Source: Pseudomonas sp. PDNC002
Lineage (GTDB): Bacteria > Pseudomonadota > Gammaproteobacteria > Pseudomonadales > Pseudomonadaceae
Length of the DNA stretch: 64,000 nt
Assembly (NCBI RefSeq): GCF_016919445.1
Contig: NZ_CP070356.1
Location: 1,954,001 to 2,018,000 of the forward strand
Direction of reading: 5' to 3'
Shown in pieces: positions 1 to 64,000 of this stretch. Made by a program: the position numbers and the translations under genes. The stretch's first letter is position 1; each line of letters opens with the position of its first letter. The notes below the pieces were generated by a model that was not told where the DNA came from, ran no database searches, and saw only the letters and a list, made by a program, of their open reading frames with translations.

Positions 1-2239
<2,239 letters not shown>

Positions 2240-2378
2240 CTACAGAAAGCCTCGTAGCATACATGACCCCCACCCGAGCCGGTAGCCCGCGCCGTTTGTC
2301 GCACGCTCGGTGCCTGCGGGGGTGGCCCGCTAAGCTTTGCCTGAAGGCGGGAGGTTTCCGCCTGTCTTGAGGTGACTG

Positions 2379-2810
2379 ATGGCTGAGCTGCATCGCGCAA
2401 GTGCTTCGGGTTCCGGTCTGTATGAGCGGTTGTTGCAACGACTCGCGCTGGCTCTGGATGAAGCCGATACCGCCGAGCGATTACGCGACGAGTGTCCCGT
2501 GGAACTGGAGCTGCGCGGCTTGAGCAGTGCGGAAATGGAGCTGATCCGGGCCTATCTCGACCAGGATGTGAACTGGCTGCGCGGCTGGCATGCCGCGGCG
2601 GAAGAGTTGGCATTGCTGGAGCGCGGAGCCACGCGGGCGCCGCGGCCGCCGCGTCATCCCGTGCCGCCCAGCCGGCCGCGTCTGGTACCACGCCCGCAGT
2701 CGCTGCAATGCGCGTTGTGTGGTAGCCCGGTGGCATGGAGTCGCAGCCAGGGCGTATTGCCCTGCACCGCCTGCGGTTCGCAGCTGTTCCGCAACTCCAG
2801 GGCGCGCTGA
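2379..2810 (+). CDS. YbeL-like zinc-ribbon protein (DUF1451)
   Basis: A 143-residue protein with a helical N-terminal half (LYERLLQRLALALDEAD...LSSAEMELIRAYLDQDV) and a C-terminal zinc ribbon with two CxxC pairs, C-A-L-C-G and C-T-A-C-G. This is the layout of the E. coli YbeL/DUF1451 family, which also sits beside leuS. The start follows a GAGGTGA ribosome-binding site. The protein is cytosolic and its function is not established. A basic, Pro/Arg-rich linker (about residues 85-105) joins the two parts. It lies 45 bases before the DUF218 gene and is probably cotranscribed with it. Confidence 0.85.
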   Translation: MAELHRASASGSGLYERLLQRLALALDEADTAERLRDECPVELELRGLSSAEMELIRAYLDQDVNWLRGWHAAAEELALLERGATRAPRPPRHPVPPSRPRLVPRPQSLQCALCGSPVAWSRSQGVLPCTACGSQLFRNSRAR

Positions 2811-2855
2811 CCGTTCCCCTATCCGTTAGGCTTGGCGCTCGACAAGGAGTCGCCA

Positions 2856-3617
2856 ATGCCTATCCGCTTCATCCTCAAACAGATTTTCATGCCGCCAGGG
2901 CTGCTGCTTCTGTTGCTGCTCCTGGGGTTCGTGCTGCGTCGCCGCTATCCGCGCGTCTCGGTGTTCTGCTTCTTTTCGGGCTTCCTGGGTCTGCTGGTGA
3001 TGAGCCTGCCGATCACCGTGGAGTGGGGCGCACGTCAGTTGGAGCAGCAGGAACCGTTGAAGCAGGCGGAGTGGGCAGCGCTGGCGCAGCGCGCCGACGC
3101 CATCGTCGTCCTGGGCGCTGGCCGGATTCGCGGCGATCGTGCCTGGGAGGAGGACCAGCCCGGCCTGATGGCTCGTGAACGGATTCGCTACGCGGCGCGC
3201 CTGGCCAAGGCCAGCGGCCTGCCGGTGCTGACCTCCGGCGGCCTGCATTACGGCACGCCGCCTTCCGAGGCGCGGATCATGGCGCAGAGCCTGCTGGATG
3301 ATTACGGCGTGCCGGTACGTTGGGAGGAAGGGCGCAGCCGTACCACCTGGGAGAACGCCCTGTTCAGCGCAGAGATGTTGCGCGAGGCCGGGATCAAGCG
3401 CGTGGTACTGGTCACCAGCGCCCTGCATATGCCGCGTTCGATCTGGAGCTTCGAGAAGGCCGGGCTGGAAGTCGTGCCGGCGTCTTCGGGCTATATCGGT
3501 AAGGACGATGCGGTGCCCATGAGCGGCTGGCTGCCGGAAGGGCGGGCGATCTGGCAGAGCGGGCAGTTGCTCAACGAGGCCATCGGGCTGGTCGGGTATC
3601 GGTTGTTCTACCGCTAG
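2856..3617 (+). CDS. DUF218/ElyC-like envelope protein (YdcF family)
   Basis: A 253-residue inner-membrane protein with two N-terminal transmembrane segments (about residues 8-25 and 36-55), followed by a DUF218 domain. The domain starts at A-I-V-V-L-G-A-G and carries LTSGG, E-A-x-x-M and N-A-x-x-S/T motifs (TWENALFS) and VTSALHMPRS. E. coli ElyC and SanA/YdcF relatives act in peptidoglycan or envelope maintenance, ElyC through the undecaprenyl-phosphate lipid carrier; the same role here is inferred. The start at 2856 is preceded by AAGGAGT at the right spacing. An in-frame ATG at 2832 would add eight residues without a ribosome-binding site and was rejected. Confidence 0.85.
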   Translation: MPIRFILKQIFMPPGLLLLLLLLGFVLRRRYPRVSVFCFFSGFLGLLVMSLPITVEWGARQLEQQEPLKQAEWAALAQRADAIVVLGAGRIRGDRAWEEDQPGLMARERIRYAARLAKASGLPVLTSGGLHYGTPPSEARIMAQSLLDDYGVPVRWEEGRSRTTWENALFSAEMLREAGIKRVVLVTSALHMPRSIWSFEKAGLEVVPASSGYIGKDDAVPMSGWLPEGRAIWQSGQLLNEAIGLVGYRLFYR

Positions 3618-3644
3618 CGCCGATTACTGCCGAACAGGCTCTTC

Positions 3645-3738
3645 GTAGGAGCGGATCTTATCCGCGGTCCGGCCGGTAGGCCGGTGCCCTGGGTATTGCC
3701 TCGCTATCGCGGTGATCGCGGAGAAGCTCCGCTCCTAC
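3645..3738. repeat. REP-type palindromic pair
   Basis: GTAGGAGCGGAT at the left end and CTCCGCTCCTAC at the right end form an inverted pair around a GC-rich centre. The same motif recurs at 5470, 16991, 39766, 39935 and 49349. Such elements are typical of Pseudomonas intergenic REP/BIME sequences. It lies between two convergent genes. Confidence 0.8.
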
Positions 3739-3770
3739 AAAAGCGTGCCAGTCGATCTGGCAGCACGATG

Positions 3771-3800
3771 AAAAAGGGCCTCGCGATGAGGCCCTTTTTT
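3771..3800. terminator. Bidirectional Rho-independent terminator
   Basis: A GGGCCTC/GAGGCCC stem with a GCGAT loop is flanked by five A on the left and six T on the right. It can therefore end transcription of both the DUF218 gene (plus) and lnt (minus). Confidence 0.9.
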
Positions 3801-3808
3801 CGTTGGAG

Positions 3809-5341
3809 TCAGCCAAACAGCCGGCGCTCTTCCGGATGCGTCCGGCGGCGCACCAGCGCCCACACCAGCAGCACGCCGCTGAGGATGGCCAGCGGCCAGA
3901 CACGCCACTTCAGGTACGGCGTCAGGCCCTGCATCGGCACCACCTCGCCGTGCAGCACGCCTTGCTGGAACTGCGGGATCTGCACGGTCAGCTTGCCGAA
4001 CGGATCGATCAGTGCGGTCACGCCGTTGTTGGTGCCGCGCACCATCCAGCGGCCGGCTTCCAGCGCACGCATCTGCGCCATCTGCAGGTGCTGCAGCGGG
4101 CCGATGGAGGTGCCGAACCAGGCGTCGTTGCTGATGGTGAGTAGCAGTTGGCTTTGTGCGGCCAGCTCAGCGGCGAATTCCGGGTAGACCACTTCGTAGC
4201 AGATGTACGGCGCCACGGAATAGCCCTTGGCCTTGAGCAGCGGCTGGTCGGCCGGGCCGCGGGCGAAGTCGGACATGGGCAGGTCGAAGAAGGCGATCAG
4301 GCCGCGCAGCAGGTCCTGCAGCGGGACGTATTCACCGAAGGGAACGAGTTTCTGCTTGAGGTAGTTGCCGCTGCCTTCGCCCACCACGGTGATGCCGTTG
4401 TAGTAGCGGATGCCGTCGGCGGTCTTCTCGCGCACCGGCACGCCGGTAATCAGAGCGGCTTTCTTGGCAGTCGCGACGCCGTTGATCATTTCCAGGTAGC
4501 CGGTCGCCTGGTCCTTGAGCACGGGGACGGCGGTTTCCGGCCAGACGATCAGGTCGACGCCGTTCTGCTCGGCGGTCAGGTCGCGGTACAGCTCCAATTG
4601 GTGGGTGATGGCCTTCGGGTCCCACTTCATTTCCTGGGCGATGTTGCCTTGCAGCGCGGCGACCTTCAGCGGGGCGCCCGCAGGGGTGGTCCAGGCGTGG
4701 CCCTTGTAGCCCAGGCCGACGGCCCAGGGGGCGATCAGCAGGACCAGGCCGGTGACCAGGCGCGCCGGGCGCCGGGTCAGGGCGGGGATGTTGATGATCA
4801 GCGCGGCGGAGAGGGCAATGCTGAACGACACCAGCCAGACACCGCCCAGCGGTGCGAGTCCGGCCAGCGGGCCTTCGAGCTGGCTGTAGCCGGCGTAGAG
4901 CCACGGGAAGCCGGTAAGGAACCAACTGCGGAACAGCTCCAGCACCACCCACAGTGCCGCGAAGGCGAGTGCATCGCTGACCGGGGCGTTGTTGCGGCGG
5001 AAGAAGCGTGCCCAGACCCATGCGGGCAGCGCGAAGAAGAAGGCCACGCCAGCGCTGAAGCCCGCTACCAGGAAGCCGGCCAGAGGTCCCGAGGCACCGC
5101 CGAAGTTGTGGATGCTGAAGTAGATCCAGCTGGTCCCGGCGATGAAGGCGCCAAAGCCGTACCACCAGCCGCGCCACAGCGCCGAACCGGGAGGGGTGCC
5201 GCGCAGGCCAAGGTAGAACAGGGCCAGCGAGAGCACCGCCAGCGGCCAGTAGCCGAACGGAGCCAGGAACAGCGGAGTGAGCGCGCCAGCGGCCAGGGCG
5301 AGCAGGTGGCCTGGCAGGCCGGGGCGGGTGATCCAGCGCAT
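3809..5341 (-). CDS. lnt: Apolipoprotein N-acyltransferase
   Basis: Transfers the third acyl chain to the N-terminal cysteine of apolipoproteins at the periplasmic face of the inner membrane, the last step of lipoprotein maturation. The protein has 510 residues, as usual. The N-terminal half contains several membrane segments and the C-terminal half is a nitrilase-like domain. The catalytic triad can be placed as Glu269 (VWPETAVP), Lys329 (in NYLKQKLVPFGEY) and Cys381 (PYICYEVVYP), with the same spacing to the cysteine as in E. coli. It lies downstream of corC in the same orientation, separated by 209 bases that contain a REP element. Confidence 0.97.
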   Translation of the reverse strand: MRWITRPGLPGHLLALAAGALTPLFLAPFGYWPLAVLSLALFYLGLRGTPPGSALWRGWWYGFGAFIAGTSWIYFSIHNFGGASGPLAGFLVAGFSAGVAFFFALPAWVWARFFRRNNAPVSDALAFAALWVVLELFRSWFLTGFPWLYAGYSQLEGPLAGLAPLGGVWLVSFSIALSAALIINIPALTRRPARLVTGLVLLIAPWAVGLGYKGHAWTTPAGAPLKVAALQGNIAQEMKWDPKAITHQLELYRDLTAEQNGVDLIVWPETAVPVLKDQATGYLEMINGVATAKKAALITGVPVREKTADGIRYYNGITVVGEGSGNYLKQKLVPFGEYVPLQDLLRGLIAFFDLPMSDFARGPADQPLLKAKGYSVAPYICYEVVYPEFAAELAAQSQLLLTISNDAWFGTSIGPLQHLQMAQMRALEAGRWMVRGTNNGVTALIDPFGKLTVQIPQFQQGVLHGEVVPMQGLTPYLKWRVWPLAILSGVLLVWALVRRRTHPEERRLFG

Positions 5342-5469
5342 CGGGAATCCTTGTTGCGGTTAAGCGATGCGCAAGAGTAATGGAGAGACGAACGGTAGGC
5401 TATGGGGGTGAAAGCCAAAAGCCATGAGCTGACTGCGGCAGGGTGTTGCAGGAAAGGTCGGGGCTGATT

Positions 5470-5536
5470 GTAGGAGCGAGCTTGCTCGCGAACGGCCCTC
5501 GTGGGGGAGTGGGTTCGCGAGCAGGCTCGCTCCTAC
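5470..5536. repeat. REP-type palindrome between corC and lnt
   Basis: GTAGGAGCGAGC...GCTCGCGAAC and its near-perfect inverse GTTCGCGAGC...GCTCGCTCCTAC face each other across about 20 bases. It is the commonest Pseudomonas REP form. It lies between co-directional corC and lnt, so the transcript of these two genes would carry the hairpin. Confidence 0.85.
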
Positions 5537-5550
5537 AGGGTGCTTACCCG

Positions 5551-6390
5551 TTAGTCTTGCAGCGGGGTGAGGCGCAGCAGATGCAGGCGGCGGCTGTCCG
5601 CATTCAGCACACGGAAGCGGAAACCGCCCAATTCCGTGGTTTCGTTGCGCTTGGGCAGGTGGCCGAAGGCGCTCATCACCACGCCGCCGACGGTGTCGAA
5701 TTCCTCGTCGGAGAATTCAGCGCCGAAGAAATCGTTGAAGGCCTCCACCGGGGTCAGTGCCTTGACGATGAAATCACCGCTGGGCAACGGCTTGATGTAG
5801 CTGTCTTCCTCGACATCGTGCTCGTCCTCGATGTCGCCGACGATCTGCTCCAGCACGTCCTCGATGGTCACCAGTCCCGCCACGCCGCCGTATTCGTCAA
5901 TGACGATGGCCATGTGATTGCGGTTGGCGCGGAATTCGCGCAGGAGCACGTTCAGGCGCTTGGACTCGGGCACGAAGGTGGCCGGGCGCAGCAGGTCCTT
6001 GATGTTGAAGGCGTGGTTCTGGTCATGGAGAACCAGCGGCAGCAGGTCCTTGGCCAGCAGGACGCCCATGATGTCGTCCAGGCTTTCGCCGATCACCGGG
6101 TAGCGCGAGTGCGCGGCGTCGATGATGGCGGGGAGGAAGTCGGCGGGAACCTGCGTCGACTTGATAGTGATCATCTGCGAACGCGGGATCATGATGTCGC
6201 GGACCTGGAGGTCCGCCACCTGGATCGCGCCTTCGACAATGGACAACGCCTCGCTGTCCAGCAGCTTGTTGTCGTGGGCTTCGCGCAGCAGCTCAAGCAG
6301 CTCCTGGCGGTTTCTCGGCTCATGGGCAAAAGCCTGGGTGATCTTGTCCAACCACGACTTGTGCCCATTGCTCGATCGGTCTTCGCTCAT
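5551..6390 (-). CDS. corC: CorC/HlyC-family CBS-domain protein (YbeX)
   Basis: A 279-residue soluble protein with two CBS domains (roughly residues 65-190; first strand V-R-D-I-M-I-P-R-S-Q-M) and a C-terminal CorC_HlyC transporter-associated domain (about 200-279). It was first linked to CorA-dependent Mg2+/Co2+ efflux. In E. coli YbeX is associated with ribosome metabolism, which fits its neighbour ybeY. It begins 21 bases after ybeY on the same strand, in the common order phoH-ybeY-corC-lnt. Confidence 0.93.
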   Translation of the reverse strand: MSEDRSSNGHKSWLDKITQAFAHEPRNRQELLELLREAHDNKLLDSEALSIVEGAIQVADLQVRDIMIPRSQMITIKSTQVPADFLPAIIDAAHSRYPVIGESLDDIMGVLLAKDLLPLVLHDQNHAFNIKDLLRPATFVPESKRLNVLLREFRANRNHMAIVIDEYGGVAGLVTIEDVLEQIVGDIEDEHDVEEDSYIKPLPSGDFIVKALTPVEAFNDFFGAEFSDEEFDTVGGVVMSAFGHLPKRNETTELGGFRFRVLNADSRRLHLLRLTPLQD

Positions 6391-6411
6391 CTTTTCCTTG
6401 CTCGGTGGCTT

Positions 6412-6873
6412 TTATTCTTCATCGGCCGCGTACGGGTCGGGATGACCCAGTTCGGCCAGCAACTCCCGTTCCAGGCTTTCCATCTCCTCGGCCTCGACAT
6501 CGTCGATGTGATCGTAGCCGAGCAGGTGCAGGCAGCCATGGATGACGAGATGGGCCCAATGGGCCTCGGCGGACTTGCCCTGTTCGGCGGCTTCGCGGGT
6601 GACCACGGGGGCGCAGATCACCAGGTCGCCGAGCAGCGGGATGTCCAGCAACTCATCGGGAACATCGGCGGGGAAGGACAGTACGTTGGTGGCGTAGTCC
6701 TTGTGCCGCCAGGTCTTGTTCAGCTCGCGTCCTTCGGGTTCGTCCACCAGGCGGATGGTGAGTTCAGAATCATTCTGGCGCTGGCGCAGGGCCAGTTCGC
6801 ACCAGGTTCTGAATTCGGCTTCGCTTGGCAGGCCGGCCGCTTCGGAGGCGACCTGCAGGTCCAGTTCAAGCAT
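6412..6873 (-). CDS. ybeY: Endoribonuclease YbeY
   Basis: A metal-dependent endoribonuclease needed for 16S rRNA 3'-end maturation and ribosome quality control. The protein has 153 residues. The family zinc motif HxxxHxxxxxH is present as His112, His116 and His122 ([11 protein letters not shown]). Its start overlaps the end of the PhoH-like gene by 8 bases, which suggests translational coupling. Confidence 0.97.
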
Positions 6874-7867
6874 TCTTGTTGCCCTGGCCTTCTACGCCGG
6901 TCAGACGGTTTTCATAGGCGTCGTAGGCATCGACGATGCGCTGCACCAGCGGGTGGCGCACGACGTCCTTGGACTTGAAGTGGGTGAAGCTGATGCCGGG
7001 GACGTCGCGCAGCACTTCCATCACGTGCTTGAGGCCCGAGCGGGTGCCTTTCGGCAGGTCGACCTGGGTGACGTCGCCGGTGATCACCGCGGTGGAACCG
7101 AAGCCGATCCGGGTGAGGAACATCTTCATCTGTTCCATCGTGGTGTTCTGGCTTTCGTCGAGAATGATGAAGCTGTTGCTCAGCGTGCGGCCGCGCATGT
7201 AGGCGAGCGGCGCGACCTCGATGACCTGGCGTTCGATCAGCTTGGCCACGGTCTCGAAGCCGAGCATCTCGTACAGCGCGTCATACAGCGGGCGCAGGTA
7301 GGGGTCGATCTTCTGCGACAGGTCGCCGGGCAGGAAGCCGAGCTTCTCGCCGGCTTCCACCGCCGGGCGCACCAGCAGGATGCGGCGGATCTGCTCGCGC
7401 TCCAGGGCGTCCACGGCGCAGGCGACGGCGAGGTAGGTCTTGCCGGTGCCGGCCGGGCCGATGCCGAAGTTGATGTCGTGGTCGAGGATGGCCTTGACGT
7501 AGCGCTGCTGGTTGGCGCCGCGCGGACGGATGTGTGCCTGGCGGGTCTTGAGCGTCACCAGCGGGACGACGGGCTCGACGGCGAGTTCTTCCAGGCCGGA
7601 TTCCTGCAGGAACAGGTGAACCAGGTCGGGCGTCATCTCGGTGCCGTTCTGCACTTCGCGGTAGAGGCGCTGCAGCAGGTTTTCCGCTGCCTGGGTGCGC
7701 TCGGGGTCGCCGACCAGTTCGAACTGGTTGCCGCGATTGCGGATCTCGATGCCGAGGCGCTTCTCGATCTGGTGCAGGTGTTCGTCGAACTGTCCGCACA
7801 GGTTGGCGAAGCTGCGGCCCTCGAAGGGCTCGAGCATGAAACGATGGATATCCAGGGGGGCGTTCAA
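6866..7867 (-). CDS. ybeZ: PhoH-like ATPase (YbeZ)
   Basis: A PhoH-family P-loop ATPase of 333 residues. The Walker A sequence is G-P-A-G-T-G-K-T (about residue 140) and a Walker B-like stretch is F-I-I-L-D-E-S-Q-N. An N-terminal KH-like region comes before the ATPase domain. YbeZ is a physical partner of YbeY in E. coli; the 8-base overlap with ybeY supports joint expression. The start at 7867 gives [15 protein letters not shown], the usual N-terminus of the Pseudomonas protein. Confidence 0.95.
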
Positions 7868-7918
7868 GGGCTGTCTAAGTCGCCGTGCTTCATGGGGAGA
7901 TGGTCGAAGGATAACCCC

Positions 7919-7948
7919 AGGCGACCGACTACGAAAGTTCGGTCGCCT
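7919..7948 (-). terminator. Hairpin between miaB and ybeZ
   Basis: AGGCGACCGA and TCGGTCGCCT form a perfect 10-bp stem with a 10-base loop, 24 bases after the miaB stop on the minus strand. No T-run follows on that strand, so it may be only an attenuator or an mRNA-stabilising structure. Confidence 0.45.
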
Positions 7949-7971
7949 TCGAGGGCTTCAACGGTCGAATT

Positions 7972-9309
7972 TCAGTGGCGTGCTTCCACGAGGGTGGCGC
8001 GCAGGGAGTTGGGCAGCGCTTCGTAGATTTCCACGTCGACGAACTGGCCGATCAGGCGCGGATTGTCGCAACGGAAGTTGACCACTCGGTTGTTCTCGGT
8101 GCGCCCCTGGAGCTGGCCCGGGTCGCGCTTGGCGTAGTCGGTGACGAGGATGCGCTGGATCGTGCCGACCATCCGTCGGCTGATCTCGAAGCCCTGTTGG
8201 TTGAGGCGACTGTTGAGGATCAGCAGGCGCTGCTTCTTCACTTCGTCCGGGGTGTCGTCCAGCAGGTCGGCGGCCGGGGTGCCCGGGCGCGAGCTGTAGA
8301 TGAAGGAGAAGGAGAAGTCGAAGCCGACGTCTTCCACCAGCTTCATGGTCTGCTCGAAATCCTTCTCGGTCTCGCCGGGGAAGCCGATGATGAAGTCCGA
8401 GCTGATGCAGATGTCCGGCACCGCCGCCTTGAGCTTGCGGATGCGCGACTTGTACTCCAGCGCGGTGTGGTTGCGCTTCATCGCCGCGAGGATGCGGTCG
8501 GAGCCGGCCTGTATCGGCAGGTGGACGAACTTCACCAACTGCGGCACTTCGGCATGGGCGGCGATCAGCGAGTCGGAGAATTCCAGCGGGTGCGAGGTGG
8601 TGTAGCGGATACGCTCGATGCCATCGACCTCGGCGACCACGCGGATCAGCTCGGCGAAGTCGGCGATGCGACCGTCGTGGGTCTGACCGCGGTAGCCGTT
8701 GACGTTCTGGCCGAGCAGGGTGACTTCCTTCACGCCGTTCTCGGCCAGGTGGATCACCTCGGCGAGCACGTCGTCGAACGGACGGCTGACCTCTTCGCCA
8801 CGGGTGTAGGGCACCACGCAGAAGGTGCAGTACTTGCTGCAGCCTTCCATCACCGAGACGAAGGCGGTCGGGCCGTTCACCTGGGGTTCGGGCAGGCGGT
8901 CGAACTTCTCGATTTCCGGGAAGGACACGTCCACCTGCGGTTGGCGGGTGGCGCGGGCGGCATCGATCATTTCCGGCAGACGGTGCAGGGTCTGCGGGCC
9001 GAACACCACGTCGACATAGGGCGCTCGCTCGCGGATCGCCGCGCCTTCCTGGCTTGCCACGCAGCCGCCGACACCGATCACGAGGTTGGGGTTCTGCTGT
9101 TTGAGCGTGCGCCAGGCGCCCAGCTCGGAGAACACCTTCTCCTGCGCTTTCTCGCGGATCGAGCAGGTATTGAGCAGGATGACGTCGGCTTCTTCGGCTT
9201 TCTCGGTGATTTCCAGGGCCTGATGCTCACCCAACAGGTCGGCCATGCGCGAGCTGTCGTACTCGTTCATCTGGCAACCGTGGGTCTGGATGAAAAGCTT
9301 CTTGGCCAT
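7972..9309 (-). CDS. miaB: tRNA-2-methylthio-N6-dimethylallyladenosine synthase
   Basis: A radical-SAM methylthiotransferase that converts i6A37 to ms2i6A37 in tRNAs reading UNN codons. The protein has 445 residues. The N-terminal MTTase domain carries the auxiliary-cluster cysteines Cys12, Cys49 and Cys83. The radical-SAM CxxxCxxC is Cys157, Cys161 and Cys164. A TRAM domain ends the protein. The start at 9309 ([15 protein letters not shown]) matches the family; an upstream in-frame ATG at 9402 would add 31 unrelated residues. Confidence 0.98.
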
Positions 9310-9379
9310 GGAGTCTTTCTTTGTCTGGTTAAAAAATGACCGCGCATTATAAGCCCGGACAGATACGTCAGCTACCGCG

Positions 9380-10180
9380 TCAGTAGGTGAGGGAGAAATC
9401 ATCCAGCGCTTTTAGCTCGCTGCCGTTGAGTTCGTAGGTCGCATCCAGCACGTCATAGGCGGTGCCACCGAAGCAGTCGCGCCCCTCGCCCTGCAGGCGC
9501 AGCAGGAGCTTTCCGTCGGCCCGCGCGACACGGACTGAGTGGATCTTGCAGCAGAGCGACGCGTCGCCCAAGGGTGAGTTGTCATCACTTGCGACCAGGT
9601 GCAGTTGGCGCAGTTGCTTGCCGCCTTGCCACTCCACCAGGCTTGGGCAGGCGCCTGATGTATTGGATGGGGCTGGCAGTACTGCCATGCAGGTGCCGTA
9701 TGGTGTCAGTGCTCTGGCCAGCGCGCCCGGGATCAAAGTCTGGCAGGCCGTCTTAGTGAAGTTTGCGAGGCGCTTTTCATGGGCTTCGTTGCACAAGCGC
9801 TGGTTGGTCTCCAGTGCGCGAATCAGCTTGGCATCCTCGGGAAAGACAGTGTTCACGTCGGATGAGCTGCGTGGGTTGTTGATCAGAGGCTGTAGTTGCT
9901 TGCGGCAATCCTGCTCCCTGCCGGCTTTCAGATAGGCCAGCGCGAGGTCGCTGCGCAACCAGTACCAGTTGCGGTCAGGCACGCTGGAACACTGGGATTG
10001 CCTGTCCATGGCCGCTTCCAGGCGCGCAATCGCTTCGCCGTAGTCCTTTCGGGCAAACAGGTGGTTCACCAGTGGGCGGGCAAGTGCTGCTGGCGAGCAG
10101 GCCGGCTCAGCGGAGGCGGCGAGGGGGCAGAGAGCGATCAGTAGGGCGGTGGAGTAACGAGCTGGAGAGTAGGTGGGCAT
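9380..10180 (-). CDS. Cysteine-rich exported protein of unknown function
   Basis: I do not recognise this 266-residue protein. It has a Sec signal peptide (residues 1 to about 24, ending A-A-S-A-E), so it is probably periplasmic. The mature part contains about ten cysteines, including a CC pair (S-L-C-C-K), which suggests several disulfides. The N-terminal helical stretch ([15 protein letters not shown]...[11 protein letters not shown]) resembles a TPR-like pair. It lies 70 bases upstream of miaB on the same strand. Confidence 0.7.
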
Positions 10181-10296
10181 GGCGCGTCCTTGGCAAATGC
10201 CCGCTGATTCTAGTGCTGTCGACCTGCCGGCGCATGGCTGGCTGCACGCATGTGCTATCCTGCGTGCCCTTTTTGCAAAGCTGTCATCCTTCGTTC

Positions 10297-10629
10297 ATGA
10301 GCAAGCGCGAGAACCCGATCTACAAGGTGGTCTTCCTCAATCAGGGCCAGGTGTACGAGATGTATGCCAAGCAGATCTACCAGAGCGATCTGTGGGGCTT
10401 CCTGGAGATCGAGGAGTTCGTCTTCGGCGAGCGCACCCAGGTGGTGGTCGACCCCAGCGAGGAGAAGCTCAAGGCGCAGTTCGATGGCGTCATCCGCAGT
10501 TTCGTGCCGCTGCACTCGATCATCCGCATCGACGAGGTGGAGCGCCTGGGCACCGCGAAGATCAGCGACGCCAAGATCACCGGCAACGTGATGCCGTTCC
10601 CCATGCCGATGCCCGGCAAGGACAGCTGA
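10297..10629 (+). CDS. DUF1820 family protein
   Basis: A 110-residue cytosolic protein that starts MSKRENPIYKVVFLNQGQVYEMYAK and ends in a flexible P-F-P-M-P-M-P-G tail, as in the conserved DUF1820 family of gammaproteobacteria. Its function is unknown. The middle (LWGFLEIEEFVFGERTQVVVDP) is conserved in the family. Longer in-frame readings from upstream start codons overlap the divergent signal-peptide gene and were rejected. It is followed 54 bases later by a foldback repeat. Confidence 0.85.
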   Translation: MSKRENPIYKVVFLNQGQVYEMYAKQIYQSDLWGFLEIEEFVFGERTQVVVDPSEEKLKAQFDGVIRSFVPLHSIIRIDEVERLGTAKISDAKITGNVMPFPMPMPGKDS

Positions 10630-10683
10630 TCCACTTCACCATGCAGGCGTTGCTGCCTTCCGGTAGCTCTGTGCCTGTCCTTT

Positions 10684-10799
10684 CCCCTCACCCCAGCCCT
10701 CTCCCTGAGGGAGAGGGAGTCGAGCGCTACGGCGTTGCTTGCGCGAACTGCCCCCTCTCCCGCGGGAGCGATGCACGTAGCCAGGATTGGGGGGAGGGG
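10684..10799 (+). repeat. Foldback intergenic element, diverged copy
   Basis: The left end CCCCTCACCCCAGCCCTCTCCC-like sequence is present, the first hairpin (CCCTGAGGGAGAGGG) is intact and the right end is degraded to GGATTGGGGGGAGGGG. The inner GCCGGCTGA block seen in other copies is lost. It starts 54 bases after the DUF1820 stop. Confidence 0.7.
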
Positions 10800-10821
10800 C
10801 TCTTGAGTTGGACGTAGCGGC

Positions 10822-11364
10822 TCAGGGCAGCGGTGAGAACGGCGTGTTGCCGGCGGTCTGCAGTTCGATCAGGTAGTTGCGGAAGATCTGGCCGAGCACC
10901 TTGGTGGCGATGTCCAGTTCGTCCTTGTTCATCTGCTCGGCGACCAGGTCGGCGCTGTCCATGGCGTCTTCGGCGCCATTCACGGCGGCCATTTTCAGCA
11001 CGATGTAGGCCTGCACGTTGTTGGCCTTCACGCCTTCGCCGCGGAAGAACATGGTGCCCAGGCGCAGCTGTGCGTCGGCGTGGCCTTGCAGCGAAGCTTT
11101 CTCGTACCAGTGCAGGGCGGCCTGGAAGTCGCGCGGGGCGCGTTCTCCGGTATAGAAGAATTCCCCTAGTTCGAACTGTGCCTGGGCGTCGCCTGCGTTG
11201 GCGGCCTGCTGGCAGCTGGCCAGCGCCTGCTGCAGCTGTTCGGGCACGGTGTTCAGGGTGCAGCGTCCGGTGGCCGGAATCAGCAGCGAATTGCCGCCCG
11301 CCTGAGTGAACAGGGGGAGAGCGAGCAACAGGCAACCGAGCAGCGTACGACCGGAACGGTACAT
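10822..11364 (-). CDS. Exported Sel1-repeat (tetratricopeptide-like) protein
   Basis: A 180-residue protein with a signal peptide (cleavage likely after T-Q-A, residue 22) and at least two Sel1-like repeats (A-G-D-A-Q-A-Q-F-E-L-G-E-F-F and G-H-A-D-A-Q-L-R-L-G-T-M-F-F, about residues 58-110). Sel1 repeats mediate protein-protein contacts. The partner here is unknown and the location is periplasmic by inference. A sigma70-like promoter lies at 11430-11459. Confidence 0.8.
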   Translation of the reverse strand: MYRSGRTLLGCLLLALPLFTQAGGNSLLIPATGRCTLNTVPEQLQQALASCQQAANAGDAQAQFELGEFFYTGERAPRDFQAALHWYEKASLQGHADAQLRLGTMFFRGEGVKANNVQAYIVLKMAAVNGAEDAMDSADLVAEQMNKDELDIATKVLGQIFRNYLIELQTAGNTPFSPLP

Positions 11365-11429
11365 GGGGAGAAACGGCCTCCAGAATCGGGGCGGGCAAAA
11401 CCCGGCCAGCGAAATGCGCCGGCCTTCAC

Positions 11430-11459
11430 ATTATGAAATAAGCCGGCGCTTCCTTACAA
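11430..11459 (-). promoter_or_regulatory. Candidate sigma70 promoter of the Sel1-repeat gene
   Basis: On the minus strand a TTGTAA -35 (11454-11459) and a CATAAT -10 (11430-11435) are separated by 18 bases, about 65 bases upstream of the start codon. Confidence 0.5.
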
Positions 11460-11547
11460 AGTCTTTACCTTCTTTTCTGATTTTTCTATCAGGAAGGCGT
11501 GCGATGCAAGGTGGAGCGTAACGCGGAAATAAAGAAGCAGCGGGCGA

Positions 11548-11569
11548 AAGGCGCCCGGCCGGGCGCCTT
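11548..11569 (-). terminator. Perfect GC palindrome after hemL
   Basis: AAGGCGCCCGGCCGGGCGCCTT is fully self-complementary and lies 10 bases after the hemL stop. The minus-strand continuation has only a short CTTTC, so it is a weak Rho-independent terminator at best. Confidence 0.55.
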
Positions 11570-11578
11570 CGCAAGGGC

Positions 11579-12865
11579 TTACTTGAGCGCGGCGAATGCG
11601 CGTTCGGCGGCGTCCAGGGTCAGTTTCAGCTCGGTTTCGCCGTGGGCGATGGAGGTGAAGCCGGCCTCGAAGGCACTCGGAGCCAGGTACACGCCGGCGT
11701 CCAGCATCAGGTGGAAGAAGCGCTTGAAGCGTTCCGCGTCGCTGGTCATCACGTCGTCGAAGGTGACGATGTCGTCCGCGCCGGTGAAGTACAGGCCGAA
11801 CATCGCGGCACCCGCCTGGGTGGTCACGAAGGGGATGCCGGCGGCGTCGGCGCGCTCCTGCAGGCCTTGCAGCATGCGGGTGGTGTAGGTGGTCAGCTCG
11901 TCGTGGAAGCCGGGGCGACTGATCAGGCGCAGGGTGGTCAGGCCGGCGGCCATGGCCAGCGGGTTACCCGACAGGGTGCCTGCCTGGTAGACCGGGCCGA
12001 GCGGGGAAATCTGCTCCATGATCTCGCGCTTGCCACCGAAGGCGCCCACCGGCATGCCGCCGCCGATGATCTTGCCGAAGGTCGACAGGTCCGGGGTGAT
12101 GCCGTAGTGCGCCTGGGCGCCACCGAGGGCGACGCGGAAGCCGGTCATCACTTCGTCGAAGATCAGCACCACGCCGTGCTGGTCGCACAGGCTGCGCAGG
12201 CCTTCGAGGAAGCCGGGGGCCGGCGGCACGCAGTTCATGTTGCCGGCGACCGGCTCGACGATGATGCACGCCACTTCCTTGCCGACTTCGCCCAGGGTCT
12301 TCTCGACGGCGGCGATGTCGTTGAAGGGCAGGGTCAGGGTGTGCTTGGCGAAGGCCGCCGGTACGCCGGGGGAGTTCGGTACGCCGAAGGTCAGGGCGCC
12401 GGAGCCGGCTTTCACCAGCAGGCTGTCGGAGTGGCCGTGGTAGCAGCCTTCGAACTTGATGATGCTGTCGCGGCCGGTATAGCCACGGGCCAGGCGGATG
12501 GCGCTCATGGTGGCTTCGGTGCCGGAGCTGACCATGCGCACCATGTCCATGGACGGAACCAGCGAGCAGACCAGATCGGCCATTTCCACTTCCAGCGCGG
12601 TCGGCGCGCCGTAGGACAGGCCGTGGTCGAGCTGCTTGCGCACGGCGTCGAGCACGTCCGGGTGGCTGTGGCCGAGGATCATCGGGCCCCAGGAGCCGAC
12701 GTAGTCGACGTAGCGCTTGTCATCTTCGTCCACGACGTAGGCGCCTTCCGCGTGCTTGAAGAACAGCGGGGTGCCGCCGACGCTCTTGAACGCGCGCACC
12801 GGCGAGTTCACGCCACCGGGGATGTGTTTCTGGGCATTGGCGAAAAGCGTTTCGGAACGGGACAT
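11579..12865 (-). CDS. hemL: Glutamate-1-semialdehyde 2,1-aminomutase
   Basis: A PLP enzyme that converts glutamate-1-semialdehyde to 5-aminolevulinate in tetrapyrrole synthesis (C5 pathway). The protein has 428 residues, the normal length. The PLP-binding lysine lies in [12 protein letters not shown], and the upstream F-D-E-V-M-T-G-F-R motif is intact. It forms the block thiD-thiE-hemL on the minus strand, with thiE ending 42 bases before it. Confidence 0.98.
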
Positions 12866-12907
12866 GGTGTACCTCGCGAAGCTGTGAAGGGCCGGGCGCG
12901 TGGGCGC

Positions 12908-13537
12908 TCAGCGGGTTTCGAAGAGTTGACTAAAGGCGCGGGCGCGCTGTTCGACTTCGGCCGGGGACTCGGCGGCGAACAGGGCGTGAATCACGGCGAT
13001 CATGTCGGCACCCCGGGCGATCAGCTCGGGTGCGTTTTCCAGGGTCACGCCGCCGATGGCCACCAGCGGCACGTTGAAGCGGGCCTTGGCCTGTTCCAGC
13101 AGTTCGAGGCTGGCGGCGGAGGCGCCCGGTTTGGTCTGGGAGGCGAAGAAGCGACCGAAGGCGACGTAGCTGGCGCCCTCGGCGATGGCTCTCTCGGCCA
13201 GGTCGAGGCTGGCGTGGCAGGTGCCGCCGATGACGGCATCGCGGCCCAGCAGGGCGCGGGCAGCGGCCAGCGAGCCGTCGGTCTGGCCCAGGTGCACGCT
13301 GACGCTCAGGCGCGCGGCCAGTTCGGCGTCATCGTTGATCAGCAGCGTGGCGCCGTAGCGCGCGCAGAGATCGCGCAACGCTTCGGCTTCACGCAGGCGG
13401 CGCGAAGCGTCGTCGGACTTGTCGCGGTATTGCAGCAGTTTGGCGCCGCCCTTGAGGGCGGCTTCGACGTAGGGCAGCAGGCGGCCGCCGTCGAGCAGCT
13501 GGCTGTCGGTGATGGCGTAGAGTCCGCGCAGTTTCAT
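12908..13537 (-). CDS. thiE: Thiamine-phosphate synthase
   Basis: Joins HMP-PP and the thiazole phosphate to give thiamine phosphate. A 209-residue TIM-barrel protein. Recognisable motifs are L-L-Q-Y-R-D-K (pyrophosphate/substrate binding), L-L-I-N-D-D, V-H-L-G-Q-T-D and V-A-I-G-G-V-T. The start at 13537 gives [11 protein letters not shown], the usual N-terminus; a start at 13579 would add 14 non-conserved residues. It follows thiD by 43 bases on the same strand. Confidence 0.97.
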
Positions 13538-13580
13538 CGCAACCTCGATCCGGGTGCCCGCCCTCGCGGGCACCGACATA

Positions 13581-14378
13581 TTAAGAGCAGTAGTCCAGCG
13601 GCAGGCGGCGCGGCACGTACTGGCCGTGGCCGGGCGCTTCCGCGTCGCGCAGGGTGCGCCAGGTGTAGTCCAGGGCGCTGCGCACCGCGCTCACCAGCTC
13701 CTCGCCCAGGGCCAGGCGACCGGCGAGGGTGCTCGCCAGGGTGCAGCCCGAACCGTGGTAGCTGCCGGGCAGGCGCTGGCAGGTAAAGGTGTGGCGCTGG
13801 CCGTCCCGGGTGTACAGGCGATTGTGCACCTCGGACTCATCGCCGTGCCCGCCTGTAATCAGCAGGGTCTGGATATAAGGCAGCAGCTTGTCGGCGCACT
13901 CGTCCGCGGTGCCTTCGGGCAGTTCGGCGAGGATGCGCGCTTCGGGCAGGTTCGGCGTGGCCACTGCTGCGATTGGCAGCAGGCGTTCGCGCATGGCGTA
14001 GCCGACATCGTCCTTACCCAGCGAGCCGCCGCCGCCAGCGCGCAACACCGGGTCGCAGACCAGCGGGATGCCCGGCAGCGATTGCATGATCTCGACGACC
14101 GTGTCGACCATCTGCACCGAGCCGAGCATGCCCAGCTTGACCGCCGCCACCGGCAGGTCGGCGATCACGGCGTTGGCCTGGGCCAGCACCCACTCGCGGT
14201 CGAGCACGCGGAAGTCGGAAACGTTGACGGTATCCTGAACGGTCAGTGCGGTGACGGTCGGCGCGGCGTGGCAGCCTTGGGCGATCAGGGCTTCGATATC
14301 GGCTTGCAGGCCGGCGCCACCACTCGGGTCGTGGCCGGACAGGCAGAGCACTACGGGACGGGAGGCAGGTGTTTTCAT
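13581..14378 (-). CDS. thiD: Hydroxymethylpyrimidine/phosphomethylpyrimidine kinase
   Basis: Phosphorylates HMP and HMP-P for thiamine synthesis. A 265-residue ribokinase-fold protein with the N-terminal [14 protein letters not shown] signature and the C-terminal G-S-G-C-T-L-A-S-T anion hole containing the catalytic cysteine region. The start at 14378 ([15 protein letters not shown]) is chosen because longer in-frame starts run into the divergent ladS promoter region. It is the first gene of the thiD-thiE-hemL block. Confidence 0.97.
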
Positions 14379-14586
14379 GGCGCGGGAGCTTATCACCAAA
14401 ACGGGGCGCTGAGCTGACCGAACGGTCCATTGCGCATCGCCTGGCCGCGCTCTGGCCGAGTGGTCGAATGCCACGGGGCACAAGGCCTGTGGTAGAGTTC
14501 GCCGATTCCAACACAACGCCTTCACGGCGCGCCAGAACGAGAGATGGGGATCTCCGGCGCGGCTGTCGGTGGCACTGCGGGGCACC

Positions 14587-16977
14587 ATGCGGCACTGGCT
14601 GATCTTCCTGATCCTTCTCATCCTCTCGCCAGTGGCGAGCGCCATCAGCTTCGACGAGCGCGTCGGGCAATTGCCCCTGGGGCGGGCGATGGATGTCTTC
14701 GAGGACGTGCGCGGCACCGCCGACATCGCAGAGATCAGCTCACCGGCGCTGGCCGCCAGCTTCCGCCGCCATGAGCGCGATGTGCTCAATGCCGGCTATT
14801 CCCGCTCGGTGTTCTGGCTGCGCCTGGACCTGGATTACCAGCCGCAAGCCTCGAAAGATCCGGCCAACTGGCTGCTGGAACTGGCCTACCCGCCGCTGGA
14901 CAAGCTCGATCTCTATCTGCCCGACGGCCATGGCGGCTTCACGCTCGCCCAGCGCACCGGCGACACCCTGCCGTTCGACAGCCGGCCGATCCGCCAGAAC
15001 AATTACCTGTTCGACCTCAAGCTCGAGCCCGGCAAGCCGCTGCGCGTCTACCTGCGCCTGGAAAGCCAGGGCTCGATCCAGGCGCCGCTGACGCTCTGGT
15101 CGCCCAAGGCCTATCTGGAAGAGCAGCCGCAACGCATCTATGTGCTGGGCATCATCTACGGCGTGCTGCTGGTGATGCTGATCTACAACCTGTTCATCTT
15201 CCTCAGCGTCCGCGACACCAGCTACCTCTATTACATCCTCTATATCGCCTCGTTCGGCTTCTACCAGATATCGGTCAATGGCGCGGGCATCGAGTACTTC
15301 TGGCCCAACAACCCCTGGTGGGCCAATGCTTCCACGCCCTTCCTGATCGGCTCGGCGGGGCTGTTCGGCTGCCAGTTCGCCCGCAGTTTCCTGCACACCC
15401 GCGAGCACAGCCTGTGGATCGACCGCATCCTGCGCGTCCTGATGGCTGTCGGCGCGCTGGTGATGATCCTGGCGCTGACCGTCAGCTACGCGATTGCGCT
15501 GCGCCTGGCCACTTACCTGGCGCTCGCCTTCACCGTGGTGATCTTCAGCGCCGGCATCGTCGCCTGGCTGCGCGGCATGCGCGTGGCGCGCTACTTCATC
15601 TTCGCCTGGAGCGCCTTCCTGCTTGGCGGGGTGATCAATACCCTGATGGTGCTGGGTCTGCTGCCCAACATCTTCCTCACCATGTACGCCAGCCAGATCG
15701 GCTCGGCGCTGGAAGTCGGACTGCTATCCCTGGCGCTGGCCGACCGCATCAATGCCATGAAGGAGGAGCGCACGCGCATCCTCCAGGAAACCAGTCGCAA
15801 GCTGGAACAGTTGAACCTGGAGCTGGCCAGCAGCAACCGCCTGAAGGACGAGTTCCTCGCCACCGTCACCCACGAACTGCGTACGCCCATGAGCGGGGTG
15901 ATCGGCTCGCTGGAGCTGATGCAGACGGTGCCGATGGACATCGAACTGGCCCAGTACCACAAGACCGCCACCGGCTCGGCGCGGGACATGATGCGCATGG
16001 TCAACGACATCCTCGCGTTGATCGAGCTGCAGGCCGGCAAGCTTTACCCGCGCCGTGAGCCGTTCAGCCTACGTGGGCTGTGCGACGGCCTGCGCGCGCA
16101 GTACGCGCCGCGCGCCGAGGAGCGCGGGCTGCGTTTCGTGCTGCAATTGGACGAGAGCCTGCCCGACACCCTCGAAGGTGATGCCGGCAAGATGGCGCAG
16201 GCGCTGGGCTACCTGATCGACAACGCCATCAAGTTCACCCGCCAGGGCGGCGTGAACCTGCGTGTCGGGGGCGTGGCGAACAATGAAGGGCTGTCCCTGC
16301 GCATCGAGGTGCAGGACAGCGGTATCGGTTTCTCCACCCCGCCGGATGGTGCGCTGTACCAGCGCTTCTTCCAGCTCGATGGTTCGCTGACCCGTGAATA
16401 CGGTGGTCTCGGCATCGGCCTGGCGCTGTGCCGCAAGCTGGTGGCGCTGCTGGGCGGCGAGCTGGTGCACGAGTCCGAGCCGGGGCAGGGCAGTCGATTC
16501 AGCCTGGACATCCAGGTCGGCCAACCCGCCCAGAACATCGCCCCGCCGCCGCGCCGCGCGGGCGGCCAGGCGCTGCGCAGTCCGGAGCAGTGCACGGTAC
16601 TGGTGGTGGAGGACAATGCCATCAACCAGTTGGTGATCCGCGGCATGCTGCTCAAGCTCGGCTATCGGGTGCGCACGGCGGACAACGGCGCCGAGGCCAT
16701 CGAACTGCTGCGCCGCGAAACCATCGACACGGTGTTGCTGGACTGCCAGATGCCGGTGATGGACGGCTTCGCCACGTGCCGGGCGATCCGCACCCTGCCG
16801 GGTTGTGGCGACCTGCCGGTACTGGCCATCACCGCCCACAGCCACAGCGGCGACCGCGAGCGCTGCCTGGCCGCCGGAATGAGCGACTACATGGCCAAGC
16901 CGGTGAAGTTCGAGGAGTTGCAGATGCTGCTGCATGACTGGCTGCTGTGCCAGCCGGCGCTGCCCAGTCACGCCTGA
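14587..16977 (+). CDS. ladS: LadS-like 7TMR-DISM hybrid sensor kinase
   Basis: A 796-residue hybrid histidine kinase. The order is signal sequence (to about residue 22), a periplasmic 7TMR-DISMED2 sensor domain (about 25-165), a seven-helix 7TMR-DISM membrane region (about 180-390), a short coiled coil, HisKA with His429 (T-H-E-L-R-T-P-M), HATPase, and a C-terminal receiver with Asp719 (L-L-D-C-Q-M-P-V-M-D). In P. aeruginosa LadS is encoded next to thiD with this architecture and promotes GacS/GacA signalling towards biofilm. The same assignment here rests on architecture plus location. ATG at 14587 (MRHWLIFLILL) is preferred over 14569. Confidence 0.88.
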   Translation: MRHWLIFLILLILSPVASAISFDERVGQLPLGRAMDVFEDVRGTADIAEISSPALAASFRRHERDVLNAGYSRSVFWLRLDLDYQPQASKDPANWLLELAYPPLDKLDLYLPDGHGGFTLAQRTGDTLPFDSRPIRQNNYLFDLKLEPGKPLRVYLRLESQGSIQAPLTLWSPKAYLEEQPQRIYVLGIIYGVLLVMLIYNLFIFLSVRDTSYLYYILYIASFGFYQISVNGAGIEYFWPNNPWWANASTPFLIGSAGLFGCQFARSFLHTREHSLWIDRILRVLMAVGALVMILALTVSYAIALRLATYLALAFTVVIFSAGIVAWLRGMRVARYFIFAWSAFLLGGVINTLMVLGLLPNIFLTMYASQIGSALEVGLLSLALADRINAMKEERTRILQETSRKLEQLNLELASSNRLKDEFLATVTHELRTPMSGVIGSLELMQTVPMDIELAQYHKTATGSARDMMRMVNDILALIELQAGKLYPRREPFSLRGLCDGLRAQYAPRAEERGLRFVLQLDESLPDTLEGDAGKMAQALGYLIDNAIKFTRQGGVNLRVGGVANNEGLSLRIEVQDSGIGFSTPPDGALYQRFFQLDGSLTREYGGLGIGLALCRKLVALLGGELVHESEPGQGSRFSLDIQVGQPAQNIAPPPRRAGGQALRSPEQCTVLVVEDNAINQLVIRGMLLKLGYRVRTADNGAEAIELLRRETIDTVLLDCQMPVMDGFATCRAIRTLPGCGDLPVLAITAHSHSGDRERCLAAGMSDYMAKPVKFEELQMLLHDWLLCQPALPSHA

Positions 16978-16990
16978 GGCTGGACTATGC

Positions 16991-17061
16991 GTAGGAGCGG
17001 ACTTCGTCCGCGATAGGTTCGCATCGCGCCGGATAGCATCGCGGACAGAGTCCGCTCCTAC
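16991..17061. repeat. REP-type palindromic pair
   Basis: GTAGGAGCGGACT...GTCCGCGAT and its inverse ATCGCGGACA...GTCCGCTCCTAC frame a 20-base centre, in the gap between convergent ladS and ilvE. Confidence 0.85.
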
Positions 17062-17091
17062 GCGATGACAAATCCCTCTGTCGATCCAAAG

Positions 17092-17127
17092 AAAAACGCC
17101 GCGATCCCTCTCGGCATCGCGGCGTTT
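17092..17127. terminator. Rho-independent terminator between ladS and ilvE
   Basis: ACGCCGCGAT (17096-17105) pairs with ATCGCGGCGT (17116-17125). Five A precede the stem, giving a U-run for ilvE on the minus strand; three T follow it on the plus strand for ladS. Confidence 0.85.
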
Positions 17128-17149
17128 CTGTTTCAGCGAGCTGTCAGGC

Positions 17150-18169
17150 TCAGACCTTGACGACCCATCCGTCCGGGCCTTCCACGTCGCCGGTCTGGAT
17201 GCCGGTCAGTTCTTCGTAGAGGCGACGGGTCACCGGGCCGACGTCTTCGCGGCTGTAGAATACGTGCAGGTTGTCCTGGTACTGGATGCCGCCGATCGGG
17301 GTGATCACCGCCGCGGTACCGCAGGCGCCGGCTTCCTTGAAGCGCGCCAGGTCGTTGATCTCCACGTCGCCCTCGATCACCTTCAGGCCCAGGCGGTCGG
17401 CGGCCAGTTGCATCAGCGACAGGCGGGTGATGCCCGGCAGTACGGAGCTGGAGCGCGGGGTAACGAACTCGTCGTTGTGGGTGATGGCGAAGAAGTTGGC
17501 CGAACCCACTTCCTCGATGCGGCTGTGGGTGGCCGGGTCGAGGTAGATGCAGTCGGCGAAGCCGGCTTTCTTGGCCTGGGAGCCCGGCAGCAGGCTGGCG
17601 GCATAGTTGCCACCGACCTTGGCGGCGCCGGTGCCGTGGGGCGCGGCGCGGTCGAAGGTGGAGATCATGAAGTCATGGGGCTTCATGCCGCCCTTGAAGT
17701 AGGCGCCGACCGGGATGCAGAACACCGAGAAGATGAATTCCGGGGCCGGACGCACGCCGATATTGTCGCCCACGCCGATCACGAACGGACGCAGGTACAG
17801 GGCGCCGCCGGAGCCGTAGGGGGGAATGAAGCGTTCGTTGGCGCGGACCACCTGCTTGCAGGCGTCGATGAACTGCTCTTCGGACACCTGCGGCATCAGT
17901 ACGCGGGCGCAGCTGCGGGCCATGCGCGCGGCGTTCTGGTCCGGGCGGAACAGGTTGATCGAGCCGTCCTTGCAGCGGTAGGCCTTCAGGCCTTCGAAGC
18001 ACTGCTGGCCGTAATGCAGCGCCGAGGAGCCCTCGCTGATGTGCAGGGTGTTGTCTTCGGTCAGCTTGCCGTCGTCCCAGAGGCCATCGCGCCAGTGGGA
18101 GATGTAGCGGAAATCGGTCTTGATGTAATCGAATCCGAGCGCGCCCCAATCGATGTCGTTCTGTGCCAT
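17150..18169 (-). CDS. ilvE: Branched-chain amino acid aminotransferase, 339-residue type
   Basis: A PLP class IV aminotransferase that interconverts Leu, Ile and Val with their 2-oxo acids. The 339-residue length and the sequence M-A-Q-N-D-I-D-W-G-A-L-G-F are those of the longer (mitochondrial-like) BCAT type, not the about 307-residue IlvE form. The PLP lysine is Lys184 (G-T-G-A-A-K-V-G-G-N-Y). The start at 18169 removes a 23-residue non-conserved extension that an ATG at 18238 would give. It ends convergently with ladS and is the left-most gene of the inserted region. Palindromic sites at 18523-18557 lie upstream of it, so control by the neighbouring IclR protein is possible. Confidence 0.93.
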   Translation of the reverse strand: MAQNDIDWGALGFDYIKTDFRYISHWRDGLWDDGKLTEDNTLHISEGSSALHYGQQCFEGLKAYRCKDGSINLFRPDQNAARMARSCARVLMPQVSEEQFIDACKQVVRANERFIPPYGSGGALYLRPFVIGVGDNIGVRPAPEFIFSVFCIPVGAYFKGGMKPHDFMISTFDRAAPHGTGAAKVGGNYAASLLPGSQAKKAGFADCIYLDPATHSRIEEVGSANFFAITHNDEFVTPRSSSVLPGITRLSLMQLAADRLGLKVIEGDVEINDLARFKEAGACGTAAVITPIGGIQYQDNLHVFYSREDVGPVTRRLYEELTGIQTGDVEGPDGWVVKV

Positions 18170-18522
18170 GGTTGCCTCATTCAATGGGATTGCCTGCGGC
18201 CATTCGTCTGCCAGGGCATGGCGGGCGAGCATCCGCATGGTGATTTCGGGACCCTGACGGCGGGCGCTGCCTGAATCACCAGGATTCCGCTACGCGGGGG
18301 GAGCGACGTCCCCCGCTTGATGGTACCGCCAGGACTCCACCAGGACTTGCCATGATACCGGCGATATTCGCGGCTGTGGGGGCTGGGCTGCGAATATCGC
18401 TGCCATCAGTCGCATCGGGAACCGAGCGACCTTGGCGCAGGGTCGCGGGTGGCAATGCCGAGACGGGCGGTGGATTTTGCTGCCCGTCTGCGGGGTCCAG
18501 GCCGGATATTCAGCTGAAATTT

Positions 18523-18557
18523 GTCATTTTTGTGAATGACATTTCGTATGCTGAATA
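18523..18557. promoter_or_regulatory. Overlapping palindromes between ilvE and iclR
   Basis: GTCATT-TTTGTG-AATGAC (18523-18540) is a perfect 6-bp inverted repeat with a 6-base spacer. It overlaps by one base CATTTC-GTATGC-TGAATA (18540-18557), which matches 13 of 18 positions of the operator at 19401-19418. They lie in the 397-base gap 18170-18566, just beyond the iclR stop. The rest of that gap shows no gene. Confidence 0.5.
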
Positions 18558-18566
18558 TATTTTCTG

Positions 18567-19382
18567 TCATTCCGGCTTACTGGCGCTCCCTTGGGGAAAC
18601 AGTGAGCGGCTGATGAAGCGTGCTGTCTCGTGCAGGCTGGCACCGATCTGTTCCAGTTTTTCCCGCTCATGCTGCGCGCTGATGCCGATGCCGGAGATGA
18701 CGAAGCGCGGCTGCCGGTCGTGGTCGATGATCGCGCTGGCGACCATGCTGACGCCGCGGTAGAGGTGGTCCTGGTCAATGGCCCAGCCGAGTTCGAGGGC
18801 GCCGATGGCGTCATTGCGAAACTCCTCGAAGCCGGGCGGGCTCTCCCAGCGCACGCGGGTCAGGCGGCGGCGCAGCTCATCGTCCGGCAGGTTGCGCAGG
18901 CCGGCGATGCAGCGCCCGGCGGCACCCACCAGTTCCGGCAGGCGCGAGCCGACGGCGACGTTGACGTGGGCCACGGGTGGCGCGGAGACGGCGATCACGC
19001 GGATGTGCGCGTCGTCGGTCACCTGCCACAGGGCGATGAGGATCTGGTGGCTGGTGCTCAGACGTTCCAGTTCCGGCTGGATCAGGTCGGCGTAGCTGCG
19101 GCCGATGAAGCTCACCGCCAGCTCCGACAGGCCCAGGCCAAGGCGGTAGGTCTTGGTGTCGTTGTCGAACGAGGTCAGCTGCTCGTTGGTCAGGGTGCGC
19201 AGGATATTGAAGGTGGTGCTCGGGCTGATGCCGGTGGCGCGGGCGATGGCGGTCGCGCCCTCGGGGCCCTCGGCATTGGCCAGGTGGCGAAGGATCTGGA
19301 TGGCATTCACGACGGCGCCGACATCCTTGGCGCTGCCGGTGCGTTTGCTGTTGCTTTCTTCGACGGTCTTTTCAGTGGTCAT
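18567..19382 (-). CDS. IclR-family transcriptional regulator
   Basis: A 271-residue regulator. The N-terminal winged helix-turn-helix (about residues 20-85) contains A-T-A-I-A-R-A-T-G-I-S-P-S-T-T-F-N-I-L-R-T-L. The C-terminal IclR effector domain follows and ends in D-R-Q-P-R-F-V-I-S-G-I. It is divergent from the catabolic operon starting at 19524 and is the likely local regulator. The start was placed at 19382 because a TTGCAG/TACATT promoter (19415-19443, minus strand) would leave almost no leader for the alternative ATG at 19403. That alternative adds seven residues. The effector is unknown. Confidence 0.87.
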   Translation of the reverse strand: MTTEKTVEESNSKRTGSAKDVGAVVNAIQILRHLANAEGPEGATAIARATGISPSTTFNILRTLTNEQLTSFDNDTKTYRLGLGLSELAVSFIGRSYADLIQPELERLSTSHQILIALWQVTDDAHIRVIAVSAPPVAHVNVAVGSRLPELVGAAGRCIAGLRNLPDDELRRRLTRVRWESPPGFEEFRNDAIGALELGWAIDQDHLYRGVSMVASAIIDHDRQPRFVISGIGISAQHEREKLEQIGASLHETARFISRSLFPQGSASKPE

Positions 19383-19396
19383 ATTCTGTATTCTGA

Positions 19397-19443
19397 TTGA
19401 CATTCAGTATTGTGAATGTATTCTGACCCTGCGACGCCTGCAA
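19397..19443. promoter_or_regulatory. Divergent promoters with a shared palindromic operator
   Basis: Plus strand: TTGACA (19397-19402), 16 bases, TATTCT (19419-19424). Minus strand: TTGCAG (19438-19443), 17 bases, TACATT (19415-19420). The palindrome CATTCA-GTATTG-TGAATG (19401-19418) fills the spacer of the plus promoter and covers the -10 of the minus one. A bound regulator would block both, as expected for an autoregulated IclR repressor. Confidence 0.65.
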
Positions 19444-19523
19444 CGGCTTCCGTGAAGCTGGCTTGGCATGGGCGGTAACGCACTTTGCAACAAAGGCAGA
19501 ACAAGAACAAAGGAGAAACCTCG

Positions 19524-19910
19524 ATGGTGGATTTCCCCGACCGCAACATGCCAGGGCCGGAGGCGCAGTACCTCGCCTTCCTCGCCCAGGGTCGCTTCAT
19601 GTTGCAGCGCAGCGCCTCCACCGGCCGATACGTGTTCTACCCGCGCACCCAGGTGCCCGGCAGCGGCGAAACGGACCTGGAATGGGTTCCCGCCAGTGGC
19701 CTGGGCACCCTGTATGCCCTGACCGTCAATCGCGCCCGCAGCGGTGACTACAACGTCGCCCTGATCGACCTGGATGAAGGTGTACGCATGATGTCGCGTA
19801 TCGAAGGGCATCTCAGCCTGCCCATCGGCGCCCGCGTCAAGGCGCGCATTGCCCAGCAGGAGAGTGGCGCCGTCGTCGTCTTCGAGCCTCTCGCGGAGGT
19901 GCAAGCATGA
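19524..19910 (+). CDS. DUF35 OB-fold protein without its zinc ribbon cysteines
   Basis: A 128-residue protein of the DUF35 (Zn-ribbon plus OB-fold) family, whose members are partner subunits of thiolase-fold enzymes. The N-terminal part keeps the ribbon-like pattern (F-M-L-Q-R-S-A-S-T-G-R-Y-V-F-Y-P-R) but every metal-binding cysteine is replaced, and the protein contains no cysteine. The OB-fold follows (L-G-T-L-Y-A-L-T-V-N-R to about residue 120). The start at 19524 has AGGAG at the right distance; the in-frame ATG at 19485 has none. It overlaps the thiolase-fold gene by 4 bases (ATGA), which is strong evidence for a two-subunit complex. Confidence 0.85.
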   Translation: MVDFPDRNMPGPEAQYLAFLAQGRFMLQRSASTGRYVFYPRTQVPGSGETDLEWVPASGLGTLYALTVNRARSGDYNVALIDLDEGVRMMSRIEGHLSLPIGARVKARIAQQESGAVVVFEPLAEVQA

Positions 19911-21058
19911 GTCAGGTCCTGCGTGGCAAGACCGCCATCGTCGGCATCGGCAGCGCCGGTATCGGCGAAGCCCACGGCTATAGCGCCATGGAATTGCTCG
20001 GCCAGGCCTCGATGAAAGCCATCGCCGATGCCGGGCTGAAGCTTTCGGACATCGACGCGGTGTTCTCGGCCACCAGCTCCCATGCCTTCCCGACCCTCTC
20101 GGTCTGCGAGTACCTGGGCATCAAACCGAAATTCGTCGACGGCACCAACGTCGGCGGCTCCAGCTTCGAGCTCCATCTTCTGCAGGCAACCCTGGCCCTG
20201 GAGGCCGGCCTGTGTGACGCGGCGCTGATCTGCTATGGCTCCAACCAGCGCACCGCTGGCGGCAAGCTGGTGTCGATGAGCGAGCCGCAGTGGCACGAAA
20301 CGCCCTACCAGCCGCGCCACCCGATCACTGCTTATGCGCTGGCTGCCAGTCGGCATATGCATCAATACGGCACCACCCGCGAGCACCTGGCCGAAGTGGC
20401 CGTCGCCGCGCGGGGCTGGGCCAACCTCAATCCCGAGGCCTTCGCCCGTGGCCCGCTGAGCATCGATGACGTGCTCGCCGCACGGATGGTCAGCGACCCG
20501 CTGAGCAAGGCCGACTGCTGCCTGGTCACCGACGGCGGTGGTGCCTGTGTGATGGTGCGCGCCGAGCGTGCGCGGGACCTGCCCAAGGCGCCGATCTACT
20601 TCCTCGGCGCGGCCGGCGCGCAGTGGCACCGCTCCATCGTTGCCATGCCCGACCTCACCGTCACTGCCGCTTCCGAGAGCGGTCCACGCGCCATGCAGAT
20701 GGCCGGCGTGAAGCACTCGGATATCGACCTGGTGATGGTCTACGACGCCTTCACCATCAATACGATCCTGTTCCTCGAAGACCTCGGCTTCTGCCCGAAG
20801 GGCGAGGGCGGCCGCTTCGTCCAGGGCGGGCGCATCGCCCCCGGCGGTGAGCTGGCGGTGAACACCAACGGCGGTGGGCTGTCCTGTGTGCATCCGGGCA
20901 TGTACGGCATGTTCCTGATCATCGAGGCGGTTACCCAGCTGCGCCGACAGGCCGGTGAGCGCCAGTTGAAGAAGGCCGATATCGCCTTGCTGCACGGCAA
21001 CGGCGGCACGCTGTCCAGCCAGGTCACCGCGCTGCTCGGCACCCAGAACGTGCTCTGA
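19907..21058 (+). CDS. Thiolase-fold protein lacking both thiolase cysteines (possible aldolase)
   Basis: A 383-residue protein of the SCPx/lipid-transfer branch of the thiolase superfamily. The position of the acylated nucleophile reads N-V-G-G-S-S (Val82 in place of Cys). The second catalytic motif CxGGG reads H-G-N-G-G (363-367). The histidine of the GHP motif is kept (His329 in S-C-V-H-P-G). A true thiolase needs both cysteines, so thiolytic activity is unlikely. Ltp2-type retro-aldolases of steroid side-chain degradation share this loss and also pair with a DUF35 subunit, so aldol cleavage of a beta-hydroxyacyl-CoA is a reasonable inference. V-Y-D-A-F-T (278-283) resembles the Y-D-x-F-T region of that group. 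It is translationally coupled to the DUF35 gene. Confidence 0.85.
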   Translation: MSQVLRGKTAIVGIGSAGIGEAHGYSAMELLGQASMKAIADAGLKLSDIDAVFSATSSHAFPTLSVCEYLGIKPKFVDGTNVGGSSFELHLLQATLALEAGLCDAALICYGSNQRTAGGKLVSMSEPQWHETPYQPRHPITAYALAASRHMHQYGTTREHLAEVAVAARGWANLNPEAFARGPLSIDDVLAARMVSDPLSKADCCLVTDGGGACVMVRAERARDLPKAPIYFLGAAGAQWHRSIVAMPDLTVTAASESGPRAMQMAGVKHSDIDLVMVYDAFTINTILFLEDLGFCPKGEGGRFVQGGRIAPGGELAVNTNGGGLSCVHPGMYGMFLIIEAVTQLRRQAGERQLKKADIALLHGNGGTLSSQVTALLGTQNVL

Positions 21059-21170
21059 GATTTGGGTTCGTCGCTCCCGGTGGCCGTTGCAGACGGCCCG
21101 CCGTGGACGCACTCGCCCTCGCGCCGGCACACGAACGGCCGGCACCCGCTACTTGTTCAGGTGGAACGTC

Positions 21171-23306
21171 ATGTCAGTGAGTCACTTGCAACACACAGGC
21201 TTCGCCAGTCTCACCCCGCTGATCCAGCCGCGCTCGGTCGCCGTGGTCGGCGCCTCCAGCGACCCGCACCGCATCGGTGGCCGCCCCATCGCCTACATGC
21301 TGCGCAACGGCTTCACCGGCCGCATCCTGCCGGTGAACCCCAATCGCACCGAGATCCAGGGCCTGCCGGCCTATGCCAGTGTCGACGCGCTGCCCGAGGC
21401 GCCGGACGTGGCGATCATCGCGGTGCCGGCACCGCAGGTGCTGGAAACCGTCCAGGCGCTGGGCCGCAAGGGCGCGCGCAGCGCCATCGTGTTCTCCTCG
21501 GGCTTCAGCGAAGTCGGCGAGGAAGGCGTGGCCATGCAGGACGCCATCGTCGAAGCCGCCCGCGCGGCGAACATGCGCCTGCTGGGGCCGAACGCCCTGG
21601 GCGTGTTCAACGCCAACCTGGGCTACTACGCCTTCTTCTCCACCAGCCTGGAGCGCGGCATCCCGCTGGCCGGGCGCGTCGGCATCGCCACCCAATCCGG
21701 CGCCTACGGCGCGCACCTGCTGGGTCTGTCGCGGCAGCGCGGGCTGGGTACACCGATCTGCGTCGCCACCGGCAACGAGGCCGACGTCACCCTGGGCGAT
21801 GCCATCGGCTGGCTGGTGGAATCGCCGGAGGTCGACGTGGTGATGGCCTACGCCGAATCCATCCGCAACGTCGACAGCTTCCTCGCCGCGCTCGAAGCGG
21901 CCCATCGCGCCGGCAAGCCGGTGATCCTGCACAAGGTCGGGCGCAGCGAGCTGGGCGGCCGTGCGGCCATGTCGCACACCGCCTCCCTGGCCGGCGACGA
22001 CAAGGTGCTCGACGCGGTTCTGGCCGACTACGCGGTGGTCCGCGCGCGCACCACCGAAGAGCTGGTGGACATCGCCTACCTCGCCACGCAGCGCATCTAC
22101 CCGGTGAACAACAGCCTAGGAATGATCACCGTCAGCGGTGGCGCCGGGATCATCGTCAGCGACGCCGCCGAGGACGTCGGCCTGCCCATGCCGCCGATGC
22201 CGGAAGCGGCCCAGGCACGCCTGAAGCAGCGCCTGCACTATGCCTCGCCGCTGAACCCGGTGGACTGCACGGCCCAGGCGCTCAACGACCTGAGCCTGGT
22301 GCACGATTTCACCGAGTCCATGGTGGTGGACGGCGGCTATCGCTCGCTGATCGCCTTCTTCACCCAGGCCGGTACTGCTGCCTCCATCGGCCCGCGCCTG
22401 GCCGAGCAGTTCGCGCGGATCAAGGTCGATCACCCGGACCGCCTGTTCGTGGTCTCGGTGATGGGCGAGGGCGAGGAGCTGGCGCCGTACCAGAAGGCCG
22501 GCTTCGCCCTGTTCGAAGACCCGACCCGCGCCGTGCGCGCCATCCAGGCCATGGGCCAGTTGGGCGAAGCATTCGCCCGGCCGCTGCGCAGGATTCCTGT
22601 GCCCGGCGGCGTCGAGCTGCCGCCCAGCACGCCCGGTGAGGCTGAGGCCAAGCAATTGCTGGCGCGCGCCGGCATCGAATCGGCGCCCGAACGTGTGCTG
22701 AAAAGCGCTGCGGAAGCTGCCGCATTCGCCGAACAGATCGGCTTCCCGGTGGTGTTGAAAATCGCCTCGGCGGACATTCTGCATAAGTCGGAAATCGGCG
22801 GCGTGTTGCTCAACGTCGGCAGCGCCCAGGCCGTGCGCGACGGCTACGCATTGCTGCTCGAACGCGCTGCCGAACATGCGCCGAACGCTCGCCTCGACGG
22901 CGTGCTGGTGGCTCGTCAGCTGCAGGGCGGCGTCGAGTGCTTCATGGGCATCCAGCGTGACGCGCAGTTCGGTCCGGTAGCGGTGTTCGGCCTTGGCGGC
23001 ATCTTCGTCGAGGTGCTCAAGGACGTGGTGTTCCGTCGCTGCCCGTTCGGCGTCGATGAGGCCGAGCAGATGATCCGCAGCATCAAGGGCGCGCCGCTGC
23101 TGCTGGGCGCCCGTGGTCGTCCGGTGACCGATATCAAGGCCCTGTCGCGCGTGCTGGCGCAACTCTCGCAGTTCGCTGCGGAGGCCGGCCCGCGCCTGCG
23201 TTCGGTGGACCTCAACCCGGTCTTCGCCATGCCCGAAGGGCAGGGCGCCTGGGCCGCCGACGCGGTGCTGGAAGTGGAGGAGGTGGCCCATGGCGCTGAA
23301 TCCTGA
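21171..23306 (+). CDS. ADP-forming-type acyl-CoA ligase (CoA-binding plus ATP-grasp)
   Basis: A 711-residue single-chain homologue of ADP-forming acetate-CoA ligase. The N-terminal CoA-binding domain (R-S-V-A-V-V-G-A-S, 21-29) is followed by the succinyl-CoA-ligase-like domains, including the conserved S-H-T-A-S-L-A-G stretch with His269, the expected phosphohistidine region. A C-terminal ATP-grasp domain (about 490-705; A-D-I-L-H-K-S-E-I-G-G-V) closes the protein. It probably activates the substrate acid to its CoA ester. The start at 21171 (MSVSHLQHTG) is preceded by AGGTGG. The 112-base gap before it shows no gene. Its end overlaps the MaoC gene by 17 bases. Confidence 0.88.
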   Translation: MSVSHLQHTGFASLTPLIQPRSVAVVGASSDPHRIGGRPIAYMLRNGFTGRILPVNPNRTEIQGLPAYASVDALPEAPDVAIIAVPAPQVLETVQALGRKGARSAIVFSSGFSEVGEEGVAMQDAIVEAARAANMRLLGPNALGVFNANLGYYAFFSTSLERGIPLAGRVGIATQSGAYGAHLLGLSRQRGLGTPICVATGNEADVTLGDAIGWLVESPEVDVVMAYAESIRNVDSFLAALEAAHRAGKPVILHKVGRSELGGRAAMSHTASLAGDDKVLDAVLADYAVVRARTTEELVDIAYLATQRIYPVNNSLGMITVSGGAGIIVSDAAEDVGLPMPPMPEAAQARLKQRLHYASPLNPVDCTAQALNDLSLVHDFTESMVVDGGYRSLIAFFTQAGTAASIGPRLAEQFARIKVDHPDRLFVVSVMGEGEELAPYQKAGFALFEDPTRAVRAIQAMGQLGEAFARPLRRIPVPGGVELPPSTPGEAEAKQLLARAGIESAPERVLKSAAEAAAFAEQIGFPVVLKIASADILHKSEIGGVLLNVGSAQAVRDGYALLLERAAEHAPNARLDGVLVARQLQGGVECFMGIQRDAQFGPVAVFGLGGIFVEVLKDVVFRRCPFGVDEAEQMIRSIKGAPLLLGARGRPVTDIKALSRVLAQLSQFAAEAGPRLRSVDLNPVFAMPEGQGAWAADAVLEVEEVAHGAES

Positions 23307-24171
23307 GCATCTGCTGAACTACCCGATCCCGGAAGTACGCCAGCGCTTCAGCCGCCATGACAGCGCCTTCTATGCGCTGTCGGTCGGGCTCGGCGCGGAC
23401 CCGATGGACGAGCACCAGCTGACCTTCGTCGACGCCAACCGCGATCTCCAGGCGCTGCCCTGCATGGCGGTGGTGCTGGGTCATCCCGGCTTCTGGCTGG
23501 GCAATCCGGACACCGGCGTCGATGCCCTGCGCCTGGTCCACGGCGAGCAGAGCATCGAATGGCTCAAGCCGCTGCCGGTGGAAGGCGAAGTGATCGGCCG
23601 CACCCGCGTCACCGGGCTGGTCGACAAGGGCGCCGGCAAGGGCGCGCTGCTCTATAGCGAGAAGGTCGTCAGCGATGCGCAAAGCGGTGAGGTGCTGGCG
23701 ATTGCCCGCGGCACCACCTTCCTGCGCGGCGATGGCGGTTTCGGCGGCGACAGCCAGTCGCTGAGCCAGCCGCACCGTCTGCCCGAGCAGGCGCCGGACC
23801 TGGTCATCGACCTGCCGACTCGCCCCGAGCAGGCGCTGCACTACCGCCTGAACGGCGACGACAACCCGATCCATGCCAGCCCTGCGGCGGCCGCTCGTGG
23901 TGGCTTCCCGCGGCCGATCCTGCATGGCCTGTGCACCCTCGGCGTGGCCTTCCACGCGCTGCTGCGCGGCTTCGCCGACTACCGCGCGGAGCGTTTCGCC
24001 CACTTGCAGGTGCGCTTCTCCGCACCGGTGTTTCCCGGCGAAACCCTGCGTACCGAAATCTGGAATGACGGCTCCTTCCGCACCCGCGTCGTCGAGCGCG
24101 ACGTGGTGGTGCTGGACAACGGCCGCGTGCGCCTGACCCCGGAGATGGGAGAACACGCCGGGCGGGCATAG
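23290..24171 (+). CDS. MaoC-family (R)-specific enoyl-CoA hydratase, double hot-dog
   Basis: A 293-residue protein with two hot-dog domains, the arrangement of hydratase 2. The catalytic segment in the second domain reads Y-R-L-N-G-D-D-N-P-I-H-A-S-P (about residues 188-201), with the Asp/Asn-His pair of hydratase-2 enzymes, followed by F-P-R-P-I-L-H-G-L. It adds water to a trans-2-enoyl-CoA to give the (R)-3-hydroxyacyl-CoA, which suits the SDR encoded at 29061. It overlaps the ligase gene by 17 bases. Confidence 0.9.
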   Translation: MALNPEHLLNYPIPEVRQRFSRHDSAFYALSVGLGADPMDEHQLTFVDANRDLQALPCMAVVLGHPGFWLGNPDTGVDALRLVHGEQSIEWLKPLPVEGEVIGRTRVTGLVDKGAGKGALLYSEKVVSDAQSGEVLAIARGTTFLRGDGGFGGDSQSLSQPHRLPEQAPDLVIDLPTRPEQALHYRLNGDDNPIHASPAAAARGGFPRPILHGLCTLGVAFHALLRGFADYRAERFAHLQVRFSAPVFPGETLRTEIWNDGSFRTRVVERDVVVLDNGRVRLTPEMGEHAGRA

Positions 24172-24210
24172 CGCGACGACGACCTCAACCAACCTGCGAG
24201 AACAACAACA

Positions 24211-25581
24211 ATGAACGCACCCGACAGCTTGGCCCAGAGCACCGCGATACCGCGGCGGACCCTGGTGATCGCTTTCCTCTTCTGCTTCCTGGGTCTGCTC
24301 GCCGATGGCGCGGACCTGATGTTCCTCGCCTACAGCCTGAACAGCCTGAAGGCGGAATTCGGTCTCTCCAACTTCGAGGCCGGTTCGCTGGGCAGCGTCA
24401 CCCTGGCCGGCATGGCCATCGGCGGTATCTACGGCGGCTGGGCGTGCGACCGCTTCGGTCGGGTGCGGGTGGTGACCTGGACCATCCTGGTGTTCTCCCT
24501 GGGCACCGCGCTGCTCGGGCTGGCGCACAACTTCTGGGCCTTCGCGCTGATCCGCTTCGTCTCCTCGCTGGGGCTGGGCTCGCTGTTCGTGGCCTGCAAC
24601 ATCCTGATGTCGGAGTTCGTCACCGCGAAGTACCGCACCACCATCCTGGCAACCATGCAGGCCGGCTGGACCGTGGGCTACCTGGTGGCGACCGTCCTCG
24701 CCGGGCTGATCATCCCCGACTACGGCTGGCGCGCGCTGTTCTTCACCGCCATTGGCGCGGCGCTGATCTGCCTGGCGCTGCGGCCCTGGGTGCCGGAGTC
24801 GCCGTCCTGGCTGGCGGCCCGCGCGCAACGGGTGCAGCAGGCCGACAGCGGACGCCGGCAAGCAGTCGCCAGCGGCGGCATGCGCCAACTGCTGGTCGAT
24901 CCGTCCACGCGACGCATGTTCGTGCTGTGGAGCCTGACCTCGTGCTTCCTGCTGTTCGGCTACTACGGCACCAACAACTGGATGCCCTCGTACCTGGAAA
25001 GCGAGCTGGGCATGAACTTCAAGTCCATGACCGGCTACATGGTCGGCACCTACACCGCGATGATCCTCGGCAAGGTGCTCGCCGGGATCGCCTCGGACCG
25101 CTTCGGTCGCCGCGCCACCTTCGCCGCTGGCGCCATCGGCACCGCGATCTTCATGCCGGTGATCGTGTTCTGGCACACCCCGGACAACATCGTCTGGATC
25201 CTCGCGCTGTTCGGCTTCATCTACGGCGTACCGGTGGGCGTGCTGGCCACCTACATGACCGAGAGCTTCTCCACCCAGGTGCGCGGCGCCGCCGTCGGCA
25301 CGTCCTACAACCTTGGCCGCATCGGCGCGGCGGTGGCTCCGGCGGCCATCGGCCTGCTGGCTTCGCACGTGTCCATCGGTGCGGGCTTCCTGGTGATGGG
25401 CATCACCTATGTGATCACCGGCCTGATCCCGGCGCTGATGATCCCCAACCGCCTGTATGACCCAAACCGCGAAGCGCGCACAGCGCAGCCCAGCGCACCC
25501 GCACCCGCACCCGCGCATGCGCCGGCGCACAGCGCAGCCCGCCCACTGGGCCAACCCGTTACGGAGGAAAGCCTGCGATGA
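24211..25581 (+). CDS. MFS transporter, aromatic-acid:H+ symporter type
   Basis: A 456-residue inner-membrane carrier with twelve predicted membrane segments. The two MFS loop signatures are C-D-R-F-G-R-V-R (after helix 2) and S-D-R-F-G-R-R-A (after helix 8). An acidic residue in the first helix (L-A-D-G-A-D-L) resembles the D-G-x-D motif of the AAHS family (PcaK, BenK). It is therefore a likely proton-coupled importer of the organic acid used by this operon. The C-terminal 40 residues are an unusual Ala/Pro/His-rich tail (P-A-P-A-P-A-H-A-P-A-H). Its end overlaps the thioesterase gene by 4 bases. Confidence 0.88.
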   Translation: MNAPDSLAQSTAIPRRTLVIAFLFCFLGLLADGADLMFLAYSLNSLKAEFGLSNFEAGSLGSVTLAGMAIGGIYGGWACDRFGRVRVVTWTILVFSLGTALLGLAHNFWAFALIRFVSSLGLGSLFVACNILMSEFVTAKYRTTILATMQAGWTVGYLVATVLAGLIIPDYGWRALFFTAIGAALICLALRPWVPESPSWLAARAQRVQQADSGRRQAVASGGMRQLLVDPSTRRMFVLWSLTSCFLLFGYYGTNNWMPSYLESELGMNFKSMTGYMVGTYTAMILGKVLAGIASDRFGRRATFAAGAIGTAIFMPVIVFWHTPDNIVWILALFGFIYGVPVGVLATYMTESFSTQVRGAAVGTSYNLGRIGAAVAPAAIGLLASHVSIGAGFLVMGITYVITGLIPALMIPNRLYDPNREARTAQPSAPAPAPAHAPAHSAARPLGQPVTEESLR

Positions 25582-26024
25582 CCGATCTCTCCCGCGCCGC
25601 CAATGCACCGGGACCGGACATGTTCCCCCGCGATCGATACACCTTCCAGGAGTTCCTAGGCCTGGAGCGCTGGGTCGATGGCGAGGTGGTGCGGGTACGC
25701 CTGCGCCACCGCCCGGAGCTGATGAACTACATCGACAGCTTCCACGGCGGCGTGCTGATGAGCGTGCTCGATGCCGCCATGGCCGGCGCGATCCGCGCGC
25801 AGATGCCGGGTTGCTCGATGGTCACCATCGACATGGCCACCCACTTCATGGGCAGCACCCGCGGCGAGATCAACGCCGTCGGCCGGGTGCTCAAGCGCAC
25901 TCGCACGCTGTGCTTCTGCGCGGCGGAAATCTTCGATGAGGCCGGCGAGCTGATCGCCAGCGCCACCGGCAGTTTCAAGTACCGGCCCGCGGCGGCCGGA
26001 GCTGTTCAACCGACACGGGAATGA
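25578..26024 (+). CDS. PaaI-family hot-dog thioesterase
   Basis: A 148-residue single hot-dog protein. The PaaI/4HBT motif H-G-G-V-L-M-S-V-L-D (about residues 56-65) contains the helix-start HGG and the catalytic acidic residue. It probably hydrolyses stalled or misactivated acyl-CoAs and so recycles CoA for the pathway. It overlaps the MFS gene (ATGA) and ends 4 bases before the first acyl-CoA dehydrogenase. Confidence 0.88.
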   Translation: MTDLSRAANAPGPDMFPRDRYTFQEFLGLERWVDGEVVRVRLRHRPELMNYIDSFHGGVLMSVLDAAMAGAIRAQMPGCSMVTIDMATHFMGSTRGEINAVGRVLKRTRTLCFCAAEIFDEAGELIASATGSFKYRPAAAGAVQPTRE

Positions 26025-26028
26025 TGAA

Positions 26029-27087
26029 ATGACCGACCACACCGCGATGGCCGAGGAGCGCGAAGAGCGCCTGCGGCTGATCCGTGACAGCGCCGCCTCC
26101 CTGGTCCCGCGCGGCGGCGACCTGGGACGGGTGCGCCGCCTGCGCTTCCAGTCGACGGGCGTGGACCGCGACGCCTGGGGCGAAGTCTGCGCCATGGGCT
26201 GGCCGGGCCTGCGCCTGGCGGAAGAACTGGGCGGCAGCGGACTGGGCATGGCCGAGTACGCGGCGCTGCTGGAAGAGCTTGGACGTGGCCTGCTGCCTGA
26301 GCCGCTGATCGAGGCAAGTCTGGTCGCTCCGTTGCTGCCTGCGGACGAGCGCGATGCACTGTTGGCTGGCGAACGACTGATCTTGCCCGCCGGTATCGGC
26401 TATGAAGCGAGTGCCGCGTTGCCGGTGCTGCGCGATGGCCAGCTGCGCGGCGAGATCGCCCACGTGGCGCTCGGTGCGGCCGCCGATGCCTGGCTGGTCG
26501 CCTGCGATAGTGGTTTCGCTCTCGTGCAACGTAATGCCGAAGGGCTCAGCCTGTATCAGGAACCCACCCAGGACGGCGGCCACCTGGCGCGCCTGCGCTT
26601 CGACGGCACGCCGGCGCAACGCGTCGAGTCCACGCCCGCAGCCCTCGATGAAGCGGCGCTGGCCTGCTCGGCCTATCTGGTCGGGCTGATGGATGCGGCC
26701 TTCGCGCAGACCCGCGACTACCTCGGCGTGCGCCGGCAGTTTGGCCGTGAGATCGGCAGCTTCCAGTCGCTGCAGCACCGCATGGTCGACCTCAAGCTGC
26801 AGATCGAACTGGCCCGCGCCATCGTCGGCGAAGCGGCCGCCGCGCTGGACGACGGTGCGCCGACCGCCCAGGTACAGCGCCTGGTGTCCTCCGCCAAGGT
26901 TCGCGCGGCTGAGGCCGCGATGCTGGTCACCCGCCAGGCGATCCAGCTGCACGGCGGCATCGGCTACACCGACGAAGCCGACATCGGCCTGTTCCTGCGC
27001 CGCGCCATGGTGCTGCTCAACAGCCAGGGCTCGCTGGCCTTCCACCGGGCGCGCTACATCGCCCTGCTGCATGCGGAGGTGGCGTGA
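26029..27087 (+). CDS. Acyl-CoA dehydrogenase, short and probably non-catalytic subunit
   Basis: A 352-residue flavoprotein-family member, shorter than usual. The C-terminal FAD-binding half is clear (R-R-Q-F-G-R-E-I-G-S-F-Q-S-L-Q-H and Q-L-H-G-G-I-G-Y-T). The middle beta domain is short and divergent. The usual catalytic YEG site reads L-N-S-Q-G-S, and no glutamate sits at the alternative isovaleryl-CoA-dehydrogenase position. It may therefore pair with the 381-residue dehydrogenase at 27867, as in alpha2beta2 steroid acyl-CoA dehydrogenases in which one subunit lacks the base. Its stop overlaps the start of the hydratase gene (TGATG). Confidence 0.85.
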   Translation: MTDHTAMAEEREERLRLIRDSAASLVPRGGDLGRVRRLRFQSTGVDRDAWGEVCAMGWPGLRLAEELGGSGLGMAEYAALLEELGRGLLPEPLIEASLVAPLLPADERDALLAGERLILPAGIGYEASAALPVLRDGQLRGEIAHVALGAAADAWLVACDSGFALVQRNAEGLSLYQEPTQDGGHLARLRFDGTPAQRVESTPAALDEAALACSAYLVGLMDAAFAQTRDYLGVRRQFGREIGSFQSLQHRMVDLKLQIELARAIVGEAAAALDDGAPTAQVQRLVSSAKVRAAEAAMLVTRQAIQLHGGIGYTDEADIGLFLRRAMVLLNSQGSLAFHRARYIALLHAEVA

Positions 27088-27851
27088 TGAGCGAGATGCT
27101 GTTGCAGGAAACCCACGGCTCGGTGCGCCTGCTGCGCTTCAACAATCCGGCGCGGCGCAACGCGCTGTCTCCCGCACTGCGTGCCGAGCTGCTCGACGCG
27201 CTGCGTGAAGCGGACGCCGATCCCGTCGTGCGCAGCGTGGTGCTCACCGGTTCGGCGGAAGTCTTCAGTGCCGGTGGCGATTTGAGCGACATGCACGTCA
27301 CCGACCTCAACGCCGGCCGCGTGCGCATGCAGAAGAACGCCGATCTGGTCCGCCAGATGTTGCGCATGGGCAAGCCCATCATCGCCGCCATCGAAGGCTG
27401 GGCGGTGGGCGCCGGGCTGTCCGTGGCGCTGGCCTGCGACAGCCTGGTTTGCGGCGGCACGGCGCGCTTTGCCGCCGGATTCGGCAAGGTTGGCTTGATC
27501 GCCGATCTCGGTCAGCTGCACACCTTGCCGGCGCGCATCGGCAACGGTCGGGCGCGGCAAGTGCTGATGTTCGGCCAGGTGATCGAGGCCGAGGAAGCGC
27601 TGCGTATCGGTCTGGTGGACCAGCTCTGCGCGCCGGGTGCCGCGCTGGATGCCGCGTTGGCATTGGCCGCGAAGGTTGAACAACAGGCGCCGCTCGCGCT
27701 GTCGCTGACCAAGGCGCTGCTGGCCGATGGCCTGGAACTGCTGCTCGAACGCGAAGGCGATTTCCAGAGCCAGCTGTTCCTCAGTGCCGACCACGCCGAA
27801 GGCAAAGCGGCCTTCCTCGACAAGCGTTCGCCCTCTTTCAAAGGCCACTGA
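27087..27851 (+). CDS. Enoyl-CoA hydratase/isomerase (crotonase) family
   Basis: A 254-residue crotonase-fold protein. The first oxyanion-hole segment reads F-S-A-G-G-D-L-S-D-M and the second V-G-A-G-L-S-V-A-L-A-C-D. The usual catalytic glutamates of enoyl-CoA hydratase are not clearly placed (A-A-G-F-G-K-V-G-L-I-A-D), so it could be an isomerase or hydrolase-type crotonase. ATG at 27087 overlaps the preceding stop by one base; GTG at 27084 is possible. A second hydratase in an operon that already has a MaoC enzyme suggests a distinct step. Confidence 0.88.
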   Translation: MSEMLLQETHGSVRLLRFNNPARRNALSPALRAELLDALREADADPVVRSVVLTGSAEVFSAGGDLSDMHVTDLNAGRVRMQKNADLVRQMLRMGKPIIAAIEGWAVGAGLSVALACDSLVCGGTARFAAGFGKVGLIADLGQLHTLPARIGNGRARQVLMFGQVIEAEEALRIGLVDQLCAPGAALDAALALAAKVEQQAPLALSLTKALLADGLELLLEREGDFQSQLFLSADHAEGKAAFLDKRSPSFKGH

Positions 27852-27866
27852 GCCGAGGACATAGAC

Positions 27867-29012
27867 ATGACCGATTACAACGCCCTCGACGATGGCGAAT
27901 TCCGTCGGCTGGTGCGCGAGTGGGTCGCCGCCAACTACCCGCAACGCATCCGCAACCCGGCCCACCGCCTGGGCCGTGACGACACCTGGGAGTGGTACCA
28001 GGCGCTGTCGAAACAGGGCTGGCTGTGCCCCGGCTGGCCGGTGCAACACGGCGGCATGGGCCTCTCCGCCGGCAAGCAGCTGATCATGATCGAGGAGATG
28101 GAAAACTACGGCTGTGCGCGCCTGCCCGATAGCGGCATCACCATGCTCGGCCCGCTGCTGATCCGCTACGGCACCGACGCCCAGCGCGAGCGTTTCCTGC
28201 CGCGCATCCTCAGTGGCGAGGACATCTGGTGCCAGGGCTACAGCGAGCCCAATGCCGGCTCCGACCTCGCCAGCCTGCGCACCGAGGCGGTGCTGCGCGA
28301 CGGCGAATGGGTGATCAACGGCCAGAAGACCTGGACCACCATGGGCACCGAGGCCAACTGGATCTTCGTGCTGGCGCGCACCGAACGCAGCGCCAAGGCG
28401 CAGCAGGGCATCAGCTTCCTGCTGGTGCCGATGGACAGCCCCGGCGTCGAGGTGCGGCCGATCCTCAACCTCGAACTGCAGGGCGAATTCTGCGAGGTGT
28501 TCTTCAACGACGTGCGCGTGCCGGAGGAAAACCTCGTCGGTGCGGTCAACCACGGCTGGGGCATGGCCAAGGCACTGCTGGGCTTCGAGCGCATCTTCCT
28601 CGGTTCGCCCAAGCAGGCCACCTTCGCCCTCGAACGCCTGGTGCGCCTGGCCCGCCATCAGGGCCTGTGGGACGACCCGGTGTTCGCCCAGCGCTTCGCC
28701 GCGCTGAGCATGGACCTGGACTGCCACAAGGCGCTCTACGAGCGCTTCGCCGAACGCCTGCGGCGCGGCGAGGAACTGGGCCCGGACGTTTCCCTGCTGA
28801 AGATCCACCAGTCCGAGCTGTACCAGCGCATCAGCGAGCTGGGCCTGGAGATCGCCGGCCTCGACTCGGCGCTGTTGCATCCGTACGCCGACGATCCCGA
28901 ACTGCACCCGGCGGGCATTTTCATCCAGTCGCGGCCGACCACCATCTACGGCGGCACCAACGAGATCCAGCGCAACATCCTCGCCAAGGCCGTGCTCGGC
29001 CTGCCGAGCTGA
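27867..29012 (+). CDS. Acyl-CoA dehydrogenase, catalytic subunit candidate
   Basis: A 381-residue acyl-CoA dehydrogenase. Features in order are the helical N-domain, Y-S-E-P-N-A-G-S-D-L-A-S-L (FAD/substrate loop), W-T-T-M-G-T-E-A, a C-terminal helical domain and the ending T-I-Y-G-G-T-N-E-I-Q-R-N-I. The MCAD-type glutamate is Gly here (Y-G-G). A glutamate in G-F-E-R-I-F-L-G lines up with the isovaleryl-CoA-dehydrogenase base. It introduces the alpha,beta double bond in the CoA-activated substrate. It is separated from the short dehydrogenase only by the crotonase gene. Confidence 0.92.
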   Translation: MTDYNALDDGEFRRLVREWVAANYPQRIRNPAHRLGRDDTWEWYQALSKQGWLCPGWPVQHGGMGLSAGKQLIMIEEMENYGCARLPDSGITMLGPLLIRYGTDAQRERFLPRILSGEDIWCQGYSEPNAGSDLASLRTEAVLRDGEWVINGQKTWTTMGTEANWIFVLARTERSAKAQQGISFLLVPMDSPGVEVRPILNLELQGEFCEVFFNDVRVPEENLVGAVNHGWGMAKALLGFERIFLGSPKQATFALERLVRLARHQGLWDDPVFAQRFAALSMDLDCHKALYERFAERLRRGEELGPDVSLLKIHQSELYQRISELGLEIAGLDSALLHPYADDPELHPAGIFIQSRPTTIYGGTNEIQRNILAKAVLGLPS

Positions 29013-29060
29013 TCGTGCGCAGAACGAACCTCAAACACGAATTGAAGTAAGGAACGAGCA

Positions 29061-29978
29061 ATGACCCAACGACTCAACGAAGGCAAGGTAGCGATCGTCA
29101 CTGGCGCCGGTGGCGGCATCGGCCGCGAGATCGCCCTGGCCCTGGCCGACAGCGGCGCGCGGGTGCTGATCAACGATATCGGCGTGTCCCTGCAGGGCGA
29201 GGGCGGTTCGGCCTCGCCGGCCGAGGAAACCCTCGGGCTGATCCGCCAGCGCGGCGGCGACGGCGCCATCAACACCGACAGCGTGTCGGACTGGGACAGC
29301 GCGCGACGCATTGTCGCCAGCGCCATCGACGCCTTCGGCCGCGTCGACATCGTGGTGAACAACGCCGGCATCCTGCGCGACACCATCTTCCACAAGATGA
29401 GCGCCGAGGACTGGCTGTCGGTGATCAACGTGCACCTCAACGGCAGCTTCTTCGTCAGCCGTGCCGCTGCCGAGCACTTCCGCGCGCAGAACAGCGGCGC
29501 CTTCGTGCACATGACCAGCACCTCGGGGCTGATCGGCAACTTCGGCCAGGCCAACTACTCGGCGGCCAAGCTCGGCATCGTTGCGCTGAGCAAGTCCATC
29601 GCCCTCGACATGCAGCGCTACAACGTGCGCTCCAACTGCATCGCGCCCTTCGCCTGGAGCCGCATGACCGACTCCATTCCGGCCGAGACGCCGGAGCAGA
29701 AAGCGCGGGTGGAAAACCTGCAGCGCATGACCCCGGACAAGAACGCGCCGCTGGCCGTGTACCTCGCCTCCGATGCCGCCAGTGCGGTCAACGGCCAGGT
29801 GTTCGCCGCGCGCAACCACGAGATCTTCCTGATGAGCCAGAGCCGCCCGCTGCGCAGCGTGCACAGCGACAACGGCTGGACCCCGCAGAGCATCGCCGAG
29901 CACGGCATGCCGGCGCTGCGCGGCAGCTTCATGGACCTGGCGCGCAGCCCGGACGTGTTCTCCTGGGACCCGATCTGA
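29061..29978 (+). CDS. SDR-family (3R)-hydroxyacyl-CoA dehydrogenase-like protein
   Basis: A 305-residue short-chain dehydrogenase related to the dehydrogenase unit of peroxisomal multifunctional enzyme 2. Features are the nucleotide motif T-G-A-G-G-G-I-G (14-21), N-N-A-G (100-103), and catalytic Ser153/155, Tyr166 and Lys170 (Y-S-A-A-K). The long N-terminal loop N-D-I-G-V-S-L-Q-G-E-G-G and the C-terminal extension (about residues 240-305) are family traits. It would oxidise the MaoC product to the 3-oxoacyl-CoA, or act on another hydroxyl of the substrate. A GGAACGAGC ribosome-binding site precedes ATG. Confidence 0.9.
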   Translation: MTQRLNEGKVAIVTGAGGGIGREIALALADSGARVLINDIGVSLQGEGGSASPAEETLGLIRQRGGDGAINTDSVSDWDSARRIVASAIDAFGRVDIVVNNAGILRDTIFHKMSAEDWLSVINVHLNGSFFVSRAAAEHFRAQNSGAFVHMTSTSGLIGNFGQANYSAAKLGIVALSKSIALDMQRYNVRSNCIAPFAWSRMTDSIPAETPEQKARVENLQRMTPDKNAPLAVYLASDAASAVNGQVFAARNHEIFLMSQSRPLRSVHSDNGWTPQSIAEHGMPALRGSFMDLARSPDVFSWDPI

Positions 29979-30974
<996 letters not shown>

Positions 30975-31030
30975 TTTTCCATGTGGCGGCGTGGAGCAAG
31001 CGCTACTTCTGGAGACTTGTGCCCGGGCTC

Positions 31031-31150
31031 GCCCTCTCCCCCGCCCTCTCCCTGAAGGGAGAGGGAGCTACTCGTGCCGGCTGATGCCATCGTTTCAACC
31101 TGCACCGAACGGTCCCCTCTCCCTTCAGGGAGAGGGCTAGGGAGAGGGCC
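31031..31150 (+). repeat. Foldback intergenic element inside the catabolic operon
   Basis: Two CCCTCTCCC/GGGAGAGGG hairpins flank the conserved inner block GTGCCGGCTGATGCC...CACCGAACGGTCC. The outer left arm is altered (GCCCTCTCCCCCG). It lies 56 bases after the NMO stop and 70 bases before the porin start, so it may divide the operon transcript. Confidence 0.8.
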
Positions 31151-31220
31151 GGATCTCGCACAGAACTCACCAAGGAGCAGCGACGCCGCCTTAACCTCAC
31201 CTGACGAAGAGACAACAACA

Positions 31221-32471
31221 ATGAAAAATCTTCCCGTACGGGCGCTCGTGTCGAGCTTCGCCTGCCTGCCCCTGTTCGCCCACGCGGACTTCATCGCGGA
31301 CAGCAAGGCGAGCCTGGAACTGCGCAATTTCTACTTCAACCGCGACTATCGCCAGAGCGGTGCCGCCCAGTCGAAATCCGAGGAATGGGCACAGGGCTTC
31401 CTGCTGCGCTTCGAGTCCGGCTACACCGAGGGGACCGTCGGTGTGGGCGTCGATGCACTCGGCCTGCTGGGCATCAAGCTGGACTCCAGCCCCGATCGCA
31501 CCGGCTCCGGCCTGCTGCCGTACTCGGCCAGCGACAAGCGCGCCGCCGACGACTACAGCGACCTGGGCGTGACTGCCAAGCTGCGCGCCTCGAAAAGCAC
31601 CCTGAAGGTCGGCACGCTGCTACCGAAGCTGCCGGTGGTGCAATACAACGACACGCGCCTGCACCCGCAGACCTTCCAGGGCGGTCTGGCGGAGATCAAC
31701 GAAATCGACGGCCTCACCGCGCAGCTCGGCCAGCTGCGCCAGGTGAAGCAACGCGACTCGACTAACGACGAAGACCTGTCGATGACCCGTGGCAACAAGC
31801 GCAACATCGTGCTCGGCAGCCACACCACCAGCGACCGCTTCAACCTCGCCGGCGGCACCTATCGCTGGACCGACAACCTCAGCACCAGCTACCACTACGG
31901 CGGCCTGGAAAACTTCTACCGGCAGCACTACCTGAGCGTGGTCCATATGCTGCCCATCGCCGCGGGCCAATCGCTCAAGTCCGACCTCCGCTGGGCGCGC
32001 TCCACCGATGATGGCGGCAGTAATGTCGATAACAGCGCGCTCAACGCACTGTTCACCTACCGCATCGGCGGCAGCGGCTTCGGCGTGGGCTACCAGCGCA
32101 TGTCCGGCGACACCGGCTTTGCCTACCTCAGCGGCACCGACCCGTACCTGACCAACTTCGTGCAGATCGGCGACTTCGCCAACAAGGACGAACGCTCCTG
32201 GCAGGCGCGCTACGACTACGACTTCGCCGGCCTCGGCCTGCCCGGGCTGACCTTCATGACGCGCTACCTGCAGGGCGATCACATCGACCTGCTCAACGGC
32301 CAGGGGCGCGGCAAGGAATGGGAGCGCGATACCGACATCGGCTACGTGGTGCAGAACGGCCCGTTGAAGAACCTTGGCTTCAAGGTGCGCAACGGCTCCT
32401 TCCGTAGCGACTTCGGCAACGATATCGACGAAACGCGGGTGATCGTCAGCTACCAGATGCCGCTGTGGTGA
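31221..32471 (+). CDS. OprD-family outer-membrane porin
   Basis: A 416-residue OprD/Occ-type porin. The signal peptide ends at A-H-A-D (about residue 22). The mature N-terminus F-I-A-D-S-K-A-S-L-E-L-R-N-F-Y-F-N-R-D and the C-terminal strand ending in an aromatic residue (Y-Q-M-P-L-W) are typical. These channels admit specific small carboxylates or basic amino acids in Pseudomonas, which agrees with an acid substrate for the operon. The start at 31221 leads straight into the signal peptide; longer in-frame starts read into the repeat element. Confidence 0.93.
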   Translation: MKNLPVRALVSSFACLPLFAHADFIADSKASLELRNFYFNRDYRQSGAAQSKSEEWAQGFLLRFESGYTEGTVGVGVDALGLLGIKLDSSPDRTGSGLLPYSASDKRAADDYSDLGVTAKLRASKSTLKVGTLLPKLPVVQYNDTRLHPQTFQGGLAEINEIDGLTAQLGQLRQVKQRDSTNDEDLSMTRGNKRNIVLGSHTTSDRFNLAGGTYRWTDNLSTSYHYGGLENFYRQHYLSVVHMLPIAAGQSLKSDLRWARSTDDGGSNVDNSALNALFTYRIGGSGFGVGYQRMSGDTGFAYLSGTDPYLTNFVQIGDFANKDERSWQARYDYDFAGLGLPGLTFMTRYLQGDHIDLLNGQGRGKEWERDTDIGYVVQNGPLKNLGFKVRNGSFRSDFGNDIDETRVIVSYQMPLW

Positions 32472-32546
32472 GACGCGCCGTGTGCATTCCACCGGGGCGC
32501 CGATTACGCCGCGCTCCGTTCCTTTAACCTCCCCGGGAGCCCGACC

Positions 32547-33896
32547 ATGAACAACATCCATGCCCTCGCCGAATTCCTCGCCGGCCTGCGCTACGAAGAC
32601 TTGCCGCCAGCGGTGGTGGCTCGTACCGAAGAACTCTTCCTCGATTGGCTGGGCTCGGCGCTGGCCAGCCAGGATCGTCACCCCATTCCGCTATTCCAGC
32701 GCTACGCCCGGCGCATGGGGCCGGCGGACGGAGGCAGTCGCGTGCTGGTGGATGGCTCCGCCACCTCGGCCTACTTCGCCGCCCTGGTCAATGGCGCCAG
32801 CTCGCACCTGGTGGAGCAGGACGACCTGCACAACAGCTCGGTGCTGCACCCGGCCACGGTGGTCTTCCCGGCTGCGCTGGCCGCTGCCCAGGAGCTCGGC
32901 AAGTCCGGCCGCGAGCTGATCCTCGCCAGCGTCGCCGGCTACGAGGCGGGCATCCGCATCGGCGAGTTCCTCGGCCGCTCGCATTACCGCATCTTCCACA
33001 CCACCGCCACGGTCGGCACCCTGGCCGCCGCCGTGGCCGTGGGCAAGCTGCTCGGCCTGGACAGCCGGCAGTTCGTCCACTGCCTGGGCAGCGCCGGTAC
33101 CCAGGCGGCAGGGCTCTGGGAGTTCCTCCTCGATGCCGCCGACTCCAAACAGTTGCACACCGCCAAGGCCGCCGCCGATGGCCTGCTTGCCGCCTACCTG
33201 ACAGCCGACGGGCTGACGGGGGCGCAGAACATTCTCGAAGGTGATCAGGGCCTGGCTGCCGGCATGTCCAGCGATGCCGATCCGAGCCGTCTGGTGGATG
33301 GCCTGGGCACGCGCTGGGCACTCACCGAGACGTCCTTCAAGTTCCACGCCTCCTGCCGCCACACCCACCCGGCCGCCGATGCGCTGCTGGCGCTGATGCA
33401 GCGCGAGGGGCTGGGCCATGGCGATATCGCGAAGGTCACCACCCGCGTGCACCAGGGCGCCATCGATGTATTGGGGCGGGTGGTCGTGCCGCAGTCGGTG
33501 CACCAGGCGAAGTTCTCCATGGGCACGGTGCTGGGGCTGATCGCCGTGCATGGCAAGGCCGGTCTGGTGGAGTTCGAGGAATTCGCCATGAACGATCCGC
33601 ACGTGGCTGCCTTCCGCGACAAGGTCGAGATGCAGCTCGATGCCGAGGTCGACGGCGCCTATCCGCAACGCTGGCTGGGCCGCGTGGACGTGCTCACCAC
33701 CGATGGCCGCCGGTTGCACGGCGCCATCGACGAACCCAAGGGCGATCCGGGCAACGGCTTGAGCCGAGCTGAGCTGGAAGACAAGTTCCGCCGCCTGCTG
33801 GCCTTCGCCGGGCGGCGTGACGAAGCCGAAGCGGCCCGTCTGATCGCGGCGAGCTGGCAACTGCACGATCTGACTGAGCTGGGTGGCTTCGCCTGA
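32547..33896 (+). CDS. MmgE/PrpD-family protein
   Basis: A 449-residue protein of the MmgE/PrpD fold (2-methylcitrate dehydratase, cis-aconitate decarboxylase and iminodisuccinate epimerase relatives). The N-terminal all-helical domain contains L-F-L-D-W-L-G-S-A and S-S-H-L-V-E-Q-D-D-L-H-N-S-S-V-L-H-P, matching the H-x-x-D-x-D-D active-site region. The C-terminal domain starts around residue 270 (S-F-K-F-H-A-S-C-R-H-T-H). No prpB/prpC genes are nearby, so a methylcitrate role is unlikely; dehydration or isomerisation of the pathway acid is possible. It starts 75 bases after the porin. Confidence 0.9.
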   Translation: MNNIHALAEFLAGLRYEDLPPAVVARTEELFLDWLGSALASQDRHPIPLFQRYARRMGPADGGSRVLVDGSATSAYFAALVNGASSHLVEQDDLHNSSVLHPATVVFPAALAAAQELGKSGRELILASVAGYEAGIRIGEFLGRSHYRIFHTTATVGTLAAAVAVGKLLGLDSRQFVHCLGSAGTQAAGLWEFLLDAADSKQLHTAKAAADGLLAAYLTADGLTGAQNILEGDQGLAAGMSSDADPSRLVDGLGTRWALTETSFKFHASCRHTHPAADALLALMQREGLGHGDIAKVTTRVHQGAIDVLGRVVVPQSVHQAKFSMGTVLGLIAVHGKAGLVEFEEFAMNDPHVAAFRDKVEMQLDAEVDGAYPQRWLGRVDVLTTDGRRLHGAIDEPKGDPGNGLSRAELEDKFRRLLAFAGRRDEAEAARLIAASWQLHDLTELGGFA

Positions 33897-33977
33897 TTCG
33901 ACAAGGCGCAACGGTGGGGTGGCGGAAACCGCTCCACCCGTGGCTGGAATGTCCCTTTCGGGCAAAGTCTGAACCGT

Positions 33978-34004
33978 GATTCACTGATTTCCATGCAGTG
34001 AATC
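33978..34004. promoter_or_regulatory. TetR-type operator palindrome
   Basis: GATTCACTG (33978-33986) and CAGTGAATC (33996-34004) are perfect 9-bp inverted arms with a 9-base spacer, ending 12 bases before the tetR start. The size and position fit an autoregulatory TetR operator. Confidence 0.75.
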
Positions 34005-34016
34005 AGGATTCAGATC

Positions 34017-34685
34017 ATGGCGTACCGACAAACCCAGGCCCGGTTGCAGAAGGACAGCGCGCTGCGCGAGCGCATCCTGGCGCTGGCGCTCGGGCGGGTC
34101 GTCGATGGCGGTTTCGCCGCACTGACCATGCAGAGCCTGGCGGACGCCGCCGGTATCGCCACTGGCAGCCTCTATCGGCACTTCAGCGGCAAGGGTGAAT
34201 TGGCCGCCGAGGTCTTCGCCCGCGCCAGCCAGCACGAGGTCGACACGCTGGGCGCGCTGCTCAAGGATCCCGGCAATGCCGCGCAGCGCCTGGACCGTGG
34301 CTTGCGCCAGTTCGCCGCGCGCGCCTGGGGCAGCCGCCAACTGGCCTTCGCGCTGATCGCCGAACCGGTCGATCCGGAAGTGGACGAACAGCGCCTGATC
34401 TACCGCGAAGCCTATGCCGCGCTGTTCGTCACCCTGCTGGAGCAGGGCATCGCCGCCGGCGAATTCCATCCCCAGCCGGTGCAACTGACGGCCGCCTGCC
34501 TGGTCGGCGCGATCGCCGAGGCGTTGATCGGACCGCTCTCGCCGCCGGCCCGTGCAGCGCGGGATGCGGGTGATTCCACGATTTCCCTGGAGGACGTCAG
34601 CGACGCCCTCGTGAACTTCTGCCTGCGCGCCGTCGGTGCGCACACGCCTGTCCCGCCCACGCCTGCAAAGGAGGACCAGCCATGA
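34017..34685 (+). CDS. TetR-family transcriptional regulator
   Basis: A 222-residue regulator with an N-terminal TetR helix-turn-helix (about residues 22-66; T-M-Q-S-L-A-D-A-A-G-I-A-T-G-S-L-Y-R-H-F) and a ligand-binding C-domain. It overlaps aidB by 4 bases (ATGA), so it almost certainly controls its own operon with aidB through the palindrome at 33978-34004. From memory, a TetR gene also precedes the aidB homologue beside amn in P. aeruginosa, so this pair is probably backbone and not part of the island. Confidence 0.92.
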   Translation: MAYRQTQARLQKDSALRERILALALGRVVDGGFAALTMQSLADAAGIATGSLYRHFSGKGELAAEVFARASQHEVDTLGALLKDPGNAAQRLDRGLRQFAARAWGSRQLAFALIAEPVDPEVDEQRLIYREAYAALFVTLLEQGIAAGEFHPQPVQLTAACLVGAIAEALIGPLSPPARAARDAGDSTISLEDVSDALVNFCLRAVGAHTPVPPTPAKEDQP

Positions 34686-36331
34686 ACCTGCACCAGTACG
34701 CCGAAACCCACGAAGTGACCAACCAGGTGCCGCCGCTGGATGGCGCCAACCTCTATCGCATCGACCTGCCGCTGCAGGAGTGGGTGCGTCGCTTCGGCGG
34801 CGGATTCGCCGAGCAGAAGCTCGACGCCTATGGCGCGCTGGCCGGTGGTCCGCTGATGGCGGCGGGCTTCCTGGCCAACGAGAACAAACCGGTATTCAAG
34901 TCCCATGACCGCTACGGCCACCGCGTCGATCTCATCGAGTTCCACCCGGCCTACCACGAGCTGATGCGTGCCTCCATCGAGGCTGGTATCCCGTCCATGC
35001 CCTGGACCGATCCGCGCGCTGGCGCCCACGTCGCCCGCGCCGGCCTCAGCTACCTGCATAGCCAGGCCGAAGCCGGCACCGGTTGCCCGCTGACCATGAC
35101 CTTCGCCAGCGTGCCCGCCATCCGCCTGCAAGCGGACATCGCCGAGAAGTGGCTGCCGAAGATCCTTTCCACCGAGTACGACCCACGCAACCTGCCCATC
35201 GAGCAGAAGGCCGGCGCCACCATCGGCATGGCCATGACCGAGAAGCAGGGCGGCACCGACGTCCGCGCCAACACCACACGTGCTTATCCGGTGGGCATTC
35301 CCGGTCCGGGCCAGGCCTACGAGTTGGTCGGCCACAAGTGGTTCTGCTCGGCGCCGATGTGCGACGCCTTCCTCACCCTGGCCTACACCGACAAGGGCCT
35401 GACCTGCTTCCTGCTGCCGCGCCACCGCCCGGACGGCACTCGCAACGAGTTCTACATCCAGCGCCTGAAGAACAAGCTGGGCAACTGGTCCAACGCGTCC
35501 AGCGAAGTGGAATACCGTGGCGCGCTGGCCTGGATGGTCGGTGAGGAAGGACGCGGCGTGCCGACCATCATCGAAATGGTTGCCATGACCCGCTTCGACT
35601 GCATGATCGGCTCCAGCTCGCTGATGCGCCAGGCGCTGACCCAGGCCGCGCACCACTGCGCCTACCGCCAGGTCGGCGGCCGCGTGCTGGCCGAGCAACC
35701 GCTGATGCAGAACGTGCTGGCCGACCTCGCCCTGGAAAGCGAAGCCGCACTGGCCCTGACCATGCGCATGGGCCGCGCCCTGGACCACCTGCACGACGAC
35801 CAGGAAGACAAGTTCGCCCGCCTGGTGACCGCCGTGGGCAAATACTGGATCTGCAAGCGCGCCCCCGCGATGATCAACGAAGCCGCCGAATGCCTGGGCG
35901 GTGCTGGCTACGTCGAGGACACCATCCTCCCGCGCCTGTACCGCGAAGCGCCGGTCAACTCCACCTGGGAAGGCTCGGGCAACGTGCAGTGCCTGGACGT
36001 GCTGCGCGCCCTGTCCAAGGAGCCTGGCGTGCTCGACGCACTGTTCGCCGAACTCGGCGACGGCCACGGCGATGCGCGACTGGCCTCGTTTATCGGCAAC
36101 CTCAAGGCGTCCTTCGCCGACACCCAGGACATCCAGTACCGCGCCCGCCAACTCACCGAAAACGTCGCCGTCGCCCTGCAGGCCAAGCTGCTGCTGGAGG
36201 CGGGCAACTCGGTGGTTTCCGACGCCTTCATCGCCAGCCGCCTGGACGACGGCGGCCGCGTCTACGGCACCCTGCCGCGCGGAGTGGATGTGGAAGCGCT
36301 GGTGGCACGGGCGACGCCGCATCTGGCGTAA
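34682..36331 (+). CDS. aidB: AidB-type acyl-CoA dehydrogenase
   Basis: A 549-residue flavoprotein with the AidB layout: the N-terminal T-H-E-V-T-N-Q-V-P-P-L-D-G-A-N-L-Y, then M-T-E-K-Q-G-G-T-D-V-R-A-N-T-T, V-G-H-K-W-F-C-S-A-P, and V-N-S-T-W-E-G-S-G-N, where the glutamate of the dehydrogenase active site is kept. These run closely parallel to E. coli AidB, a protein of the adaptive response to alkylation that has isovaleryl-CoA dehydrogenase activity and binds DNA through a C-terminal domain. Whether this protein acts on DNA damage or on an acyl-CoA cannot be told from sequence. It is translationally coupled to tetR. Confidence 0.93.
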   Translation: MNLHQYAETHEVTNQVPPLDGANLYRIDLPLQEWVRRFGGGFAEQKLDAYGALAGGPLMAAGFLANENKPVFKSHDRYGHRVDLIEFHPAYHELMRASIEAGIPSMPWTDPRAGAHVARAGLSYLHSQAEAGTGCPLTMTFASVPAIRLQADIAEKWLPKILSTEYDPRNLPIEQKAGATIGMAMTEKQGGTDVRANTTRAYPVGIPGPGQAYELVGHKWFCSAPMCDAFLTLAYTDKGLTCFLLPRHRPDGTRNEFYIQRLKNKLGNWSNASSEVEYRGALAWMVGEEGRGVPTIIEMVAMTRFDCMIGSSSLMRQALTQAAHHCAYRQVGGRVLAEQPLMQNVLADLALESEAALALTMRMGRALDHLHDDQEDKFARLVTAVGKYWICKRAPAMINEAAECLGGAGYVEDTILPRLYREAPVNSTWEGSGNVQCLDVLRALSKEPGVLDALFAELGDGHGDARLASFIGNLKASFADTQDIQYRARQLTENVAVALQAKLLLEAGNSVVSDAFIASRLDDGGRVYGTLPRGVDVEALVARATPHLA

Positions 36332-36394
36332 GGAAATTTCGGTAGAAATTTTCGGGTTGAAAAAAGACCTATGGATCAATAGGTTGCTGGAAGA
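36332..36394 (+). promoter_or_regulatory. Probable CRISPR leader
   Basis: The 63 bases between the aidB stop and the first repeat are conspicuously AT-rich in a GC-rich region. The intact repeats adjoin it and the degenerate repeat is at the far end, so this is the expected leader side and the array should be transcribed rightwards. Confidence 0.6.
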
Positions 36395-36606
36395 GTGTTC
36401 CCCGCGTATGCGGGGATGAACCGTCGAGATCCCAGGGTTCCTCGACAGCGGTCGAGTGTTCCCCGCGTATGCGGGGATGAACCGCCGCTGGCGAAGGCGT
36501 GGTTGCTGTGTGAGAAGTGTTCCCCGCGTATGCGGGGATGAACCGGTCTACGACGCAGCCCAGTCCCTGGCCCACATGTGTTCCCCGCGCTTGCGGGGCT
36601 GAACCG
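36395..36606 (+). CRISPR. Type I-E CRISPR array, four repeats and three spacers, no cas genes in window
   Basis: Four 29-base repeats at 36395-36423, 36456-36484, 36517-36545 and 36578-36606 are separated by three spacers of exactly 32 bases (36424-36455, 36485-36516, 36546-36577). The repeat starts GTGTTCCCCGCG and ends GCGGGGATGAACCG, the I-E (E. coli/P. aeruginosa I-E) form with a CCCCGC/GCGGGG stem. The first three repeats are identical. The last differs at three positions (13, 14 and 22 of the repeat), as is usual at the leader-distal end. The spacers differ from each other, and I saw no match to them elsewhere in the window. Short peptides read through the repeats on the minus strand (IPAYAGN, SPHTRGT) are artefacts. 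Confidence 0.97.
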
Positions 36607-36739
36607 CACCCGCCACAACATATTTCTGTCATCAGGTTGATTTAACCCTCCCGCTCGTCCTGCCAGCACGAAATCTGTCATCCCCTTCCGCCACGGAAGC
36701 AGGCAAGATGGAGCTGATCGTTCAGACAGGATGCCCACC

Positions 36740-38215
36740 ATGACTCTCTCGACTGGCGATGACTTCTTCGTCGCCCAGACCGCCGAAGAGGCCGTCGATC
36801 AACTGGCCGTGCTCCACGAGCGCGCCACCGGCGCCCTGAACCAGGCGCTGAAGCGGTACCTGAAGGACCGCGAAGTCCCCGACGCGCAGCAGCGCGAACA
36901 ATTCCGCTACCCGCTGCTGCGGGTGACCTACCTGTGCCAGGGCGAAGTGCCATCTACCACCCGCGCCTACGCCAAGGTCCAGGTACCCGGCACTTACGCC
37001 GTGACCATCACCCAGCCCAAGGCCTTCCGCAAATACCTGCTCGAGCAGCTGCGTCCGTTGATGGAAGACTTCACCGTGCGGGTGGAAGTCGGCGTCAGCC
37101 AGCAGAACATTCCTTACCCCTACGTGGTGGAAAGCGGCGACGAGCTGGGCGGTTCCGGCGTGACCGCCGCCGAGTTGGCGCGGGTTTTCCCCAGCACCGA
37201 CTTGTCGGCCACGTCCGACGGCGTGGCCGATGGCCTGTACGAGTGGGAGAACGCCGACCCGATGCCGCTGGCGCTGTTCGATGCCGCGCGCACCGATTTC
37301 TCCCTGCGCCGCATGGTGCACTACACCGGCAGCGACTGGCGCCATGTGCAGCCGTGGATCCTGCTGACCAACTACCACCGCTACGTCGACCAGTTCATCC
37401 ACCTGGGCCTTGAGCGCCTGCGCGATGACCCGCGCTTCGTGCGCATGGTGTTGCCGGGCAACGTGATCATCGAGCGCGGCACCGATGCCGGCGAGGCCAA
37501 CGCCATCGTCGCCAGCGTCGAGTGGCATCGATTCCAGATGCCGGCCTACCACCTGATCGCCGAGGACGGCGATGGCGTGACATTGGTGAACATCGGCGTC
37601 GGCCCGTCCAACGCGAAGAACATCACCGACCACCTCGCCGTGCTGCGCCCGCACTGCTGGCTGATGGTCGGCCACTGCGGCGGCCTGCGGCAGTCGCAGA
37701 CCATTGGCGACTACGTGCTGGCGCACGCCTATATGCGCCGCGACGGCATTCTCGACCGCGTGCTGCCGCCGCACATCCCGATCCCGGCGCTGGCCGAAGT
37801 GCAGCTGGCGCTGCAGGAAGCTGCCGCGCTGGTCACCGGCGAGCGCGGCGACCAGCTCAAGCGCCGCCTGCGTACCGGCACCGTGCTGACCTACGACGAC
37901 CGCAACTGGGAGCTGCACTGGGCCCAGGAGCGCCCGCTGATCAACCTGGCGCGGGCCATCGCGGTGGACATGGAAAGCGGCACCATCGCCGCCCAGGGCT
38001 ACCGCCTGCGGGTGCCCTACGGCACGCTGCTGTGTGTGTCGGATAAGCCGCTGCACAGCGAGATCAAGCTGCCCGGCGCCGCCACGGCGTTCTACCAGCG
38101 CGCGGTCAGCCAACACCTGTCGATCGGCATCGCCGCGGTCGACCTGCTGCGCACCCAGCTCAACTCGCTGCACTCGCGCAAGCTGCGCAGCTTCGACGAG
38201 CCGCCGTTCCGCTGA
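36740..38215 (+). CDS. amn: AMP nucleosidase
   Basis: Hydrolyses AMP to adenine and ribose 5-phosphate, a regulatory step of purine salvage. A 491-residue protein. The N-terminal regulatory domain (to about residue 170) is followed by a nucleoside-phosphorylase-like catalytic domain with V-G-P-S-N-A-K-N-I-T-D-H, M-V-G-H-C-G-G-L-R, V-D-M-E-S-G-T-I-A and C-V-S-D-K-P-L-H. ATG at 36740 is preferred because AGGA lies 7 bases upstream; the in-frame ATG at 36731 overlaps that site. The 130 bases between the CRISPR array and this start show no other gene. Confidence 0.95.
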   Translation: MTLSTGDDFFVAQTAEEAVDQLAVLHERATGALNQALKRYLKDREVPDAQQREQFRYPLLRVTYLCQGEVPSTTRAYAKVQVPGTYAVTITQPKAFRKYLLEQLRPLMEDFTVRVEVGVSQQNIPYPYVVESGDELGGSGVTAAELARVFPSTDLSATSDGVADGLYEWENADPMPLALFDAARTDFSLRRMVHYTGSDWRHVQPWILLTNYHRYVDQFIHLGLERLRDDPRFVRMVLPGNVIIERGTDAGEANAIVASVEWHRFQMPAYHLIAEDGDGVTLVNIGVGPSNAKNITDHLAVLRPHCWLMVGHCGGLRQSQTIGDYVLAHAYMRRDGILDRVLPPHIPIPALAEVQLALQEAAALVTGERGDQLKRRLRTGTVLTYDDRNWELHWAQERPLINLARAIAVDMESGTIAAQGYRLRVPYGTLLCVSDKPLHSEIKLPGAATAFYQRAVSQHLSIGIAAVDLLRTQLNSLHSRKLRSFDEPPFR

Positions 38216-38297
38216 TCTGCGACATGGCGCGGGGCGATTCACGGTACGGCCGTGGTCGCTCCGTGGCAGCATGAGGAGAGCTGATGGAGAGTTGCCG

Positions 38298-39074
38298 ATG
38301 ACCGATCCTCGCAAGACCCCGGCGGGCCGTACGCTCGTCCTGCTGGACCTGACCTCCCTGAATGAGCGCGACGACCTGCAAAGCACCGTCGAACTCTGCC
38401 GCCGCGCGCTGACGCCATATGGCGAAGTGGCAGCGGTGTGCGTCTGGCCGAAGCTGGTGCATGTGGCCCGTCGCACGCTCAATACCCTGGGTGGACGGGG
38501 CGTGAAGGTCGCCAGCGTGTGCAACTTCCCGGCTGGCAATGCTTCACTGGCGGATGTGGTAGAGGAAGTGCGCAAGACCCTCGCTGAAGGTGCCGACGAG
38601 ATCGATCTGGTCTATCCCTGGCGCAAGCTCAAGGCTGGCGAGGCAACTGGCGCGGTGGAGCTGATCCGCACCTGCAAGACGCTGTGCGGGCCGTACCACC
38701 GGCTCAAGGTGATCCTGGAAACCGGCGAACTCGCGGACCCGGATCTGATCCGCGCCGCTTGTCGAGAAGCCATCGCCGGCGGCGCCGACTTCCTCAAGAC
38801 CAGCACCGGCAAGGCGACGGTGAACGCCACGCCGGATGCCGTACGGGTGATGCTGGAATGCATTGAGGAGACGGGCGGCAAGATCGGACTCAAGGTGTCC
38901 GGCGGGCTGCGCACGCTGGCCGATGCCCAGGTCTATCGAGCGCTGGTGGAGGAGCGTTTCGGCACCGACTGGGCCACTCCGGAGCATCTGCGTTTCGGGG
39001 CTTCCTCGCTGCTCGATGACCTGCTGCGCGAGCTGGGCGCCGGGGCCAAGCCCACCTCCACGCGCAGCTATTGA
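38298..39074 (+). CDS. deoC: Deoxyribose-phosphate aldolase
   Basis: Cleaves 2-deoxyribose 5-phosphate to acetaldehyde and glyceraldehyde 3-phosphate in deoxynucleoside catabolism. A 258-residue class I aldolase, collinear with E. coli DeoC. The Schiff-base lysine is Lys167 (L-K-T-S-T-G-K), the second active-site lysine is Lys199 (L-K-V-S-G-G) and the acid is near Asp103 (E-I-D-L-V). The start at 38298 follows GGAGA. It lies 82 bases after amn, forming a nucleotide-salvage pair. Confidence 0.96.
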   Translation: MTDPRKTPAGRTLVLLDLTSLNERDDLQSTVELCRRALTPYGEVAAVCVWPKLVHVARRTLNTLGGRGVKVASVCNFPAGNASLADVVEEVRKTLAEGADEIDLVYPWRKLKAGEATGAVELIRTCKTLCGPYHRLKVILETGELADPDLIRAACREAIAGGADFLKTSTGKATVNATPDAVRVMLECIEETGGKIGLKVSGGLRTLADAQVYRALVEERFGTDWATPEHLRFGASSLLDDLLRELGAGAKPTSTRSY

Positions 39075-39084
39075 ACGACGCGCG

Positions 39085-39112
39085 TTGACGCAACCCGAGG
39101 CGGGCCTAGAAT
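39085..39112 (+). promoter_or_regulatory. Candidate sigma70 promoter of the SEC-C gene
   Basis: TTGACG (39085-39090), 16 bases, TAGAAT (39107-39112), about 80 bases upstream of the start codon at 39191. Confidence 0.55.
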
Positions 39113-39190
39113 GCTCGCCTCGCGCGCCGCGGGGAACCGTGGCGCGCCCCTCCGGTCGGACCTTCGCCGACCTCTTTCGCTGGTGATTGC

Positions 39191-39754
39191 ATGCCTTTCC
39201 GCGCCCCCTCGCACCTGACCAATCCCTTGCGCCGCTTCGCCCGCCGCCTGGTGGAAAACGGCTCGCCCGAAGTCGCCGCGCCGCTTCCGCTGCCCGATAG
39301 CATCGCTGGCGAGCCCTGGTTCTCGGTCGGCAAGGCAGTGGAAGGATTGGGTGGTGAGCGCGTGGATGGCTGGTGCCTGGAAGAGTGGCCGGGGCTCGCC
39401 TTGCGTGCCCGCTTCAGCGCCTGCTGGCGCGATGCCCAGGGGCGCCTGTGGAACGTGCTGCCGGGTGGCGAGGCCATCGCCTTCCTGCCCGACCCGAAGC
39501 GTCGCTACGAAGGCGTGCCGCTGGCTGAGCAGTTGCATGCGCTGGAGCGCGACGAGTTGCTGGAGGATTACCTCTGGCTCAGCCGTGAGCTGAGCAAACC
39601 GCAGATGGACGACGAGCGTCGGGAAGTCCGCGAATCCATGCGCCAGCGCCTGGAAAGCTGGCTGGAGCTGGGCGGGCGAGGCGACAAGCCGTGCCCGTGC
39701 ACCAGCGGCAAGCGTTATCGCAATTGCTGCAGCAAGCGGGTTCGCGAGAACTGA
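39191..39754 (+). CDS. SEC-C motif protein
   Basis: A 187-residue protein with an uncharacterised N-terminal domain (G-E-P-W-F-S-V-G-K-A-V-E-G-L to about residue 130) and a C-terminal SEC-C zinc motif, C-P-C-T-S-G-K-R-Y-R-N-C-C, which is like the SecA C-terminus and binds one zinc. Such proteins are often nucleic-acid or SecB-related adaptors. The function is unknown. Confidence 0.85.
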   Translation: MPFRAPSHLTNPLRRFARRLVENGSPEVAAPLPLPDSIAGEPWFSVGKAVEGLGGERVDGWCLEEWPGLALRARFSACWRDAQGRLWNVLPGGEAIAFLPDPKRRYEGVPLAEQLHALERDELLEDYLWLSRELSKPQMDDERREVRESMRQRLESWLELGGRGDKPCPCTSGKRYRNCCSKRVREN

Positions 39755-39765
39755 GACTGTTCTTC

Positions 39766-39842
39766 GTGGGAGCGAGTTTGCTCGCGATCTTTTGAGGCAT
39801 CGGTGCGGGCGCCGAGCGATCGCGGACAAGGTCCGCTCCTAC
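39766..39842. repeat. REP-type palindromic pair
   Basis: GTGGGAGCGAGTTTGCTCGCGAT on the left faces ATCGCGGACAAGGTCCGCTCCTAC on the right. The two halves are from different subtypes (GCGAG and GCGGA). Confidence 0.75.
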
Positions 39843-39934
39843 AGGGCATCGGCGCGGGGGCCACCTTGACCCTGGCTGGGGTGAGGGGAATGCATTGGCA
39901 CGGGCTTACCTGAAGGTCCTACCCAGTGCCGACC

Positions 39935-39972
39935 GTAGGAGCGGACCTTGTCCGCGACAGCTCGCAGCTACA
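39935..39972. repeat. Single REP half-element
   Basis: GTAGGAGCGGACCTTGTCCGCGACAGCTCG is one hairpin of the same family, touching the stop codon of the MBL-fold gene. Confidence 0.7.
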
Positions 39973-41014
39973 GAGAGGCATCCGGCATCGGCGGAACCAG
40001 CCACTGTTCGCCCGGCTTCGGCGCGCGGAAGCGTTCCGGGGCCACGCCGCGCTGTTGCAGTGCCACGGCCAGGTCGCTGACCGGCGTGAACTGGCCTTCG
40101 TCGCTCAGGCGGAAGGTGCCGAAGTGGATCGCCATGCTGCACTGCGAATCCAACTGCTGGTGCGCCTGCACGGCGTCGTCCGGGTTCATGTGGTGGTGGC
40201 GCATGAACCAGCGCGGCTCGTAAGCGCCGATGGGCAGGGCGGCGAAGCGCATTGGACCGAAGCGCTGATGCATCAGGCCGAATTCCTCGCCCAAACCGGT
40301 ATCGCCGGGGAACAGCACGGGGCCATCCGGTGATTCCAGCACGAAGCCCATCCACAGGGTGCGGTTGGTGTCGCGCCGCGAGCGCGCCGACCAGTGTTGT
40401 GCCGGTACGCCGGTCAGCAGCATGCCTTCGGGCATCGGCAGGCTCTGCCACCAGTCCAGTTCGACGATGTCCTTGAAGCCGCAGGCGTGGATCAGCTCGC
40501 CGTTGCCCAGTCCGGTCACGACCTTCGCGCTGGGGAATCGCTGAGCCAAGGCTTGCAGGCTGCCGATGTCGAGGTGGTCGTAGTGGTTGTGGCTCACCAG
40601 GATCAGGTTGATCGGCGGCAGCTCGTCCAGCGCCAGGCCCGGTGGGTGCACGCGCTTGGGGCCGACGAAGCTGAACGGGCTGGTGCGCTCGCACCACAGC
40701 GGATCGGTGAGGATGTTCAGGCCGCGGTGCTGGATCAGCAGGGTGGCGTGGTTGATGTAGGTGACGCGCAGTTCGTCGCCTTCGACTCGGGCCGGTGTCT
40801 CAGCGCGGGTGTCGCGGCCGGGCTGGGCGAGCCACTCCGCCTGTCGGCCGCGCTCACGCTGCCATTTGAGGAAGGCGCGCAGGCCGTTGTGCGGTTGACG
40901 GTCGAGGTTGTGGAAGCGCTGTCCGTCGAAATGAGCGGTCCGCGGGCCCCGGTAACGCGCGCCGAGGCGGCCACTGAGGTTGCGCAGGGTGATCAGCCAG
41001 GTGGGGTGGCTCAT
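39968..41014 (-). CDS. MBL-fold metallohydrolase, NAPE-PLD/UlaG-like
   Basis: A 348-residue metallo-beta-lactamase-fold hydrolase. The metal motif is S-H-N-H-Y-D-H-L-D (about residues 140-148). Further ligands lie in F-P-G-D-T-G-L and M-A-I-H-F-G-T-F-R. The N-terminal region (H-F-D-G-Q-R-F-H-N and the L-K-W-Q-R-E-R block) is characteristic of NAPE-hydrolysing phospholipase D-like proteins. The start at 41014 ([10 protein letters not shown]) was chosen; an upstream in-frame start would add 68 non-conserved residues. It is divergent from rluE. Confidence 0.88.
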
Positions 41015-41111
41015 GGGCGTGCTCTTGCGATCTCTTGCAGTGAGGGCTCGGCACAACCTAGCATGCCGGGCATTCGCCGTACCCCCATCCTCGGTTACCA
41101 GTCTTTTCACC

Positions 41112-41738
41112 ATGCCCCGTCCGCCACGTCCCGCCAATCGCCGTCCCGCTCCTCGCCCCGCGCCCCGCCGCGTGGCCAAGGCGCCGCCGGCGCAACCGAA
41201 GCTGATCCTGCTGAACAAGCCGTTCGACGTGCTGACGCAGTTTGCCGACAGCGATGGCCGCGCAACGCTGAAGGACTTCGTCGACGTGCCGGGCGTTTAT
41301 CCCGCCGGTCGGCTGGATCGCGACAGCGAGGGCCTGTTGCTGCTGACCAACGATGGCCGCTTGCAGGCGCGCATCGCCGATCCCAAGCACAAGCTGCCGA
41401 AGACGTATTGGGTGCAAGTGGAAGGCGAACCCAGTGACGAACAGCTTGATCAGCTGCGCAAGGGCGTACAGCTCAATGATGGCCCGACGCTGCCGGCCGA
41501 GGCGCGGCGGTTGGAGGAGCCTCAGCTGTGGGAGCGCAACCCGCCGGTGCGTTTCCGCAAGTCGGTGCCCACGGCCTGGCTGGAGCTGGTGATCCGCGAG
41601 GGTCGCAACCGCCAGGTACGACGGATGACGGCGGCGGTCGGCTTGCCGACCCTGCGCCTGGTGCGCGTGCGTATCGGTCCGTGGCAGCTGGACGGCCTGC
41701 AACCGGGACAGTGGCGGGAAGTCAGCCCCGAACTCTGA
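41112..41738 (+). CDS. rluE: 23S rRNA pseudouridine synthase, RluE type
   Basis: A 208-residue RsuA/RluB/E/F-family enzyme. The catalytic aspartate is in [17 protein letters not shown], and [11 protein letters not shown] is the C-terminal motif. It lacks an S4 domain, which fits RluE (pseudouridine 2457). The N-terminal 25 residues are a Pro/Arg-rich basic tail that may aid RNA binding. The start at 41112 is the first residue of that tail; the longer in-frame reading overlaps the divergent MBL gene. Confidence 0.92.
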
Positions 41739-41759
41739 AGGTCCGGGGCGGGGCGGGCG

Positions 41760-41963
41760 TCAGAAGCCGCCTTCGAGTCCGGCGACGACCACGGACTTGA
41801 TCAGGAAGCCAAGTACGCCCAGGCCCAGTGCGAAGAACAGCACCATGGTGCCCATGCGGCCGGCCTTGGACTTCTTGGCGAGGTCCCAGACGATGAAGGC
41901 CATGAACAGGATCAGGCCGGTCACCAGGCCATACATCATCCAGTCTTCGAAACTTTCGTTCAT
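41760..41963 (-). CDS. DUF2788 small membrane protein
   Basis: A 67-residue protein with two transmembrane helices (about residues 11-28 and 39-60) joined by a basic loop (A-K-K-S-K-A-G-R), as in the DUF2788 family. The function is unknown. A perfect TATAAT -10 on the minus strand lies at 42035-42040. It is convergent with rluE, 21 bases apart. Confidence 0.87.
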   Translation of the reverse strand: MNESFEDWMMYGLVTGLILFMAFIVWDLAKKSKAGRMGTMVLFFALGLGVLGFLIKSVVVAGLEGGF

Positions 41964-42231
41964 TGCTGCTCCTGCCCGGTACGGACGTGTCGCGTGGGGC
42001 GCCGGGACTGAGGGTGGTGGTGGAGAAGGCGCGCATTATACGCACCTGGCCCTTTGTTGATCAGAGCCGTTCAGAAATTGACCAGTTCCTCCTGCGCGAC
42101 GGACGCAATGCCGCGAAACTTCCCGCCGCGGCCGTGCTGGCGGGGAAATTTCCGGTATCGATTTCGTTCGGCGGGACGCAGGGTGCGCTGCTGTGTCGCA
42201 GGGGCGCAAGCTCGCTCCTGCAGAAAGCCGA

Positions 42232-42711
42232 TCAGGCGCGCAGGTGATCCAGCGGCAACTCGGTGCTGGCCAGTACGTTGCGCAACACGAAGCTGGATCG
42301 AACGCTGGTCACGCCTTCGATACGCGTCACGGTACCGAGCAGGAAGTGCTGATAGTGCTCCATGTCCGGCACCATCACCTTGAGCTGGTAGTCCGCGTCC
42401 ATCCCGGTCACCAGGCTGCATTCCAGCACTTCGGGGCACTTGCCGATGATCTGCTGGAAATGCTCGAAGCGCTCGGGTGTGTGGCGGTCCATGCCGATCA
42501 GGACGAAGGCGGTGAGGCTCAGGCCGAGCTTCTTGCTGTCCAGCAGGGCGACCTGGCGGACTATGTAGCCGTCGTCTTCGAGCTGCTTGACCCGCCGCGA
42601 ACAGGGGGAGGGCGACAGGCCGATGCGCTCGGCCAGCTCCTGGTTGGAGATGCGCGCATCGCGTTGCAGTTCGGCAAGAATTCGCAGGTCGTAGCGGTCC
42701 AGCTTGTCCAT
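42232..42711 (-). CDS. Lrp/AsnC-family transcriptional regulator
   Basis: A 159-residue feast/famine regulator with an N-terminal helix-turn-helix (M-D-K-L-D-R-Y-D-L-R-I-L; I-S-N-Q-E-L-A-E-R-I-G-L-S-P-S-P-C-S-R-R-V) and a C-terminal RAM effector domain (about residues 68-150). The start at 42711 is standard for the family. A dyad at 42768-42790 and repeated AGCAATC motifs nearby are possible autoregulatory sites. The 268 bases between DUF2788 and this stop contain a decayed REP-like half (GCAAGCTCGCTCCTGC) and no gene. Confidence 0.93.
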   Translation of the reverse strand: MDKLDRYDLRILAELQRDARISNQELAERIGLSPSPCSRRVKQLEDDGYIVRQVALLDSKKLGLSLTAFVLIGMDRHTPERFEHFQQIIGKCPEVLECSLVTGMDADYQLKVMVPDMEHYQHFLLGTVTRIEGVTSVRSSFVLRNVLASTELPLDHLRA

Positions 42712-42767
42712 GAAAGCCTCGGAAATTAAATGAATTGCGCTTTTGGCGTAATTTTTAGCTGTTTGTT

Positions 42768-42803
42768 GCTCAGGTGGTGCCTGTCTGAGCAATCTTAGCA
42801 ATC
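42768..42803. promoter_or_regulatory. Possible Lrp-type binding region
   Basis: GCTCAG (42768-42773) and CTGAGC (42785-42790) form a dyad with an 11-base spacer, followed by the direct repeats AGCAATC at 42788 and 42797. It lies 57 bases upstream of the lrp start in an AT-rich stretch. Confidence 0.4.
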
Positions 42804-42834
42804 ATTTATCCGCTCTGTCGCCGTACTATTTCTT

Positions 42835-43026
42835 CCAGATTCACAGCCCGGACATTACGTCCCCCTGCGATCCGCCCAATCAGGCGCTTCGCGGCCCGCC
42901 GACCCCACAGGATCGCGCCGGCCACCGGGCTACGCACTGCCCAGAAGGCGGAGCGAGGTGAGCCGGCGCCAACAGCGACGAGCAGGACGAGATTCCGGAA
43001 GGGAGGCTGACGAGCCTCCCTTTTTT
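42835..43026 (+). ncRNA. Candidate structured RNA or long leader
   Basis: About 190 bases without a plausible gene end in a strong terminator (43001-43026). A TACTAT -10-like hexamer lies at 42824-42829, but no good -35 was found. Inside, GCGCCGGC-CACC can pair with GGTG-A-GCCGGCGC to make a long GC stem. It could be a small RNA or an attenuated leader of the exported protein at 43154. I could not match it to a known RNA family. Confidence 0.4.
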
Positions 43027-43027
43027 C
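43001..43027 (+). terminator. Strong Rho-independent terminator
   Basis: GGGAGGCT (43001-43008) and AGCCTCCC (43013-43020) form an 8-bp stem with a 4-base loop, followed by six T. It lies upstream of, not after, an annotated gene, which is the main reason to suspect a short transcript here. Confidence 0.9.
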
Positions 43028-43153
43028 TTGCCCGCGATTTCTTCCCGCCGTCTTTACCCTGACTTTACCCAGCGCCTTGCAATGCGGACTCCGCGCCGTG
43101 GTCTATGGCATTGTCACATCACTGTTTTCGGCAGGAGCCGAAGTGAGGAATCC

Positions 43154-44272
43154 ATGAAGTCGGGTATCTGGCAGTTCGCCTCGTTGGCTGTGCTTTCCCT
43201 GGCGGTGGCCATGCAGACGGCTGCGGCTGCCGGATTTGGCGGTGCGGACGTGCAAGGCGGCGGGCAAGGCCAACCGCCCGCCCAGGGCGGCGGCCAGGGG
43301 CGGCCTTCGGGCGGCTCTGGAAACCCAGGCAACGCCGGTAACTCCGGCGGCGGCAAGTTCGGCTCCCACGATGTCCCGAGTAACTCCGGTGGCGGCTGGC
43401 AAGGGCGTCCGCCCAGTGGCGGCAACAATGGCCAGTGGCAGGGACGGCCTCCGGGCCAGAACGGCAACAACGATGGCCAGTGGCACGGTCGACCACCGGG
43501 CAATAACGGCAACAACGATGGCCAGTGGCATGGTCGTCCTCCGGGCCAGAACGGCAACAATGGCCACAACGGCGGCAACGGCAACCAATGGCAGGGGCAG
43601 GGGCAGGGCCGCCCGCCGGGCTATGGCGACAGCCAATGGCAGAACCGCCCGCCCGCCGATCACGACAACAACGGCAAGTTCGGCTCCCATGAGGTGAGCC
43701 CGCCGGCCAGCGGCTGGCAGGGTCGCCCGCCGCCCAACCACGGCAACTGGGGCCCGCACCCGTCCTACTGGCGGCCTGGCTACGTCACCGGCAGCATGCC
43801 GCCAGGACATTACCGCGTGCCCTATCGCGGCAGCGATTACTACTTCAACGACGGTTACTGGTATCGCCCTTATGGCTCGCGCTACGTGGTGGTAACGCCG
43901 CCCTATGGCGTGCGCGTGCGCTACCTGCCGTCCTACGCCGAGCAGGTGTGGATCGGCAGCATCGGCTACTTCCTGGCGGCGGGTACCTACTACCTGTGGC
44001 AGGCCAGTTCGCAGGATTACGAAGTGGTGGCGCCGCCCCAGCAACAGCCAGTGGCCGTCGCGCAGACGGGCTACGACGTGATCGCGTATCCGATGTACAA
44101 CCAGGGTCCGGACCAGCAGGCCCGCGACCGCTACGAGTGCCATGGCTGGGCGGTGCAGCAGAGTGGCTTCGACCCGGCGTCGGCAAGCTACGCGCCGCCG
44201 GCTTACGTTGCGGACAACTACCGCCGCGCGCTGGGAGCCTGTCTGAGCGGGCGTGGCTACAGCGTCAACTGA
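43154..44272 (+). CDS. Exported Gly/Pro/Asn/Gln-rich repeat protein (DUF6515-like)
   Basis: A 372-residue protein with a signal peptide (to A-A-A-A-G, about residue 25). A low-complexity half follows (about 26-215), built from Q-G-R-P-P and N-G-N-N-D-G-Q-W-H-G-R-P-P-G units, including three near-identical 15-residue repeats. A folded C-terminal half rich in Tyr and Pro (P-G-H-Y-R-V-P-Y-R-G-S-D-Y-Y-F-N-D-G-Y-W-Y) resembles DUF6515. The cysteine pair near the end lies in the conserved R-D-R-Y-E-C-H-G-W-A and G-A-C-L-S-G-R-G-Y. It is secreted or cell-surface by inference. The start at 43154 follows GTGAGG. It overlaps the convergent CDF gene by 8 bases. Confidence 0.82.
   Translation: MKSGIWQFASLAVLSLAVAMQTAAAAGFGGADVQGGGQGQPPAQGGGQGRPSGGSGNPGNAGNSGGGKFGSHDVPSNSGGGWQGRPPSGGNNGQWQGRPPGQNGNNDGQWHGRPPGNNGNNDGQWHGRPPGQNGNNGHNGGNGNQWQGQGQGRPPGYGDSQWQNRPPADHDNNGKFGSHEVSPPASGWQGRPPPNHGNWGPHPSYWRPGYVTGSMPPGHYRVPYRGSDYYFNDGYWYRPYGSRYVVVTPPYGVRVRYLPSYAEQVWIGSIGYFLAAGTYYLWQASSQDYEVVAPPQQQPVAVAQTGYDVIAYPMYNQGPDQQARDRYECHGWAVQQSGFDPASASYAPPAYVADNYRRALGACLSGRGYSVN
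43421..43562 (+). repeat. In-frame 45-bp tandem repeats within the exported protein gene
   Basis: About three copies of a 45-base unit (GGCAACAATGGCCAGTGGCA at the start of the first copy) encode the 15-residue N-G-N-N-D-G-Q-W-H-G-R-P-P-G-x repeat. The copies differ mostly at third codon positions. Confidence 0.8.
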
Positions 44273-45161
44273 TCGTCTCTTTGCCCACTACTTCCTGCGG
44301 ATCGGCGTGCACCAGCACTTCGGCCCGCGGGAACTCCTTGTGGATCGCCAGCACCGCCTCGTCGCACAGCTGATGCGCCTTCAGCAGCGTCAACGACCCC
44401 GGCAGTTCCAGGTGCAGCTGGACGAACCAGTGCGTGCCGGAAATCCGCGTGCGTAGGTCGTGGGCACCGAGCACGCCGGGCACCTCGCGCACCAGTTCGA
44501 GCATGCGCGTGCTGACGTCCGGCGGCAGTTCCTCGTCCATCAGCACGGCTACGGACTCGCGGGCGATCTGGAACGAACTCCAGAGGATATAGAAGGCGAT
44601 GCCCAGGCCGAAGATGGCATCCATCTGCTGCCAGCCGAAGCTTGCCAGCACCAGGGCGACCAGGATGCTGCTGTTGAGCAGCAGGTCGGAGCGGTAGTGC
44701 AGGGAGTCGGCGCGGATGGCGTTGGAGCCGGTGATCTTCACCACATAGCCCTGGACCAGCAGGAGGCCGGCGGTGAGCACCAGCGACAGGATCATCACCG
44801 CGATGCCCCAGCCGGCGGCTTCCACCGGTTCGGGGTGCTGCAGGCGGTCGATGGCCTGGGCGCCGACCAGCACGGCGCTGACCGCGATGAACAGCGCCTG
44901 GGCCAGCCCTGACAAGGACTCCGCCTTGCCATGGCCATAGCGGTGGTCGTCATCCGCCGGGCGGATGGCGTAGTGCACCGCCAGCAGGTTGAGGAAGGAC
45001 GCGGCGCCGTCGAGTAGCGAGTCGGTAAGGCCAGCCAGCAAGCTGACCGAGCCGCTGAGCCACCAGGCGATGGCCTTGGCGACGATCAGGGTGGTCGCGA
45101 CGCCGAGCGACGCAAAGGTCGCCAGCCGCATGAGGTGGGCGTGGCTGGCGTGCTTGAGCAT
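44265..45161 (-). CDS. Cation diffusion facilitator (FieF-like)
   Basis: A 298-residue CDF transporter that exports divalent metals (Zn, Fe, Co or Cd) in exchange for protons at the inner membrane. Six membrane segments are followed by a cytoplasmic C-terminal domain. The transport-site motifs are D-S-L-L-D (helix 2) and H-Y-R-S-D (helix 5), plus D-D-D-H-R-Y-G-H-G-K-A-E. The second D-x-x-x-D signature suits FieF-type members. ATG overlaps the dinB stop (TGATG), so the two are translationally coupled. Metal specificity is not determined. Confidence 0.92.
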   Translation of the reverse strand: MLKHASHAHLMRLATFASLGVATTLIVAKAIAWWLSGSVSLLAGLTDSLLDGAASFLNLLAVHYAIRPADDDHRYGHGKAESLSGLAQALFIAVSAVLVGAQAIDRLQHPEPVEAAGWGIAVMILSLVLTAGLLLVQGYVVKITGSNAIRADSLHYRSDLLLNSSILVALVLASFGWQQMDAIFGLGIAFYILWSSFQIARESVAVLMDEELPPDVSTRMLELVREVPGVLGAHDLRTRISGTHWFVQLHLELPGSLTLLKAHQLCDEAVLAIHKEFPRAEVLVHADPQEVVGKETIS

Positions 45162-45673
45162 CAGCTGTCCAGGCGATTGGGCAGGAAGTAGATGTAGTCC
45201 AGCAGCGGCGCCTTGTGGCCGAGCGCGGTGATCGCCGCGCTCATCTGCCCGCGGTGGTGGGTGCCGTGGTTGACCAGGTGCTGGACGATGTTCGCCAGGC
45301 TCTGGCGGTGTTCCTGCCCGGCCATGTTGCGGTAGTCCAGCTGGGTGCCGAGGGTAGCGTCGCTCTGCTTGCTCAGCCACAGGCGCCAGGCGCCGACGCC
45401 GTCATTGAGGAAGTCGGCGAGGCCGGCGCGATCAGGCGCCGCCTCGGCGTCGAGCCGCTCGAACTGCCAGGGCTCGCGCTGCACACGGGCGAACCAGATG
45501 CGATCGACCACCGCGAGGTGGTTGAGGGTGCCGTGCAGGCTGTCGAAGAACAGCCCGCGCGGCGCGCGGTAGGCCTCTTCATCCAGGGGCGCGACGGCCT
45601 CCAGGATGCGTTCGTAGGCCCACTGGTGGTACGCCAGGAGTTGCTGAAGGTGTGAAGCGAGAGCGCCGTGCAT
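45161..45673 (-). CDS. DinB-family protein
   Basis: A 170-residue four-helix-bundle protein of the DinB/DUF664 type. A histidine triad typical of the metal site can be seen: one in L-H-G-T-L-N-H-L-A-V-V-D and two in H-L-V-N-H-G-T-H-H-R-G-Q. These metal-binding proteins are often thiol-dependent transferases or hydrolases; the substrate is unknown. It is the first partner of the CDF gene and follows the lipoprotein gene by one base. Confidence 0.9.
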   Translation of the reverse strand: MHGALASHLQQLLAYHQWAYERILEAVAPLDEEAYRAPRGLFFDSLHGTLNHLAVVDRIWFARVQREPWQFERLDAEAAPDRAGLADFLNDGVGAWRLWLSKQSDATLGTQLDYRNMAGQEHRQSLANIVQHLVNHGTHHRGQMSAAITALGHKAPLLDYIYFLPNRLDS

Positions 45674-45674
45674 A

Positions 45675-46091
45675 TCAGGCCTCCGGGCGCAGGCCCAGGC
45701 TGGCGAGTTGTTGGAGGTCGCCGCTGCGCTGGATCAGACGCGGATCGTCCAGGGGCAGGCTGCGACCGGTTTCACGCTCGAGGATCGCCTTGAGTTTAGC
45801 CTTGTCCACGGTGCCGTCTTCACCCACGGCATCCTTGAGCTTTTCCGGCGCGACGGAGTACTTCGCATCGGGCAGATAGATCGCGCCGGTAGCGAAGTCT
45901 ACGCCGAAGGCGATCAGGCCCGGGATGACGTAGAACAACAGTCCGATGGCATCGAAGGCGACGATGGCCGGGTCGATTCGGCCATCGATCTGGCCGCGGC
46001 GGTCGGGATAGAACAGGGTGCCGCAGGCGGTCAGCTGGCTGAACAGGGCGGCGCTCAGAACGGCGCAGGACACACGGGTGGCAAGACGCAT
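45675..46091 (-). CDS. Small putative lipoprotein
   Basis: A 138-residue protein with a lipoprotein signal (L-T-A-C, lipidated cysteine about residue 23). A hydrophobic stretch follows (about residues 48-66: I-G-L-L-F-Y-V-I-P-G-L-I-A-F), then a soluble C-terminal part. The pattern Y-P-D-R-R-G-Q-I-D-G-R-I-D-P is conserved in Pseudomonas polyribonucleotide-nucleotidyltransferase-misnamed lipoproteins, and the true function is unknown. A GGAGG site precedes the start. It is probably first in the lipoprotein-dinB-CDF operon. Confidence 0.8.
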   Translation of the reverse strand: MRLATRVSCAVLSAALFSQLTACGTLFYPDRRGQIDGRIDPAIVAFDAIGLLFYVIPGLIAFGVDFATGAIYLPDAKYSVAPEKLKDAVGEDGTVDKAKLKAILERETGRSLPLDDPRLIQRSGDLQQLASLGLRPEA

Positions 46092-46198
46092 GAAAAAACC
46101 TCCGGGAGGATGATGCGGACAACTATAACAACGAGTCCTGAACGGCTGCTGGCAGTTTCGCACTAGCCAGCGTTCTCGTTGCTTCTATGACTGCTGAG

Positions 46199-46225
46199 TT
46201 GGCATCGCGGTTCGCCCGTTATAAT
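46199..46225 (+). promoter_or_regulatory. Candidate promoter of hrpB
   Basis: TTGGCA (46199-46204) and a perfect TATAAT (46220-46225) are separated by only 15 bases, 60 bases upstream of hrpB. Confidence 0.5.
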
Positions 46226-46284
46226 CGCCGCCGCCCGCGTAATCCGGGTTACCGCCTTATGAAATTCGAGTTCCAGGAGCCGGC

Positions 46285-48816
46285 ATGAACGCCCTTCCCA
46301 TCGACAGCGTCCTTCCCGCCCTGCGCCAGGCCCTGGCCGCGCGCCACGAGGTGGTGCTGGAAGCGCCTCCCGGCGCCGGCAAGACTACCCGCGTGCCGCT
46401 GGCGCTGCTGGGCGAGGCGTGGCTGGCCGGGCAGTCGATCCTGATGCTGGAACCGCGCCGCCTGGCTGCCCGTGCCGCCGCCGAGCGGCTGGCCAGCGAA
46501 CTGGGGGAGAAAGTCGGCGAGACCGTCGGCTACCGCATCCGCCTGGACAGCAAGGTCGGCCCGAAAACACGTATCGAAGTGGTCACCGAAGGCATCCTTG
46601 CCCGCCGCCTGCAGGACGACCCGGCTTTGGAAGGCGTGGGGCTGGTGATCTTCGACGAATTCCACGAGCGCTCCCTGGATGCCGATCTGGCCTTGGCGCT
46701 GACCCTCAACGGTCGCGCGCTGCTGCGCGACGAGCCGCCGCTCAAGGTGCTGGTGATGTCGGCGACGCTGGAGGGCGAGCGTCTGTCCGCACTGCTGGAC
46801 GACGCGCCAGTGGTGCGCAGCGAGGGGCGCATGTTCCCGGTGGATATCCGCTGGGGCCGTCCGTGGCAGGCCGGTGAGTTCATCGAGCCGCGCGTGGTGC
46901 AGACGGTCCAGCAGGCGCTGGCCGACGAATCCGGCAGCCTGCTGGTGTTCCTGCCCGGCCAGGCGGAAATTCGCCGCGTTGCCGAGCAACTGGGCGAGGC
47001 GTTAGCCGGCCGCGCCGATATCCTCATCTGCCCGCTGCATGGCGAGCTTGAGCTGGACGCCCAGCGCGCCGCCATCGAGCCCGCGCCAGCGGGCAAGCGC
47101 AAGGTGGTGCTGGCGACCAACATCGCCGAGACCAGCCTGACCATCGACGGGGTGCGCGTCGTGGTGGACGCCGGGCTGGCACGGGTGCCGCGTTTCGATC
47201 CGGGCAGCGGCATGACACGCCTGGACACCCAGCGTATCTCCCGCGCCTCCGCCACCCAGCGTGCCGGCCGTGCCGGACGACTGGAGCCGGGCGCCTGTTA
47301 TCGCCTGTGGTCCGAGGCGCAACACGATCAACTGCCGGCGTACGGCGCGGCGGAAATCCTTCAGGCGGACCTTGCCGGTCTCGCCCTGCAACTGGCGCGC
47401 TGGGGCGTCGCCCCGCAGGAACTGGTCTGGCTCGATCTGCCGCCTGCCGCCGCTTATGCGCAGGCTCAGGACCTGCTGGAGCGCCTCGGTGCGCTGGCCT
47501 CCCGCGCCGGCGGCGGCAGCTTGACCGCGCATGGCCAAGCCATGGCCGAGGTGCCGGCGCATCCGCGAATCGCCCATCTGCTGTTGCGCGGCCATGCGCT
47601 GGGACTAGGGCAATTGGCCTGTGATCTGGCCGCCCTGCTGGGCGAGCGCGACATCCTGCGCGGCAACGACGCCGACCTGCACCACCGCATCGCTCTGCTG
47701 GCCGGTGAGCAGAACGGCCCGCGCGCCAGCCGTGGCGCGGTGCAGCGGGTTCGCCAGCTGGCGCGGCAGTTCAAGGGTTACCTGCGTGGACCGGCCCGCG
47801 AACCGGTGAGCGATCCGGATCATCCGCGCTGGCTCGGTGGCCTGCTGGCCTTCGCCTACCCGGACCGTATCGCCCGCCAGCGTCGCGCGGGTGGCGGCGA
47901 ATACCGCCTGGCCAACGGTCGCGCCGCGCTGTTCGGCGAGCCGGATGCGCTGATGAAGGAAGCCTGGTTGGTGATCGCCGACCTCGGCAGCCGCCAGGGC
48001 CAGCGCGAGGAGCGCATCTACCTGGCGGCGGCGCTGGAGCCGGCGCTGTTCGAAACGATCCTGGCCGAGCAGGTCAGCGTCCACGACGAGCTGGACTGGG
48101 ACGAGCGCGAAGGAGTGCTGCGCGCCGAGCGTCAGCGCAAGGTCGGTGAACTGGTGCTGTCCACCGAGGCGCTGCCCAACCTCGATGCCGAGGCGCGCAG
48201 TCGCGCTCTGCTCGGCCTTGTGCGGCGCAAGGGCTTGGAGCTGCTGCCGTGGACACCGGAGCTGCGCCAATGGCAGGCGCGCATCGCCTTGCTGCGCCGG
48301 CTCGATCTGGAAGGCAAAGGAGAGAGCGAATGGCCGGACGTCAGCGACGCCGCGCTGCTGGCTTCGCTGGAGGATTGGCTACTGCCCTACCTGGGCAAGG
48401 TCTCGCGGTTGTCGCACTTCGCCAACCTGGAGCTGGCCGGGATTCTCCATGCGCAGCTGCCCTGGCCACTGCCGCAACGCCTGGACGAGCTGGCGCCGCG
48501 CTCGCTGCAGGTGCCGTCCGGCTCGAACATCCGCCTGGACTACAGCGAGTTCCCGCCGGTGCTGGCTGTGCGGTTGCAGGAGCTGTTCGGCCTCGCCGAT
48601 ACGCCGCGCATCGCCCAGGGCCGCGTGGCGGTGAAGTTGCACCTGCTTTCTCCGGCGCAGCGGCCGGTGCAGGTGACGCAGGACCTGGCCAACTTCTGGC
48701 GCAGTACCTATGCCGAAGTGAAGAAGGACCTCAAGGGTCGCTATCCGAAGCATTACTGGCCGGATGACCCGTTGATCGCCGAGCCCACGGCGCGGGCGAA
48801 GCCGCGCAAGGGGTAG
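46285..48816 (+). CDS. hrpB: ATP-dependent helicase HrpB
   Basis: An 843-residue DEAH-type helicase. Motif I is A-P-P-G-A-G-K-T-T (27-35), motif II is D-E-F-H (a known HrpB variant of DEAH), and motif III is M-S-A-T-L. A helicase C domain carries Q-R-A-G-R-A-G-R, followed by HA2 and the HrpB-specific C-terminal domain ending G-R-Y-P-K-H-Y-W-P-D-D-P. It is a probable RNA helicase of unknown substrate. The start at 46285 is preceded by CAGGAG. It is followed after 18 bases by a tandem repeat array. Confidence 0.95.
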   Translation: MNALPIDSVLPALRQALAARHEVVLEAPPGAGKTTRVPLALLGEAWLAGQSILMLEPRRLAARAAAERLASELGEKVGETVGYRIRLDSKVGPKTRIEVVTEGILARRLQDDPALEGVGLVIFDEFHERSLDADLALALTLNGRALLRDEPPLKVLVMSATLEGERLSALLDDAPVVRSEGRMFPVDIRWGRPWQAGEFIEPRVVQTVQQALADESGSLLVFLPGQAEIRRVAEQLGEALAGRADILICPLHGELELDAQRAAIEPAPAGKRKVVLATNIAETSLTIDGVRVVVDAGLARVPRFDPGSGMTRLDTQRISRASATQRAGRAGRLEPGACYRLWSEAQHDQLPAYGAAEILQADLAGLALQLARWGVAPQELVWLDLPPAAAYAQAQDLLERLGALASRAGGGSLTAHGQAMAEVPAHPRIAHLLLRGHALGLGQLACDLAALLGERDILRGNDADLHHRIALLAGEQNGPRASRGAVQRVRQLARQFKGYLRGPAREPVSDPDHPRWLGGLLAFAYPDRIARQRRAGGGEYRLANGRAALFGEPDALMKEAWLVIADLGSRQGQREERIYLAAALEPALFETILAEQVSVHDELDWDEREGVLRAERQRKVGELVLSTEALPNLDAEARSRALLGLVRRKGLELLPWTPELRQWQARIALLRRLDLEGKGESEWPDVSDAALLASLEDWLLPYLGKVSRLSHFANLELAGILHAQLPWPLPQRLDELAPRSLQVPSGSNIRLDYSEFPPVLAVRLQELFGLADTPRIAQGRVAVKLHLLSPAQRPVQVTQDLANFWRSTYAEVKKDLKGRYPKHYWPDDPLIAEPTARAKPRKG

Positions 48817-48834
48817 GGGCGCAGCGATGGCTTG

Positions 48835-49337
48835 CCCTCACCCCAGCCCTCTCCCTCAGGGAGAGGGGGCAGCCCGAGCCGGCTGAGACCTTGGTTTCCT
48901 CCTGCACCGAACGGTTCCCTCGCACGCTTGAGGTGCGGGGGCGTGTAGCCAGGGTTAGGGTGAGGGGCTCTTTATCTTGTGGGGGCAACTGTCTTCTTCA
49001 GGGAGGTCCGTACCGACGCATCCCCCTCACCCCAGCCCTCTCCCTCAGGGAGAGGGGGCAGCCCGAGCCGGCTGAGACCTTGGTTTCCTCCTGCACCGAA
49101 CGGTTCCCTCGCACGCTTGAGGTGCGGGGCGTAGCCAGGGTTAGGGTGAGGGGCTCTTGATCTTGTGGGGGCAACTGTCTTCTTCAGGGAGGTCCGTACC
49201 GACGCATCCCCCTCACCCCAGCCCTCTCCCTCAGGGAGAGGGGGCAATCCGAGCCGGCTGAGACCTTGGTTTCCTCCTGCACCGAACGGTTCCCTCTCCC
49301 TCAGGAGCGGGGCGCGCGCCCAGGGTTAGGGTGAGGG
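48835..49337 (+). repeat. Three tandem copies of the foldback element
   Basis: Three nearly identical units begin at 48835, 49024 and 49210 (periods 189 and 186). Each has the CCCTCACCCCAGCCCTCTCCC-type left end, a CCCTCTCCC/GGGAGAGGG hairpin, the inner AGCCGGCTGAGACC...CACCGAACGGTTCCC block and a GGGTTAGGGTGAGGG right end. The linker CTTGTGGGGGCAACTGTCTT is shared by the first two. The third differs in its second hairpin. Together with the REP at 49349 this fills the 626-base gap 48817-49442; no gene is seen in it. Confidence 0.93.
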
Positions 49338-49348
49338 CTCTTGATCTT

Positions 49349-49417
49349 GTAGGAGCGGATTCATCCGCGATGCTCTTGCGCGGCACGGAATCGATCGCGG
49401 ACGGAGTCCGCTCCTGC
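49349..49417. repeat. REP-type palindromic pair
   Basis: GTAGGAGCGGATTCATCCGCGAT faces ATCGCGGACGGAGTCCGCTCCTGC, immediately after the tandem foldback array and before the convergent binding-protein gene. Confidence 0.8.
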
Positions 49418-49442
49418 GCAATGCCGCCCCGCGAAACCCTGC

Positions 49443-50207
49443 TCAGGGCAACTTCATCTCGTATCCCGCCGCCTGCAATTCGTCGTAGGCGTGGTCCAGT
49501 TGGACCCGCAGCGCTTCGGCGTCCGGCGCTCGGCGCGAGACGATCAGTTTGGTCGGCACGCTGTAGAGGTGGTCGAAGGCCAGCGGCACCATGTTCAGTT
49601 CGCGCTGAGCCTGTTCCACCGGGGTCTGGTAGTCGATGAGGAAATCGCCGCGTCCGCGTTCGAGCATCTGCAGCGCGGCGGTGTGCGTGCTGGTGCGGTG
49701 CAGTTCGAGCTTCAGCGCCGGGTCGGCCAGCAGGTCGGTGATCGGCCGCCAGTAGCTGTAGCCGCTGATCAGGATCACCCGGCTGCCGGTGAGGCCTTCG
49801 GGCATCTTCGGCGATGGGCGCGAGGGCAGGTGATAGAGGTTCAGCTCGACGTGGCCCAGCGTGCGCTCGCATTCCAGCGTGCTACCGGCCAGTTCCTGTT
49901 TGCCAGGCGCGCCGGCCCAGAGCTGCACGCTGCCATCCTGCAACCCCAGGTACAGGCGGGCGCTGGGCAGCGGGCGGAAATCCGCACGGTAGCCGGCCTT
50001 GAGCAGGATGCGCCGGACCATCTCGGCGCCGCTGCCGCGCGTGCTGCCGTCCGGGGCTGTGTAGGTGTAGGGAGGGAATTCGTAGTAGCCCACGGTCAGC
50101 GCCGGCAACGGACGCGGCAGGCGGTCGGCGAGTGTGGGACGCTCCACGGCGGTGGCATGGAGGCAGAGGAGGGCGAGGGTCAGCCCGGCGAGGCGGCTCA
50201 AATGCAT
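49443..50207 (-). CDS. Periplasmic solute-binding protein (SBP family 3-like)
   Basis: A 254-residue exported protein with a signal peptide (to T-A-V-E, about residue 21). The fold is that of type 3 amino-acid binding proteins: V-G-Y-Y-E-F-P-P-Y-T-Y at the ligand cleft, G-S-G-A-E-M-V-R-R-I-L and R-G-D-F-L-I-D-Y. No ABC permease is adjacent, so it may be a sensory or orphan binding protein. The ligand is unknown. Confidence 0.82.
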   Translation of the reverse strand: MHLSRLAGLTLALLCLHATAVERPTLADRLPRPLPALTVGYYEFPPYTYTAPDGSTRGSGAEMVRRILLKAGYRADFRPLPSARLYLGLQDGSVQLWAGAPGKQELAGSTLECERTLGHVELNLYHLPSRPSPKMPEGLTGSRVILISGYSYWRPITDLLADPALKLELHRTSTHTAALQMLERGRGDFLIDYQTPVEQAQRELNMVPLAFDHLYSVPTKLIVSRRAPDAEALRVQLDHAYDELQAAGYEMKLP

Positions 50208-50324
50208 GGATGGCCTGGGATGCTCGTTATAGTTTTTGTTCGAAGCGAGCCGAGCATGCGGCCGCCGTGCCGCGCTTGTCCAGATTTGCCCGCGCAGGAC
50301 GTGCAGCCGGTCGAAATGTGCCGC

Positions 50325-51407
50325 TCAGTGCGGCAGCAGGAAGCGCGCCGCCAGCGGCAGGTGGTTGGAGATTCGCAGGGTGTCGCTGCGCCGCACTCCC
50401 GCCTCGACCCGGCTCAGGCTGGGGCTGTGGATCAGGTAGTCGAGGGTGCGGTCGGGCTTGTGTACGCGCGGGTCGTTGGGGAAGTGGGTGTACCAGTTTT
50501 CCTGGTCGGCGCCGCTGGACTCCTCCACCGCCGGGATGACCGGGAAACGCGCCGCCAGCAGGTTCAGCTCGCTGTTGGCGCGGTACGGCGCGCGCAGGAC
50601 TTCCGGCAGGTACGGGTACTGGCCCAGCGGCAGCAGGCCGAGATCACCACCCAGCAGCCAGGGGCGTCCGGCGGCCTGCAGGGTGCTCAGGTGCGCCTCG
50701 ACGGCCTCGACCTGGCGCTGCGGGGTGTCGTCGCCGTTGGGCCGTTGCAGCCAGGTGTTGACCACGCTGAGCTGGCCGCCGCCACGGATCGGCAGGTTGC
50801 TCTGCAGCATTGCCGGTTGCGGGGCGAACAGGCGCAGCAGCGGGATCGACGAGCGCTGTGGCAGGGCGATGCGCTCGCCACCGGTGATCTGGAAGCGGCT
50901 GAAGGTCACCAGCTTGCGCCCGGCGCTGCCGAATACGTGGGGGTTGGGATCGAAGCGCGCCTTCCAGTCGAAGGTGGCGGCGGAACAGGGATAGAGGTCG
51001 GCCAGGCGGTCGCCGATCAGCGCCTGCTGGTCCTGCTTGCCGGTGGCGGCGGCGCCGTCGTCGACTTCCTGCAGCAGCACGATGTCCGGCGCTTCGTCGC
51101 GGATCACCCGCACGACCTCGTCGAGGCTGTAGGCGATGTCCTCGGCGCTGGGGCTGTCGTCCGGGCCGGTGGTGTCGGGCAGGTCGTCCCAGAAGATGTA
51201 GCGCTTGCCAGCCAGGTACTGGACGTTCCAGGTCATCACCTTCAATGCCTGCCCCGGTTGCAGCTGCGGCGCCGGCACGCGGCATTGCGCGGCGACGGGT
51301 TCGCGTTCGGCGGGGTGCCAGGCCAGCAGCCAGGCGGCAGCGGTGACGGCGAGCAACAGGACGATGAACAGCAGGAACAGGATTCGTCTGGGCAGCGAAG
51401 GGCTCAT
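50325..51407 (-). CDS. Endonuclease/exonuclease/phosphatase-family protein, membrane-anchored
   Basis: A 360-residue protein with one N-terminal membrane segment (about residues 8-29) and an EEP fold outside the cytoplasm by inference. Motifs are M-T-W-N-V-Q-Y-L, L-L-Q-E-V-D (metal-binding Glu) and V-V-N-T-W-L-Q. The usual G-D-x-N motif reads G-G-D-L-G, and the terminal S-D-H motif reads S-N-H-L-P. Two catalytic-site residues are thus changed, so activity or substrate may differ from DNase I-type relatives. The 117 bases between it and the binding-protein start show no gene. Confidence 0.82.
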   Translation of the reverse strand: MSPSLPRRILFLLFIVLLLAVTAAAWLLAWHPAEREPVAAQCRVPAPQLQPGQALKVMTWNVQYLAGKRYIFWDDLPDTTGPDDSPSAEDIAYSLDEVVRVIRDEAPDIVLLQEVDDGAAATGKQDQQALIGDRLADLYPCSAATFDWKARFDPNPHVFGSAGRKLVTFSRFQITGGERIALPQRSSIPLLRLFAPQPAMLQSNLPIRGGGQLSVVNTWLQRPNGDDTPQRQVEAVEAHLSTLQAAGRPWLLGGDLGLLPLGQYPYLPEVLRAPYRANSELNLLAARFPVIPAVEESSGADQENWYTHFPNDPRVHKPDRTLDYLIHSPSLSRVEAGVRRSDTLRISNHLPLAARFLLPH

Positions 51408-51560
51408 GGGTGACCAGGGGCTATGCTTGTTGGGTCCAGAGGATAGTGTCTGTGACCGCGCATTTCACCTGCGCATTTGCCTCGCGAAGCATCTCGCAAC
51501 CTTCTGGCCGGTGGCGGGAGAGGCCTCGCGAGGCGACGGGCATAGCTCCGGGAGGTCGCC

Positions 51561-52397
51561 ATGCCACGCAAGTTCTTCGCCCAGCAGATCTATCGGCACA
51601 AGGTCGTGCTGGTCAGCGGCGGCTGTTCCGGCATCGGCCGCGCACTGGTGCTGCGCTTCGCCCAGGCGGGCGCGCACCCGGTGATCCTCGACCTCGATCA
51701 GTCCGCCCTGGATAGCCTGGTGCAGCACCTGCGCGAGCACCTGGGCGTCGAAGCCCTCGGCCTGCGCTGCGACATCGCCGACACCGAGTCGGTGCAGCGC
51801 AGCGTGGCGCTGGCCATCGAGCGCTTCGGCGGTATCGATGTGCTGGTGAACAACGCCGGCATCACCCACCGCAGCCTATTCATCGAGACGGAGCTGGCGG
51901 TGTTCCGCCGGGTGATGGCGGTGAATTTCTACGGCGCGCTGCATTGCACCCAGGCGGCATTGCCCAGCCTGCTGGAGCGACGCGGGCAGATCGTCGTGCT
52001 GAGTTCGCTGACCGGCTTTGCGCCATTGCTCTACCGCAGCGCCTACAACGCCAGCAAGCATGCGCTGCACGGGTTGTTCGACACGCTGCGCATGGAGCTG
52101 GACGGTACCGGCGTGGCGATCACCCTGGCCTGTCCCGGATTCACTGCCACCGACCTGCGCAAGAATGCGCTGGTGGGCGATGGCTCGGTGATCCGCCAGC
52201 CGGCGGTGGTGCTGGGCGCGGAGGTGGCCTCGCCGCGCGACGTGGCCGAGGCGATCTACCAGGGAGCGCTGCAGCGGCGAAGGTTGCTGGTGCTGTCCAA
52301 CGTCAATTGGCGGGCGCGCATCCTGGCGCGGTTTTTCCCGCGCCTGTTCGAGAAGTTGCTGGTGCCGAAGATGTCGGGGCTCAGGCCGGGGCACTGA
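51561..52397 (+). CDS. SDR-family oxidoreductase
   Basis: A 278-residue classical short-chain dehydrogenase. The nucleotide motif is S-G-G-C-S-G-I-G (residues 19-26), with D-L-D at the end of strand 2 favouring NAD. N-N-A-G follows, then catalytic S-S-L-T and Y-N-A-S-K. A basic C-terminal helix (W-R-A-R-I-L-A-R-F-F-P-R-L-F) suggests membrane association, as in retinol/ketosphinganine-type SDRs. The substrate is unknown. It is divergent from the EEP gene. Confidence 0.88.
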   Translation: MPRKFFAQQIYRHKVVLVSGGCSGIGRALVLRFAQAGAHPVILDLDQSALDSLVQHLREHLGVEALGLRCDIADTESVQRSVALAIERFGGIDVLVNNAGITHRSLFIETELAVFRRVMAVNFYGALHCTQAALPSLLERRGQIVVLSSLTGFAPLLYRSAYNASKHALHGLFDTLRMELDGTGVAITLACPGFTATDLRKNALVGDGSVIRQPAVVLGAEVASPRDVAEAIYQGALQRRRLLVLSNVNWRARILARFFPRLFEKLLVPKMSGLRPGH

Positions 52398-52449
52398 CCA
52401 TTGTTGTTAGGGCAGTGTTTTCTTTCGGGGAGCTCTGTGCCCGTGCTTT

Positions 52450-52565
52450 CCCCTCACCCCAGCCCTCTCACGGAGGGAGAGGGGGCCGAATGTGCCGGCT
52501 GACACCATGATTTCATCCTGCGCCGAGCGGTTCCCTCTCCCCCTGGGAGAGGGCTAGGGTGAGGG
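52450..52565 (+). repeat. Foldback intergenic element
   Basis: Left CCCCTCACCCCAGCCCTCTC and right GGGAGAGGGCTAGGGTGAGGG ends enclose the inner TGCCGGCTGACACCA...CGCCGAGCGGTTCCC block. It starts 52 bases after the SDR stop. Confidence 0.9.
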
Positions 52566-52597
52566 CCGGGCCGAGCGCAGAAACACCGCTTGGCAAC

Positions 52598-52673
52598 GTA
52601 GGGCGCATAACGCCCGCGGCGTTATCCGCCGGTCTGGCGGATAACCCGTTCCGGGTTATGCGCAGTGCGGGGG
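52598..52673. repeat. GGCGGATAACG-type palindromic repeat
   Basis: GTAGGGCGCATAACGCC, GGCGTTATCCGCC, GGCGGATAACCCG and CGGGTTATGCGC form nested inverted repeats. A shorter member of this family lies at 60358. It abuts the 3' end of the VOC gene. Confidence 0.8.
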
Positions 52674-52678
52674 GCGCA

Positions 52679-53119
52679 TCAATGCGAGTGGCTGTCGAAA
52701 CCGCCGCCCGCCAGCGACATGTCCCAGAACGACGCCTCGATCTTGTGCCCATCCAGATCACGGATGAAGCAGCCGTAGTACGGGTCGCCATAGAGCGGGC
52801 GCGGGCCGGGCGCGCCGTCGTCAGTGGCGCCGGCCGCGATTGCCGCGCGATAGAACGCATCCACCTGCTCGCGGGAGTTGGCCATGAAGCCGAAGTGCGT
52901 GCCGTTGCCGACGCCGGCCGGGCGACCGTCGATGGGCTTCTGTACCCAGAACTCCGGGAACTCGCGACCGTAGGCCACTGCGCCGGGGTGCTCCATGATC
53001 TGCTGGCAGCCCAGGGTACGCAGGACCGCATCGTAGAAGGCCTTGGCGCGCGGGTAGTCGTTGGTGCCGATGGAAATGTGCGAGATGCAGCTGGGCGGAT
53101 AGCTCGGTTGGTCGCTCAC
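52679..53119 (-). CDS. VOC (glyoxalase/bleomycin resistance) family protein
   Basis: A 146-residue protein with the two beta-alpha-beta-beta-beta units of the vicinal oxygen chelate fold. The first metal ligand region is I-S-H-I-S-I-G-T-N-D-Y and the second H-F-G-F-M; the C-terminal ligand is in I-E-A-S-F-W. The function is not specified by sequence. It ends in a short His/Ser tail (D-S-H-S-H). Confidence 0.88.
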   Translation of the reverse strand: MSDQPSYPPSCISHISIGTNDYPRAKAFYDAVLRTLGCQQIMEHPGAVAYGREFPEFWVQKPIDGRPAGVGNGTHFGFMANSREQVDAFYRAAIAAGATDDGAPGPRPLYGDPYYGCFIRDLDGHKIEASFWDMSLAGGGFDSHSH

Positions 53120-53207
53120 GGGAGACTCCGGTGATAGGCAGAAGACACCAGCGTAGAAGCTCGGCGTGCGGTTTGCCGTGCGATTGGTTGCCGCATTTTG
53201 CGGCGCC

Positions 53208-53858
53208 TCAGCTGTCGCGTTCGGGCAGCAGGATGAAGATGCGGTACGCCGCCACCGTCAGCAGCAACTGGAAGAAACCGCTCAGCGAGTGCAAGGCGAC
53301 TCCGGCGACCGGCGAGTCCTTGCCGATATCGTTGATCCAGCCTTCGGCGATCCACACCGGCGCGAGAATCGCCAGCGAAGTCACCAGCACCAGGAAGAAG
53401 TGCCCGGTGGTCAGGCGGAAGCTCTCGCGCATCGAATCGATGGGAGTCTGGCCGCGCTGCACCAGCAGGAACTCGGAAAATGCCAGTTTGATCATGATGA
53501 AGATGCCCGGCAGCACCAGCAGCGACAGGCCCACCACGATCAGCAGCGAGGTGATCGCCGAGAGCAAGGCGAAAGCCGGCCACAGGCGCAGCGCCGCGCT
53601 CCACAGTTCGCGCACGCCGCGCTCCGCGCCTTCGCCGGCATCGATCATGTAGAGGATCAGGCTGGCGGTGTAGATCGGATAGAACACCAGGCCCGCGGCC
53701 ATGCCCCAGGGGGCGAAGTTCTGCGAGCCGGCGGCGAGGTTGATCTGCTGCTGGACCAGCGTCTCGATGACGATCCACGGCAGGCACAGCGGCACCAGGG
53801 TGCCCACGTGGCGGGAGAAGAAATACCAGGTGTCGCGAAGGATGGAGAGGGGATTCAT
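53208..53858 (-). CDS. YciC-family membrane protein
   Basis: A 216-residue polytopic inner-membrane protein of the YciC/UPF0259 type, with about five to six hydrophobic segments. It starts M-N-P-L-S-I-L-R-D-T-W-Y-F-F and contains P-L-C-L-P-W-I-V-I-E. The function is unknown. The start at 53858 is chosen because the upstream in-frame extension (to 53999) overlaps the divergent promoter region and is not conserved in type. It is divergent from the DUF2076 gene across 161 bases. Confidence 0.83.
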   Translation of the reverse strand: MNPLSILRDTWYFFSRHVGTLVPLCLPWIVIETLVQQQINLAAGSQNFAPWGMAAGLVFYPIYTASLILYMIDAGEGAERGVRELWSAALRLWPAFALLSAITSLLIVVGLSLLVLPGIFIMIKLAFSEFLLVQRGQTPIDSMRESFRLTTGHFFLVLVTSLAILAPVWIAEGWINDIGKDSPVAGVALHSLSGFFQLLLTVAAYRIFILLPERDS

Positions 53859-54019
53859 CAGTAACCCGATACTGTCCGAGGGCTTCGACTCTAACTTAAG
53901 CAAACCCTCAGATAGAAGGCGCGAGAATTCTGCGACCGGAACTTGTTTTTTTCCGACCTGATCCAATGTTCGAAGGGCAAGCAACCTTGCTCGAACCACC
54001 CGCTCACTCGAGGCCCGCC

Positions 54020-54763
54020 ATGAATTCCGAAGAGCAATCCCTGATCGATGGTCTGTTCACCCGCCTGCGCGACGCCGAGGCGCAGACCGCGCCGCGCGAT
54101 CCCCAGGCCGAGGCGCAGATCAACCAGCACCTGGTACAGCAGCCTGCCGCGCCGTACTACATGGCCCAGGCGATGCTGATCCAGGAGGCGGCGATCAAGC
54201 GTCTGGACCAGCGCGTCAAGGAACTCGAAGCCCAGGCCCAGCAAAGTCGCCCCAGCAGTGGCGGCTTCCTCGCCGGTCTGTTCGGCGGCGGCCAGAGCCA
54301 GGAGCAACGCCCGGCGCAGCCGCAGCAGCGCCCGGACGGCTGGGGTCAGACGCGCTTTTCCCAACCCGGCGGCGGCAATGCGAACTACGCCAGCAATCCC
54401 ACCAGCAACCCGAATGATTGGCGCCCGGCCCAGGCTCCGGCGGCCCAGGCGGCGCCGCAAGGTGGCGGCTTCCTGCGTGGCGCGCTGCAAACCGCGGCCG
54501 GTGTGGCGGGCGGCGTGATGGTGGCGAACGCGCTGACCAGCCTGTTCCACAGCAGCCAGCCGCAGGAAATCGTCGAAGTGATCCAGGAGCAGCCGGTACA
54601 GCCGGAGCCCTCGAGCTTCAATGATTCGCTGCCGGACGACTCCCTGCAGAACGGCGATCGCTATGCCGACAACGGTTTCAGCGATGCCAATTACGACGAC
54701 AGCGGCAGCTTTGGCGACGATTCGGGCTTCTTTGGCGGCGACGACGGCGACATGTTCAGCTGA
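54020..54763 (+). CDS. DUF2076 family protein
   Basis: A 247-residue protein. The helical N-terminus (M-N-S-E-E-Q-S-L-I-D-G-L-F-T-R-L-R to a coiled coil near residues 65-80) is followed by a Gln/Pro/Asn-rich linker, a short hydrophobic segment (F-L-R-G-A-L-Q-T-A-A-G-V-A-G-G-V-M-V-A-N-A-L, about residues 152-173) and an acidic Asp/Gly/Phe-rich tail. This is the DUF2076 (periplasmic ligand-binding sensor-like) layout. The function is unknown. Confidence 0.85.
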   Translation: MNSEEQSLIDGLFTRLRDAEAQTAPRDPQAEAQINQHLVQQPAAPYYMAQAMLIQEAAIKRLDQRVKELEAQAQQSRPSSGGFLAGLFGGGQSQEQRPAQPQQRPDGWGQTRFSQPGGGNANYASNPTSNPNDWRPAQAPAAQAAPQGGGFLRGALQTAAGVAGGVMVANALTSLFHSSQPQEIVEVIQEQPVQPEPSSFNDSLPDDSLQNGDRYADNGFSDANYDDSGSFGDDSGFFGGDDGDMFS

Positions 54764-54843
54764 GCCGCCCGCCCGCCGGGACTGGCGGGGGCGCGCCGCT
54801 GTGCCGATAATGCGCCCCCGCTGTTCGAGTCCCGGAGCCACCG

Positions 54844-55320
54844 TTGAAGACCATCGCCCTGTTCGCCGACGTGCAGAACCTCTACTACACCGTGCGTCAG
54901 GCCTACGGCTGCCACTTCAACTATGCCGCCCTGTGGGCCGAGCTGAGCGCCCAGGGCACCATCGTCCAGGCCTACGCCTACGCCATCGACCGGGGCGATG
55001 CCCGGCAGCAGCAGTTCCAGCAGATCCTGCGCAAGCTCGGCTTCACCGTGAAGCTCAAGCCCTACATCCAGCGCGCCGACGGCTCGGCCAAGGGCGACTG
55101 GGACGTGGGCATCACCATCGACATCCTCGACGCCGCACCGAACGTGGACGAAGTCGTGCTGGCTTCCGGCGACGGTGACTTCGACCTGCTGCTCGACCGC
55201 GTCCGCGCCGGCGGTACCGATGCCACCGCCTACGGCGTGCCGGGCCTCACCGCCCAGGCGCTGATCCGCGCGGCCAGCCGCTACGTGCCCATCGAAGGCG
55301 CGCTGCTGCTGCGTTCCTGA
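54844..55320 (+). CDS. NYN-domain (LabA/PIN-like) protein
   Basis: A 158-residue protein starting with TTG, the only start that gives the family N-terminus M-K-T-I-A-L-F-A-D-V-Q-N-L-Y-Y. Acidic residues of the PIN-like nuclease site are in F-A-D-V-Q-N, G-D-W-D-V-G-I and L-A-S-G-D-G-D-F-D-L-L. Members are putative ribonucleases acting on structured RNA. It is 50 bases upstream of rhlE, in keeping with an RNA-related role. Confidence 0.88.
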   Translation: MKTIALFADVQNLYYTVRQAYGCHFNYAALWAELSAQGTIVQAYAYAIDRGDARQQQFQQILRKLGFTVKLKPYIQRADGSAKGDWDVGITIDILDAAPNVDEVVLASGDGDFDLLLDRVRAGGTDATAYGVPGLTAQALIRAASRYVPIEGALLLRS

Positions 55321-55370
55321 GCCTTGCGGCTACAATGCCGCCCATTCCGAATTCGTATTGCGAGCGCTCC

Positions 55371-56753
<1,383 letters not shown>

Positions 56754-56922
56754 GCCGTTAAGGCGCGCGCCTGCTTCATCGCGGTGCGCCGCCAAGGGCT
56801 GATTCGGGGCTGTCTCCAGGCTCGGCGGGGCCTTGCGGGGTGTGGCGCAAAAGCTGCATTTCCGTGTGGAATCCCGAACGCCTATAGTGTGCCCATCGCG
56901 CACACAACAAGAACGACAGCCC

Positions 56923-57741
56923 ATGCGCCACAAGGAACTCAAAGCCTGGACCGGCGGAGTCGCCCATCTGCTCTCGCTGGCCCCCGGTCGCCCGCGCCTG
57001 CTCGGCCTCAGCCAGTGGCTGCAGCAGGTCTGTGCGGTGGATAACTTCGTGCTCTTCGTCTACGAAGGCAACCACCGGCCGCTGGACCTGTTCGACACCT
57101 TCCCGGCCGACGTCCGTCACGTCTACGTCGAGGACTACCAGGTTGGCCCCTACCTGCTCGATCCCTTCTACCTCGCCTGTACCCGCCACCAGGCGCCGGG
57201 GCTGTGGCGCCTGCGACAGTTCGCGCCGGACCACTTCTACCTGGGCGAGTACTACCAGACCTACTACCAGCAGACCGGCCTGACCGAGGAGATCGCCTTC
57301 TTCGTCGACCTGGCCGACGGCGCCACCGCCGTGCTCTCGCTGATGCGCAAGGCCTCCAGCCCCGCCTACAGTCGCGACGAGATGCAACTGCTCGAATGCG
57401 CGCGGCCGGTGGTCGAGCAGGTGGTGCGCGAGGCCTGGGAGCTGCGCCGCGCGCAACCGCGCCCGGCGCAGGACCTGGACTACCAGATCCGCGAGGCCTT
57501 CGACCAGTTCGGCGCCCAGTTGCTCACGCCCCGCGAGCAGGAGATCGTCCAGCTGCTGCTGCGCGGCCACTCCAGCGCCTCGGTGGCCGAGCAGCTGGAT
57601 ATCAGCCCCGGCACGGTGAAGATCCATCGCAAGAACATCTACGCCAAGCTCGGCATCGGCAGCCAGTCGGAGCTGCTCGGGCTGTTCATCCGCGAGCTGG
57701 CGGGGCGCGATGCGGCGGGTGGGATGCGCGCGGTGGGGTGA
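56923..57741 (+). CDS. LuxR-family transcriptional regulator
   Basis: A 272-residue regulator with an N-terminal sensor-like region of no recognised type (W-T-G-G-V-A-H-L-L to about residue 190) and a C-terminal LuxR/GerE helix-turn-helix (L-T-P-R-E-Q-E-I-V-Q-L-L-L-R-G-H and G-T-V-K-I-H-R-K-N-I-Y-A-K-L). It has no receiver domain. It lies upstream of, and co-oriented with, the polyamine-type transporter and is its likely regulator. TATAGT at 56882 is a possible -10. Confidence 0.88.
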   Translation: MRHKELKAWTGGVAHLLSLAPGRPRLLGLSQWLQQVCAVDNFVLFVYEGNHRPLDLFDTFPADVRHVYVEDYQVGPYLLDPFYLACTRHQAPGLWRLRQFAPDHFYLGEYYQTYYQQTGLTEEIAFFVDLADGATAVLSLMRKASSPAYSRDEMQLLECARPVVEQVVREAWELRRAQPRPAQDLDYQIREAFDQFGAQLLTPREQEIVQLLLRGHSSASVAEQLDISPGTVKIHRKNIYAKLGIGSQSELLGLFIRELAGRDAAGGMRAVG

Positions 57742-57774
57742 GCAGACCTCCGGCGAAATCCGTGCCACGCTCTT

Positions 57775-57894
57775 CCCCTCACCCCAACCCTCTCCCAGAG
57801 GGAGAGGGGGCCGTCCGTGCCGGCTGAAGCAAAGGTTTCATCCTGCACCGAACGGTCCCCTCTCCCGCTCGCGGGAGAGGGTTAGGGTGAGGGG
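57775..57894 (+). repeat. Foldback intergenic element
   Basis: A well-preserved copy with both CCCTCTCCC/GGGAGAGGG hairpins and the ends CCCCTCACCCCAACCC and GGGTTAGGGTGAGGGG, which are perfect inverted repeats apart from one base pair. It starts 34 bases after the luxR stop. Confidence 0.92.
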
Positions 57895-58009
57895 CCTTTG
57901 ATCTGGTAGACACGATCCAATCCCGCCATCTATCCCCCGAGGGATATATACACCCCGAAAGCCCCATTGCTAGCGTGACCACCAACAAGAACAAGGTGGG
58001 AGCGCGGTG

Positions 58010-59125
58010 ATGGAAAGCGGTCAGGATGTCGATATCGAGTTCCGTAACGTGGTCAAACGCTACGGCAGCGTGCCGGCGGTCAACGGGCTGAGCTTCAAGG
58101 TGAAGCGCGGCGCTTTCCACTCCTTCCTCGGCAGCTCCGGCTGTGGCAAGACCACCACCCTACGGATGATCGCCGGCTTCGAGCAGCCCAGCGAGGGCGA
58201 GGTGCTGCTCGCCGGCCAGGCGGTGGCCGGGGTGCCGGCGCACCAGCGTGCGGTGAACATGGTGTTCCAGCACTACGCGCTGTTCCCGCACCTGACGGTG
58301 GCCGAAAACATCGCCTACGGCCTGCGCTACCGCACACCACGCCCGGACCGCGCGCAGCAGCGCCGGATGGCCGACGAAGCGCTGGAGATGGTGCGCCTGT
58401 CCGGCTTCGGCACGCGCAAGCCCCACGAGCTTTCCGGCGGCCAGCAACAGCGCGTGGCGCTGGCCCGCGCGCTGGTGAACAAGCCCACCGTGCTGCTGCT
58501 CGACGAGCCGCTGGCGGCACTCGACCGCAAGCTGCGCAAGGAGATGCAGTCCGAGCTGCTGCGCCTGCAGCGCGAGGTCGGCATTACCTTCGTGCTGGTC
58601 ACCCATGACCAGGAAGAAGCGCTGTCCATGAGCGACAGCATCAGCATCATGAAGGACGGCCTGATCATCCAGACCGCTACGCCCGAGGCGCTCTACGAGA
58701 CCCCGGCGAGCCGCTACGTGGCCGACTTCATCGGCGAGTCCAATCTCTTCGCTGGCACCGTGCGCCGCCTCGACTCTGGCCGCGTGGTGCTGGGCACCCC
58801 GGCCGGGCTGGAACTGAGCAGCCCGCCGACACCCACTGGCCCCTCGCTCTCGCCCCAGGCCGAAGGCTGCATCGCCGTGCGCCCCGAGCTGGTCGGTATT
58901 GCCGCCGCCGATTCGGAGCTGCAGCGCGATGTGCGCCTGAAGGGCCGGGTCGAGGACCGCATCTACCTGGGCAATCTCACCGAATACCGCGTGCGCACCG
59001 ATGCCTTCGGCATCGTCTGCGTGCGCGTGCCGCGCAAGGCCGGCGGCGAGGCGGAAGCCTTCGAGCACGGCGCGCCGGTGCAGGTCGGCTGGAACCAGGC
59101 CAGCGGCCTGGCCATGGCGCTCTGA
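58010..59125 (+). CDS. ABC transporter ATP-binding protein, PotA-like
   Basis: A 371-residue ATPase of a spermidine/putrescine-type importer. Walker A is G-S-S-G-C-G-K-T-T (41-49), the signature is L-S-G-G-Q-Q-Q-R, Walker B is V-L-L-L-D-E-P and the H-loop is L-V-T-H-D. A C-terminal TOBE domain (about 280-371) is present. Start ATG at 58010 follows GGTGGGAG; GTG at 58007 is equally close. It is the first gene of the ATPase, binding protein, permease, permease, dehydrogenase operon. Confidence 0.93.
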   Translation: MESGQDVDIEFRNVVKRYGSVPAVNGLSFKVKRGAFHSFLGSSGCGKTTTLRMIAGFEQPSEGEVLLAGQAVAGVPAHQRAVNMVFQHYALFPHLTVAENIAYGLRYRTPRPDRAQQRRMADEALEMVRLSGFGTRKPHELSGGQQQRVALARALVNKPTVLLLDEPLAALDRKLRKEMQSELLRLQREVGITFVLVTHDQEEALSMSDSISIMKDGLIIQTATPEALYETPASRYVADFIGESNLFAGTVRRLDSGRVVLGTPAGLELSSPPTPTGPSLSPQAEGCIAVRPELVGIAAADSELQRDVRLKGRVEDRIYLGNLTEYRVRTDAFGIVCVRVPRKAGGEAEAFEHGAPVQVGWNQASGLAMAL

Positions 59126-59185
59126 ACCGGGCTCAGCCCGACGATCCAACCATAACGACAATCAGCAGATAGGCGGGGAGTGACG

Positions 59186-60328
59186 ATGGACAAGAAGAGC
59201 TTCATCAAGACGATGCGCAGCTGGGAAAACGGCTCCATCACGCGACGCGACTTTCTCGGCAAGACCGGTCTCGGCCTGGCGATGGCCGTGGTCGCCGCCA
59301 ACACTCCCGGCCTGCTGACCGGCAAGGCCTACGCGGCCGAGGGCAGCAACATCGGCGACCGCCTGGCCCTGGCCACCTGGCCGAATTACCACAGCCAGGA
59401 GAACTTCGACGCCTTCGCCAAGGCCACCGGCGCGCGGGTGCAGATGAACGTATTCGGCTCCAACGAGGAGATGCTCGCCAAGCTGCAGGCCGGCGGCAGC
59501 GGCTGGGACGTCTTCGTGCCGACCAACTACACCATCAGCACCTACGTGCAGCTCGGGCTGATCGAGCCGCTGGACCTGTCGCGCATCCCCAACTTCGACC
59601 CCAAGGCCTTCGAGGAACGCTTCATGGCCCAAGGCACGGTGGATGGCAAGGTCTACGCGGTGCCGAAGAACTGGGGCACCACCGGCATCGTCTACGATGC
59701 CAGCAAGGTCAAGGGCAGCCCGGATTCCTGGAAGCAGTTCTGGGACCTGACGCTGACTAGCGCCTCGGGCCGCACCATCGTCCACGACTACCAGCTCACT
59801 GCCATCGGCAACGCGCTCAAGTATTACGGCTACAGCTTCAACTCGCTGGACCCGAAGGAACTGGCCGAGGCCGAGAAGCTGCTGATCCAGGCCAAGCCGC
59901 ACCTGTTCGCGATCAACTCCGACATCCAGCCCTCGCTGCGCAACGGCGACGCCTGGATGGCCATGGCCTGGACCGGCGACGCCTCGCAGCTGCACCGCGA
60001 CAACCCGGACATGACCTTCGTGCTGGGCAAGGAAGGCGGCGAAATCTGGAGCGACTTCTTCGCCATTCCCAAGAGCGCCGAGCATCGCGACGCGGCCTAC
60101 GCGTTCATCAACTACCTGCTCGATCCGCAGCACAACAAGCTGGAGGTGCTCTCCCACGGCTACCCGAGCGGGGACAAGCGTGTCGATGCGCTGCTCTCCA
60201 AGGAAATGCTCGACGACCCGATCATGTACCCGGCGGCCGAGCGTCTGTCGCCGCTGGAGTTCGGCGCCGCGGCGACCCTCACCAGCCCGGCGCGCGCCGA
60301 ACTGATGGCGCGGTTCAAGGCGGCGTGA
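59186..60328 (+). CDS. Polyamine-type periplasmic binding protein with Tat signal
   Basis: A 380-residue extracellular solute-binding protein of the PotD/PotF family. The N-terminus carries a twin-arginine motif (I-T-R-R-D-F-L-G-K, about residues 20-28), a hydrophobic core and cleavage near A-Y-A-A-E. The mature protein starts L-A-L-A-T-W-P-N-Y, and the hinge segments S-G-W-D-V-F-V-P-T-N-Y and V-Y-A-V-P-K-N-W-G-T are typical. The ligand is probably a polyamine or related diamine, but it cannot be fixed by eye. ATG at 59186 follows GCGGGGAG. Confidence 0.92.
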   Translation: MDKKSFIKTMRSWENGSITRRDFLGKTGLGLAMAVVAANTPGLLTGKAYAAEGSNIGDRLALATWPNYHSQENFDAFAKATGARVQMNVFGSNEEMLAKLQAGGSGWDVFVPTNYTISTYVQLGLIEPLDLSRIPNFDPKAFEERFMAQGTVDGKVYAVPKNWGTTGIVYDASKVKGSPDSWKQFWDLTLTSASGRTIVHDYQLTAIGNALKYYGYSFNSLDPKELAEAEKLLIQAKPHLFAINSDIQPSLRNGDAWMAMAWTGDASQLHRDNPDMTFVLGKEGGEIWSDFFAIPKSAEHRDAAYAFINYLLDPQHNKLEVLSHGYPSGDKRVDALLSKEMLDDPIMYPAAERLSPLEFGAAATLTSPARAELMARFKAA

Positions 60329-60357
60329 GGAACGTTGTCATCGTGAGCGCGGGAGAT

Positions 60358-60389
60358 GGCGGATAACGCTCCGGCGTTATTCGCCCTAC
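60358..60389. repeat. GGCGGATAACG-type palindrome inside the transporter operon
   Basis: GGCGGATAACGC and GCGTTATTCGCC form a hairpin in the 94-base gap between the binding protein and the first permease. It could stabilise the upstream mRNA and so raise binding-protein levels. Confidence 0.7.
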
Positions 60390-60422
60390 CGCAACGGCAT
60401 GCCCATGCCCAAGGATTCGAAC

Positions 60423-61334
60423 ATGAACATCGCTGTCAGCGCCCCGTTGCCGCAGACCCAGGCGACGCCCACGGCCTCGCGTGCGAAAAGCCTCGGCCGG
60501 CGCGTCACGCTCCTGCTGCTCCTGCCGTCCACCCTGTGGTTCCTGCTATTGCTGCTGATGCCGCTGGTGATCATCCTGGTCTTCAGCTTTGGCGAACGCA
60601 GCGCCGTGGGCGGCTACGGCGGCGGGCTGACGCTGGAGAACTACCTGAACCTCGGTTCCCGCGCCCAGGCCTTCTGGAACACCCTGACCCTGGCGCCGCT
60701 GGGCACCCTGGCCTGCCTGCTGGCGGCCTACCCGCTGGCCTACTTCCTGGCGGTGAAGGTGCGACGCAATAAGTCGCTGCTGCTCACGCTGGTCATCGTG
60801 CCGTTCTGGACCAGCTTCCTGATCCGCACCTACGCCTGGATCTTCATCCTCAGCGGGCGCGGCATTCCCGCGCTGCTGGAGAGCTTCGGCATCGCCGACG
60901 TGCGTCTGATCAACACGCCCTACGCGGTGCTGATCGGCATCGTCTACGGCTACCTGCCGCTGATGGTGTTCCCCATCTATGTGACCCTGGAGAAGCTCGA
61001 CAAGCGCCTGCTGGAAGCCTCCGGCGACCTCGGCGCGAGCGCCTTCGAGACCTTCCGCCGGATCACCCTGCCGCTCTCCGCGCCGGGGGTGATCACCGGG
61101 GTGATGCTGGTGTTCATCCTGCTCATGGGCGAGTTCCTGATCCCGGCGATCCTCGGCGGCGGCAAGGTGTTCTTCGTTGGCAACGCGCTGGTCGACCTGT
61201 TCCTGCAATCGCGCAACTGGCCGTTCGGCAGCGCGGTGGCGATGACCCTGGTGGCGATGATGCTGGTGATCATCGGTGTCTACCTGAAACTCGTGGCCCG
61301 CTATGGCGGCTCGCGCAACGACGGGGTGCTCTGA
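60423..61334 (+). CDS. ABC transporter permease, PotB-like
   Basis: A 303-residue inner-membrane permease with six predicted membrane segments. The cytoplasmic EAA loop reads E-A-S-G-D-L-G-A-S-A-F-E-T-F-R-R-I-T-L-P. ATG at 60423 is preferred because AAGGA lies 7 bases upstream; in-frame ATGs at 60399 and 60405 lack such a site. It is one base from the second permease gene. Confidence 0.93.
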   Translation: MNIAVSAPLPQTQATPTASRAKSLGRRVTLLLLLPSTLWFLLLLLMPLVIILVFSFGERSAVGGYGGGLTLENYLNLGSRAQAFWNTLTLAPLGTLACLLAAYPLAYFLAVKVRRNKSLLLTLVIVPFWTSFLIRTYAWIFILSGRGIPALLESFGIADVRLINTPYAVLIGIVYGYLPLMVFPIYVTLEKLDKRLLEASGDLGASAFETFRRITLPLSAPGVITGVMLVFILLMGEFLIPAILGGGKVFFVGNALVDLFLQSRNWPFGSAVAMTLVAMMLVIIGVYLKLVARYGGSRNDGVL

Positions 61335-61335
61335 C

Positions 61336-62154
61336 ATGTGGCTGCGCAGTTACTCCACCTCGGTCTACCTGTTCCTCTACGCGCCCATCGCGCTGATCAT
61401 GCTCTTCGCCTTCAACGCCGGGCGCAGCGGGCTGAGCTTCCAGTGCTGCTCGGTGCAGTGGTTCGGCCGCGCCTTCGGCAACCCGTTCATCATGGAAGCC
61501 CTGGGCAACAGCGCGCTGATCGCCTTCTGCTCGGCGCTGATCGCCACGCTGTTCGGCACCCTCGCAGTGTTCGGCCTGCAGCGGGTCGGCAAGCGCGTGC
61601 GCCTGCTGTTCGACGCGCTGACCTACTGCGCGATCATCGTGCCGGGTATCGTCATCGGCATCGCCACGCTGATCGCCTTCATCACCCTGTTCGACGTGGT
61701 GAACCCGCTGCTGGCGCTGCTGGATATCGGCCTGCCGAAACTCAACATGGGCTTCGGCACCGTCGTGGCGGCGCATTCGCTGTTCACCATGGCGCTGGTG
61801 ATGGTGATCGTCCGCACCCGCGTCGAGGCGATGGACAAGTCGCTGCTGGAAGCCTCCGCCGACCTCTACGCGCCGCCGCTGGACACCTTCTGGCGCGTGA
61901 CCCTGCCGCAGATCGCCCCGGCGATCCTGGCCGGCTTCCTGCTGGCGTTCACCTTCAGCTTCGACGACTTCATCATCGCCTTCTTCGTCGCCGGCTCGGA
62001 AACCACGCTGCCGATCTACATCTTCTCGTCGATCCGTCGCGGTATCACGCCCGAGATCAACGCCATCTCCACGGTGATCATCTGCGCCTCGCTGGCGCTG
62101 CTGTTCACCTCCCGCTACCTGCAGAACCGCCGCACCGGCGTTCAGGCCGCCTGA
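61336..62154 (+). CDS. ABC transporter permease, PotC-like
   Basis: A 272-residue permease, partner of the preceding one. The EAA loop reads E-A-S-A-D-L-Y-A-P-P-L-D-T-F-W-R-V-T-L-P and the F-S-F-D-D-F-I-I-A-F-F-V motif of PotC-type proteins follows. The start at 61336 comes one base after the upstream stop, implying coupled translation. Confidence 0.93.
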   Translation: MWLRSYSTSVYLFLYAPIALIMLFAFNAGRSGLSFQCCSVQWFGRAFGNPFIMEALGNSALIAFCSALIATLFGTLAVFGLQRVGKRVRLLFDALTYCAIIVPGIVIGIATLIAFITLFDVVNPLLALLDIGLPKLNMGFGTVVAAHSLFTMALVMVIVRTRVEAMDKSLLEASADLYAPPLDTFWRVTLPQIAPAILAGFLLAFTFSFDDFIIAFFVAGSETTLPIYIFSSIRRGITPEINAISTVIICASLALLFTSRYLQNRRTGVQAA

Positions 62155-62179
62155 GGGCCGACTTCAAGGAGACTCGAGG

Positions 62180-63655
62180 ATGCGCGACCAGCTCTACATC
62201 AACGGGCAGTGGGTCAGGCCGGACCTGGGCGGCCGTTTCACCAGCTTCGACCCGGCCACCGGCCAGCCGCTGCGCGAAGTACCGGCGGCCACCGAGGAAG
62301 ACGTCGACCATGCCGTGCGCGCGGCGCGTACCGCGTTCAATCGTGGCTGGGGGCAGAGCCGCGGCGCCGAGCGCGCGGAGTGGCTGGAGGCGCTGGCCGG
62401 GGAGCTGGAACGCAACCAGGATTCGCTGGCCGAACTGGAAGTGCGCGACAACGGCAAGCCGCTGCCCGAGGCGCAATGGGACGTGGCCGACGCCATCGGC
62501 TGTTTCCGCTATTACGCCGATCTGGCGCGGGAGCTGGACGAGCGCCAGGACCAGACTCTGCCACTGCCCGACGAACGCTTCCGCTGCCGTATCCGCCAGG
62601 AGCCGGTGGGCGTGGCGGGGCAGATCATCCCCTGGAACTACCCGCTGCTGATGGCGGCGTGGAAGGTCGCGCCGGCCCTGGCAGCGGGCGCCACCTGCGT
62701 GCTCAAGCCATCCGAGCTGACGCCGCTGAGCGCCCTGGAACTGGCCGCCGCGGCGGACGCGATCGGGCTGCCGGCCGGCGTGCTGAACGTGCTGCCGGGG
62801 CTGGGCGCGGAGGCTGGTGGGCCGCTGAGCCAGCATCCCGGCGTGGACAAGCTGGCCTTCACCGGCAGCGTGCCAACCGGCTCGCGGATCATGTCGGCGG
62901 CAGCCCAGGACATCAAGAACGTCAGCCTGGAGCTGGGCGGCAAGTCGGCCTTCATCGTCTTCGACGACAGCGATATCGAGGCGGCGGTGGAATGGATTCT
63001 CTTCGGCATCTTCTGGAACCAGGGTCAGGTGTGCAGCGCCACCTCGCGCCTGCTGGTGCAGGAGGGCATCGCCCCGCGCCTGATCGAGCGTCTGGTGGAA
63101 GCGACCCGCGCCATCACCATCGGCAACGGCATGGAACCGGGCGTGCTGCTCGGCCCGCTGGTCAGCCAGGGGCAGCACGAGAAGGTGCTCGGTTTCGTCG
63201 ACAAGGGCCGCGCTAGCGGCGCCCGCCTGCTCACCGGCGGCAAGCGTCCGGCGGGGCTGGAGCAGGGCTGGTTCATGGAGCCGGCGATCTTCGACGAGCC
63301 GGCCGAGGACGCGCTGATCTGGCGCGAGGAAATCTTCGGCCCGGTGCTCTGCGTGAAGCGCTTCAAGACCGAGGCCGAGGCCCTGCGCCTGGCCAACGAC
63401 AGCCGCTTCGGCCTGGCCGGCGCGGTGATGTCGGGCGACCCGCAGCGTGCCGCGCGGGTAGCGGATGGGCTGCGGGCGGGGATCGTCTGGGTGAACTGCT
63501 CGCAACCCACCTTCACCCAGGCGCCCTGGGGCGGCATGAAGCACAGCGGCATCGGCCGCGAGCTGGGCGTGTGGGGGCTGGAGAACTACCTGGAGGTGAA
63601 GCAGGTGACGGAGTACGTCTCGGATCAGCCGTGGGGGTGGTACCTGAAGGGCTGA
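62180..63655 (+). CDS. NAD(P)+-dependent aldehyde dehydrogenase, betaine/aminoaldehyde type
   Basis: A 491-residue aldehyde dehydrogenase. The catalytic residues are Asn153 (P-W-N-Y), Glu251 (L-E-L-G-G-K-S) and Cys285 (G-Q-V-C-S-A). A close relation to betaine-aldehyde and aminobutyraldehyde dehydrogenases is suggested by F-W-N-Q-G-Q-V-C-S-A-T-S-R. In this operon it probably oxidises the aminoaldehyde formed from the imported polyamine, but no amine oxidase or transaminase is in the window. It starts 25 bases after the permease gene. Confidence 0.93.
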   Translation: MRDQLYINGQWVRPDLGGRFTSFDPATGQPLREVPAATEEDVDHAVRAARTAFNRGWGQSRGAERAEWLEALAGELERNQDSLAELEVRDNGKPLPEAQWDVADAIGCFRYYADLARELDERQDQTLPLPDERFRCRIRQEPVGVAGQIIPWNYPLLMAAWKVAPALAAGATCVLKPSELTPLSALELAAAADAIGLPAGVLNVLPGLGAEAGGPLSQHPGVDKLAFTGSVPTGSRIMSAAAQDIKNVSLELGGKSAFIVFDDSDIEAAVEWILFGIFWNQGQVCSATSRLLVQEGIAPRLIERLVEATRAITIGNGMEPGVLLGPLVSQGQHEKVLGFVDKGRASGARLLTGGKRPAGLEQGWFMEPAIFDEPAEDALIWREEIFGPVLCVKRFKTEAEALRLANDSRFGLAGAVMSGDPQRAARVADGLRAGIVWVNCSQPTFTQAPWGGMKHSGIGRELGVWGLENYLEVKQVTEYVSDQPWGWYLKG

Positions 63656-63736
63656 GGGTTTGTTGGTGGCAAACCTTCCTTGCGCGCTGTTGCAGGAGCA
63701 ACTGTCTTCTTCGGGCTGGGTCCGTGCCACTGAATT

Positions 63737-63869
63737 CCCCTCACCCCAGCCCTGGCTGCGCGCCCCGCTCCTGAGGGAGAGGGAGCCGCCCGTGCCGGCT
63801 GACGCCAAGGTTTCATCCTGCACCGGCCGGTCCCCTCTCCCGCTTGCGGGAGAGGGTTAGGGTGAGGGG
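63737..63869 (+). repeat. Foldback intergenic element
   Basis: The ends CCCCTCACCCCAGCCC and GGGTTAGGGTGAGGGG are intact. The first inner hairpin is longer than usual (GGCTGCGCGCCCCGCTCC insert). The upstream GCAACTGTCTTCTTCGGG and downstream CTCTTGATCTTGT flanks match those of the tandem array at 48835. It starts 81 bases after the dehydrogenase stop. Confidence 0.9.
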
Positions 63870-63901
63870 CTCTTGATCTTGTAATAGCGGGCTCCCGCGC
63901 T

Positions 63902-64000
63902 TCAATCGAGGTTATGCCCGATCCGCCAAAGCACGCCGCTCGGGTCGTGCAGGGTGAAGTCGCGCATCTTCCACGGCTGGTCTTCCAGTGCGCCAAGGCG
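63902..64000 (-). CDS. VOC-family protein, C-terminal end only
   Basis: The last 32 codons of a minus-strand gene that continues beyond the window. The peptide contains P-W-K-M-R-D-F-T-L-H-D-P-S-G-V-L-W-R-I-G, the closing strand pair of a glyoxalase/bleomycin-resistance (VOC) domain. Confidence 0.75.
   Translation of the reverse strand, partial: RLGALEDQPWKMRDFTLHDPSGVLWRIGHNLD

Follow-up and report, generated by a model that had tools for sequence, protein, structure and literature searches.

A probable thiolase-fold aldolase with a zinc-less DUF35 partner at the head of a catabolic gene cluster in Pseudomonas sp. PDNC002

In actinobacteria, the steroid side-chain module carries a two-subunit acyl-CoA dehydrogenase alongside a MaoC-type hydratase and a DUF35-aldolase. 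The sections of the paper on Shy that we draw on (PMC11321319) likewise treat the hydratase-aldolase as part of this module. As to catalysis, the excerpts of PMC12329534 used here assign the role of base to a tyrosine in both TcLtp2 and CtSal and that of acid to Tyr344 in TcLtp2, while for CtSal they propose Cys304 as the acid; Gly89 of CtSal contacts the beta-hydroxyl when the authors model the substrate. For the ibuprofen pathway, the parts of PMC9195938 at hand speak of a 'retro-aldolase' (introduction) and of an 'ipfDE-encoded thiolase' (discussion), and those of a review (PMC6063337) assign to IpfD and IpfE the removal of the acyl-CoA group. We identified both on plasmid pIBU218 by gene order and size, between the dioxygenase and AMP-ligase genes: IpfD is a 395 aa protein annotated as 'hypothetical' that has YDAF, a nucleophile loop of the sequence DSEGSTA and 4u4e as its best PDB match, and IpfE is an OB-fold protein. 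The same plasmid holds a second, Ltp2-like pair (L096:939-2503; YDHF, DUF35 with zinc cysteines), which adjoins a gene with a TonB receptor plug domain and a copy of IS6100. In the open-licence PMC literature we found no characterised Tyr-His example of a thiolase-fold aldolase, no study of the NF004811 clade (searches for it and for non-steroid DUF35 aldolases gave only steroid, ibuprofen and unrelated work), and no paper that mentions 4U4E together with 'thiolase'.

Here we describe a gene pair from Pseudomonas sp. PDNC002, located in a stretch of 64,000 nucleotides that was analysed as a whole and is called the window below. Its two genes, for a DUF35 protein and a thiolase-fold protein, start at window positions 19524 and 19907 on the plus strand. 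Judged from sequence, the pair is probably a DUF35-assisted thiolase-fold aldolase, that is, a predicted retro-aldol lyase of beta-hydroxyacyl-CoAs.

The gene pair and its cluster

The DUF35 stop codon overlaps the ATG of the thiolase-fold gene as ATGA (19907-19910), and AAAGGAG precedes the DUF35 ATG; both ORFs lie where a first-pass annotation, which described the pair as translationally coupled, had placed them. Behind NF004811 (Table 1), the second-best NCBI family of the thiolase-fold protein reaches 322.7 bits, below that family's own cut-off. In the PDB, the protein matches 4u4e (2.5e-113), CtSal 9myr (1.2e-53) and TcLtp2 6ok1 (2.7e-45) before the first thiolase appears at 4.7e-34, and PhlC-type acyltransferases have far lower sequence scores. 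4u4e and the solved aldolases are also the top fold matches of its structural model, by a small margin over thiolases; the fold alignment with 6ok1 gives 31% identity, and the active-site loops 82-85 and 322-328 are modelled at pLDDT <50. The DUF35 partner, modelled as a single chain, has a pLDDT of 91.8 and 6ok1_B and 9myr_B as best fold matches; together with the PF01796 match, this establishes an OB-fold domain.

The pair opens a plus-strand catabolic cluster that extends to about 31 kb, and a gene similar to the divergent regulator occupies the same place in Pseudomonas loci. The MaoC/hydratase-2 protein is predicted from its sequence to make beta-hydroxyacyl-CoA. Together with both dehydrogenase subunits and the DUF35-aldolase pair, it forms a set of three that is arranged as in the steroid side-chain module. 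A steroid pathway was set aside, as the cluster contains no recognised steroid ring genes. The first-pass statement that other steroid genes are missing holds for the cluster, but it is not proved for the genome, because a KstD-like protein (617 bits, cut-off 789) and an HsaA-like protein (385 bits, cut-off 450), both below the NCBI cut-offs, are encoded about 1.5 Mb away. There (L121:7787-13120, at 3.48 Mb) they stand beside DUF1302-like and DUF1329-like ORFs named by eye, in a gene group that may serve the breakdown of a compound resembling a steroid or terpenoid.

Table 1. Features of the gene pair and its surroundings in window coordinates
Feature	Position	Strand	Evidence or remark
Divergent IclR-type regulator	18567..19403	-	Named by eye; no NCBIfam match at 1e-25
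DUF35 (OB-fold) partner, 128 aa	19524..19910	+	PF01796, 49.6 bits, cut-off 27.1
Codon starts of S30, T33, V44, S47	19611, 19620, 19653, 19662	+	
Thiolase-fold protein, 383 aa, predicted retro-aldol lyase	19907..21058	+	NF004811/PRK06158 subfamily; NF004811 692.5 bits, cut-off 421
Gly84 codon, at the place of the nucleophilic Cys	20156..20158	+	Aligns with CtSal Gly89
Y279-D-A-F	20741..20752	+	Tyr279 aligns with TcLtp2 Tyr294 and CtSal Tyr302
Cys327	20885..20887	+	In 81/81 close members; could instead donate the proton or be a relocated nucleophile
His329 of HPG	20891..20893	+	Faces TcLtp2 Tyr344 and CtSal Gln352; proposed proton donor
HGNGG (363-367)	20993..21007	+	At the place of the second cysteine motif
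ADP-forming acyl-CoA ligase, 711 aa	21171..23306	+	ATP-grasp_5, Succ_CoA_lig; closest solved 8wzu, 4-hydroxybutyrate-CoA ligase
Double-hotdog MaoC/hydratase-2, GDDNPIH	23290..24171	+	MFE-2_hydrat-2_N, MaoC; 7mku/1s9c
MFS transporter, nearest to aromatic acid/H+ symport family	24211..25581	+	TIGR00895, 331.6 bits, below cut-off 418.55
Hotdog thioesterase	25578..26024	+	TIGR00369, 57.7 bits, cut-off 36.6
Acyl-CoA dehydrogenase, short subunit, IpdE2/PimD-like	26029..27087	+	No middle-domain match; both NCBIfam matches below cut-off
Crotonase-fold enoyl-CoA hydratase/isomerase	27084..27851	+	ECH_1
Acyl-CoA dehydrogenase, full subunit, PimC-like	27867..29012	+	TIGR03204, 277 bits, below cut-off 624
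SDR, MFE-2-type, NNAG and YSAAK motifs	29061..29978	+	2et6, (3R)-hydroxyacyl-CoA dehydrogenase, 334 bits
Flavoprotein matching the FabK model	29997..30974	+	TIGR03151, 249 bits, below cut-off 453; 'nitronate monooxygenase type' is our naming
Porin-like ORF	about 31.2-32.5 kb		Named by eye
MmgE/PrpD-like ORF	32.5-33.9 kb		Named by eye

Active site, zinc site and placement of the family

Alignments with HMMER and MAFFT place Gly84 in the column of the nucleophilic cysteine of 7yvy, 6esq, 7pxp and 6hsj, so that this hallmark of thiolases is absent; the first-pass annotation had sought it two residues earlier, at Val82. Its description of the protein as cysteine-lacking is right for the catalytic residues and wrong for the chain, which in translation holds eight other cysteines (C67, C103, C109, C204, C205, C214, C296 and C327). 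Its reading of HGNGG and of a retained HPG histidine stands: the HPxG histidine, another thiolase hallmark, is present as His329. Because true thiolases also use this histidine, its retention is not specific for an aldolase. A further replacement had gone unmentioned: the HDxF histidine of the thiolase oxyanion hole, whose counterpart in classical thiolases is NEAF, has given way to Tyr279 in YDAF.

These residues are strongly conserved among the 81 close members, which comprise the window protein and 80 loci, the best 80 of 276 relatives and therefore biased to close kin: Gly84, YDAF and HPG occur in 81/81 and the histidine of HGNGG in 79/81, cysteine is found at positions 82-84 in none, and position 83 is alanine in one. 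Gly84, Tyr279 and His329 are invariant in 35 aligned members. The full set of loci compared here encodes 112 distinct thiolase-fold ORFs, 106 with Gly84 and Tyr279 (many of them near copies), five with Cys and His, and one with Gly and Gln; without the close family these numbers become 20, five and one, the His type being thinly sampled with its five ORFs. In agreement with these counts, all seven His-type rows of our trees, solved thiolases included, keep the HDxF histidine. The replacements of Cys by Gly84 and of His by Tyr279 occur together. Paired with the residue at position 329, the motifs of the 106 Tyr-type ORFs are YDAF/His (91), YDSF/His (6), YDHF/Tyr (3), YENF/Tyr (3), YDCF/His (2) and YDAF/Tyr (1), the last of which matches the pattern of IpfD.

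The partner protein has no cysteine at all, as the first pass had stated for its zinc ribbon: the four zinc ligand positions are S30, T33, V44 and S47. A DUF35 gene adjoins the enzyme gene in the window and in 79 of the 80 loci, L030:9400-10001 being the only locus with no DUF35 match beside it. Among these 80 partners, 25 have all four zinc cysteines, 54 have none and one is truncated. The enzymes of the zinc-less partners form one side of a branch (support 100/99 in a tree of 56 enzymes), and the active site of the enzyme is the same across this step. Since other DUF35 proteins have zinc ribbons and intermediates are absent, we infer that the zinc cysteines were lost rather than gained, in one event. 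IpfE of the ibuprofen plasmid is also devoid of the cysteine pairs, and at 4.50 Mb of the PDNC002 genome a DUF35 protein without zinc cysteines (L083:5267-5752) adjoins a thiolase (L083:4128-5327) that keeps Cys and HDAF, a case of zinc-site loss without loss of the thiolase residues. We therefore rejected zinc loss as a sign of an aldolase: in the near family, partners with and without zinc cysteines accompany the same active site, the Cys-bearing thiolase has a zinc-less neighbour as well, and a feature found in several settings does not itself mean aldolase. The first-pass notion that enzymes of this type need DUF35 is upheld as regards the steady partnership, but the consulted sections of PMC11321319 report that DUF35 appears not to be important for the activity of Ltp2; for Sal, they describe a loss of activity on dilution with DUF35 alone.

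Phylogenetic placement was examined in unrooted trees of 45 rows, comprising 12 of the 80 loci, the window and other sequences; PhlC-type acyltransferases were not among them, and the near-duplicates L099 and L115 as well as L103, which is the window itself, were left out. The Tyr type (37 rows, among them Ltp2, Sal, IpfD and the window) separates from the His type (7 rows) with support of 100/99, and of 100/100 when the motif columns are removed. Within the Tyr type, the window family joins 4u4e and PRK08142 and is separate from Ltp2 and Sal. A direct sister relationship of IpfD and the window family was not adopted: in the free tree, IpfD stands beside Ltp2 on a long branch (91/91); the AU test does not reject a constraint that unites the two (p 0.2). 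On this evidence the window protein is no ordinary thiolase and neither Ltp2 nor Sal proper. The phylogeny that the first pass had called for thus sets it away from thiolases, PhlC-type acyltransferases being judged by their far lower sequence scores outside the tree, and the placement with aldolases together with the shared Tyr and Gly lends support to the Ltp2-like aldolase that it had thought probable. A different kind of catalytic loss is seen at 4.31 Mb of the same genome (L084:6731-7966), where a thiolase-fold protein without Cys or Tyr (SDGAGG, QDAT) is surrounded by dehydrogenase- and thiolase-like ORFs; in the trees, it groups with the His type.

Proposed reaction, product and rival explanations

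In the reaction sequence that we propose, the ADP-forming CoA ligase would activate an acid, the two-subunit dehydrogenase would oxidise the acyl-CoA, and MaoC would then hydrate it, after which the pair would cut the Calpha-Cbeta bond of the resulting beta-hydroxyacyl-CoA to a ketone or aldehyde and acetyl- or propionyl-CoA. Tyr279 would serve as the base that takes the beta-hydroxyl proton, with the hydroxyl positioned above the backbone of Gly84, at the site of the thiolase cysteine; His329 would protonate the enolate, an acid role that we infer, as we do the reaction, the role of the zinc-less partner and the nature of the product. No acyl-enzyme intermediate would be formed. For the SDR, the substrate may then be the product or a different hydroxyl.

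The strongest argument against an aldolase comes from this MFE-2-type SDR, because SDR and MaoC together would yield a beta-ketoacyl-CoA, which is a thiolase substrate. MaoC and SDR could then be a split MFE-2, and the thiolase-fold protein would catalyse the last step by cleaving the beta-ketoacyl-CoA, be it by direct attack of CoA, by hydrolysis (retro-Claisen) or with a relocated nucleophile such as Cys327. The SDR is indeed closest to (3R)-hydroxyacyl-CoA dehydrogenases and MaoC closest to hydratase-2, and an SDR is the commonest neighbour after DUF35, present in at least 56 of the 80 loci; 24 of the 80, however, have no such SDR in their stretch, some stretches being short. As for the nucleophile, Cys327 lies two residues from His329 in every close member and PRK08142-type relatives have a cysteine one place before it, at 326, but 4u4e has Tyr at position 327, the PRK08142 rows have Ser or Asn, Ltp2 has Glu and IpfD has Gly, so we keep Cys327, invariant only in the near family, as a relocated nucleophile solely within this rival. 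With no cysteine at the nucleophile site, and with tyrosine in place of a histidine that all seven His-type tree rows and all five His-type ORFs preserve, cleavage of a beta-ketoacyl-CoA seems unlikely to us. More improbable still is that the protein is no lyase and instead decarboxylates a CoA thioester, serves as a scaffold without catalysis or, as a synthase, runs the aldol reaction forward: the Tyr-type TbSLP does decarboxylate malonyl-CoA, with a very low kcat according to the portions of PMC12329534 consulted, but the invariance of Gly84, Tyr279 and His329 and the catabolic neighbours (CoA ligase, acyl-CoA dehydrogenases, hydratase, transporter) speak against such functions.

For the retro-aldol lyase that we favour, the product is probably a ketone. 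This is likelier than an aldehyde because the cluster is without an aldehyde dehydrogenase gene: one query located the only such ORF of the window at 62078-63652, about 28-30 kb away. The same query found aldehyde dehydrogenase-like ORFs in six of 84 loci (L013, L014, L017, L026, L031 and L085) and none in the 99% identical loci L003-L005, a rarity that speaks weakly for a ketone. Neighbour counts over the best 80 of 276 relatives, which belong to alpha-, beta- and gammaproteobacteria, were made with thresholds chosen after inspection of the scores and are lower bounds because some stretches are short; they give at least 50 of the 80 loci with MaoC, at least 41 with MaoC and both dehydrogenase subunits, and at least 44 with a CoA ligase. 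In L013, L014, L016 and L017, Pseudomonas carries another version of the pair (86-89% identical) in different surroundings, where neither a CoA ligase nor a MaoC like those of the window was found; L013 has PimC/PimD-like dehydrogenases and a FabK-type flavoprotein. In Cupriavidus, a ThDP enzyme of the benzoylformate decarboxylase/acetolactate synthase type is encoded directly upstream of the pair (L061:7816-11158), and similar ORFs occur in L057, L063 and L064; this context pointed to no particular substrate.

A conjugative plasmid of Actibacterium (L085:823-8070) carries, about 10.5 kb upstream of the pair, a cyclohexanone monooxygenase-like protein (770 bits) in a set with a hydrolase and alcohol and semialdehyde dehydrogenases; by contig number and position, L026, L035 and L037 also have such a gene near the pair. 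This link is a hint only, because it concerns one lineage, with enzymes 95.6-100% identical, and another operon lies between monooxygenase and pair. Matches to cyclohexanone monooxygenase at 1e-60 occur in 20 of 50 genomes examined. The best match in the PDNC002 genome, at 144.6 bits and with 38% identity along part of the sequence, is not a close homologue, and cyclohexylacetate was dismissed as an unsupported substrate for this strain. For Cupriavidus gilardii, the parts of PMC4547698 consulted call the cyclohexylacetate pathway largely unknown in a strain said to degrade it, and the word 'thiolase' does not occur in them.

Taken together, these observations can be assembled into a broader reading, which we offer as possible but rather doubtful as a whole. 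NF004811 would represent a third, Tyr-His form of aldolase beside Tyr-Tyr (Ltp2) and Tyr-Cys (Sal), and proteobacterial beta-oxidation of beta-branched or ring-carrying acids would end in ketone release, since a tertiary beta-alcohol bars normal thiolysis. One lineage would pass its ketone on to a cyclohexanone monooxygenase, and the family member found there would then be a candidate for (1-hydroxycyclohexyl)acetyl-CoA lyase (EC 4.1.3.35), for which we know of no gene. One branch would have lost the zinc site of the partner with the active site untouched. If the Tyr/Gly signature does denote an aldolase, an alpha-, beta- and gammaproteobacterial subfamily whose database names are 'thiolase' or 'acetyl-CoA acetyltransferase' is misnamed, branched and ring-bearing acids commonly leave beta-oxidation without thiolysis, and the superfamily can be sorted in part by residues 84 and 279. 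Moreover, with Tyr-Tyr, Tyr-Cys and Tyr-His forms all occurring in nature, the identity of the residue that protonates the enolate is open to direct test.

Comparison with known systems

With Ltp2-ChsH2 (TcLtp2, 6ok1) the pair shares the thiolase fold, Gly for the nucleophilic Cys, the catalytic Tyr in YDxF and a DUF35 partner, and the modules share MaoC and presumably also a two-subunit acyl-CoA dehydrogenase. Ltp2 differs in having YDHF and a second catalytic tyrosine, Tyr344, where the window protein has YDAF and His329; unlike in Ltp2-ChsH2, the window DUF35 is a separate protein without zinc cysteines, and its cluster includes a CoA ligase and an SDR and no recognised steroid ring genes. 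Sal-Shy (CtSal, 9myr) likewise has the Tyr base, Gly at the place of Cys and a DUF35 partner, but Cys304 of its YDCY corresponds to Ala281 here and Gln352 to His329; according to the excerpts of PMC12329534, the CtSal partner binds zinc by Cys3His1, unlike the window partner. The 'thiolase' 4u4e of Sphaerobacter thermophilus differs by YDSF and the tyrosine at 327.

IpfD-IpfE of the ibuprofen pathway agrees with the window pair in YDAF, the missing nucleophilic Cys, the zinc-less DUF35 partner and a non-steroid pathway, and differs by Tyr at the position of His329, by Glu-Gly at that of Gly-Gly, and by a diol substrate made by a dioxygenase. The window pair would therefore not be the first retro-aldolase of this kind outside steroids, and the first-pass impression that such an end step would be new falls to this precedent. 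Fold, partner and type of reaction are known; what appears new, as read from the sequences, is the Tyr-His pair combined with a zinc-less partner.
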